From: Bacteroidales bacterium
GTDB lineage: Bacteria > Bacteroidota > Bacteroidia > Bacteroidales > UBA7960
DNA length: 36,702 bases
NCBI GenBank assembly: GCA_019429365.1
Contig: JAHYJD010000026.1
Span: forward strand, 1-36,702
Direction of reading: 5' to 3'
Below the pieces are notes generated by a model. It made no database searches and was not told where the DNA came from. It saw only the letters and a list, made by a program, of their open reading frames with translations. This document shows positions 1-36,702 of the stretch, in pieces. Numbering within the stretch: the first letter of the stretch is position 1; each line of letters begins with the position of its first letter. The translations under genes and the position numbers were made by a program.

Positions 1-354
1 GAGAACCCTCCGCCGGATTTACCGGTGCATGGCCGCGACATGATGACCGGGATCCCTAAAGAGATCACCGTAGGTTATCAGGAGATAGCGCATGCGCTCG
101 ACAAATCCATTTCGAAGATTGAAGCTGCGGTACTCAACGCGCTGGAGATGACACCTCCAGAGCTGGCGGCCGATATTTTCCGCACAGGTATTTATATGGC
201 TGGGGGTGGTTCGCTGCTGCGTGGCCTCGACAAACGAATAGCGCTGAAAACAAAACTACCGGTGCACGTGGCCGAAGACCCGCTGCGCGCCGTAGCAAGG
301 GGTACCGGAATTGCCCTCAAAAACTTTGACAAATTTACATTCCTGATCAAATAA
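1..354 (+). CDS. mreB: Rod-shape protein MreB, C-terminal part (5' end outside window)
   Basis: This is the last ~117 residues of the bacterial actin MreB; the frame is open from the first base, so the gene starts upstream of the window. The stretch GRDMMTGIPKEI matches the conserved MreB segment GRD-TGLPK, and MAGGGSLLRGLD is the actin-family phosphate/adenosine loop near the C-terminus. MreB forms membrane-associated filaments that organise the cell-wall elongation machinery with MreC and MreD, which follow directly. The GTG at 25 is an internal valine, not a start. A strong hairpin sits between this gene and mreC. Confidence 0.95.
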   Translation, partial: ENPPPDLPVHGRDMMTGIPKEITVGYQEIAHALDKSISKIEAAVLNALEMTPPELAADIFRTGIYMAGGGSLLRGLDKRIALKTKLPVHVAEDPLRAVARGTGIALKNFDKFTFLIK

Positions 355-370
355 AATTACAGGCATTTAT

Positions 371-409
371 GCACGGGCCGGCCCCACACGGCCGGCCTGT
401 GCTGTTTTT
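371..409 (+). terminator. Hairpin plus T-run between mreB and mreC (intra-operon terminator/attenuator)
   Basis: A 13-base left arm (371-383, GCACGGGCCGGCC) pairs with 390-402 through one G-U pair across a six-base loop, and five T residues follow at 405-409. The shape is that of an intrinsic terminator. Because mreC starts only 14 bases later, it would act as a partial terminator or 3' end protector that lets mreB be made in excess of mreCD. Confidence 0.6.
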
Positions 410-423
410 AACTTAGTAGGTGA

Positions 424-1260
424 ATGCGCAACCTTTTCCGGTTTATAATCAGGTATTATTTTTTCTTCCTGTTTCTGCTGCTCGAAACGGTGGCCATATT
501 GTTTGTCGTTCAGCATCAGCATTACCAGCGGGCCAGGTTTGCCAGCTCGGCTAACTTTGTGGCGGGAAATTTTCATCGCATGAGTTCAAGCATTACCGAC
601 TATTTTTCCCTGCGAAGGGTAAACCGGCAACTGTCAGAAGAAAATGCCCGCCTGCTTGAATTCACTACCGAATCTTTTCTGAAAACAGACCGGCAGGTGT
701 TCACCTATCGCGACACCCTTTACAGCCGCAGGTTCAGGTACATCAATGCCGAGGTGATCAGCAATTCTGTGAGCCGGCGCGACAATTATATGACGCTTAA
801 CAAAGGCAGCAAGCACGGAATAAAGCCCGATATGGGAGTTATTACATTTAATGGAGTGGTTGGTATTGTGGCCAATGTATCGGAAAACTTCAGTTCGGTA
901 ATTTCATTTCTGCACAAAGACATGCAGATATCCGCCAGGCTGCAAAAAAACGACCATATTGGCACCCTGCTTTGGGAAGGCAATGACTACCGGAAAGCAA
1001 CCCTTACCTATATCCCCACTCACGTAGAACTGATTCCAGGCGATACCCTTGTAACCAGCGGATTTTCAGTGATTTTCCCTCCAGGAATCTTTATTGGCAC
1101 CATTAGTGAGGTGGAGATCAGGCTGGGCGACAATTATTTCACCGCAGAGGTTGACCTGGCAACCGACTTCAACAGCCTTAAATTTGTGCAGGTTGTGCAG
1201 GATCTGATGAATGAAGAATTGCAGCAACTGGAAGTTCAAACCCAGGCTGGTGGCAGATAA
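424..1260 (+). CDS. mreC: Rod-shape-determining protein MreC
   Basis: A 278-residue bitopic inner-membrane protein. One membrane segment lies at about residues 12-30, a coiled coil at about 55-85, and the beta-rich periplasmic MreC domain fills the rest (for example NYMTLNKGSKHGIKPDMGV, then GVVGIVANVSENFSSV). MreC links MreB filaments to the periplasmic elongation synthases. Length and order fit the family. It lies 69 bases after mreB, separated by a terminator-like hairpin, and 12 bases before mreD, so mreC and mreD are surely cotranscribed. The ATG at 424 puts the membrane helix right at the N-terminus as expected. Confidence 0.95.
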   Translation: MRNLFRFIIRYYFFFLFLLLETVAILFVVQHQHYQRARFASSANFVAGNFHRMSSSITDYFSLRRVNRQLSEENARLLEFTTESFLKTDRQVFTYRDTLYSRRFRYINAEVISNSVSRRDNYMTLNKGSKHGIKPDMGVITFNGVVGIVANVSENFSSVISFLHKDMQISARLQKNDHIGTLLWEGNDYRKATLTYIPTHVELIPGDTLVTSGFSVIFPPGIFIGTISEVEIRLGDNYFTAEVDLATDFNSLKFVQVVQDLMNEELQQLEVQTQAGGR

Positions 1261-1272
1261 TCTCAGGATATT

Positions 1273-1794
1273 ATGGGAAACGGAATCTTAAGACATATCG
1301 GACACTTTATCATTCTGGTGGTTATTCAGGTCATGATCCTGAACAATATACGCTTTGGGGGTTATATCAATCCCTATGTGTATGTGCTGTTTGTTTTGCT
1401 GCTGCCTGTTGATATTCCGGGCTGGCTGCTGCTGCTCAGCAGTTTTGGCATGGGGCTTACCATCGACCTTTTTTCCGATACCCAGGGAATGCATGCCGCT
1501 GCCACCGTATTGCTTGCCTTTGCCCGGCCGGGGGTGATACGCATGATTTCCGGCCGTTCTGATTTCGATCCCGGCACAGTGCCTATGGTCTCTGAAATGG
1601 GTGCACGATGGGTTCTGTTGTATACTATGCTTCTGGTCTTATTGCACCATACCCTGTTGTTCTTCCTTGAGATTTTCCGTTTCAGCGAATTTTTCCTCAC
1701 CTTGGGTCGCATTGGCCTTAGCACCGGTATCACCACTATCATTGTTTTTCTGGGATTTTTGCTTCTCGATAAACCCGAAAAAAGGGGCAGGTAA
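1273..1794 (+). CDS. mreD: Rod-shape-determining protein MreD
   Basis: A 173-residue, very hydrophobic protein with about five membrane helices and the motif GLTIDLFSDTQGMHA. This matches the MreD signature G-DL-S-GLHA seen across Bacteroidota. MreD is the integral-membrane partner of MreC in the elongasome. In many relatives mreD is followed by mrdA (PBP2) and rodA. Here a thioredoxin-like lipoprotein follows after a 114-base gap with its own promoter-like -7 box, so the wall-synthesis genes are elsewhere. No terminator hairpin is obvious after the stop. Confidence 0.9.
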   Translation: MGNGILRHIGHFIILVVIQVMILNNIRFGGYINPYVYVLFVLLLPVDIPGWLLLLSSFGMGLTIDLFSDTQGMHAAATVLLAFARPGVIRMISGRSDFDPGTVPMVSEMGARWVLLYTMLLVLLHHTLLFFLEIFRFSEFFLTLGRIGLSTGITTIIVFLGFLLLDKPEKRGR

Positions 1795-1877
1795 AAGGCA
1801 GCCATTCAGTGCTGTTAAGTGCATGCTTGAGCTAGGTTAAAAATTCTTAAAAGCTTTCTCCCAGTGGCCAAATCACT

Positions 1878-1885
1878 TAAATTTG
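1878..1885 (+). promoter_or_regulatory. Bacteroidota-type -7 box (TAAATTTG) before the thioredoxin lipoprotein
   Basis: The sequence fits TAnnTTTG exactly and lies 23 bases before the start at 1909. A weak -33 match, TTTC at 1855-1858, is 19 bases upstream. Confidence 0.5.
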
Positions 1886-1908
1886 CCCTGCACTAAAACG
1901 GCCTTTCT

Positions 1909-3078
1909 ATGCGGAAACTGTTTATTCTTTCGGTCTTTTCAGTCCTGGCTTTTGCCTGCAGCAATGGCAGGTTTGGCGGCGAAGCCTCTTTCGAGCTGAA
2001 GGGAAATCTGGATAATGCAGCGACCACGCAGCTCCTCTTCGAAGAGCTTACCACCAATAACCTGATTCCGCTAGACACGCTAACCACCGATGCGGATGGA
2101 TATTTTGAAATTTCCCGCAAGATTGAAACGCCTGGATTCTATATTTTGCGCGTAGACCGCAGCAACTTCATTACCCTTTTGATTGAACCTGGCGAAAAGG
2201 TGCGAATAGAAGGCGATGCCAACAACCTGCCGCTCACTTACAGTGTGCAAGGTTCAAAAGGATCGGAGCTGCTGGCTACTCTCAACAGCTCCCATCAGGA
2301 AAGTTACCAGAAGATAGATTCTTTGGCAGGGGTTTTCCGTGAAATTCAGGGCGAAGATAATTTTCTTGAACTGCGGCAGGAAGTTGACCTGGCTTATACC
2401 AGGGCGTTTGAAAAGCAGCAGCAGTATGTAATGGATTTTATTGACGCAAACCCCAACTCCCTGGCTTCCATAATTGCCTTGTACCAATTTTTCGGTAATC
2501 AGGTGCTGTTAAAGGAATCGGAGCATTTTGAGTATTTTGAAAAACTTTCAGCATCCCTTTCGGAGATTTACCCCGACAACAAGCATGTGCTCGATTTGAA
2601 GCGGCGAGTAAATGAGTGGAAACGCAATGAGCAGCAGCGTATGGAAGTGGAGCAGACCCTGGCTGTGGGCAATATGGCTCCTGAAGTAGTGTTACCCGAT
2701 CCGGAAGGTAACAACGTGGCCTTGTCGTCGATGCGCGGCAAGGTGGTGCTCCTCGATTTCTGGGCAGCATGGTGCAACCCCTGCAGGCTGGCCAATCCCA
2801 AATTGAAGGTGCTTTACGAAAAGTATCAGCGGCAAGGATTTGAAATTTATGGCATCTCGCTCGACCGAAACCGCGAGCAATGGCTTCAGGGCATTAAGGA
2901 AGACAAAATAAACTGGACCCAGGTGAGCGACCTGCGCTTCTGGAACTCGCCCGTGGTGAGCCTTTACAACGTGGAGGCCATACCTTTCAATATCCTGATT
3001 GACCGTGATGGACGTATCATGGCCCGCGGAATTAATATGCAGCAACTCGAAGAAATACTGGCCCAAACGTTCAGATAA
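1909..3078 (+). CDS. TlpA/ResA-like thiol-disulfide oxidoreductase lipoprotein (DUF4369-like N-domain)
   Basis: A 389-residue exported lipoprotein: signal peptide with lipobox LAFAC and acylated Cys17, a DUF4369-like beta domain at roughly residues 25-130, a helical linker, then a TlpA-type thioredoxin fold from about residue 250. The active site is WCNPC, with redox cysteines 289 and 292 in DFWAAWCNPCR; a cis-proline loop is seen near AIPFNILID. Such proteins reduce or exchange disulfides in the periplasm, often for cytochrome maturation or oxidative-stress defence; the substrate cannot be read from sequence. It has its own promoter-like box and is followed after 44 bases by the M1 peptidase gene. 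Confidence 0.88.
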   Translation: MRKLFILSVFSVLAFACSNGRFGGEASFELKGNLDNAATTQLLFEELTTNNLIPLDTLTTDADGYFEISRKIETPGFYILRVDRSNFITLLIEPGEKVRIEGDANNLPLTYSVQGSKGSELLATLNSSHQESYQKIDSLAGVFREIQGEDNFLELRQEVDLAYTRAFEKQQQYVMDFIDANPNSLASIIALYQFFGNQVLLKESEHFEYFEKLSASLSEIYPDNKHVLDLKRRVNEWKRNEQQRMEVEQTLAVGNMAPEVVLPDPEGNNVALSSMRGKVVLLDFWAAWCNPCRLANPKLKVLYEKYQRQGFEIYGISLDRNREQWLQGIKEDKINWTQVSDLRFWNSPVVSLYNVEAIPFNILIDRDGRIMARGINMQQLEEILAQTFR

Positions 3079-3091
3079 GCCTTTTGTGGTG

Positions 3092-3099
3092 TATTTTTG
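3092..3099 (+). promoter_or_regulatory. -7 box (TATTTTTG) of the M1 peptidase gene
   Basis: An exact TAnnTTTG match 23 bases before the ATG at 3123. No good -33 element is seen. The expected transcription start falls inside the 17-base inverted repeat that begins at the last base of this box. Confidence 0.45.
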
Positions 3100-3115
3100 T
3101 CGCAATCTTTGCGAC
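3099..3115 (+). promoter_or_regulatory. Perfect inverted repeat GTCGCAA-TCT-TTGCGAC at the expected transcript start
   Basis: Seven-base perfect arms around a three-base centre, placed between a -7 box and the start codon 8 bases downstream. It could be an operator or a short 5' mRNA hairpin near the translation start. No regulator is identifiable. Confidence 0.4.
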
Positions 3116-3122
3116 AACGCCT

Positions 3123-6100
3123 ATGAATTCGCGCTTCCTCTCCCTGCTTTTTATTGTTAGTTCGCTTTTTTCATCCTTCGCTTTTGGTAACGGGGATGCC
3201 CGTATCTTTGAACAGCGGGCCGACCACCAGATCCATGCACGCCTCGATGACGTGAACCACCTGCTGCACGCACACATTACCACTACTTACACCAACAATA
3301 GCTCCGACACACTTGGCCTGATATACATGCACCTGTGGCCCAACGCCTACTCCTCGCGCCAAACCGCTTTTGCCAAACAGATGTTGCTGCACGGCAATAC
3401 CGATTTCCACTACGCCCACGAACAAGAGTTGGGTTTTATCGACAGCCTCGATTTCCGGGTTAACGACCGCCAGGTGGCATGGCAGCTGGATGAGGTCCAC
3501 CCTGATATTGGACTGATTTATCTCAACGAGCCTTTAAGGCCCGGTGAAACTATAAATATAAGTACCCCTTTCCGTATGAAGTTTCCCGACGCCCGCTTTT
3601 CCCGACTGGGGCATGCCGGGCAGGCTTACTATGCCACGCAATGGTATCCCAAACCCGCTGTTTATGATCAGGAGGGCTGGCATCCCATGCCGTACCTGAA
3701 TATGGGAGAATTCTATTCGAGTTTCGGGCAGGTGGATGTGTTCCTGACCCTTCCGGCCAATTATGTGGTCGCCTCGGGCGGCAGGGTTATGACCCCGGCC
3801 GAGGAAGAATGGTTGAATAAACTTTCGGTTGAAACCTACCTGTTGGGAGGGCCTGAAAATATGCCCTCCCGTCTGCTTTTTCCACCTTCTGACCCAAAAC
3901 TGAAAACCATTCATATTCAACAGAATAATGTGCACGATTTTGCCTGGTTTGCCGATAAGCGCTATTATGTGCTGCGTGCGGATGTTAAGATACCTGGAAG
4001 CGAAAACGTGGTAACGGCCGGCGCCTACTTTAATACCGATGCCTCGAAGTGGATCAGGGCGGTTCCCATTGCCGTTGAGGCACTGGAGTTTATGTCGGAA
4101 GAAGTGCTTGCATATCCCTGGGACGTATTGTCGGTGGTGCAAGGCATCAGCAGCGCCGGCGCCGGTATGGAATATCCCGGGGTAACCATTATCGGGCAGG
4201 CCGCCACACCCATGGAACTGGAACGTGTGATCGTGCACGAAATCATTCATAACTGGTTTTATGGGTTGATAGCTACCAACGAACGCAGGCATCCCTGGCT
4301 CGACGAAGGTCTTACCACCTTTTATGAAGATCGCTATATGTCGGGCAAATATCCCGATCATAAGCTGGCAGGAAACTTTGCCGGCACGGCGGTGGCCAAC
4401 TATTTTGACGTTTCTGACATCGATCACCGCGACTACCGCGAGTTATGGTATCTTTTCAAGGCCCGGCGAAGCCTCGATCAGCCAATGAATCTGCATTCAG
4501 AGGACTTTTCCATGCTCAACTATTTTGCCATGACCTATTACAAGGCGGCCATGGCTTTCTTATACCTCGAAAATTACCTGGGCAAGGAAGTATTTGATCA
4601 GGCCATCAAAGCCTTTGCCAAGCAGTGGGCTTTCAGGCATCCTGGTCCGGAGCAGCTGAGAGCGGCTTTTGAAGAGGTAAGCGGGCGCGACCTTTCGTGG
4701 TTTTTTGAGGAGGTGGCAGGCAGCAACAAAAAAATCGACTATGCCATGGTCTCGGTCGATGAAGGTGACCCCAACTTTCTGAAAGTGCAGGTGAGCAACA
4801 AAGGAGCCATTGCTTCACCTTTTTCGCTTTCGGGAATTAAAAAGGGGGAGGAGGTGCTCACCGTTTGGTATGAGGGGCTCGAAGGGAGGGAAAAAGTGAT
4901 TTTCCCGAAAGGTGATTATGATTTGATTCAAATCGACCACCAGCGGGTGATGCCTGATATTGACCGCAGCAACAACAACTACTGGCCGGGCAAAATGTTT
5001 CCGCGCTTAAACCCGCTTGAATTGCAGCTGCTGGCCAGTATAGAAAATCCTGAAAAAACAAAAATTTATTATTTGCCACTGTTGGGCTGGAATAGGTACG
5101 ACGGTATTATGGCTGGTATGGCCTTTTACAATTATGTGTTTCCTTCCAGACCTACTGAATTGTTTTTAATGCCCATGTATGGCACTTCCAACGATCGCCT
5201 GGCAGGCACGGCATGGGCTTTTCGTTCTTTTTTCCCCGAAAGGGGCCCTGCACAAAACATACGCCTGGGTATGCTGGCCCAGCGATATGCCTTTACTACC
5301 GGCAACAATGGCTGGAGCTACAACCGCCTGGAAGCATCGGTAGAGGCCGAGCTGAAAAAGCCACATGCTGCAAGCACCTTGGAACGAAGTTTCTTTTTCA
5401 GGAGCACTTTGGTGAGAAGGAACTTCCCCGTTTTTGCCGGCGGAGAAGTGCTGGCTGACGGGAAAAGCTACCTGCTGAATGAAATTGGCCTGCGCCTGGC
5501 CGAAAACCGCGTTATTAATCCCTATTCTTTTTACCTGGGCGTGGAGCAAGGCGAGCAGTTTGTGAAAGCCACGGGACAAGCAAAATTCTTTTTGCACTAC
5601 AATAAACTGCATCGCGGGGTGGGCTTTCGGTTTTTTGGCGGCACCTTTCTGAAAAGCCCGCAGCAAAACAGCCTGGTCGACTATCGTTTCCGCATGAGCG
5701 GGCACCGTGGCGTGCACGACTATGGATTTGGCAATACTTTCCTTGGGCGTTACGAAGCTGCCGGTACTTTCTGGGGCAACCAGATGGTGGAGGCCGATGG
5801 CGGATTTAAGTTTCCGACATCAGTGGGACAAACCTGGGACTGGCTGCTGGCAATGAACGTGAAGGCCGATTTTCCGGTTTTGCCACTGAAAGCATATTTC
5901 GATGCAGGAACCTATGCTGGTGCGGCCACCGCTTTTGATGGCTCAAAAAAGTTCAGCTGGGTGCTGGGGATTCAAGTGGTACCCATAGAAGGTATCCTTG
6001 AAGTAAATTTCCCCCTGGCAGTGTCGTCCGACATTGAGCAGGTGGCTGGGTTTGCTTATGATAATTACCTGCAACGGGTTACTTTTTCGCTTTACCTCGA

Positions 6101-6161
6101 CCGGGCAAATCCCTTCCGGTTTCTGCGTGATCTGCGCTTCAGAAACAAAAGAAACTTGTAG
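3123..6161 (+). CDS. M1-family zinc metallopeptidase with C-terminal beta-barrel-like domain
   Basis: A 1012-residue exported protein. I chose the ATG at 3123 because it begins a classical signal peptide (MNSRFLSLLFIVSSLFSS, cut near AFG); an upstream TTG would bury it. The N-terminal half is gluzincin M1: a GAMEN-like exopeptidase loop AGMEYPG (Glu350), the zinc site HEIIH (His372, Glu373, His376) and the third ligand Glu395 exactly 18 residues further in HPWLDEGL. From about residue 640 to the end come amphipathic, aromatic-rich beta strands ending in a barrel-like hairpin pattern, not the helical C-domain of typical M1 enzymes. It probably trims peptides in the periplasm or at the outer membrane. 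It converges on the cupin gene with only 18 bases between stops. Confidence 0.88.
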   Translation: MNSRFLSLLFIVSSLFSSFAFGNGDARIFEQRADHQIHARLDDVNHLLHAHITTTYTNNSSDTLGLIYMHLWPNAYSSRQTAFAKQMLLHGNTDFHYAHEQELGFIDSLDFRVNDRQVAWQLDEVHPDIGLIYLNEPLRPGETINISTPFRMKFPDARFSRLGHAGQAYYATQWYPKPAVYDQEGWHPMPYLNMGEFYSSFGQVDVFLTLPANYVVASGGRVMTPAEEEWLNKLSVETYLLGGPENMPSRLLFPPSDPKLKTIHIQQNNVHDFAWFADKRYYVLRADVKIPGSENVVTAGAYFNTDASKWIRAVPIAVEALEFMSEEVLAYPWDVLSVVQGISSAGAGMEYPGVTIIGQAATPMELERVIVHEIIHNWFYGLIATNERRHPWLDEGLTTFYEDRYMSGKYPDHKLAGNFAGTAVANYFDVSDIDHRDYRELWYLFKARRSLDQPMNLHSEDFSMLNYFAMTYYKAAMAFLYLENYLGKEVFDQAIKAFAKQWAFRHPGPEQLRAAFEEVSGRDLSWFFEEVAGSNKKIDYAMVSVDEGDPNFLKVQVSNKGAIASPFSLSGIKKGEEVLTVWYEGLEGREKVIFPKGDYDLIQIDHQRVMPDIDRSNNNYWPGKMFPRLNPLELQLLASIENPEKTKIYYLPLLGWNRYDGIMAGMAFYNYVFPSRPTELFLMPMYGTSNDRLAGTAWAFRSFFPERGPAQNIRLGMLAQRYAFTTGNNGWSYNRLEASVEAELKKPHAASTLERSFFFRSTLVRRNFPVFAGGEVLADGKSYLLNEIGLRLAENRVINPYSFYLGVEQGEQFVKATGQAKFFLHYNKLHRGVGFRFFGGTFLKSPQQNSLVDYRFRMSGHRGVHDYGFGNTFLGRYEAAGTFWGNQMVEADGGFKFPTSVGQTWDWLLAMNVKADFPVLPLKAYFDAGTYAGAATAFDGSKKFSWVLGIQVVPIEGILEVNFPLAVSSDIEQVAGFAYDNYLQRVTFSLYLDRANPFRFLRDLRFRNKRNL

Positions 6162-6179
6162 AAAGACAAAAACTCCTAT

Positions 6180-6767
6180 TTACCAGAGTTTTTCCAGATC
6201 GTAGGCGTTTTCCATTACTTTCTGGTAATGATCTTCGGGCAGATCCCAGCCTACTTCAGTAGCTTTATCGCTGAGGATGGCCAGGCGTCGGTTCTTGGCA
6301 TCGATGATCATGGTGCCGGTATAATTGTAAACGCTGGGGTAGCGCACGTGAAAGGTAATGGCGGGCTCAAGTGGCGAGTTGTTCTGCAGCTTGTGCAGCA
6401 CGTTGAATGGCTCATAGATATATTCGCCCTTGCTGAACGTCTTGGTGGGATGAATAAAAACCTTATGCTTGGGGGCATCATAGTGGTAAACCGTTTCGGC
6501 CACCACCCCCTGAAGGGGCACAATAAAACCCCAGAAATTGTTGTGATGATGAATGGGCAGGCTGTGCTGTTGCGGACGAATCATGATAAAGGCCTGCAGC
6601 GGCTCCTCTAACAAAGGGATGCGATTGTAAGTGGTGAAATCTGCGCCTTTAATGTAATCGGCATACTCGAGTTTTTTAATATCGTGCTTGAGAATGGTCT
6701 CCCTAACCAGGTTAGGCTCAATCTTTTTCCCGGCAAGGGCTTTCAGATCTTTTAACAGTTTTTCCAT
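6180..6767 (-). CDS. Cysteine dioxygenase-like cupin (CDO type I family)
   Basis: A 195-residue cytoplasmic protein without signal peptide. It aligns well by eye with cysteine dioxygenase, a non-haem iron enzyme that oxidises cysteine to cysteine sulfinate. The iron ligands appear as His73 and His75 in PIHHHNNFWG and His125 in VLHKLQNN; Arg49 in TTYNRI corresponds to the carboxylate-binding arginine, and His140 in ITFHVRYP to the triad histidine. The cysteine that cross-links to tyrosine in mammals is Gly80 here, as in bacterial enzymes. The triad Ser is Thr138 and the triad Tyr position is Arg142, with Tyr143 next to it. The substrate could therefore be another thiol acid. It faces the M1 peptidase and diverges from the LpxH-like gene. 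Confidence 0.75.
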   Translation of the reverse strand: MEKLLKDLKALAGKKIEPNLVRETILKHDIKKLEYADYIKGADFTTYNRIPLLEEPLQAFIMIRPQQHSLPIHHHNNFWGFIVPLQGVVAETVYHYDAPKHKVFIHPTKTFSKGEYIYEPFNVLHKLQNNSPLEPAITFHVRYPSVYNYTGTMIIDAKNRRLAILSDKATEVGWDLPEDHYQKVMENAYDLEKLW

Positions 6768-6904
6768 TTTTTTCCTGCTTGGTGATGGTTATTCAATTTT
6801 TTATAAAAATACAACATCCGCAGCTTTCCACCTAATGATTTCGGCGATTGCCGGTCAAAAATTAAAAAATCACCCTTGCGGGGAAAATGCTTTTAATGAA
6901 TGCA

Positions 6905-6912
6905 TATCTTTG
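6905..6912 (+). promoter_or_regulatory. -7 box (TATCTTTG) before the LpxH-like gene
   Basis: An exact TAnnTTTG match 26 bases before the ATG at 6939. No -33 element occurs at the usual spacing; a TTG at 6876-6878 is 26 bases away. Confidence 0.4.
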
Positions 6913-6938
6913 CCGTTAAAAGCTGAAAACCTGATTGA

Positions 6939-7733
6939 ATGGAACTTAAACAGGGCAAGATGATTTATTTTGTTTCCGACAGCCACTTGGGCGTGCCTTC
7001 GCATGCCCGGAGCCTGGAACGCGAAAAGTTGCTGGTAAAATGGCTGGATACTGTGAAACACGATGCGGCCGAAGTTTACCTGCTTGGCGATATATTCGAC
7101 TTTTGGTTCGAATACCGCACCGTGGTGCCTAAAGGCTTTGTGCGCCTTTTGGGTAAAATCGCTGAACTAACTGATAGCGGCTTGCCGGTATATTATTTTA
7201 CAGGCAACCACGACCTTTGGGCCTTCGGCTATTTCGAGAAAGAACTTGGTGTGCAGTTATTTCGGGAGCCTGTTGAAAAGACCTACAACGGCAAGAGTTT
7301 TTTTATTGGCCACGGCGATGGGCTGGGCCCCGGCGACAACGGGTATAAATTTCTTAAAAAGGTTTTTACTTCACGTTTTAATCAGAAACTGTTTTCCTTT
7401 TTGCATCCGGGCTTAGGCACTGGGCTGGCGCTCTATTTTTCGCGCAAGAGCCGCATTGCCAACATGGCCGCCGATGAGGTTTTCCTGGGCGAGGAGAAAG
7501 AGCGGCTGATCGCTTTCTGCAAGGATATGCTGAAGGAAAAACACTATGACTATTTTGTGTTTGGGCATCGCCACCTGCCGCTCGACATAAAAGTTAGTGA
7601 GAACGCGCGTTACATCAACACCGGCGACTGGGTCACACAGTTTACCTATGCAATGTTTGACGGGGAAAAACTGAAACTGGAAAAATTTTTGAACAATACA
7701 ACCTTTATTGAAAAAAACTCGTCCCTTCAATAG
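6939..7733 (+). CDS. LpxH-like UDP-2,3-diacylglucosamine diphosphatase (calcineurin-like phosphoesterase)
   Basis: A 264-residue metallophosphoesterase with the full set of metal-binding motifs: SDSH (residues 13-16), LGDIFD (Asp51), GNHD (89-92), HGD (125-127) and GHRH (209-212). The segment GDIFDFWFEY is typical of the LpxH branch, which hydrolyses UDP-2,3-diacylglucosamine to lipid X in lipid A synthesis at the inner membrane face. Length fits. The start could also be the ATG at 6960 (MIYFVSD), which is where many homologues begin. The 3' end of this gene overlaps a promoter-like site for the next operon (7699-7724). Confidence 0.82.
   Translation: MELKQGKMIYFVSDSHLGVPSHARSLEREKLLVKWLDTVKHDAAEVYLLGDIFDFWFEYRTVVPKGFVRLLGKIAELTDSGLPVYYFTGNHDLWAFGYFEKELGVQLFREPVEKTYNGKSFFIGHGDGLGPGDNGYKFLKKVFTSRFNQKLFSFLHPGLGTGLALYFSRKSRIANMAADEVFLGEEKERLIAFCKDMLKEKHYDYFVFGHRHLPLDIKVSENARYINTGDWVTQFTYAMFDGEKLKLEKFLNNTTFIEKNSSLQ
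7699..7724 (+). promoter_or_regulatory. Candidate ECF sigma promoter A (CAACCTTT - 17 - CGTCC)
   Basis: The -35-like CAACCTTTATT at 7699-7709 and the -10-like CGTCC at 7720-7724 are separated, from AAC to CGTC, by 17 bases. AAC and CGTC are the commonest core elements of ECF-dependent promoters. A near copy lies at 10443-10467 before the second lipoprotein gene. The predicted transcript would begin near 7731 and carry the lipoprotein, sigma and anti-sigma genes. The site lies inside the last codons of the upstream gene. Confidence 0.5.
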
Positions 7734-7768
7734 AGCGTTTTGATTCTCTTTCTGAAAATGTAATTATA

Positions 7769-8494
7769 ATGAGGTATAAATACCTAATTGTCTCAGGCAT
7801 TGTCCTGCTTTTCTTTATATCGTCTTGTATTGAAGATGACCTCAATAAACCCGTCAGGGTAGATGTGGAATTTTTATTGGAAGAGAACCCGCTGACTATA
7901 ACCTATCTGGATTTCACCAATGCTGTTGTAGCTTTGGATATGGTGAGGTTTTACGGGATCAGGCAAGTTGGTAACGATGTGTTTTTTACTTCGCGACCTG
8001 GCTTCTCGTTTGGAACCTTTGTAATTCCTGCCCACCAAAATTCCCGGAATGTCACTTATTTTGATGTGCCACAGGGTATTTATAGCATGATTCGCTGGGA
8101 TGCTGAATTAACCGAGATCAACGAAAATGTATATGATGATGAGTTAGTGGACAGTGACGATTTCGGGTTGATTTTTGAAGGTACCTACACCCGTCTGGAT
8201 GGATCGTCGGTGTTATTGTTCATCGCTGTCGACCCGTCGGTTTTATCTTTCGAAACACTAAATGCCGCGGGAAATAATGTCATCTCGCTTGAAAGCAAGA
8301 ATAAGTATACCGTTTCTTTTGAACTTAACCCTTATCTGGCTATGCAAGGGATATCGCGCAGTTTGTTAGAGCAGGCCGAAACAGACTCTGAAGATGATAT
8401 TGAGTTTATTGAGATTTCTTCGGATGAAAATGAAGAGCTTTTTGAACTGGTGTTGTTCAGGCTGGAAAAAACTTTTAAAGCTGTGATAAGGTAA
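7769..8494 (+). CDS. Putative lipoprotein, DUF4382-like, first gene of the ECF sigma operon
   Basis: A 241-residue lipoprotein of unknown function. Its signal peptide ends in lipobox FISSC with Cys20 as acylation site. The mature part is beta-rich (for example FDVPQGIYSMIRWDAEL) and ends in an acidic tail segment (EQAETDSEDDIEFIEISS) followed by an amphipathic stretch. The P-G-Y-x-x-I-R pattern recalls DUF4382 lipoproteins, but this is a weak assignment. The gene downstream of the sigma/anti-sigma pair (10542-11279) shares the same order of elements, so the two may be distant paralogues. It lies 10 bases before the sigma gene, so it is probably cotranscribed and may act as sensor, co-regulator or target. 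Confidence 0.75.
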   Translation: MRYKYLIVSGIVLLFFISSCIEDDLNKPVRVDVEFLLEENPLTITYLDFTNAVVALDMVRFYGIRQVGNDVFFTSRPGFSFGTFVIPAHQNSRNVTYFDVPQGIYSMIRWDAELTEINENVYDDELVDSDDFGLIFEGTYTRLDGSSVLLFIAVDPSVLSFETLNAAGNNVISLESKNKYTVSFELNPYLAMQGISRSLLEQAETDSEDDIEFIEISSDENEELFELVLFRLEKTFKAVIR

Positions 8495-8504
8495 TCGTCG
8501 TTTG

Positions 8505-9050
8505 ATGGCCAGGTACTTTGATTTAGAGGAGGAAAATATTATTTCGGGTTGCCTGGATGGAGACCGCAAATTCCAGGAACAGCTGTACAGGAAGTACATT
8601 GACGATATGTACAGGGTTTGTCTTACATACGAATCGGATCGGGAAACGGTGAAGGACATTTTGCAGGAAGCATTTGTGAAAGTATTCAGGAGTATTGGGA
8701 GCTACGACAGAACGGGCTCACTGAAGGGCTGGATAAGGCGGATCGTAGTAAACACCGCCATTGACCAATACAGAAAAAAAGCCAAGGTGGAAGAGTTTGT
8801 TGATATTGATGAAATTGCCAATGACGAGTCAGAAATAACGAGAGAACCCGACACAACGGAAAAAGAAGGAATTGACATTATTGCCCATGTGGATCGTCTA
8901 CCTAACGGGGCAAAAATGGTCTTTAACCTTTTTGCCCTCGAGGGATATTCGCATAAAGAAATTGCTCAAAAGCTGGGTATCAGCGAGGGAACCTCAAAGT
9001 CGCAATTCAGCAGGGCAAGAATGCTGTTGCAGCAATGGATTAAGAATTAA
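8505..9050 (+). CDS. ECF-type RNA polymerase sigma factor
   Basis: A 181-residue sigma-70 family protein with only regions 2 and 4. Region 2 spans about 24-92, with DILQEAFVKVFRSIGSYD for core binding and WIRRIVVNTAIDQYRKK for the -10 element. After an acidic linker (93-125), region 4 spans about 126-178, with the helix-turn-helix GYSHKEIAQKLGISEGTSK. The ATG at 8505 is preferred over the TTG just before it. It sits 10 bases after a lipoprotein gene and 5 bases before a membrane protein with an anti-sigma-like N-terminus, the usual arrangement of an ECF factor with its regulator. Promoter-like sites with the AAC...CGTC pattern occur before its own operon and before the next gene. Confidence 0.93.
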   Translation: MARYFDLEEENIISGCLDGDRKFQEQLYRKYIDDMYRVCLTYESDRETVKDILQEAFVKVFRSIGSYDRTGSLKGWIRRIVVNTAIDQYRKKAKVEEFVDIDEIANDESEITREPDTTEKEGIDIIAHVDRLPNGAKMVFNLFALEGYSHKEIAQKLGISEGTSKSQFSRARMLLQQWIKN

Positions 9051-9055
9051 CCAGA

Positions 9056-10351
9056 ATGAATCAGAAAGATCTGATAGAAAGATATAAGGAACAAGTGGCA
9101 GCCTCGAAAGAAACTGCCCCGTTTGATCTTTGGCCGGATATTTCCAGGAAACTTGATGTGGAGGAAATCTGGGACAATGTTTCGGCAAGGCTCGACCGTG
9201 AGGAAAAAAAGAAGCCCATTTGGCTTTGGGCTTCGTGGGCCGCAGTGCTGGTTGGGATTATCTTTTTGGGTTCGCTTTTCTTAATGGATATTAATAGCAA
9301 AAATCGCTCAGACAGGGAACTTGCCGGCGGACAACCCACCAATGGTTTGCCTGTTAATGCTGAAACGGATGAAGCCATTGATGAGCAAGTGGATATTCTG
9401 AAAATACAGGCTGCTGCCGATTCGACAATAATAATCCGTGAGGCTGCAACATCTTCCTCTTTGCTTGCCCTTGATGAGGGCAGTAAAATGGCTGACAATT
9501 CTGTAGATTCTTCTTCTTTTGAATACCGCAGGCAAGCCCGTGCTGATGATCTTTTGGCAGCAAGCCAGGTTTTTCCAGAAGAACAAAATCAATTTAAAAC
9601 CGAATATCTCAACCTGATTCAGCTCGCGCAGGTTTCGGTCGATGAGCCCGGTATTTTGAATAAAACCAAGTCTCTTCAGCTCCCTGAGCAGACAGTTGAC
9701 GACTTTTTTGCATTGGATGGCAGTTCACCGGTTCTGTCTTTTGGGCTTACCACAGCCATTAAAAATACCTGGCTTTTTAATCAGGAGACAATAGATGGGT
9801 TTAATGTAAATGTGCCTGGCAAAACCAACCTGAAGTTCTTTCCTGACCTTGGTCTAAATATAAGGTACCGCTTTATGCCTCAGTGGGCCTTTGAAGTGGG
9901 TGCCTTTTTTTCCTCCAGAACAGGTCAGAGTTATCAACAATTTATTTATGGCCGGTTTACCCAAAAAGAAATTGCTTTGAACTATATGCAGCTTGAACTG
10001 CTGGGCAGCCGGATGGCTAAAAAATCATTTGCTTATAACTCAACAGTAATTCAACCCAGAACCTCAGCCGGAATATACCTGGCAGGACTAAACACCGCCT
10101 CAGAAACCATTGGCGGTGAGCGTGAAAAAGTAATTGACCGGTATAATAATAATGACATTGGCTTTATACTGGGTCAGGATTTCGACATTAGCCTGGGATC
10201 AAACCTGACCCTTTCGCCCGGCCTTTGGCTCAAGTGGGGGCTTAAAAATGTGTATGCCGGCGAAGCTTACATTCCGGCTTCCCTTAAGGAAACCTATAAC
10301 AGAAGCATCGAATTCAGGATTTCAATTGATTATCATTTGAACACGCCTTGA
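9056..10351 (+). CDS. Anti-sigma-like membrane protein fused to an outer-membrane beta-barrel-like domain
   Basis: A 431-residue protein with three parts. Residues 1-52 are a charged, helical cytoplasmic segment containing FDLWPDISRKL and VSARLDREEKKK, the size and position of a short anti-sigma domain. One membrane helix follows at about 54-76 (WLWASWAAVLVGIIFLGSLF). After a low-complexity, Asp/Ser-rich periplasmic linker (about 80-220) comes a C-terminal region of about 200 residues with alternating strands, such as LGLNIRYRFMPQWAFEVGAF, ending in a strand (SIEFRISIDYHL). This resembles the small OMP_b-brl/PorT-like barrels of Bacteroidota. It probably holds the preceding sigma factor inactive and senses the envelope; membrane topology is inferred. 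It starts 5 bases after the sigma gene. Confidence 0.75.
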   Translation: MNQKDLIERYKEQVAASKETAPFDLWPDISRKLDVEEIWDNVSARLDREEKKKPIWLWASWAAVLVGIIFLGSLFLMDINSKNRSDRELAGGQPTNGLPVNAETDEAIDEQVDILKIQAAADSTIIIREAATSSSLLALDEGSKMADNSVDSSSFEYRRQARADDLLAASQVFPEEQNQFKTEYLNLIQLAQVSVDEPGILNKTKSLQLPEQTVDDFFALDGSSPVLSFGLTTAIKNTWLFNQETIDGFNVNVPGKTNLKFFPDLGLNIRYRFMPQWAFEVGAFFSSRTGQSYQQFIYGRFTQKEIALNYMQLELLGSRMAKKSFAYNSTVIQPRTSAGIYLAGLNTASETIGGEREKVIDRYNNNDIGFILGQDFDISLGSNLTLSPGLWLKWGLKNVYAGEAYIPASLKETYNRSIEFRISIDYHLNTP

Positions 10352-10442
10352 AATTCTTTTCCCTCCTTTGCGCTTTCCACCAGTTTTCCTGCGTGCTGAA
10401 CAGAAATTTCTTTTTCATGTTTATTTTTTTTAGTAAAAGTTC

Positions 10443-10467
10443 CAACCTTTTTTAAAAGCTTCCGTCC
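10443..10467 (+). promoter_or_regulatory. Candidate ECF sigma promoter B (CAACCTTT - 16 - CGTCC)
   Basis: CAACCTTTTTT at 10443-10453 and CGTCC at 10463-10467, with 16 bases between AAC and CGTC. It matches site A (7699-7724) at 10 of 11 upstream and all 5 downstream positions. A transcript would start near 10474, about 68 bases before the lipoprotein start, and would contain the hairpin at 10478-10496. Confidence 0.5.
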
Positions 10468-10477
10468 TCTTAATAGC

Positions 10478-10505
10478 AAGGCATAAAAACTGCCTTCGTT
10501 TTTTT
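10478..10505 (+). terminator. Weak hairpin with T-run downstream of the sigma operon / in the leader of the next gene
   Basis: AAGGCA (10478-10483) pairs with TGCCTT (10491-10496), followed by T7 at 10499-10505. The six-base stem is weak. It could end the sigma/anti-sigma transcript or attenuate the lipoprotein transcript if promoter B is used. Confidence 0.3.
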
Positions 10506-10541
10506 GCAAAATCAACAATTATTAATTAAATCTCCACAAAG

Positions 10542-11279
10542 ATGAAAACCAATGCTTTTTTAAAAACGGCAATTATTCCCATAATTCTTGCTTTAGTCCT
10601 AATGTCGTGCGAAAAGGAAAAACAGGGAGGGCTTACCCTTAAGTTTTCCGGCACAACCCCAACCAGTGGTTTGGCAATAAAATCATCCAATGCTGATGCA
10701 GTGGTAGTTATTGAGAGCTTCAAGATTAATATCGGTGAAATTGAACTTGAATTTCACGATGATCAGTTTATTTCTGATTCAATTGGCTGGGATGACGAGA
10801 TTGAACTGAAGGGGCCATTTGAAATTGATCTGATAAAAAATGGTGATGGAATGGTCACCACCATCCTCTCCAACGTTGAGCTGCCCCCGGCAGGATACGA
10901 AGAGATCGAATTTGAATTCAAGAAGAGCAGGAATTCAATATCTGAAATGTATCAGAAAACGGTGCTGGTAAAAGGAACCATCAATGGCGTTCCATTTGTA
11001 TACTGGACCGACGAAGAATTTGAGGTCGAAATTGAATTTGATGATGAGGTGTATGTTGACGAAGCCACCCTCGCAGTGGTTAATGTTTCTTTTAATATTG
11101 CTTCATTATTCGACCCGGCACAAGGTGGTATTAACATTGCCAACGCCACTGATGGAAATGGCAATGGCATCATCGAAATTTTTGAAGACGATCCGGATGG
11201 AAATGAGGATCTGGCTGAGAGGATTGAAGATCGCCTGGATGATATTATAGAGGCCTTTGAAGACCAGTATGATGATTAA
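10542..11279 (+). CDS. Putative DUF4382-like acidic lipoprotein
   Basis: A 245-residue lipoprotein of unknown function: signal peptide with lipobox VLMSC (Cys23), then a beta-rich domain whose segment EIDLIKNGDGMVTTILSNV followed by ELPPAGYEEIEFEF fits the DUF4382 pattern of NG, then L, then LPaGxYxxI. The C-terminus is strongly acidic, with a calcium-loop-like DGNGNGIIEIFEDDPDGNED and a helix of alternating acidic and hydrophobic residues. Domain order mirrors the lipoprotein at 7769-8494. An ECF-promoter-like site lies upstream and a strong bidirectional terminator downstream, so it is likely a monocistronic target of the neighbouring sigma factor. Likely anchored in the outer membrane; role unknown. 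Confidence 0.75.
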   Translation: MKTNAFLKTAIIPIILALVLMSCEKEKQGGLTLKFSGTTPTSGLAIKSSNADAVVVIESFKINIGEIELEFHDDQFISDSIGWDDEIELKGPFEIDLIKNGDGMVTTILSNVELPPAGYEEIEFEFKKSRNSISEMYQKTVLVKGTINGVPFVYWTDEEFEVEIEFDDEVYVDEATLAVVNVSFNIASLFDPAQGGINIANATDGNGNGIIEIFEDDPDGNEDLAERIEDRLDDIIEAFEDQYDD

Positions 11280-11302
11280 AAATAGTCTTCCCCCTCCCCA
11301 AT

Positions 11303-11335
11303 AAAAAACGGGCTGGAGTTTCCAGCCCGTTTTTT
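11303..11335. terminator. Bidirectional intrinsic terminator
   Basis: A perfect nine-base stem (CGGGCTGGA, loop GTT, TCCAGCCCG) is flanked by A6 on the left and T6 on the right. It therefore serves both the lipoprotein gene on the plus strand and the converging coiled-coil lipoprotein on the minus strand. Confidence 0.9.
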
Positions 11336-11359
11336 GTATTAACTTGTTGGCGAAAAGTT

Positions 11360-11800
11360 TTAATCATCGAGCAACTCTCTTACCTTTTTTGAAGTTTCGT
11401 TGGTTTTGGCACGAATCTGCCTGATGGTCTCCGAGGTCTGGTTGATGCGGTCGTCCCACTCTTCAATGCAACAGTCCCTTATCTCGTTAATTTCCTTAAC
11501 CACCAGGTTTTGTTGCTCTATCAGCACTTTTTTGGCCTCTTCAAGTTCTGTCTTTACCTCGCCGGTAGCTTCATCAATTTCGGTTTCCAGGTAGGCAATG
11601 CGCTCCTTAATGTCGTCGTTTACCTTTTCAAGATCGGCCATCACAGACTCCTTGACTTGCTTCAGTTTTTCCATTTTGGCTTTTTCTTCTTTGCTGGGGC
11701 CACAGGAAATCAATACCAAGGCAGCAACCATCATGGCAACAATCCCAGTTATTTTTGAAAATAACTTTCGTGTTTCATTTTTTTTCGGGTGTTTTTTCAT
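11360..11800 (-). CDS. Coiled-coil lipoprotein (paralogue 1)
   Basis: A 146-residue lipoprotein: a basic N-terminus and hydrophobic segment end in lipobox VLISC (Cys33), and the remaining ~110 residues form an almost unbroken charged heptad pattern with no proline (VKESVMADLEKVNDDIKERI and onwards), so a long coiled coil is expected. It ends in RAKTNETSKKVRELLDD. The next gene upstream (11986-12426) has the same plan and clear similarity, including ERIAYL, a central Trp-Asp and the terminal KTNE-S-KVRELL. The pattern recalls the sll1863-type stress-response proteins, but I am not sure of that family. Function is unknown; a periplasmic strut or spacer is possible. A 13-base palindrome lies about 90 bases upstream. 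Confidence 0.75.
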   Translation of the reverse strand: MKKHPKKNETRKLFSKITGIVAMMVAALVLISCGPSKEEKAKMEKLKQVKESVMADLEKVNDDIKERIAYLETEIDEATGEVKTELEEAKKVLIEQQNLVVKEINEIRDCCIEEWDDRINQTSETIRQIRAKTNETSKKVRELLDD

Positions 11801-11884
11801 AGGTCTGGCATTTTTGGTTTAATAATTATCCGGAAGGAACAATATTTTCGACTCAAATAAAGAACCGTCTGAACTATATGCGGC

Positions 11885-11897
11885 TCATTACTAATGA
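11885..11897. promoter_or_regulatory. 13-base palindrome TCATTA-C-TAATGA upstream of coiled-coil lipoprotein 1
   Basis: Six-base perfect arms around a single central base, 85-97 bases upstream of the start at 11800. It has the size of a dimeric repressor or activator site; nothing else supports that. Confidence 0.25.
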
Positions 11898-11985
11898 TTT
11901 AAGCGCCAACCAAAAAGAAAAAAACGTTACACTAATATAGTAAAAAATTTAAAGAGAAGCAGTTCAATGACATATTATGCCATAA

Positions 11986-12426
11986 TTATTCATCTTCCAA
12001 AAGTTCCCTGACTTTAAGTGATGCTTCGTTGGTTTTTGAGCGGACTTCAGAAACCACATTGTTGGTCTCAGCAACAACTGCATCCCAGGTATCGAGCGAG
12101 GCTTCCCTTACTTTTTCTAGTTCATTTTCTATGGTGCTGAGTTGAACTTGAAGGTCCTCCCTGGCTTCGAGGAGTTCTTCTTTTACATCTTCGCCGGCCT
12201 CCTCAATCTGGCTGTCGAGGTATGCTATCCTTTCTTCAAGGTCGTCCTTAATGTCGGCAAGGTCAGCGGTTACACTTTCCTTCACCTCATTAAGTTGCTC
12301 TTCCATAACTTTTTGCTGGCCTCCGCCTCCGCCACATGACCACATTAAAAGGGCTGAAAGCAAAATTACCACTAGTGCTGCAAATTGGGTTTTTTCAATA
12401 AGGAATTTAATACTTTTTGACTTCAT
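11986..12426 (-). CDS. Coiled-coil lipoprotein (paralogue 2)
   Basis: A 146-residue lipoprotein, the same length as its neighbour. The ATG at 12426 is chosen because it directly begins the signal peptide (MKSKSIKFLIEK, lipobox LLMWSC, Cys31); the upstream GTG at 12450 would add eight residues. After a glycine run (CGGGGGQQK) comes a proline-free coiled coil (VKESVTADLADIKDDLEERI) ending in RSKTNEASLKVRELLEDE. The two paralogues lie head to tail with a 185-base gap, too wide for simple translational coupling, so separate regulation is possible. A run of ten G on the plus strand (12483-12492) lies 57-66 bases upstream. Function unknown. Confidence 0.75.
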   Translation of the reverse strand: MKSKSIKFLIEKTQFAALVVILLSALLMWSCGGGGGQQKVMEEQLNEVKESVTADLADIKDDLEERIAYLDSQIEEAGEDVKEELLEAREDLQVQLSTIENELEKVREASLDTWDAVVAETNNVVSEVRSKTNEASLKVRELLEDE

Positions 12427-12482
12427 CACAATGGGTTTTGATTTATACACAAAAAATTCAAAAACAAAACCAGTCCCTGGTT

Positions 12483-12492
12483 GGGGGGGGGG
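12483..12492. repeat. Homopolymer tract of ten G/C in the upstream region of coiled-coil lipoprotein 2
   Basis: Ten consecutive G on the plus strand (C on the coding strand of the lipoprotein), in a 273-base intergenic stretch that is otherwise AT-rich. Tracts of this length can slip during replication and alter promoter spacing. An assembly error in length is also possible. Confidence 0.6.
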
Positions 12493-12699
12493 ATTAAAAA
12501 AATGAAACAGAAATTTGAACTGGGTTGTTTTAGAAAATCCCCCCTCAGGTATTCATTTGAATTACGAATTTAAGGAAAATATGCCGGCTGACGAAATTTA
12601 TGGCTGCTTAATTTCCCCGCAAAGGTCTTTTTCTCTTTTATCCAAAAGGGATTTGGATGTTTTAAGCATTGTAAGCCAGTAGAATAGCTTTTTGTTTTT

Positions 12700-13797
12700 T
12701 TATTTACCGGGTAAGACAATGTAAAATATTGTTCCAACCTTATTATCTGAAACAAAGTCTGCCTTGCCTTTTAGGTATTTTTCGGTAAGCAGTTTAATGC
12801 TGTAGGTGCCCCAGCCCCGGCCCCGTCCTTTGGTGGAAAAGGATTTCTGAAAAACTTGCAGCTTCACCTCCAGGGGCATTACCTGCTGGTTTTTCACAAA
12901 AATTCTGACGGTTTTGGCTTTGTGGTCGGTTTGCCAGTTAATTTCAACGCTATCCTTTGCTGGGCCGGCTTCCAGGGCGTTTTTAAGCATATTCATTAGC
13001 ACCTGTCGCAGCAGCGTTTTGTCGGTACGGATAACTTTTTTCCGGGCAGTGAACTTAATTTGTTTTTGCCTGAACTTTTGGTGATACTGCAGCGAGGTGA
13101 TTATTTCATTGATTAATATATCAAGTTGCACAGAGGCGGGTCGCACCAGCAATTCCTGGTTTTCGGCCGAGGTAATCAGTCGGTAGGCTTGTATCTCCTC
13201 GTCAATTCTTACGGATACATCTTTCAGTATCCTTTTGGTTTCTTCAGCATCCAATTCTTCATACACTTCCTGCAAGCCCGAGAGTATGGCCGAGGTGTTT
13301 TTCAGGTCGTGCAGAAAAATGCTTTCGAGCATCATACGGGCTTTGCGGTCGCTGATGTCTTCAATGGCCACAAATACAAAATGCTCTTCCCCATACATAA
13401 AGGGTTTGGTATGTACCTTCAGCGTAAGTGATTCTCCATCCTTGAGGGCTATTACGCATTCGCCCTGCCCGCTATCGCCCTCTTCGCTCAACTTAACGGT
13501 ATTGGCCAGTCCGCATACACGGCAGTAGGCCGTAGAACCGCAGCCATATTTTCCCTCCAGGGCATGAATGCAATCCAGGCATTCGCCCGGTCTGAGTCCC
13601 AGCAGTTCGTGCTGCTCTCTGCCGCTGGTTTCGGCCAGCAGGTCTTTGTTTACGTACACCACTTGCCTGGCGTCGTTTATGATCAGCAAAACCACTGGCA
13701 CATCTTCCAGCAATTTAGGAAAAAAAGGGCTCTGGATAATTTCCGAGGCCTGTCGGCGTATTTTTTCAGGCTGATATCGGATGGAGGGCTTAAACAT
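12700..13797 (-). CDS. PAS-domain sensor histidine kinase with five-cysteine cluster
   Basis: A 365-residue cytoplasmic kinase with no membrane segment. The ATG at 13797 fits a promoter placed just upstream; a longer in-frame N-terminus would run into that promoter. A PAS domain covers about residues 20-150 and carries five cysteines (73, 76, 86, 92, 95) in ECLDC and GCGSTAYCRVCG, suggesting a metal, Fe-S or redox sensor. The HisKA-like helix has FLHDLKN (His163). The HATPase part has an N-box, LMNMLKNALEAGP, but no DxGxG; the equivalent is VKNQQVM, followed by SFSTKGRGRGWGTYSIKLL. No response regulator is adjacent, so partner and output are unknown. Confidence 0.85.
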   Translation of the reverse strand: MFKPSIRYQPEKIRRQASEIIQSPFFPKLLEDVPVVLLIINDARQVVYVNKDLLAETSGREQHELLGLRPGECLDCIHALEGKYGCGSTAYCRVCGLANTVKLSEEGDSGQGECVIALKDGESLTLKVHTKPFMYGEEHFVFVAIEDISDRKARMMLESIFLHDLKNTSAILSGLQEVYEELDAEETKRILKDVSVRIDEEIQAYRLITSAENQELLVRPASVQLDILINEIITSLQYHQKFRQKQIKFTARKKVIRTDKTLLRQVLMNMLKNALEAGPAKDSVEINWQTDHKAKTVRIFVKNQQVMPLEVKLQVFQKSFSTKGRGRGWGTYSIKLLTEKYLKGKADFVSDNKVGTIFYIVLPGK

Positions 13798-13821
13798 GGG
13801 TTGGCCTTGGCAGTGTGCAGA

Positions 13822-13854
13822 CAAAAGTAAAAAAACATGCTGGTTTTTCACAAA
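13822..13854 (-). promoter_or_regulatory. Promoter of the sensor kinase (TTTG - 21 - TACTTTTG)
   Basis: On the minus strand the -33 TTTG (13851-13854) and -7 TACTTTTG (13822-13829) are 21 bases apart, giving a transcript that starts near 13815 and a short leader before the ATG at 13797. The -33 element lies within the T-run of the gapA terminator. Confidence 0.6.
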
Positions 13855-13899
13855 AAAAGAGACCGTCTCGCAGTGATGCTTTGAGACGGCCTCTTTTTT
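13852..13899. terminator. Bidirectional-looking terminator after gapA
   Basis: Arms 13858-13869 and 13883-13894 (AGAGACCGTCTC against GAGACGGCCTCT, one imperfect pair) form a 12-base stem, with A7 on one side and T6 on the other. On the minus strand it ends the gapA transcript immediately before the sensor-kinase promoter. Confidence 0.85.
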
Positions 13900-13918
13900 G
13901 GGCTGAGAAAATATCTGC

Positions 13919-14935
<1,017 letters not shown>

Positions 14936-14950
14936 TTAAATTTTTTGAAG

Positions 14951-15005
14951 ATGTAAAATTACAAAAAATCGCTGTCAATTTTGTTGCTTAAAGATAATTT
15001 TACAT
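14951..15005. promoter_or_regulatory. 11-base perfect inverted repeat in the gapA-exbB intergenic region
   Basis: ATGTAAAATTA at 14951-14961 and its exact reverse complement TAATTTTACAT at 14995-15005 are 33 bases apart. The minus-strand reading of the first arm, TAATTTTA, differs from the TAnnTTTG -7 box at one base and lies about 28 bases before the gapA start. It could be a pair of operator sites. Confidence 0.4.
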
Positions 15006-15071
15006 TGGCTTAACATTGTTTTTTGCCAGAAAGTGGTTGGAAGGAAACGTTATAAGTAGCCAAAACATTAT

Positions 15072-15079
15072 TATTTTTG
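15072..15079 (+). promoter_or_regulatory. -7 box (TATTTTTG) of the exbB operon
   Basis: An exact TAnnTTTG match 60 bases before the exbB start. No clear -33 element is visible at normal spacing. Confidence 0.4.
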
Positions 15080-15139
15080 CAGCGTATAAAATAAAACAGG
15101 TACCCTTCAGTTATCTAACTAAAACAAAAAAATTAGCAG

Positions 15140-15847
15140 ATGTTAAACCACATTTTACTGCAGGTTCAAATGGGCACCACTCAGGTAGCCGACACACTGG
15201 CGCTAACTCCCACGCCCTCGCACGAAACCATTACCATCTGGAGCCTTGCCCTCAAGGGAGGGATCGTTATGATACCCCTGGCCATTTTGTCTGTGGTGGC
15301 TATTTATATTTTTATCGAACGTTACCTGGCTATCAACCGGGCGTCGCAAGAAGAAACAAATTTCATGAATAATATCCGCGATTTTATTCATGATGGCCGT
15401 ATAGATTCAGCCAAGTCGCTCTGCAAAAACAACCAGTCGCCCATTGCACGAATGATTGCCAAAGGCCTGGTGCGCATTGGCCGTCCGCTCAACGACATTA
15501 ATGCCGCCATAGAAAATGTGGGTAAACTGGAGATTTCCAAACTGGAAAAGAATATTGCCGTACTGGCAACGGTTTCTGGAGCAGCCCCCATGCTGGGCTT
15601 CCTTGGTACGGTTATTGGCATGATACGGGCATTTTACAATATGTCAATGGCAGGAAACAATATTGATATCAGCCTGCTGGCAGGGGGTATTTACGAAGCC
15701 ATGGTCACCACTGTAACCGGCCTTACGGTTGGTATTATAGGATATATTTGCTACAACGTTTTGGTTGCTCGTATCGAAAAGGTGGTGTTTATGCTCGAAG
15801 CCCGCGCCACTGAGTTTATGGATCTTTTGCACGAACCAGCCTCCTAA
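15140..15847 (+). CDS. exbB: ExbB/TolQ-type proton channel subunit
   Basis: A 235-residue MotA/TolQ/ExbB protein. It has a first membrane helix at about residues 40-60 (GGIVMIPLAILSVVAIYIFI), a long cytoplasmic loop, and two further helices with the signature LGFLGTVIGMIRAF and the final helix around VTTVTGLTVGIIGYICYNVL. With ExbD it forms the proton-driven motor that energises TonB-dependent outer-membrane transport (or Tol-Pal). It lies 11 bases before exbD and begins a four-gene operon. Confidence 0.92.
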   Translation: MLNHILLQVQMGTTQVADTLALTPTPSHETITIWSLALKGGIVMIPLAILSVVAIYIFIERYLAINRASQEETNFMNNIRDFIHDGRIDSAKSLCKNNQSPIARMIAKGLVRIGRPLNDINAAIENVGKLEISKLEKNIAVLATVSGAAPMLGFLGTVIGMIRAFYNMSMAGNNIDISLLAGGIYEAMVTTVTGLTVGIIGYICYNVLVARIEKVVFMLEARATEFMDLLHEPAS

Positions 15848-15858
15848 AGCTTATTGCT

Positions 15859-16272
15859 ATGGCCATAAAAATGCGAAATACACGCAGCCTCCAGTTCAAC
15901 ATGGCTTCCATGTCTGACCTGGTGTTCCTGTTGCTGATCTTTTTCATGCTTACTTCTACGCTCGTTGCACCCAACGCCATCAAGTTGTTGTTGCCCTCTA
16001 GCGATAGCCGTACCATGGCGAAGCAAACAGTCACAGTTTATCTCAACGACGAATTTCAAATGTTTCTGGAAGAGACACCAGTTGACACTGATGGCCTTCA
16101 TTCGGGGCTTCTGCAATACCTGGCCAACGAAGAGGAAGGTTCGGTGGTGCTCAGGGCCGATCAGACCGTACCTGTGCAATATATTGTCAATGTGATTGAT
16201 GTGGTTAACAACATCAATAACATGAACCAGACCCGGCACAAAGTGATTCTTGCAACGCAACCTCAGCGATAA
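15859..16272 (+). CDS. exbD: ExbD/TolR-type motor subunit
   Basis: A 137-residue ExbD/TolR protein: a short cytoplasmic N-terminus, one membrane helix at about 20-38 with the conserved proton-path aspartate in MASMSDLVFLLLIFFML, then a periplasmic domain with LRADQTVPVQYIVNVID. It works with the ExbB encoded 11 bases upstream and the TonB-like protein that starts two bases after its stop. Confidence 0.92.
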   Translation: MAIKMRNTRSLQFNMASMSDLVFLLLIFFMLTSTLVAPNAIKLLLPSSDSRTMAKQTVTVYLNDEFQMFLEETPVDTDGLHSGLLQYLANEEEGSVVLRADQTVPVQYIVNVIDVVNNINNMNQTRHKVILATQPQR

Positions 16273-16273
16273 A

Positions 16274-17053
16274 ATGGACGAAATCACCAGAAAGGATAAT
16301 CAATGGGCGCTCATCGGCACGATCGTTTTTCATGTCGTGTTGCTGTTGCTTTTCCTTTTCTTAGGACTGAGGACCCCTCTTCCGCTTCCCGAAGAAGAGG
16401 GTGTGCTTGTTGCCCTGGGCTATACTAATCAGGGCACGGGAGATATGATTCCATTATCTGGTTCACCGCCTGTACCGACGCCAGCGCAACAGGTTCCGGT
16501 TCAGGAAGAGGTGGTTACCCAAAGTACGGAAGAGGCTGTTGCTATTCCGCAGACCGCACCAAGGCCCAGGCCTCAGCCGCCAACTCCCACCCAACAACAG
16601 CCCACTCAGCAGCCTCCGCCAGAAGAGCCTCGGCCAACAGTTGACCCCAGGGCGCTTTTCCCGGGCGCCGACGAACGCAGCACCACAAGTCAGTCGCAGG
16701 GCACCACCGGTCAGCCTGGCTCGCAAGGCAGCCCCACGGGTGCGCCAGGCGGCAGTGGCGATGGCATAGGGTCGGGCGGAATAAGCTACACCCTCACCGG
16801 CCGCCGGCCAAACCAGCTGCCAGTACCCACTTACGATTCACAGGCGCAGGGCAGGGTGGTAGTTTCCATCACCGTTGATCGCCAGGGAAGGGTTACCCGC
16901 GCTACGGCTGGTGCCCGGGGCACCACTACTACAGATCCTACCCTTTGGCGACTGGCAGAAGAAGCCGCACGCAGGGCGCGCTTCGACGTGCAGCTCGATG
17001 CACCCGAAGAACAGACAGGTACCATTACCTACAACTTTATCCGACAGAACTAA
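16274..17053 (+). CDS. TonB-family energy transducer
   Basis: A 259-residue protein with a cytoplasmic N-terminus, one membrane helix at about 12-32 (ALIGTIVFHVVLLLLFLFL), a periplasm-spanning region rich in Pro, Gln, Thr and Gly (about 60-175), and a TonB_C domain at the end (GRVVVSITVDRQGRVTRA, then WRLAEEAARRARFD). It should carry energy from ExbBD to outer-membrane receptors. The ATG at 16274, one base after the exbD stop codon, is preferred to an upstream in-frame ATG at 16250 inside exbD. The spacer changes from a Pro-rich to a Gly/Ser/Thr-rich segment, which is unusual but fits a flexible linker. Confidence 0.9.
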   Translation: MDEITRKDNQWALIGTIVFHVVLLLLFLFLGLRTPLPLPEEEGVLVALGYTNQGTGDMIPLSGSPPVPTPAQQVPVQEEVVTQSTEEAVAIPQTAPRPRPQPPTPTQQQPTQQPPPEEPRPTVDPRALFPGADERSTTSQSQGTTGQPGSQGSPTGAPGGSGDGIGSGGISYTLTGRRPNQLPVPTYDSQAQGRVVVSITVDRQGRVTRATAGARGTTTTDPTLWRLAEEAARRARFDVQLDAPEEQTGTITYNFIRQN

Positions 17054-17056
17054 ACA

Positions 17057-18355
17057 ATGAATTACCAGGAAACCTTGGAGTATCTGTTTAGCCAGTTACC
17101 CATGTTTCACCGCATTGGGCCTGCCGCATACAAAGCCAACCTCGATAATACCCTTGCGCTGAGTCAGCATCTGGGAAAGCCCGAAACAAAATTCCGCAGC
17201 ATTCACATAGCAGGCACCAATGGTAAAGGTTCTGTGGCCAATATGCTGGCATCGGTGCTGCAGCAGCAGGGCTATAAAACAGGGCTAGCCACTTCACCGC
17301 ACCTGAAAGACTTTCGCGAGCGCATTCGCATCAACGGTCAAATGATTCCTAAACGTGAGGTGGCCGCTTTTGTCAGTCAGCACAGGCATTTTTTCGAAAA
17401 ACTCAACCCTTCCTTTTTCGAGATCACCATTGCCCTCACTTTCGATTATTTTGCCCGGCAACAGGTCGATATTGCGGTGATAGAAACCGGGCTGGGAGGC
17501 CGGCTCGACTCAACCAACATTGTTTCTCCCGAGATCTGCATTATTACCAACATCGGCCTGGACCACATGAACCTGCTGGGCGACACCCTTCCGAAGATCG
17601 CCGCCGAAAAGGCGGGTATCATTAAAGAAGGTGTGCCGGTTGTCATTGGAAAATTCCAACCCGAAATTCATCATGTGTTTGAAGAAGTGGCAGCAGGAAA
17701 AAATGCACCGCTTTTGCTGGCCAAGGATTATTTTGAGCCCGCTTTAGCTGAAATAAAAGAATACCTTGGACAACCGCTGCAGCAGATTTCTTTTCAGAGC
17801 CCTTCCGGGGAAAGAAAAACCTTCGCCACCGACCTGATGGGTTCCTATCAGGAAGAGAACCTGGCAGCTGTTCTCACCACTGTTGCCCTGTTAAATAGGC
17901 AAGACAATATCAGTGTTTCAGATAATGCTTTGCGCGAAGGCCTCTGCCGGGTGCAGCAAAATACCGGGTTTAAAGGCCGCTGGTTTCAAATTGGGAAAAG
18001 GCCCCGAATCATTGTGGATACCGGGCACAATATGGATGGACTTCAACTGGTGATAAAACAGCTCAGTAAGCTGAATTTCGAAAAGTTGCATATCGTGCTG
18101 GGTATGGTCGACGATAAGGATATTTCAGGTGTTTTGTCGCTTTTCCCGCAAACAGCAAAATACTATTTCTGCAAGCCCAATGTTCCTCGTGGGCTTGATG
18201 TGCAAAAACTTGCTGCAAAGGCTCGTGAGCTTGGCCTTCATGGAGAACCTTATCCTTCAGTAAAGATGGCCTTGCAGGCTGCCAAAGGCAGGGCTGCGGC
18301 CCGCGACTTGATTTTTGTGGGGGGCAGCACCTTTGTGGTGGCCGAGGTGGTATAA
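17057..18355 (+). CDS. folC: Bifunctional folylpolyglutamate synthase/dihydrofolate synthase
   Basis: A 432-residue Mur-ligase-family protein with the FolC signature HIAGTNGKGSV (P-loop at residues 53-59), ITIALTFDYF, the GLGGRLDSTN loop and the C-terminal DTGHNMDGLQL. It adds glutamate to dihydropteroate and to folates in the cytoplasm. It starts three bases after the tonB stop, so it is translated from the exbB-exbD-tonB transcript; there is no functional link beyond sharing that operon. A terminator overlaps its stop codon. Confidence 0.95.
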   Translation: MNYQETLEYLFSQLPMFHRIGPAAYKANLDNTLALSQHLGKPETKFRSIHIAGTNGKGSVANMLASVLQQQGYKTGLATSPHLKDFRERIRINGQMIPKREVAAFVSQHRHFFEKLNPSFFEITIALTFDYFARQQVDIAVIETGLGGRLDSTNIVSPEICIITNIGLDHMNLLGDTLPKIAAEKAGIIKEGVPVVIGKFQPEIHHVFEEVAAGKNAPLLLAKDYFEPALAEIKEYLGQPLQQISFQSPSGERKTFATDLMGSYQEENLAAVLTTVALLNRQDNISVSDNALREGLCRVQQNTGFKGRWFQIGKRPRIIVDTGHNMDGLQLVIKQLSKLNFEKLHIVLGMVDDKDISGVLSLFPQTAKYYFCKPNVPRGLDVQKLAAKARELGLHGEPYPSVKMALQAAKGRAAARDLIFVGGSTFVVAEVV

Positions 18356-18384
18356 AAAAACCGGGTAGTGCCCGGTTTTTTTTT
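18354..18384. terminator. Bidirectional terminator between folC and the DUF4168-like gene
   Basis: A7, CCGGG, loop TAGTG, CCCGG, T9. The G/C stem is only five bases, but the A and T runs extend it, and two converging genes end on either side (18355 and 18386). Confidence 0.85.
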
Positions 18385-18385
18385 A

Positions 18386-18919
18386 CTAGTTATTTTGTTC
18401 CTGTTCTTCTCTTTCGCGCAGGCGTGCCTCTCGTGCAGCCTGCCGGGCTCTCTCGCGCAGCAATTCACGCACATGCCCCTGAAGTTCTGCGTCAGAACGG
18501 AACTCGCCCATGATCTCCTGGTAGTACTCAGTCGTCAGGCCCTTTTCCATCAGGGTAGCCTGAAGCATTGATTGCATGTCGCGCTGAACAGCAGTGATGG
18601 CTGGTGCAGCAATATTAAAGGCGGCAATTTCTTCTTCCGAAAAAAGACCTCCCTGAAGGGCACCCATCTCAGAGGCACGTGCAATCTGGTTGAAACGCTC
18701 CATCGTCAGACCATTTTCTATAATGGCGGCTTCAATACGCTCGTTGGTTTCGCGCTGAAGCACACTGAGCTCCTGGTTCACATCATAAAAATTGAGCAAG
18801 TCTTCATCTGAAAAGCGAAACTCCTTTTTGGGTTCTTCGGTTTCCTGCCCGTAGGTGAGGGCGGGGGCAGCCGCAATGATAAAGGCAAACAGCGTGGCTG
18901 CAAGAAAAGTCCTGGTCAT
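18386..18919 (-). CDS. Exported DUF4168-like protein
   Basis: A 177-residue secreted or periplasmic protein without lipobox. The ATG at 18919 begins a signal peptide (MTRTFLAATLFAFIIAAAPA, cut near LTYGQ); the ATG at 18949 would add ten residues. The mature part has two similar helical units, one around ERIEAAIIENGLTMERFNQI and one around MLQATLMEKGLTTEYYQEIM, each preceded by a Phe- or Ala-rich helix. This is the DUF4168 arrangement. It ends in a very basic/acidic helix (RERARQAAREARLREREEQE). Function unknown. A good promoter lies upstream and a terminator downstream, so it is monocistronic. Confidence 0.75.
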   Translation of the reverse strand: MTRTFLAATLFAFIIAAAPALTYGQETEEPKKEFRFSDEDLLNFYDVNQELSVLQRETNERIEAAIIENGLTMERFNQIARASEMGALQGGLFSEEEIAAFNIAAPAITAVQRDMQSMLQATLMEKGLTTEYYQEIMGEFRSDAELQGHVRELLRERARQAAREARLREREEQEQNN

Positions 18920-18981
18920 TTTGTTGGTTTTTGAATGAAAAAAAATCATCGGAAAATTGGGTTTTGGTTTAAAAAAGCAGA

Positions 18982-19010
18982 CAAAAATAAAAATAATTGG
19001 AAAAAATCAA
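18982..19010 (-). promoter_or_regulatory. Promoter of the DUF4168-like gene (TTG - 18 - TATTTTTG)
   Basis: On the minus strand, TTG at 19008-19010 and TATTTTTG at 18982-18989 are 18 bases apart. The leader to the ATG at 18919 would be about 55 bases. The 19020-19158 stretch up to the GH13 stop is AT-rich and shows no gene or clear terminator. Confidence 0.55.
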
Positions 19011-19158
19011 CCATTATTTTTTAGTTAATTGCAAATAACAAAATTTAGGCCGTTTTTTCATTTCAATAATATCGATTATCTGCGAACATACTTTATGTCA
19101 ATAGATTGCATAAATAAAACTAGTAATTTAAAAGTTGCTTCATGCCCATTTTTAATCA

Positions 19159-20880
19159 CTATTTTGAGGGTCTCAGGCAAATAACCAGATAGTTGTTTGA
19201 TTCGATATTTATGGTAATTCCATTTTCAATTAACTCCTCCTGGCTTAGCCTCCCCGGACTTTCCGATTCGGGTTGAATCATTTGGGTAACGTAATCCTGG
19301 TTGTCAGCCAGTTCGACGGTTTCGAAAAAATGTTTGGGAATTCTGATGGTAATGTTAAGGTTTTCAACCTGGCTGAAATTAGCCGCAATCATCCATATTT
19401 TTTCTTTGTTCCACCTTAAGTAACAAAAGATGCTATCCGGTTTGAATCCTGGTTTGTTTTGGTTGTACCATTGCAGGTCATAAAAATTGCCACTTGCAAT
19501 AATGGGGTCTTTGCAGAGTTTTATGAGTTGCTTGTAAGCCCGGCGCAATGATTTTTGCTCTGTCGACAGTTTTTCTTCAATGCATTTTCCGTTATTAAAC
19601 CACTGCTGAAAAGCGGGTACATGGAAATAATCGAAAATGGTAGTGCGGCCATCGTCGCCGCTGAACCCAGCCGCTCCTTCGGCAGGCTCTCCGAGCTCCT
19701 GCCCAAAGTAGACCATCAGTGGTCCCTGATGCAGGGTGGCTGCCACCGCCATGGCGGGAATCCCCGCCCGCGCATTGCCGGCAAATTGGCGGGAAGCAAT
19801 GCGTTGCTCATCATGGTTTTCGAGAAACCGCAGCTTCCGGGAATCCAAACCATCCAGGTCTTGCCAAACCCTGGTGATCGATGAAGCAGGCTTTCGCCCG
19901 GTCATTACTTCGCGTAAAGTATCATATAAGCCAACTTTGTCGTAAAGAAAGTCAAAGCCGCCGGTTTCCACGTAATCTTTGTAACCCCCTGGGTTGTAAA
20001 TTTCAGCAATGAAAATTACCTCAGGTAATTTATTTTTTACCTCTCCAATAGCCCATTGCCAGAATTCCACAGGTACCATTTCGGCCATGTCGCAGCGGAA
20101 GCCTTTCACGCCTTTTTGAGCCCAGAAAAGCAATATTTCGCCCATTTTTTGCCAGGTGTCGGGTATCGGGTCGAAATGTTTCCCGCCTCCGCCCTGGTAA
20201 TCCACCCCGTAATTAAGTTTAATGGTTTCGTACCAGTCGTTTATTGAGGGTGCGGCAGTGAACTGGTCATTGCCCGTTGCTTTTGCAGGCTCTTCCACGA
20301 ATTTCTCCAATGGGTTGTCTTTCACATAAGGCAGTTCATAAACCTCACGTGGCATCCGGAGCGCCTGCCCAGGCAGGTAATAAAAGTTGTTGTTTGGATG
20401 AAACCCCAATGTGGATTTGTCATTTTCTCCCAGTGATTTGATGCCTGGCGGGTTGTTGTCGGGCCGGTATTGCCGGGCCACATGGTTTGGCACAAAGTCG
20501 ATAATGGGAATCAGACCGGCACCATTGCAACGTTTCAGCAAGTCTTCAAACTCCTGCATTCTTTCATTTACATTTATGGCCAGGTCGGGACAGACATCAT
20601 AGTAATCCTTAATGGCATAGGGCGAGCCGGCCAGCCCCTTAACTATCAGGGGGTTGTCAGCAACAATGCCAAAGGCCGAATAATCGGTGCAGCTTGCATG
20701 TTCCAATACTCCTGTAAGCCAAAGGTGGGTGACGCCAAGGTTTTTTATTTCACCGAGAAAATGTGCATCAAGGTCGTTGAACTTCCCGCAGCCATTTTCG
20801 TCAATGCTGCCAAAGGGTTTTTTGCTAATGTTACGGTTGCCGGCAAGCCTGACAAGAAGCTGGTAAATTACTGGTTTCAT
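19159..20880 (-). CDS. Cytoplasmic GH13 alpha-amylase-family enzyme
   Basis: A 573-residue glycoside hydrolase family 13 protein with no signal peptide. The four conserved regions are present: DFVPNH (128-133), GFRCDMAEM with nucleophile Asp264, FIAEIY with acid/base Glu293, and ENHDEQR with Asp357. The last ~90 residues form a beta domain (CYLRWNKEKIWMIAANFS). It should cleave or transfer alpha-glucans or maltooligosaccharides inside the cell; the exact substrate is not readable. It starts 29 bases after the helicase gene and is probably the last gene of the tamL operon, an odd combination of functions. Confidence 0.88.
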   Translation of the reverse strand: MKPVIYQLLVRLAGNRNISKKPFGSIDENGCGKFNDLDAHFLGEIKNLGVTHLWLTGVLEHASCTDYSAFGIVADNPLIVKGLAGSPYAIKDYYDVCPDLAINVNERMQEFEDLLKRCNGAGLIPIIDFVPNHVARQYRPDNNPPGIKSLGENDKSTLGFHPNNNFYYLPGQALRMPREVYELPYVKDNPLEKFVEEPAKATGNDQFTAAPSINDWYETIKLNYGVDYQGGGGKHFDPIPDTWQKMGEILLFWAQKGVKGFRCDMAEMVPVEFWQWAIGEVKNKLPEVIFIAEIYNPGGYKDYVETGGFDFLYDKVGLYDTLREVMTGRKPASSITRVWQDLDGLDSRKLRFLENHDEQRIASRQFAGNARAGIPAMAVAATLHQGPLMVYFGQELGEPAEGAAGFSGDDGRTTIFDYFHVPAFQQWFNNGKCIEEKLSTEQKSLRRAYKQLIKLCKDPIIASGNFYDLQWYNQNKPGFKPDSIFCYLRWNKEKIWMIAANFSQVENLNITIRIPKHFFETVELADNQDYVTQMIQPESESPGRLSQEELIENGITINIESNNYLVICLRPSK

Positions 20881-20909
20881 TGGTAATGGTTTTTGACGGC
20901 TTTTGTTTT

Positions 20910-22334
20910 TTATTCAAAAAAATCATCAGTGAAATTTAAGAGAAATACCTTTTCGGTGGCCCGTGTCAGGGCGGTGTAAAGCCAGCGCAGGTATTCCGTG
21001 TCGGGTTCTTTGTTGGGGATATATCCCATTTCCACAAAAACGTTGGGCCACTGTCCGCCCTGGGCTTTGTGACAGGTAAGGGCGTAGGCAAACTTAACCT
21101 GCAAAGCGTTGAAATGGGGGTTGTTTTTTATGTGCGCCAGGCGGGTGCCCTTATTGGGAATGTCGGCATAATCGGCAGCCACTTCTTCAAAAAGCCTTTT
21201 GCTGTCATGGTTAGTCAGCGACGGACCTTCGGCACTCAAGGTGTCGAGCAATATTTTTACCTCCAAATCGGGCTCGTCGGGGTAATCGAGCATCCTTACG
21301 GTAACATCGGCAAAACGAAAACCGTACAATTCTTCCATGCGGCGTATCCTTTTCAGTTCTATTATGTCGCCGTTGGCAATAAATCCAGCATTACTATTTT
21401 CAGGTAGCCAGAAGTAGTTGTTTTTTACCACCATAAGCAGGTCGCCTGCACTTATTTCGTCTTCGCGAAAAAGCACCCGGTTTCGGATATGCTGGTTGAA
21501 AAGATTTGCCCGCTTATTGCTTCGGCAAACGATCAGTGTCTCTTCAATTTCACGGCCCATAAAGGCATTGTTTACTTCATCGGCGGCATCGGGGCCCTCG
21601 AGCCTTTTAAAATCGCCAAAGCCAGCGAGCTGTAGCTTTGGATAACCTTCTTCCTTGCTTAACAGCATTTGCCTGATCTGGGTGGCATTGCGCAGAATGC
21701 CGCTATCGCGCGCCTGTCGCACCACTTCCTTAAGCTCAAAGCTCCATAGCTTCAGATGGTAGCGCTGCTCGAGGAATTTCTCGCTCAGGGCAGGGCTTTC
21801 GGTAGTCATGACTGGGGGGAGCTGGGCTGTGTCGCCAATAAGTATCAACCGGCAGTTTACGCCATCGTTTACATACTGCATCAAGTCGTCGAGCAGGTTG
21901 GTGCCGCCAAAGAGCTCCGTCTGTTCACTGCGGTTGCCTCCGATCATGGAGGCCTCATCCACAATAAAAAAAGTGTTTTTGTGCTTATTTTGCTGAAGCA
22001 CAACGTTTACTGAGCCATCGGCCGAAGGCAGCAGGCGATAAATCTTTTTATGAATGGTAAAAGCCTGTCTGCCAGAATAGGAGGCCAGCACCTTGGCAGC
22101 CCTGCCCGTAGGTGCAAGCAATACCGAGTTGGCCCGCAAGGAGGGAAGTATCTTCACCAGGCTGCTTACTATGGTGGTTTTGCCCGTGCCGGCATAACCC
22201 TTCAGCACAAAAACGGAGGCTGGATTTCCGTCCCGGATAAACCTTCCCAACAGATCAATCAACTGGCTCTGGTCGCTGGTAGGCGTATAGGGAAACTCCC
22301 TGAGTATGGCTTTACTGATGGCTTCGTGGCTCAT
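20910..22334 (-). CDS. SF1 DNA helicase, RecD/Dda-like ATPase
   Basis: A 474-residue superfamily 1B helicase. Motif I is GYAGTGKTT (Lys52), motif Ia LLAPTGRAAK, motif II VDEASM (Asp126-Glu127), motif III LIGDTAQLPP, and motifs V/VI are in LTCHKAQGGQWPNVFVEMG and LYTALTRA. It is much shorter than RecD2 and lacks an N-terminal extension, so it resembles the small Dda/Pif1-like 5'-3' helicases that Bacteroidota carry as single genes. Likely role: unwinding DNA during repair or replication restart. It lies 10 bases after tamL and 29 bases before the GH13 gene. Confidence 0.88.
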   Translation of the reverse strand: MSHEAISKAILREFPYTPTSDQSQLIDLLGRFIRDGNPASVFVLKGYAGTGKTTIVSSLVKILPSLRANSVLLAPTGRAAKVLASYSGRQAFTIHKKIYRLLPSADGSVNVVLQQNKHKNTFFIVDEASMIGGNRSEQTELFGGTNLLDDLMQYVNDGVNCRLILIGDTAQLPPVMTTESPALSEKFLEQRYHLKLWSFELKEVVRQARDSGILRNATQIRQMLLSKEEGYPKLQLAGFGDFKRLEGPDAADEVNNAFMGREIEETLIVCRSNKRANLFNQHIRNRVLFREDEISAGDLLMVVKNNYFWLPENSNAGFIANGDIIELKRIRRMEELYGFRFADVTVRMLDYPDEPDLEVKILLDTLSAEGPSLTNHDSKRLFEEVAADYADIPNKGTRLAHIKNNPHFNALQVKFAYALTCHKAQGGQWPNVFVEMGYIPNKEPDTEYLRWLYTALTRATEKVFLLNFTDDFFE

Positions 22335-22344
22335 GAGAGGAAAA

Positions 22345-24696
22345 TCAGAAAGGATAACCGATGCCGAGGTTGAAATTCCATTTCCGGAAGCGGGGCCAGC
22401 TGCTTATCCAGCGCTGACCCGGCTCAAGCGAGGGGTCGTGTACCGGGAAAGCTGCATCGATACGAACCACGAAATAGTTGAAATCGAGGCGCAGACCAGC
22501 ACCGGCACCTATGGCAATCTCACGGTAAAAATCGGAAAAGGAAAATTCGCCGCCCGGAAACTGTGGGTTCTCATTTATAAACCAAACATTGCCTGCATCG
22601 GCAAAAATGGCGGCATGCCAAAACTGATAAATGGCGAAACGATGTTCGATGTTGGCCTCGAGTTTAATGTCGCCATAACGGTCGAAGCGCACTGCCAGGC
22701 TGTCGCTGTAAGCTCCCGGGCCAAGGGCATAAATGCGCCAGGCCCTAATGCTGTTGGCGCCTCCGGCATAGTAGCTTTTCACAAAAGGCATAACCGTGGA
22801 GTTGCCGTAAGGAATGCCCGCCCCGGCCATAAAACGCATGGCCAGGTTGTTGTTGCGTTCGAAAAATTTATAAAAGCGCAAATCCACATCGCCTTTCAGG
22901 TATTGCGCAAAGGGAATATTGAACAGGGTGTAGCTGCCATTCTCGTCGGTCGAGGCGTTCAGTCCCCTGCTGGCAAGTTGCATTAAGTTTCCGGCCGATT
23001 CGAAATTTCCACGGAAGTAAATAAAATCAATTTCACGACCCAGTTGCTGAGTGTTATATACATAAGAGTACTTGATCCCACCGGTTAAATGGTCGCGGTA
23101 GCGGCTTAATATCAGGGGATTGCCTTCGGGAATCCGGGACCTGAGTATTGAGTCGTTAAATACTTTTATAGAACTGATTTCCAGGGGGTAGAGGTAATGC
23201 CGTTTCCTGGGGTTCTCGCTCCATTCAAAGCCATAGTTTACATTGAGAATATAGCGGGTGTAGTCGGGTCTTTGCCTGTAATTGATACCGGTGAGAATGG
23301 TGCTCTGCGGCCTGGCGTTTTTCGAAAGACGCTCGATTGGAATGGGCAGCAGCAGTTTGGGGAAGTCGATGCTGGCTTCGGCACCCAGCTCGAGGGTGTT
23401 GAACAGAAGTCGGTTTATCACTTCGTTGCGCGAGGACTCCCCGGCGGCTTCCAGAGCGCCCTTCAGTCGGATGTTAAGCCGCTCGGCGCCTCCAAAGAAG
23501 TTGCGGTTGGTAAAGAGGAAGTTTCCGGCCACACCGAGATTACCTGAAGAGTTCAGGCCTTCGGCTTCAATTGTAAAGGCATTGGAAGGCGATCGCGCAA
23601 GTTGGATGCGGGCATCGAGGAAGCCAAGCGTGTCTGAAAGGATTCCTTGCGAGGGCTGGTTGTTTTCAGAGAACTGCAGGTTTATAAACCGGAAATTTCG
23701 CAATCCACTCAGATAATTATAAGTCAATTCAACATTGCGGCTGCGAAAGTATTGCCCGGGTTCAATGAGGATATTTTGTACCACTGCCCTGGGGCGAATG
23801 CTCATGGGCTCAGTGTGAAGGAATTGGTAAACAGGACCTTCTTCCTGTCTTCCGGGAACAAATCGTGTGGTGTCGAAAGGGCTTGCCCCGGTGCGAAAGG
23901 GCGAAAAATCGGGATAAATGAACACCTGGTCAATAAGATATCGCCGGTGTCTTCCGGTTGTGAGGCTGTCGGTGCTGCCTGCCCCGCTGATCTCCGGGTT
24001 GTTTATAAGCAGGTCGATATCCACCTGATGAGTGCCCAGGGTGCTGTCGACCTGGAAAAGGATGAAATCCCTGGAAAAACTGAAAAAGCCCAGGTTGCGC
24101 ATGTTTCGGCTTATGCGCTCCCTTTCCTGCTGTAAAAGATCAGCATCGTAGCGCTGGCCCAAAGTTATCATTGCATTGACCGTGTCGGGAAAAAAATAGG
24201 AGGCGAGGTGTGGATCGGTTATCTGGTATTGCAGGTTGCGAATGGTATAAGGGGTGTTTCCCGTTACCCTGTAATTGACGTTTGCACGGCGGCGGTTCAG
24301 GTCTACTTCCGGATCAACAGAGGCATTGAAGTAACCTTTGCTCTGCAAAAAAAGTTCAAACTGCTGCTTGCTGCTTTGCATCAGCACTGGGTCGAACAAA
24401 ACGGGCGGCTCGCCAATGGTGTTCTTCATCCAGCGTTTAATGCTGTTCTCGCGGCCTCTGTCGGCCAGCTGATACACATGCAGGTGAAACCGGTAAAATC
24501 CCAGAATGCGACGATTGGGTTTTTGCCTGATATAAGGCCGGAGTTGATCGCGTTTTATCTGAGCTTCTTCTATGGTGACCTGGTTTCGGTTTAGCAGGTA
24601 TTGTCCTTCTGGGATGCGCCGTGCCGGATTGCAGCCCGAGAGCAGCAAAATACCCGCCGAAAATAGAAAACAGATCTGAATAAGCCTTTTTGACAC
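22345..24696 (-). CDS. tamL: TamL: lipidated TamA/BamA-like outer-membrane assembly protein
   Basis: A 783-residue Omp85-family protein. The in-frame GTG at 24696 gives a clean lipoprotein signal (SKRLIQICFLFSAGILLLSGC, Cys22) and sits about 23 bases after a promoter; a TTG at 24714 is the alternative. POTRA-like repeats fill about 30-400 (for example FELFLQSKGYFNASVD and NVNYRVTGNTPYTI). The last ~380 residues form the Omp85 barrel, with YYAGGANSIRAWR (the conserved loop region) and a C-terminal phenylalanine (GIGYPF). Lipidation is the hallmark of TamL, the Bacteroidota form of TamA, thought to work with TamB in envelope assembly. No tamB is adjacent. It is the first gene of an operon with the helicase. 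Confidence 0.85.
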   Translation of the reverse strand: MSKRLIQICFLFSAGILLLSGCNPARRIPEGQYLLNRNQVTIEEAQIKRDQLRPYIRQKPNRRILGFYRFHLHVYQLADRGRENSIKRWMKNTIGEPPVLFDPVLMQSSKQQFELFLQSKGYFNASVDPEVDLNRRRANVNYRVTGNTPYTIRNLQYQITDPHLASYFFPDTVNAMITLGQRYDADLLQQERERISRNMRNLGFFSFSRDFILFQVDSTLGTHQVDIDLLINNPEISGAGSTDSLTTGRHRRYLIDQVFIYPDFSPFRTGASPFDTTRFVPGRQEEGPVYQFLHTEPMSIRPRAVVQNILIEPGQYFRSRNVELTYNYLSGLRNFRFINLQFSENNQPSQGILSDTLGFLDARIQLARSPSNAFTIEAEGLNSSGNLGVAGNFLFTNRNFFGGAERLNIRLKGALEAAGESSRNEVINRLLFNTLELGAEASIDFPKLLLPIPIERLSKNARPQSTILTGINYRQRPDYTRYILNVNYGFEWSENPRKRHYLYPLEISSIKVFNDSILRSRIPEGNPLILSRYRDHLTGGIKYSYVYNTQQLGREIDFIYFRGNFESAGNLMQLASRGLNASTDENGSYTLFNIPFAQYLKGDVDLRFYKFFERNNNLAMRFMAGAGIPYGNSTVMPFVKSYYAGGANSIRAWRIYALGPGAYSDSLAVRFDRYGDIKLEANIEHRFAIYQFWHAAIFADAGNVWFINENPQFPGGEFSFSDFYREIAIGAGAGLRLDFNYFVVRIDAAFPVHDPSLEPGQRWISSWPRFRKWNFNLGIGYPF

Positions 24697-24718
24697 GAAC
24701 CTCTGGTTTAACAAGAAA

Positions 24719-24748
24719 CAAATTTAGGCATTATCGCCACATTTCAAA
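24719..24748 (-). promoter_or_regulatory. Promoter of the tamL operon (TTTG - 18 - TAAATTTG)
   Basis: On the minus strand the -33 TTTG (24745-24748) and -7 TAAATTTG (24719-24726) are 18 bases apart, both exact. Transcription would start near 24712, which excludes the upstream TTG start as efficient and favours GTG 24696. Confidence 0.65.
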
Positions 24749-24840
24749 TGCTGTGCCAGTACAATTCATAAATGAAATGAAAAAAGAAAGGAAGACTCTT
24801 TAAATGGCAAAAAAAAATATTTAAAATAAAAATAAATCGT

Positions 24841-24871
24841 TTTGGCATGAAAAAATATTAGTATACTTTTG
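24841..24871 (+). promoter_or_regulatory. Promoter P1 of glmM (TTTG - 19 - TACTTTTG)
   Basis: TTTG at 24841-24844 and TACTTTTG at 24864-24871, 19 bases apart: the best match to the Bacteroidota consensus in this window. It would give glmM a leader of about 120 bases. Confidence 0.65.
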
Positions 24872-24909
24872 TTGGCCGTGGTAACCGGCTATTTAACGAA
24901 GAAGGAAAA

Positions 24910-24993
24910 ATGCAGCCTGTTCACTGGCCGATGAAAAAGATTATCGGAAACTTAGGGGCCAGTTGTTTCCAAATATTAACTTTGCAGGCTTAA
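24910..24993 (+). CDS. Possible 27-residue leader peptide upstream of glmM
   Basis: An ATG at 24910 is preceded by a purine-rich GAAGAAGGAAAA, a better ribosome site than most starts here. It opens a 27-codon frame (MQPVHWPMKKIIGNLG and onward) that stops eight bases before the glmM start. It lies wholly inside the leader that P1 would produce. There is no similarity to a known leader and coding evidence is thin; translation through it could affect glmM expression. Confidence 0.25.
   Translation: MQPVHWPMKKIIGNLGASCFQILTLQA
24977..24984 (+). promoter_or_regulatory. Possible second -7 box (TAACTTTG) of glmM
   Basis: An exact TAnnTTTG match 16 bases before the glmM ATG, but without a -33 element at normal distance. 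Confidence 0.3.
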
Positions 24994-25000
24994 AATTTAG

Positions 25001-26419
25001 ATGGTGATGGCACTGATACAGTCAATTTCAGGAATCAGGGGTACTATGGGCGGCAAGCCCGGAGAAGGTTTATCTCCTGTTGATGTTATTAAATTTTCGG
25101 GTGCCTACGGTATGTGGCTTCGCAGCCGTTTTCCCGAACAACACTTGCGTGTGGTAATTGGTCGCGATGCCCGCATTTCGGGTCCCATTATCAATAAAAT
25201 TGTTACCTCCACATTGCAGTCAATGGGAATTGATATTATCGATGGGGGTGCCACGACCACACCCACTATAGCTATGGGGGTAGAGTTTTTTAATGCCCAT
25301 GGCGGCATCATTATTACGGCCAGCCATAACCCGAAAAACTGGAATGCCCTGAAACTGCTCAATGAGCATGGAGAATTTATGTCGGCTGACCAGGGTAGGG
25401 AAATGGAACAATTTTTTAACTGGGAGCAGTTTGAATTTGTTCCGGTTGAAAAATTCGGTTCTTACACCAAGGAAGAATCGCTTATTGAAATGCATATTGA
25501 AAAGGTTCTTGCCTTGCCGCTGGTGGATGCAGAAGCTATTCAGGCTGCGAATTTTTCGGTGGTTGTCGATGGGGTAAATTCGGTCGGCGGCAATGCCATT
25601 CCCATGCTTTTGGAAGCCCTTGGCGTAAAAAAGGTTCATGAAATTTACTGTGAGCCCAACGGCATTTTTCCGCATAACCCAGAGCCCCTGCCCGAAAACC
25701 TTATTGAACTTTCGGCTGAAGTCTTAAAAAAGAATGCCCACCTGGGCATTGCTGTCGATCCCGACGTAGACCGACTGGCACTGGTTTGTGAGGATGGAGA
25801 AATGTTTGGCGAAGAATATACCCTGGTTGCAGTAGCCGATTATGTGCTTTCGCACACGCCGGGCAACACGGTCAGCAACCTTTCCAGCACGCAGGCGCTG
25901 AAGGAAGTGACCCTGGCACACGGACAACAATATTTTCCCAGTGCCGTGGGTGAGGTGAATGTGGTGGAAGCCATGAAAAGGCATAATGCAGTGATTGGGG
26001 GTGAAGGCAACGGCGGAGTGATTTATCCTGCCCTGCATTATGGACGCGATGCCCTGGTGGGCGTAGCCCTTTTCCTTACGCACCTGGCCAAATTTGGTAA
26101 AACATGCACTCTGCTCAAGAAAAAATACCCTGAGTATTATATTTCGAAAAACAAGGTTGAGCTACCCGAGGAGATTGACCTTGACGACATATTCAAAAAG
26201 ATTATTGCCAAATATGCCAAGCAACCCATCGATCAGACCGACGGTGTAAAGATTATGTTCGACAAGGAGTGGTTGCATCTGCGCCGCTCAAACACTGAGC
26301 CTATTATCCGCATTTATTGCGAAAGCGACAGCCTGGTAAAGGCCGAACATCTTGGCCGGAAAATGATTCTCGACATTAGCGAAATGATCAGGGGCGACCA
26401 GCCCGAAGAAGGGGATTAA
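25001..26419 (+). CDS. glmM: Phosphoglucosamine mutase (alpha-D-phosphohexomutase family)
   Basis: A 472-residue phosphohexomutase with all four signature sites: N-terminal SISGIRGTMGG, the phosphoserine loop TASHNPKNW (Ser108), the metal loop DPDVDR (Asp253, 255, 257), the sugar-binding GEGNGGV and the C-terminal phosphate site RRSNTEPIIRIY. In Bacteroidota this subgroup is annotated as GlmM, which turns glucosamine-6-phosphate into glucosamine-1-phosphate for peptidoglycan and lipid A; phosphoglucomutase or phosphomannomutase activity cannot be excluded. Starts at 25001 or 25007 are both possible. Its stop overlaps the stop of mfd on the other strand. Confidence 0.9.
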   Translation: MVMALIQSISGIRGTMGGKPGEGLSPVDVIKFSGAYGMWLRSRFPEQHLRVVIGRDARISGPIINKIVTSTLQSMGIDIIDGGATTTPTIAMGVEFFNAHGGIIITASHNPKNWNALKLLNEHGEFMSADQGREMEQFFNWEQFEFVPVEKFGSYTKEESLIEMHIEKVLALPLVDAEAIQAANFSVVVDGVNSVGGNAIPMLLEALGVKKVHEIYCEPNGIFPHNPEPLPENLIELSAEVLKKNAHLGIAVDPDVDRLALVCEDGEMFGEEYTLVAVADYVLSHTPGNTVSNLSSTQALKEVTLAHGQQYFPSAVGEVNVVEAMKRHNAVIGGEGNGGVIYPALHYGRDALVGVALFLTHLAKFGKTCTLLKKKYPEYYISKNKVELPEEIDLDDIFKKIIAKYAKQPIDQTDGVKIMFDKEWLHLRRSNTEPIIRIYCESDSLVKAEHLGRKMILDISEMIRGDQPEEGD

Positions 26420-29400
26420 AGTACAGCACTGGTTTCCAAAATCTCCTTTGCCAGATCAAGGGCCTGGTCGATATCTTTGACCGGTTTTATGGTCATGCTC
26501 AGTCGCTCATTGGTTTCCTTCAGCTGGCACTTCCTGTGGTTTTCCTGGGCGAAGCGCAGCACTTTTCTAAAGGCAGCACTCTCGAAATAGGGAGAATCTT
26601 GTCTGCTGTTAAAGTACCCGATCAGTAAGCCGGTTTTCAGAATCATCTTTTCAAAGCCGATTTCTCTCCCGGCCCAACGCAGTCTTACCGCTTGTAAAAG
26701 GCCTTGGGTGGCTTCCGGCAGCGGCCCGAAGCGGTCGGTCATCTGGCTGGCGAAGGCCTGCAAGGCCGCCTCATCGTCCGTACTGTCGAGTTCTTTATAA
26801 AGGCTAAGGCGCTCTTCAGTATTTGAAACATAGTCGCTGGGTATCATCAGCTCAAAATCGGTTTCCAGCTGGCAGTCGCCCACCATGTATTTTTGCTGGC
26901 TCAGCCCTTCCGCAAAAATTTCCTTGAATTCTTTTTCCTTAAGCTCGGTGATGGCCTCATCCAGGATTTTCTGATACATCTCAAATCCTATTTCTGCAAT
27001 GAATCCACTTTGCTCAGCGCCCAGCAAGTTGCCGGCACCCCTGATGTCGAGGTCACGCATGGAGATGTTGAACCCACTGCCAAGGTCTGAAAACTCCTCG
27101 ATGGCACGAAGCCTCTTACGGGCTTCATCGGTAAGCGTACTCATTGGAGGAGTGATAAGGTAGCAAAAAGCTTTTTTATTGGTACGACCCACGCGTCCGC
27201 GCATCTGGTGCAAGTCGCTCAGGCCAAAATGGTGCGCGTTGTTAATAATAATGGTATTGGCATTGGGTATGTCGAGGCCCGACTCCACAATGGTAGTGGC
27301 GACCAGCACGTCGTAATCGCCATTGATAAAGTCGACCATTACCTTCTCCAGTTTGGCGCCTTCCATTTGTCCATGACCTACTGCAACACTCACATCAGGG
27401 CAAAGCCGCTGAATAATTCCTGCGATCTCGAGGATATTCTGTACCCGGTTATGGATAAAGAAAACCTGCCCGTTGCGTGCCACCTCATTCATTATCGCGT
27501 CGCGGATCAGCTCTTCGCTAAAAACATGCAATTCGGTTACAATCGGATAACGGTTTGGTGGGGGCGTGTTGATCAGGGAAAGGTCGCGTGCACCCATCAT
27601 GCTAAACTGCAGGGTGCGGGGAATGGGTGTGGCTGTGAGCGTAAGGGTATCTACATTTATTCTGATTTGCTTCAGCTTTTCTTTGGAAGCCACACCGAAT
27701 TTTTGCTCTTCATCGATAACCAAGAGCCCCAGATCTTTGAACTTCACATCTTTGCTTACCAGGCGGTGGGTTCCAATGATTATGTCAATTTTTCCGGCTT
27801 TCAGGTCTTCCACCACCTGCTTTTTCTCCTTTGTGGTGCGAAAGCGGCTTATGTAATCCACGCGGCAGGGGAGTTCCTTAAGGCGGTCGCTGAAAGTGTA
27901 GTAATGCTGCAGGGCAAGAATGGTGGTCGGAACCAGCACGGCCACCTGTTTCGAATCGGCTACCGCTTTAAAGGCCGCTCTTATTGCCACTTCGGTCTTG
28001 CCAAAGCCCACATCGCCGCATATCAGGCGGTCCATGGGGTAGGAGGCCTCCATATCCTTTTTAACCGCAATGGTGGCCTTTTCCTGGTCGGGGGTGTCCT
28101 CGTAAATGAAGGATGCCTCCAGCTCGTTCTGCAGATAGCTGTCGGGCGAGAAGCCAAAGCCAGTCTGCGCCCGCCGCTTGGCATAGAGGCTAATCAGGTC
28201 CTTGGCAATATCCTTTACCTTTCCCTTGGTTTTGTTCTTGAGGTTTGCCCAGGTGTTGCTGCCCAGCCGGTGCAGAGTAGGTGCTGCGCCTTCCTTTCCG
28301 CTGTAGCGGGAAATGCGGTGAAGCGAATGGATGCTGATATACAGCACATCGTTGTCCTTGTAAACCAGCCTGATGGCCTCCTGAAGCTTGCCGTTTACCT
28401 CAATCTTCTCCAGCCCGCTGAAAACCCCGATCCCATGATCAATATGGGTAATAAAATCGCCCGGCTTCAGGTTCTGAAACTCTTTCATGGTAAGGGCCTG
28501 CTTGCCCGGAAACTTATCGCGTACCTTAAAGCGGTGGTAGCGTTCGAAGATCTGGTGGTCGGTGTAGCAGGCCAGCCTCGACTGATGATCTACAAAGCCT
28601 TCGTGCAGGCTCAGCAAAAGCGCATCATGTGTGAAACGGAGTTCCTGTCCTGCGTTCAGGTGTATGGTCTCAAAAATAGACTGGATGCGTTCAATCTGCC
28701 TGGGATTGTCGGAAAGCAACAGGTTGCTGATGCCTTGGGCGGAATTCTTTTCCAGGTTCTTAATCAGTAATTCAAAATTCTTGTTGAAGGAAGGCTGGGG
28801 CGAAAACTCGAATTCAATCTGCTGGTTTTCTTCACTGGCAAGGAAAGGCTTTCGGAACTCCACCAGTCGGGTAGCCTGCAGTTTGTTGATAAAGCCCCCT
28901 GATTCCATAAACAATTCTTCTGGAGTGCTATGCTTGAAATCTTTGTGCAGGGTGAAAAAAATGTTCTGCGCCTTTTCCAGACCAGCTTTCATTTTTTCGC
29001 TGGCAAGCCTGGTGTCTTCGCACCATACCACGGTGTTGGCTGGCATGGAGTTGAGCAGAAACTCCCTGCTCTCGGCCTTTGCATCCATTTGTCCAATATC
29101 GGGCAGTATGCTGATTTTGTCCTGCACCTTAACCGAAAGCTGGGTTTCGGGATTGAACGACCTTAGGCTCTCCACCGCATCGCCCATTATCTCAATTCTG
29201 AAAGGATAATCATTGGAAAAGGAAAACACGTCGATGATGCCTCCACGCAGTGAAAACTGCCCTGGTTCCACTACAAACTCAACCCTTTCAAAACCGTATT
29301 CGAGCAAAAAATCCAGTAAAAAATCAACCGAGAGTGCTTCGCCCCGTGCAATGGTGATCAGGTTTTTTTTCAGCACTTTTCGCGAAACTACTTTCTCGCT

Positions 29401-29808
29401 CAGCGCCTCCGGAAAGGTGACAATAATAATTTTTGTGCTTTGTGATGCCAGTCGATTTACCACTTCCGAACGCAGCAACACATTTGCATTGTCGGTTTCG
29501 GTTATTTCGTAGGGCTTTTTGTAGGATGCCGGAAAAAGAAAAACATGGCGGTTTTCGTAGCTTAGCTCCCGCTCGCCCAACAGGTTTTCCAGGTCGTTGA
29601 AAAAATAGGCGGCCGATTCTCTTTCCGAAAGGATAAAAAGAAAAGATTTACGCGACTGTTTTATTACGGTAGCAGCCACCACGGCTGCTGCTGAGCCCGC
29701 CATTCCCTTCAGGGCCAAGGCGCCGGGGCCGGTTTCATTTACAAAACCAGCAAGTTGACTAATGTTTTCGCTTTGCGCGAAATGCTGAATAAATTGCTCA
29801 GGCTTCAA
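26416..29808 (-). CDS. mfd: Transcription-repair coupling factor Mfd
   Basis: A large (about 1130-residue) ATP-dependent translocase that removes stalled RNA polymerase and recruits UvrA. Visible parts: a degenerate UvrB-like N-terminal module; the RNA-polymerase-interacting CarD-like domain (LKPGDFITHIDHGIGVFSG); SF2 motor motifs with GDVGFGKTEVA (Lys about 604), VIDEEQKFG, LTATPIPRTLQ and the Mfd-specific QMRGRVGRTNKKAFCY; and a C-terminal TRCF domain. The first in-frame ATG lies about 30 codons into conserved sequence. The open frame extends to a TTG at 29835, but this overlaps the predicted promoter, so I prefer the TTG at 29808. It is tail-to-tail with glmM, with a four-base overlap. Confidence 0.95.
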   Translation of the reverse strand: MKPEQFIQHFAQSENISQLAGFVNETGPGALALKGMAGSAAAVVAATVIKQSRKSFLFILSERESAAYFFNDLENLLGERELSYENRHVFLFPASYKKPYEITETDNANVLLRSEVVNRLASQSTKIIIVTFPEALSEKVVSRKVLKKNLITIARGEALSVDFLLDFLLEYGFERVEFVVEPGQFSLRGGIIDVFSFSNDYPFRIEIMGDAVESLRSFNPETQLSVKVQDKISILPDIGQMDAKAESREFLLNSMPANTVVWCEDTRLASEKMKAGLEKAQNIFFTLHKDFKHSTPEELFMESGGFINKLQATRLVEFRKPFLASEENQQIEFEFSPQPSFNKNFELLIKNLEKNSAQGISNLLLSDNPRQIERIQSIFETIHLNAGQELRFTHDALLLSLHEGFVDHQSRLACYTDHQIFERYHRFKVRDKFPGKQALTMKEFQNLKPGDFITHIDHGIGVFSGLEKIEVNGKLQEAIRLVYKDNDVLYISIHSLHRISRYSGKEGAAPTLHRLGSNTWANLKNKTKGKVKDIAKDLISLYAKRRAQTGFGFSPDSYLQNELEASFIYEDTPDQEKATIAVKKDMEASYPMDRLICGDVGFGKTEVAIRAAFKAVADSKQVAVLVPTTILALQHYYTFSDRLKELPCRVDYISRFRTTKEKKQVVEDLKAGKIDIIIGTHRLVSKDVKFKDLGLLVIDEEQKFGVASKEKLKQIRINVDTLTLTATPIPRTLQFSMMGARDLSLINTPPPNRYPIVTELHVFSEELIRDAIMNEVARNGQVFFIHNRVQNILEIAGIIQRLCPDVSVAVGHGQMEGAKLEKVMVDFINGDYDVLVATTIVESGLDIPNANTIIINNAHHFGLSDLHQMRGRVGRTNKKAFCYLITPPMSTLTDEARKRLRAIEEFSDLGSGFNISMRDLDIRGAGNLLGAEQSGFIAEIGFEMYQKILDEAITELKEKEFKEIFAEGLSQQKYMVGDCQLETDFELMIPSDYVSNTEERLSLYKELDSTDDEAALQAFASQMTDRFGPLPEATQGLLQAVRLRWAGREIGFEKMILKTGLLIGYFNSRQDSPYFESAAFRKVLRFAQENHRKCQLKETNERLSMTIKPVKDIDQALDLAKEILETSAVL

Positions 29809-29832
29809 AAGCAGTTGAAAATTAAAAACCTG

Positions 29833-29862
29833 CAAAGTTATTCAAACGCTTCCTAAATCAAA
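29833..29862 (-). promoter_or_regulatory. Promoter of mfd (TTTG - 18 - TAACTTTG)
   Basis: On the minus strand, TTTG at 29859-29862 and TAACTTTG at 29833-29840 are 18 bases apart, both exact. The expected start near 29827 lies inside the longest open frame of mfd, which bears on the choice of start codon. Confidence 0.6.
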
Positions 29863-29954
29863 ACGCAATTTCCAATTAAATGAAAACCCCGGGTGCTTCG
29901 CTTCTTCGATCCACCCTGCCTCCTGCCGCTTCTCCCTGTGCCCAGTGCATTCTG

Positions 29955-31007
29955 CTATTCTTCCTCCGTTGGCATTGGGCTGTGCTCCATTTTGGGAGAA
30001 AAGTTGCGCATATACTCCTCGGCTTTCTCCACCATTTTTCGTGGGCCGGTAATCAGGGGGGCCCGCTGGTGTAAGGTTTTTGGCTGAATTTCCATGATTC
30101 GGTTGAACCCGTCGCTGGCCTTTCCGCCAGCCTGCTCGGCAATAAATGCAATGGGGTTGCACTCATACAGCAGGCGCAGTTTGCCGCTTGGATTCTTGCG
30201 GGTGCCTGGATACAAGAAAATGCCTCCCTTGATTAGGTTGCGGTGAAAATCGGCAACCAGTGAGCCAATATACCTCGAAGTGTATGGGCGTAGGGTGCAC
30301 TTGTCTTCTTCCTGCAGGTACTTAATGTATTTTTTTATCCCTTCCGGAAAATAAACATAGTTCCCTTCGTTTATGGAGTAAATGTTTCCTGTTTCAGTGA
30401 ACTTCATGTCAGGGTGCGACAGGCAAAAAATGCCCACCGAGGGATCGAGCGTAAAGCCATTGACCCCTTTGCCGGTTGTGTATACCAGCATGGTGGAAGA
30501 ACCATAAATAATATAGCCCGCAGCAACCTGGTTTACGCCAGGCTGCAAAAGATCCTCCAGGGTACCCAGACCAATTTCGCTCTTGCGACGGTATATTGAG
30601 AAAATGGTGCCAATGGAAACATTCGATTCAATATTGCTGCTGCCGTCCAAAGGGTCAATGGCCACCACATATTTTCCCAGTTCAGCAATGTTGTTCTGGA
30701 AAGAAATAACTTTCTCGTTCTCTTCAGAAGCAATGGCGCAGCACTCTCCGCCTCCTTTCAGCATGGTGATAAACATATCGTTGGCATATACATCCAGCTT
30801 CTTCTGGGTTTCGCCCTGGATGTTTGTCGAACCAACCGTACCAAGAATATCCACCAGTCCCGCTGCATTAATCTCGCGGTTAACGATTTTGGCTGCAGTG
30901 GCTATATCGTTGAGCAGCCTGGTTAGAGCACCCTTTGCATGAGGGTATTCCGACTGGCGTTCAATGACAAATTCAGTGAGGGTTTTGATCTTATACCGGG
31001 TAACCAT
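29955..31007 (-). CDS. fbp: Class I fructose-1,6-bisphosphatase
   Basis: A 350-residue FBPase that removes the 1-phosphate of fructose-1,6-bisphosphate, the committed step of gluconeogenesis. It contains the metal site [20 protein letters not shown], the substrate/AMP-region segments [16 protein letters not shown] and [14 protein letters not shown], and [20 protein letters not shown]. The ATG at 31007 matches the usual N-terminus ([17 protein letters not shown]); an upstream extension of 17 codons is unlike the family. It precedes mfd by more than 100 bases, with an mfd promoter between, so the two need not be cotranscribed. No clear promoter of its own is seen. Confidence 0.95.
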
Positions 31008-31101
31008 AGCATTTGAGTTTTGGTGTTGCAAGTAAGCATTTTTTTTTCTCTTAAGCAATTTAAATTATTACTGAGTTTCTGAGTATAATATATTGAAAAA
31101 G

Positions 31102-31149
31102 AGTTAAACAAAAACAATGTTTAAATAAATAAAAAAAAGTTAAACAAAA
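31102..31149. repeat. Two direct repeats AGTTAAACAAAA in the fbp / secreted-protein intergenic region
   Basis: Identical 12-base copies at 31102-31113 and 31138-31149, start to start 36 bases, in an AT-rich 212-base divergent region. They could be regulator sites, but A/T richness makes chance repeats likely. Confidence 0.35.
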
Positions 31150-31219
31150 TGCAAACAATTGCCTGGTCAAATGTGTAAGTTGCTCGTAAATCAATTTTCA
31201 AACCCTAAAATCGAAATCA

Positions 31220-32551
31220 ATGAAGAAGAACAATTTACTATCCTTATTTTTGGGTCTGCTCTTTATGGGTATTAGTGGAATTGTTTCCGCCCAGACCGCC
31301 CGCATGCAGATCATTCACAACTCGGCTGATGCTGCTGTGGAAGAAGTAGATATTTATGTGAACGGCGAACTTTTCCTGAGCGACTTTGCCTTCCGCACCG
31401 CCACACCTTTTGTAGATGTGCCTGCAGGTGTAGATCTTGACATTATCGTAGCTCCCGCTGGTGCTGGTATTGCCAATGGCGTAGGTCCTGTAACTGTGAA
31501 CCTTGAAAACGGTGGAACCTACATAGCCATTGCCAATGGTATTGTGAGTACAAGCGGATACGATCCTGCTCCTGGTTTCAGCCTTAATGTATTTCCTATG
31601 GGCCGCGAGACTGCTGCTTCTGCTACCAACACTGACGTACTGGTATTCCACGGTTCGACTGATGCCCCCACAGTAAGTGTATGGGAAACCGGTGTTGGCG
31701 CAGGACAGATTATCAGCGACTTTAACTATGGTGATTTTGCCGGATACCTCGAACTGGGAACTGCAGACTATATTTTAGAAGTACGCACTGCTGATGGTGA
31801 AACCACTGTTGTAGCTTACAGCGCACCGCTCTCGACCCTTGGTCTTGATGGTGCAGCCCTTACCGTTGTGGCTTCAGGCTTCCTGAACCCCGCAAACAAT
31901 AGCAATGGTGAAGCTTTTGGCCTATTTGTAGCCCTGCCTGCTGGTGGTGACCTGATTGCATTGCCTGTTTATGTTGAAACCTTTGAGGTTACCTTTAATG
32001 TAGATATGACCTATGCTGATGACTTTGATCCGGCAATGGATGTAGTTTACATTACTGGTTCCATTTTTGGATGGGCTGAACCCGGAACACAGCCAGAGAA
32101 CCAAACCATGGCCCGCGTTGGTGATTCAATGGTATGGACCAAAACCGTTGAGCTGGAAGCCGGAACCTATGCCTACAAATACTTCCTCAACGCTGGTTGG
32201 GATGGTGGCGAATGGCAAGGTGGCGATGACCGCTCTGTAACGGTAGAAGGTGATATGGTTATCAACGACTGGTTCGGCTATCGTACTGATCCTACCAGTG
32301 TGAATGACCTGCGTCCCCAGGCTCAGCTCAACCTGTATCCTAACCCAGCTCGTCAGATGCTGAACATTGTTTCCGACCAGGAAATCCGCGAAGTAAGAAT
32401 GTTAGATATGCTCGGCAAAGTGGTATACGTTGCCGATGTAAAGAACGAGCGCTATGTAATGAATGTGAACGGTTTTAAAAACGGTATCTATTTCATGCAG
32501 GTGCTCACCCAAGGCGGAGTGACAACCCAAAGGGTGCAGATCTCCAACTAA
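31220..32551 (+). CDS. Secreted DUF4397 protein with starch-binding-like module and T9SS sorting domain
   Basis: A 443-residue secreted protein. A signal peptide (MKKNNLLSLFLGLLFMGISG, cut after VSAQ) is followed by two DUF4397 repeats, starting ARMQIIHNSADAAVEEVDIY and DVLVFHGSTDAPTVSVWE (about 27-245). A CBM20/SusE-like beta domain at about 255-350 (VVYITGSIFGWAEPG, EAGTYAYKYFLNAGWDGGEW) comes next, then a type A T9SS C-terminal domain (LNLYPNPARQMLNI to GIYFMQVLTQGGVTTQRVQI). It should cross the outer membrane by the type IX pathway and be attached to or released from the surface. Possible role: adhesion or glycan binding. It is monocistronic with a strong terminator. Confidence 0.88.
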   Translation: MKKNNLLSLFLGLLFMGISGIVSAQTARMQIIHNSADAAVEEVDIYVNGELFLSDFAFRTATPFVDVPAGVDLDIIVAPAGAGIANGVGPVTVNLENGGTYIAIANGIVSTSGYDPAPGFSLNVFPMGRETAASATNTDVLVFHGSTDAPTVSVWETGVGAGQIISDFNYGDFAGYLELGTADYILEVRTADGETTVVAYSAPLSTLGLDGAALTVVASGFLNPANNSNGEAFGLFVALPAGGDLIALPVYVETFEVTFNVDMTYADDFDPAMDVVYITGSIFGWAEPGTQPENQTMARVGDSMVWTKTVELEAGTYAYKYFLNAGWDGGEWQGGDDRSVTVEGDMVINDWFGYRTDPTSVNDLRPQAQLNLYPNPARQMLNIVSDQEIREVRMLDMLGKVVYVADVKNERYVMNVNGFKNGIYFMQVLTQGGVTTQRVQISN

Positions 32552-32576
32552 TGTGATTCTCTTCATTAATTTGGGT

Positions 32577-32608
32577 AGCGGGGAGGCCAGTTGGCCTCCC
32601 CGCTTTTT
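32577..32608 (+). terminator. Strong intrinsic terminator after the secreted protein gene
   Basis: A perfect 12-base stem AGCGGGGAGGCC / GGCCTCCCCGCT (32577-32588, 32593-32604), loop AGTT, then a T-run. The stop codon of cinA (minus strand, 32607-32609) overlaps its 3' edge. Confidence 0.92.
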
Positions 32609-33848
32609 ATATTTCAAGGATTTTTTCCCTGAGCATTGCCAGTGTTGCCAGGGTAGCGCGGGCAATATTGCGGTCGCGCTGGTCGCCCAGATGAAGCAAC
32701 CTGCTGGAAACCTTATCTCTGAAAGCTACAGCGATCCAAACCGTACCCACAGGTTTTTCAGCAGTACCGCCTCCGGGTCCTGCAATGCCGCTGGTGGCCA
32801 TGCAGAAATCGGAACTCATGGTTTGGCAGCCATTCAGCGCCATGGCTTCCACCACTTCGCGGCTTACGGCACCGTGTTTTTCAATGAGCTTTTTGTTTAT
32901 CCAAAGGAAGCGCGACTTCAGTTCGTTGGCATAGGCTACAATGCTGCCCATGAAATAGGCGCTGCTGCCTGCCACGCTGGTGATCTTATGCGCAAGGTAG
33001 CCTCCGGTGCAGCTTTCGGCAGTAGACACTGTCAGGCCCTTTTCAACCAGCAGCTTGCCAATAACTCCTTCAAGGGTATCGCGATCGAAGCCCCAAACAT
33101 ATTGCGGGATAAGGGAACGCAGTTTTTCTTCTTCTTCCGAAAGGGCAATCATAAGGTCCTCCTCGCGGGCTCCGCTGGCGCTGAGCCGCAGCCTAACCAT
33201 TCCGGGTGAGGGGAGGTAGGCCAGTTTAATGAATGGGGGAAGGTTGTTTTCCCATTCGGCAATGATCTCCGAAAGAAATGATTCGCCAATGCCTTGTGTA
33301 AGGATGGTTCGGTGCACGATGAAACTATCCTTCCGCTGCTTTTTAAGTTCAGGGAGAATATAGCCTTCAACCATGGCTTTCATTTCGTAAGGCACGCCGG
33401 GCATGGCCACGCAAATTTTACCTTCTTTTTCGAGCCAGAGTCCGGGTGCGGTGCCATTGGAGTTGCGTAAGACCTTTGCGGCTTCCGGCACCAGCGCCTG
33501 CTGACGGTTCAGTTCAGTAAGGGCGAGGTTTCGCTGGCTGAAAAGCATGCTGACATCTTCCAGTACTTCTTGGTTGAGCACCAGGCCAGTCTTGAAAAAA
33601 TGGCAAAGGGCCAGTTTGGTCACATCGTCGCGGGTAGGCCCCAGACCGCCTGTCGTCAGCACCAGGTCTGAGCGAGAAAAGGCTTCACTCAGCGCCCTGA
33701 GAATCTCCGACTCGGAGTCGGCCACTACGGTAACTTGCTTAACGGCTACCCCTGCCTCATTTAAGCGTTCGGCAATCCAGGAGGCGTTGGTATTCACTAT
33801 CTGCCCTATCAAGAGTTCTTCGCCAATTGTTATGATTTCTGCATGCAT
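32607..33848 (-). CDS. cinA: CinA-family protein (nicotinamide-nucleotide amidase / ADP-ribose pyrophosphatase-like)
   Basis: A 413-residue two-domain CinA. The N-terminal MoCF/COG1058 domain has AEIITIGEELLIGQIVNTN and TTGGLGPTRDD (65-75). The C-terminal PncC domain has STAESCTGGYLAHKITSVAG and TSGIAGPGGGTAEKPVGTVW. The enzyme deamidates nicotinamide mononucleotide to nicotinate mononucleotide in the NAD salvage cycle; some members also act on ADP-ribose. A link to competence is known only in some Gram-positives. It diverges from the nucleoside phosphorylase gene across about 108 bases. Confidence 0.93.
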   Translation of the reverse strand: MHAEIITIGEELLIGQIVNTNASWIAERLNEAGVAVKQVTVVADSESEILRALSEAFSRSDLVLTTGGLGPTRDDVTKLALCHFFKTGLVLNQEVLEDVSMLFSQRNLALTELNRQQALVPEAAKVLRNSNGTAPGLWLEKEGKICVAMPGVPYEMKAMVEGYILPELKKQRKDSFIVHRTILTQGIGESFLSEIIAEWENNLPPFIKLAYLPSPGMVRLRLSASGAREEDLMIALSEEEEKLRSLIPQYVWGFDRDTLEGVIGKLLVEKGLTVSTAESCTGGYLAHKITSVAGSSAYFMGSIVAYANELKSRFLWINKKLIEKHGAVSREVVEAMALNGCQTMSSDFCMATSGIAGPGGGTAEKPVGTVWIAVAFRDKVSSRLLHLGDQRDRNIARATLATLAMLREKILEI

Positions 33849-33909
33849 GGAACAAGTATCGTTTTGCGCTGTGAAGTTAACAATAATAGGTATTTGTCCG
33901 ATTTATTAA

Positions 33910-33917
33910 TAAATTTG
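33910..33917 (+). promoter_or_regulatory. -7 box (TAAATTTG) before the nucleoside phosphorylase
   Basis: An exact TAnnTTTG match 39 bases before the ATG at 33957. A TTTG at 33893-33896 is only 13 bases away, too close for a normal -33 element. Confidence 0.4.
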
Positions 33918-33956
33918 TCTTTTAATGGGAAATTCTTTTTTTACAGAAAAATAATT

Positions 33957-34829
33957 ATGAAGAAGTTTAAAGAATCAGAGCTTATTCTAAACCCCGATGG
34001 GAGTGTGTATCATATTCAACTAAGGCCCGAGGATTTGGCCGATACGGTTATTTTGGTTGGCGACCAGTACCGGGTGCCTGTTATCTCGAAATACTTTGAC
34101 AAGATTGAGGTAAAAAAGGCGGGCAGGGAGTTTGTGACACATACCGGCACACTGAATGGCAAACGGCTTACTGTATTGTCGACGGGTATTGGTACCGACA
34201 ATATCGATATTGTGGTCAATGAGTTGGATGCTGCCGTAAACATCGACCTGGAAAAAAGAGTCCCCAAAGAAAAGCATACCGCACTGAACCTGATCAGACT
34301 GGGGACTTCAGGTGCTCTGCAGCCTGGACTTGAGGTGGATACTTTTGTGGCTTCAGCTTATGGCCTGGGTTTCGATGGCTTGTTAAATTTTTATCATTAC
34401 GATGAAAAGCTTATTGAAAAAGATATGATTGATGCTTTTATTCATCATACCAAATGGAACCACAGGTTGCCCTATCCATATATTGTAAAGGCTTCCGAAA
34501 ACCTGCTTGATAAACTTGCTTTCGATCTTCCCTCGGGGATTACGGCAACCGCCAACGGATTTTACGGGCCTCAGGGACGGGAATTGCGCATTCCATTGGC
34601 TTTTCCTGAACTGAATGAACGAATAGAAGACTTCAGCTTTGATAACCAGCTCATCATCAATTTTGAAATGGAAACTTCGGCCATTTATGCCCTTGGCAGA
34701 ACCCTTGGACATAATACCCTGACCATATGCGATATTGTGGCAAACCGGGTAACCAAGCAGTTTAGCAAAGACTATAAGGCATCGGTTGAAAAGATGATTG
34801 AACTGGTGCTGGAGCGATTAACCTCATAA
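33957..34829 (+). CDS. Nucleoside phosphorylase (uridine phosphorylase-like, PNP/UDP family)
   Basis: A 290-residue phosphorylase. Family marks are LVGDQYRVPVIS near the N-terminus, the phosphate-binding LIRLGTSGALQPGLEVDTFV, and FEMETSAIYALGRTLGHNTL, whose Glu binds the ribose. It cleaves a nucleoside with phosphate in salvage; the substrate (uridine, purine nucleoside or another) is not certain, because the usual specificity loops are not obvious. The ATG at 33957 lies after a -7 box; a longer in-frame start at 33843 overlaps cinA and is unlikely. The SirB1-type gene follows after 11 bases, so they form an operon. Confidence 0.87.
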   Translation: MKKFKESELILNPDGSVYHIQLRPEDLADTVILVGDQYRVPVISKYFDKIEVKKAGREFVTHTGTLNGKRLTVLSTGIGTDNIDIVVNELDAAVNIDLEKRVPKEKHTALNLIRLGTSGALQPGLEVDTFVASAYGLGFDGLLNFYHYDEKLIEKDMIDAFIHHTKWNHRLPYPYIVKASENLLDKLAFDLPSGITATANGFYGPQGRELRIPLAFPELNERIEDFSFDNQLIINFEMETSAIYALGRTLGHNTLTICDIVANRVTKQFSKDYKASVEKMIELVLERLTS

Positions 34830-34840
34830 CAACAAATACT

Positions 34841-35743
34841 ATGGACAGCGATACCAAAATCCGTGAGATGGAGGCCCTGGTGAGTCTGGTGGACGATCCG
34901 GACCTTGAAATTTTCCGGCAGGTATCGGAAAAACTCCACGATTTTGGCCCCGAGGCCATTCCTTTTCTGCAAAAAGCCTGGGACAACTGTTTTGACCCAC
35001 TGGTGCAAAATCGCATTGAAATGTTGATGCATCAGATCAACTTCGATCATGTGGTTAAGGATCTGAGCAAGGCTTTTGAAAAAGACTGCAAAGATCTGCT
35101 TTCGGCTTGGATATCGCTTTCCAGGTATCACTACCCTGGTCTGAACGAAGAGGATATTCAATACGAAATGAACCAGATCCGCAAGGATATCTGGCTTGAA
35201 CTGAATGAGAATCTGACGGCCCTTGAACAAATCAAGGTTTTCAATCATGTGTTTTTCGACGTGCATGGCTTTAGCGGAAACCTTGAGAATTACCATGCTT
35301 ACAACAACTCCTACGTTAACCAGGTGCTGCATTCCCGCAAGGGCAACCCATTGTCTCTGAGTACCATTTATTTGCTTATTGCACAGAGCCTCGATTTGCC
35401 TGTTTTCGGGGTTAATCTGCCCGAGCATTTTGTGCTTGCTTACACCGGCAAAGCATTCGATACCGAAAGCATGCGGATGGAAGATAACAAGGTGTTGTTT
35501 TACATCAATCCCTTCAGTCGTGGGATGGTTTTCTCAGCCCAGGAGGTTGAAAAATATATCAGGCAACTTAAGCTTGAACCCTTGCCTGCATACTACGAGC
35601 CATGCAGCAACAGCGATATTGTTTTGCGTATGATCAACAACTTGGTGAATGCCTACGAAAACGAAGGCAAGCTCGAAAATAAAAGGGAAATGGAGCACAT
35701 CAGGGCAGTGCTCAGAAAAAAAACAAAAAGGGATGCCGAATAG
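34841..35743 (+). CDS. SirB1-family transglutaminase-like protein
   Basis: A 300-residue cytoplasmic protein. Its N-terminal ~85 residues are helical and HEAT-like (EALVSLVDDPDLEIF, FGPEAIPFLQKAW). The SirB1/transglut_core2 domain follows (HVFFDVHGFSGN, RKGNPLSLSTIYLLIAQSL, GVNLPEHFVLAY). The transglutaminase cysteine is replaced by serine in NPLSLS, as usual in this family, so catalysis is doubtful. Biochemical function is unknown; it is probably cotranscribed with the phosphorylase. The terminator stem includes its stop codon region. Confidence 0.85.
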   Translation: MDSDTKIREMEALVSLVDDPDLEIFRQVSEKLHDFGPEAIPFLQKAWDNCFDPLVQNRIEMLMHQINFDHVVKDLSKAFEKDCKDLLSAWISLSRYHYPGLNEEDIQYEMNQIRKDIWLELNENLTALEQIKVFNHVFFDVHGFSGNLENYHAYNNSYVNQVLHSRKGNPLSLSTIYLLIAQSLDLPVFGVNLPEHFVLAYTGKAFDTESMRMEDNKVLFYINPFSRGMVFSAQEVEKYIRQLKLEPLPAYYEPCSNSDIVLRMINNLVNAYENEGKLENKREMEHIRAVLRKKTKRDAE

Positions 35744-35756
35744 CATCCCTTTTTTT
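35725..35756. terminator. Bidirectional terminator overlapping the end of the SirB1-type gene
   Basis: A5, GGGATGC (35730-35736), a six-base loop, GCATCCC (35743-35749), T7. The stop codon TAG (35741-35743) is inside the hairpin. It also suits the converging oxidoreductase gene that ends at 35779. Confidence 0.88.
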
Positions 35757-35778
35757 ACCATTAGTTTTTCTTGATTTC

Positions 35779-36702
35779 TTACTCTACCAGAGCTTCCTTG
35801 ATTTTTGCCACCGGCAATTTTTCTGCCAGTCCTTCCTCTTCAATGGTTTTGAAGATCGACTCAGTGCTTATGATACCAGTTTTCATGGCCAGAAAGAACA
35901 CGGAGAAAATGGATGCACTTCGTGCCCCAATACCACGGAAGTCTTTCTGAATGACTTTGGCCCCGGTGGGTGGCACATCCAGGCTTTCGTCTATAAAAAG
36001 GTAGCCTTCCTTCATTTTTGAAATGCGCTGCTTGTTATGGGCCAATCCATCCGCCGAAGTAATCACAACAATATCGGGCACAGCAATGCCGTGGAAATGG
36101 ATCTCTTCAGGTGAAAGGTTTATTTCGGCTGTTGAGAAACCCACGCCAACTGTTACGGGGTAGCTTCCTTTTTGGGTTATTGACAATCCCGAGCGCATGG
36201 CAGCCTTGCACAGGAGGCTGGCAGCCAGCTGCACGCCTTCGCCTGCCGATCCGCTCAGTATCACCGAGGTGTTTTTCTTCAGATAGGCCTTAAAGCCTTT
36301 GGCCACCGGCCTGGTTTTTTCAAGCAGGTCGGCGATCTTTTTCCCCTGGCGAATATTAAAAGGCTCACGCTGATTGAGCCATTCGCCGATTTCCTTACCC
36401 GCGCTCTCTACAATCTCACTCAGTTTCCTTTTGGGGTTTAGTTTCATTCCATAGCTGGGGCATATTTCCATGACTTCTACCAATGAGAAGCCCCTGGTGC
36501 CGAAGGCCACGGCCAACTTGTCGGAAATGTCACCAATGCCCATAACGCGTGTCACATGGCTGGCACCCGCCGTATGCGACAGGGCGCAAATGTCGTAGCC
36601 CGCATATGGATTGCCTTCGAAGGAAGTGGTAGTGTTGAAGCCGTACGGCGTCAGTCCGCTGGTTTGTCCGCCGGTCATTCCGTACAGGAAGTTGTTGTGC
36701 AC
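35779..36702 (-). CDS. 2-oxoacid:ferredoxin oxidoreductase, fused beta (TPP) and gamma subunits, 3' part
   Basis: The last ~308 codons of a gene that begins beyond the window. The visible N-terminal part is the end of a thiamine-pyrophosphate beta subunit: NNFLYGMTGGQTSGLTP is the conserved segment near the TPP site. After a short linker (about residue 140) comes a complete-looking gamma subunit (POR domain): SVILSGSAGEGVQLAASLL, GSYPVTVGVGFSTAEINLSP and the final helices. Such enzymes oxidise or make 2-oxoacids, using ferredoxin and coenzyme A, in anaerobic metabolism. Beta and gamma are usually separate genes or in other orders, so the fusion is notable. Which 2-oxoacid is used cannot be told. 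Confidence 0.85.
   Translation of the reverse strand: MHNNFLYGMTGGQTSGLTPYGFNTTTSFEGNPYAGYDICALSHTAGASHVTRVMGIGDISDKLAVAFGTRGFSLVEVMEICPSYGMKLNPKRKLSEIVESAGKEIGEWLNQREPFNIRQGKKIADLLEKTRPVAKGFKAYLKKNTSVILSGSAGEGVQLAASLLCKAAMRSGLSITQKGSYPVTVGVGFSTAEINLSPEEIHFHGIAVPDIVVITSADGLAHNKQRISKMKEGYLFIDESLDVPPTGAKVIQKDFRGIGARSASIFSVFFLAMKTGIISTESIFKTIEEEGLAEKLPVAKIKEALVE

Follow-up and report, generated by a model that had tools for sequence, protein, structure and literature searches.

Do four neighbouring genes, encoding an ECF-type sigma factor, a membrane protein with a possible barrel and two lipoproteins, make up a dedicated signalling circuit, and if so, does this circuit belong to a known system? 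The genes lie in a 36,702-nt stretch of DNA (the window) from Bacteroidales bacterium (UBA7960; assembly GCA_019429365.1, contig JAHYJD010000026.1). An initial annotation had described them as a candidate autoregulated envelope-sensing module that it did not recognize as a named system. The first half of this proposal holds, insofar as a conserved sigma/anti-sigma unit with candidate lipoprotein promoters can be recognized. The second half does not: the module is not outside the named systems, as its membrane protein appears to belong with the Dma / Reo anti-sigma factors, which carry an outer-membrane barrel.

A conserved four-gene unit

The features of the locus, all on the forward strand, are as follows.

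7699..7723, +, predicted promoter P1, ECF type (CAACC 7699-7703, 16-base spacer, CGTC 7720-7723)
7769..8494, +, lipoprotein A, 241 aa, lipobox Cys20, without Pfam family
8505..9050 (ATG), +, ECF-type sigma-70 factor, 181 aa; a TTG start at 8502 is possible
9056..10351, +, predicted anti-sigma factor of the Dma/Reo class with barrel, 431 aa
10443..10466, +, predicted promoter P2, ECF type (CAACC 10443-10447, 15-base spacer, CGTC 10463-10466)
10542..11279, +, lipoprotein B, 245 aa, lipobox Cys23, weak DUF4382 match

The tight spacing noted in the initial annotation, 10 bases between lipoprotein A and the sigma gene (ATG start) and 5 bases between the sigma and anti-sigma/barrel genes, is borne out by the open reading frames. 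P1 lies inside the 3′ end of an upstream lpxH-like gene, which ends at position 7733. The source genome (3.57 Mb) contains a paralogue of the four-gene operon.

A search for conserved neighbourhoods, which the initial annotation had proposed, was carried out on 62 loci gathered via the barrel protein. The gene order recurs in dozens of loci and is not unique to the source genome. Where the available sequence leaves room, the sigma gene lies directly upstream of the barrel gene (56/56 loci) and lipoprotein A adjoins the sigma gene (54/54 loci). A lipoprotein-B-type gene is found at most 1 kb downstream of the barrel gene in 41 of 51 loci and is absent within that distance in the other 10. Of sixty further loci, 57 belong by record title to MAGs or uncultured organisms. 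The other three come from named isolates: Geofilum rubicundum and, twice, Anaerophaga thermohalophila (among them L061, of strain DSM 12881). The sequences support a conserved sigma/anti-sigma circuit with putative ECF-type promoters ahead of both lipoproteins. Matches to the barrel-protein profile occur in 144 of 295 order-level genomes; counting all of these as members was rejected, many of the matches listed being weak and covering the transmembrane/tether part only. A value of E≤1e-30 was reached in 12 of the 295 genomes.

When an HMM was first iterated for lipoprotein A, it took in lipoprotein B as well, and for this reason the lipoprotein families were redefined by gene position. Incomplete frames and the in-genome paralogue were dropped from the barrel-protein alignment (A2), which keeps 56 of the 62 proteins. 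The lipoprotein A alignment (A3) has 54 of 55 rows, the paralogue being omitted, and that of the downstream lipoproteins (A4) has 41 of 47 after removal of the paralogue, L068 and four cut-off frames.

The anti-sigma factor carries a predicted outer-membrane barrel

The sigma gene product is a clear ECF-type factor, as first annotated, with Pfam matches to Sigma70_r2 (3e-16) and r4_2 (4e-14) and a further match to TIGR02937. The barrel-like domain ascribed to its likely inhibitor is only faintly visible in Pfam, where the window protein gives a weak, below-cut-off match to OMP_b-brl_2 (E=0.0067) and 29 of 56 family members match at E≤0.01. An AlphaFold2 model built on 56 homologues agrees with the original description, predicting a C-terminal barrel of eight strands at residues 226-428 (block pLDDT mostly >90). 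Used as a Foldseek query, the barrel model matched OmpA, OprG and OmpW (best 2.3e-9). A search for sequence relatives with a solved structure gave two chance-level matches only for the barrel protein. The remainder of the model consists of N-terminal helices at 3-51 (block pLDDT 57-73, medium to low confidence), one transmembrane helix within 54-90 and a low-confidence tether at ~91-219 (pLDDT <50 at 91-160, 191-210 and 215-219), which contains two weakly predicted helices. One family member, L057, carries its N-terminal part in tandem copies. The tether is probably disordered, and the protein is predicted to run from the cytoplasm through the inner membrane and the periplasm to the outer membrane.

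A sigma gene followed by a membrane anti-sigma gene is a common layout in Bacteroidota, and by gene order the pair might be taken for an ordinary FecR-type surface-signalling pair lacking an outer-membrane barrel. This reading is highly improbable. Pfam scans of the window protein and of its family gave no FecR match, the nine proteins scanned around the unit include no TonB-dependent receptor, and the eight-stranded barrel obtained from the model and from Foldseek contradicts a FecR-type anti-sigma factor, which was rejected.

Relation to the Dma and EcfO-Reo systems

The founding study of Dma/Das reportedly appeared in PNAS in 2024. Our comparison set consisted of five barrel anti-sigma factors, chosen by their NigD neighbourhood rather than by published accession; of the 7 NigD_N loci fetched with flanks, 4 have a sigma-barrel pair adjoining NigD. 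The hhalign score of the anti-sigma factor against this set, 99.2%, exceeds the local values because it was obtained in global-alignment mode; for this and the lipoprotein comparisons, weight is placed on local-mode values. In local mode the same comparison gives 98.0% over 166 barrel-side columns. The N-terminus plus transmembrane helix alone score 98.1% over 69 columns, the N-terminus alone 95.5% over 34 columns and the barrel alone only 77.2%, with seven control proteins reaching at most 15.8%. Because both ends match barrel anti-sigma factors found beside NigD genes, the protein falls, by homology, in the published Dma / EcfO-Reo class, and presumably binds the sigma factor. It combines this homology with a transmembrane helix and long tether, a C-terminal barrel (both as modelled) and an adjacent ECF sigma gene; the NigD-family lipoprotein of the EcfO-Reo regulon is not found here.

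According to the available portion of the Dma report (PMC13088901), these proteins consist of an N-terminal sigma-binding part, a transmembrane helix, a disordered tether and a C-terminal barrel; deletion of Dma2 in Bacteroides thetaiotaomicron raises expression of the operon genes, Dma2 has DUF4943 and DUF4858 proteins as neighbours, and the action of Dma1 runs through NigD1. The present module shares with Dma/Das, as far as that portion describes it, the domain order (here taken from the model) and the adjacent ECF sigma gene. It differs in having two homologous lipoproteins bracketing the sigma/anti-sigma pair. Traits described for the class further include an N-terminal domain that inhibits the sigma factor it binds, a sigma factor of group ECF21 and a rise in outer-membrane vesiculation upon deletion. 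The accessible text on EcfO-Reo of Phocaeicola vulgatus and Bacteroides fragilis (PMC9308784, PMC13114119) describes an anti-sigma factor with a barrel that spans from cytoplasm to surface and a regulon that includes lipoproteins. There, sigma and anti-sigma have the numbers 03761 and 03760, and the adjoining number, M0N98_03762, is a NigD gene, in the place taken here by lipoprotein A. Yet NigD is not detectably homologous to either lipoprotein. Lipoprotein A, for which Pfam gave no match, scored 0.1% in local mode against a 38-row NigD set and was rejected as a NigD relative; lipoprotein B also scored 0.1% against this set. In the source genome (95.9% complete), NigD_N (PF12667) had no match.

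In the excerpts of the literature examined, the Dma/Reo class has been studied in gut Bacteroides and Phocaeicola, and a search of such excerpts found no description of a variant with such a lipoprotein pair. What is new, as judged from the genes, is a unit of four genes in which a lipoprotein pair stands in for the NigD of the gut branch, together with a defined candidate promoter motif and further family lipoproteins apparently under the same motif.

The two lipoproteins

The two lipoproteins had been described as sharing the same layout. The likeness goes further, their mature parts being homologous (96.8% over 193 columns by local-mode profile comparison; at most 0.4% in seven control pairs). 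The lipobox cysteine is present in 55/55 lipoproteins A and in 47/47 downstream lipoproteins, followed at positions +2 to +6 by at least two acidic residues in 45 and 43 of them, respectively. This pattern resembles the surface-export signal K-(D/E)2, as given in the part of PMC5080379 available. The lipoproteins are most likely surface-exposed effectors that fill the role of the NigD lipoproteins in gut Bacteroidales.

Lipoprotein B of the window matches DUF4382 (PF14321) with E=0.007 and 17 bits, below the gathering cut-off of 25, whereas 33 of its 41 scanned positional counterparts match at E≤0.01 (best 4.5e-37). One paper using the term DUF4382, in the portion available, concerns archaeal glycoproteins; the present findings give DUF4382-type lipoproteins a regulatory context. 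The lipoprotein A family has only three isolated single-member Pfam matches among 54. Its model (pLDDT 92.7) retrieved nothing in Foldseek at E≤0.001, and the invariant residues are C20 (over 54 rows), P28, R65, Q102, G103 and N221. The nearest solved fold in VIA-align is MbnP (7l6g; Z 9.3, rmsd 4.1, 187 residues), with fimbrial-type matches weaker. What the two share is the fold; identity is 11%, and Z is little above the 7-8 that VIA-align calls typical for a best match. The likeness to MbnP is not evidence of metal binding, a shared fold showing no function.

The MbnP match could still be fitted to a reading in which an extracellular glycan, metal or toxin is the ligand of the barrel, the circuit being a nutrient or toxin sensor and the lipoproteins binding proteins. 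Such a reading would also agree with the proposal of the Dma2 authors that Dma2 senses glycan (available portion of PMC13088901) and with the induction of EcfO-Reo by antibacterial toxins (accessible text of PMC9308784 and PMC13114119). We consider it unlikely for this locus, as a scan of nine proteins around the unit showed neither SusC/SusD nor a transporter and the invariant residues of lipoprotein A include no histidine.

Candidate promoters precede both lipoproteins

Matching ECF-type promoter sites had been annotated ahead of the two lipoproteins, with positions 7731 and 10474, 8 bases after CGTC, read as start sites. Within the window, CAACC-N15..17-CGTC has 3 matches against 0.55 expected, and 2 of 100 shuffles reach 3, an excess that is only suggestive. 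The motif becomes convincing because it is conserved across loci ahead of both lipoproteins. The form CAAC[CT]-N14..17-CGT[CTA], learned from the same upstream regions in which it was counted, precedes lipoprotein A in 50 of 55 regions and the downstream lipoprotein in 36 of 47 (missing from 5 and 11, respectively), as compared with 0/56 regions ahead of the sigma gene, 0/58 ahead of the barrel gene and 33/1220 random pieces.

In the source genome, the stringent form (CAACC-N15/16-CGTC) has four matches, which are exactly the candidate lipoprotein promoters of the operon (P1, P2) and of its paralogue; a loose form has 8, four at the module and four elsewhere. Across 59 genomes the stringent motif has 34 sites and a reversed control pattern 37 (a sum), so that the promoter claim rests on placement and not on number: 26 of the 34 sites precede lipoproteins of the A/B family, and six are unrelated to the module. 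The strict motif also precedes family lipoproteins that were not used in finding it (L259, L262, L264 and, twice, L266). The motif is missing from one of six further lipoprotein paralogues, and another has a distant match only. Since ECF-type promoters precede both lipoproteins, the predicted output of the sigma factor comprises the lipoproteins and the sigma/anti-sigma operon.

CAACC-CGTC was absent from all 16 upstream regions of 220 bases that were scanned for comparison, 13 taken from NigD loci and 3 from in front of other sigma genes. Promoter specificity thus appears to differ between the two branches, and a promoter common to both was rejected. By eye, several of the 16 regions show another element.

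A proposed outer-membrane alarm

The interpretation that we favor, with a probability of about 0.8, is that the unit works as an outer-membrane alarm that regulates itself and belongs to the Dma / EcfO-Reo class; sigma binding, the signal and release are steps that we infer. The N-terminal helices of the anti-sigma factor would lie in the cytoplasm and one helix in the inner membrane, with a tether of ~130-150 residues crossing the periplasm to an 8-stranded barrel in the outer membrane. In the resting state, the anti-sigma factor would hold the ECF sigma factor. A disturbance at the barrel, be it a fault in barrel assembly, damage to the outer membrane or a ligand, would be passed down the tether and free the sigma factor. 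The latter would then transcribe lipoprotein A, sigma and anti-sigma from P1 and lipoprotein B from P2 and, in relatives, further lipoproteins of the family. The loop would reset because P1 also makes sigma and anti-sigma.

Sixty further loci combine the same architecture with another lipoprotein output, which is conserved. This suggests that outer-membrane-spanning anti-sigma factors driving surface lipoproteins are a general rule, the lipoprotein families being interchangeable. The module also offers a small circuit in which the nature of the signal could be tested.

Lipoprotein A might instead be part of the sensor, sitting on or threading into the barrel at the surface, so that the state of the anti-sigma factor would depend on whether the lipoprotein is present, absent or misrouted. 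Such a role for lipoprotein A seems doubtful to us, as does the corresponding surface-lipoprotein homeostat, in which the paired lipoproteins would be both the signal to the barrel (via A) and nearly all that the sigma factor produces. If true, the cell would measure and restock its own surface coat, and the DUF4382-type lipoproteins of Bacteroidota would serve as coat or vesicle proteins induced by stress. Lipoprotein A is indeed more constant than B (54/54 versus 41/51 loci), and the 26 of 34 stringent sites ahead of A/B-family lipoproteins would fit this idea. Pairwise distances of lipoprotein A correlate with those of the barrel protein at 0.90 (55 loci), as is expected from shared inheritance; similar values are seen for lipoprotein A and sigma (0.86) and for sigma and the barrel protein (0.88). 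Family lipoproteins also occur without a barrel gene in the fetched stretch, in keeping with a role as effectors.

Conservation of the Four-Gene Unit

ORF analysis bore out the initial annotation as to the four reading frames, their gaps and strands, and promoter-like sites were found, as it had claimed, before both lipoprotein genes:

6939-7733: LpxH-like UDP-2,3-diacylglucosamine diphosphatase gene, stopping 35 bases before lipoprotein A
7699-7723: promoter motif P1, inside the LpxH-like gene
7769-8494, + strand: lipoprotein A
8505-9050, + strand: ECF sigma factor
9056-10351, + strand: anti-sigma/barrel protein
10443-10466: promoter motif P2
10542-11279, + strand: lipoprotein B
G000:C83 (window's own genome; L042:5159-8902): paralogous four-gene unit with a clear DUF4382 lipoprotein
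G000:C20 (L170:484-2371): third sigma and barrel anti-sigma pair, with no A- or B-family lipoprotein labelled beside it

Domain searches identified the sigma gene product as a standard ECF-type factor; the Pfam barrel match of the third gene was weak. The LpxH-like gene has no match in the 20 other loci scanned. Two small, mutually similar lipoprotein genes (E about 1e-29) lie convergent to the unit at 11360-12450, one product narrowly missing the threshold for the sll1863 stress family.

Searching with the barrel protein produced matches in 31 of 98 genomes (E≤0.001). Scanning named genomes with the barrel-protein alignment yielded 60 loci, some from close strains (e.g., L059 and L061, both Anaerophaga), or 62 with the window and the paralogue. 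As loci were chosen by the barrel-protein motif only, their neighbours are unselected. Where the contig allows, the sigma gene lies directly 5′ of the barrel gene (56/56), the lipoprotein A gene 5′ of sigma (54/54) and, 3′ of the barrel gene, a B-type gene no more than 1 kb away (41/51); the proposed module is thus a recurring neighbourhood. Among the ten loci lacking the latter, L057 and L069 have a B-type gene farther 3′, that of L065 is divergent and L090 is a short contig; L057, L062, L065 and L069 carry the promoter motif right after the barrel gene. Gaps in the A-sigma-barrel operon range from -34 to +46 bases except in three loci, where sigma and barrel genes are 242-259 bases apart; the 259-base gap of the paralogue holds an open frame of up to 97 aa.

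A Promoter Motif Precedes Both Lipoprotein Genes

Motif discovery in 102 upstream regions returned TCCAACC-N16-CGTCTT. The pattern CAAC[CT]-N14..17-CGT[CTA] occurs before lipoprotein A in 50/55 cases and before the downstream lipoprotein in 36/47 (both in 32 of the 42 loci with both regions), compared with 0/56 for sigma, 0/58 for barrel genes and 33/1220 random pieces. The strict form, CAACC-N14..17-CGTC, gave 35/55, 35/47, 0/56, 0/58 and 19/1220, respectively.

In the window's genome, TMCAACCYTTN{11,13}CGTC has four matches (reversed control, 0): P1 and P2 here, and their equivalents in the paralogous operon. Scanning 59 genomes gave 34 sites, spread over 22 of them, against 37 for the reversed control; hence the motif is enriched in placement, not in number. 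Thirty of the 34 were fetched and inspected: 22 lie directly 5′ of an A- or B-family lipoprotein gene, two (L209, L224) before a gene for a receiver-domain protein, close to the module or to its lipoprotein genes, and six are unrelated. By coordinates, the other four fall at known module promoters (three in the window's genome, one in genome G002), so that 26/34 precede a family lipoprotein or mark a module promoter.

Family lipoproteins at other sites in relatives follow the strict motif in L259, L262 (a short contig, its surroundings seen in part) and L264, a one-letter variant in L260 and a distant, weak match in L263; L261 has no match upstream. L266 has two B-type genes, each preceded by the strict motif. 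Receiver-domain proteins (PF00072) are encoded at L057:8707-9252 (1.9e-25) and L266:1878-2519 (5.5e-23), in two genomes of one genus; both genes carry the same motif and lie near B-type genes.

The Barrel Protein Resembles Known Anti-Sigma Factors

The AlphaFold2 model, built on 56 sequences, has N-terminal helices at 3-16, 26-32 and 35-51, a long helix (54-90), a mostly low-confidence stretch (91-219) and eight strands (226-428, block pLDDT mostly >90) for which Foldseek returned OmpA, OprG and OmpW-like barrels. With a block pLDDT of 57-73, the N-terminal helices, presumed to bind sigma, are the least certain structured part. By an APxxLWxxI-like pattern, the N-terminal unit is detected once in 32 of 62 barrel proteins, as two tandem copies in seven, as three in one and not at all in 22. 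Proteins with repeated units (L057:7001-8479, L052:6893-8269, L077, L101, L104, L106, L107, L111) might hold several sigma molecules at once.

Five barrel anti-sigmas from sigma pairs flanked by NigD, the lipoprotein family of the gut branch (L171, L173, L176, L185, L188), served for comparison. The barrel protein matched them at 99.2% in global mode. In local mode, scores were 98.0% for the whole protein (166 barrel-side columns), 98.1% for N-terminus plus TM (69 columns), 95.5% for the N-terminus alone and 77.2% for the barrel alone; seven control proteins, three meant as barrel-only, reached at most 15.8%. Seven of 29 NigD_N matches were fetched with flanks: a sigma-barrel pair adjoins NigD in four (L171 co-directional; L173, L176 and L188 divergent) and is absent beside it in L174, L175 and L189. 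NigD likewise lies beside the pair in L185, a locus reached by way of the barrel gene (NigD_N 3.7e-20, NigD_C 1.6e-37). By eye, a different element, TTTAACA...GCAGTA, recurs in the NigD-to-sigma regions of L173, L176, L185 and L188 and may be the promoter used in the NigD branch.

Dma proteins, which adjoin ECF21 sigmas, are described as comprising a sigma-binding N-terminal part, a TM helix, a disordered tether and a barrel (PMC13088901). Reo of P. vulgatus is reported to span from cytoplasm to surface, its sigma partner being induced by antibacterial toxins and having three nigD genes in its regulon (PMC13114119, PMC9308784).

We consider it probable (roughly 0.8) that the unit is an autoregulated outer-membrane alarm of the Dma/EcfO-Reo class, our confidence being slightly lowered by the score of only 77% for the barrel alone against NigD-linked barrels. 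P1 would drive lipoprotein A, sigma and anti-sigma, and P2 lipoprotein B; as P1 output includes the anti-sigma along with sigma, the latter would replenish its own inhibitor, making an alarm that resets. The EcfO-Reo data lead us to favour outer-membrane stress as the putative signal at the barrel; the boldest reading, that the barrel senses lipoprotein feedback, seems unlikely. The architecture is already known; new are the different lipoprotein output, the conserved four-gene order, the defined promoter and the small predicted regulon.

Lipoproteins A and B Are Related

Mature A and B families are homologous (96.8%, 193 columns, local mode); profile comparison of either with NigD or the barrel protein gave 0.1%. 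DUF4382 matches 33 of 41 downstream lipoproteins scanned, that of the window weakly. Pfam assigns no family to lipoprotein A: across 54 members, three families each matched a single one. The lipobox Cys is present in 55/55 lipoproteins A and 47/47 downstream lipoproteins, followed by at least two acidic residues at +2 to +6 in 45/55 and 43/47; lipoprotein A has K at +3 in 40/55 and D at +4 in 33/55. This stretch resembles K-(D/E)2, an export signal demonstrated in Capnocytophaga (PMC5080379). The solved fold nearest to the lipoprotein A model (pLDDT 92.7) is MbnP (Z 9.3).
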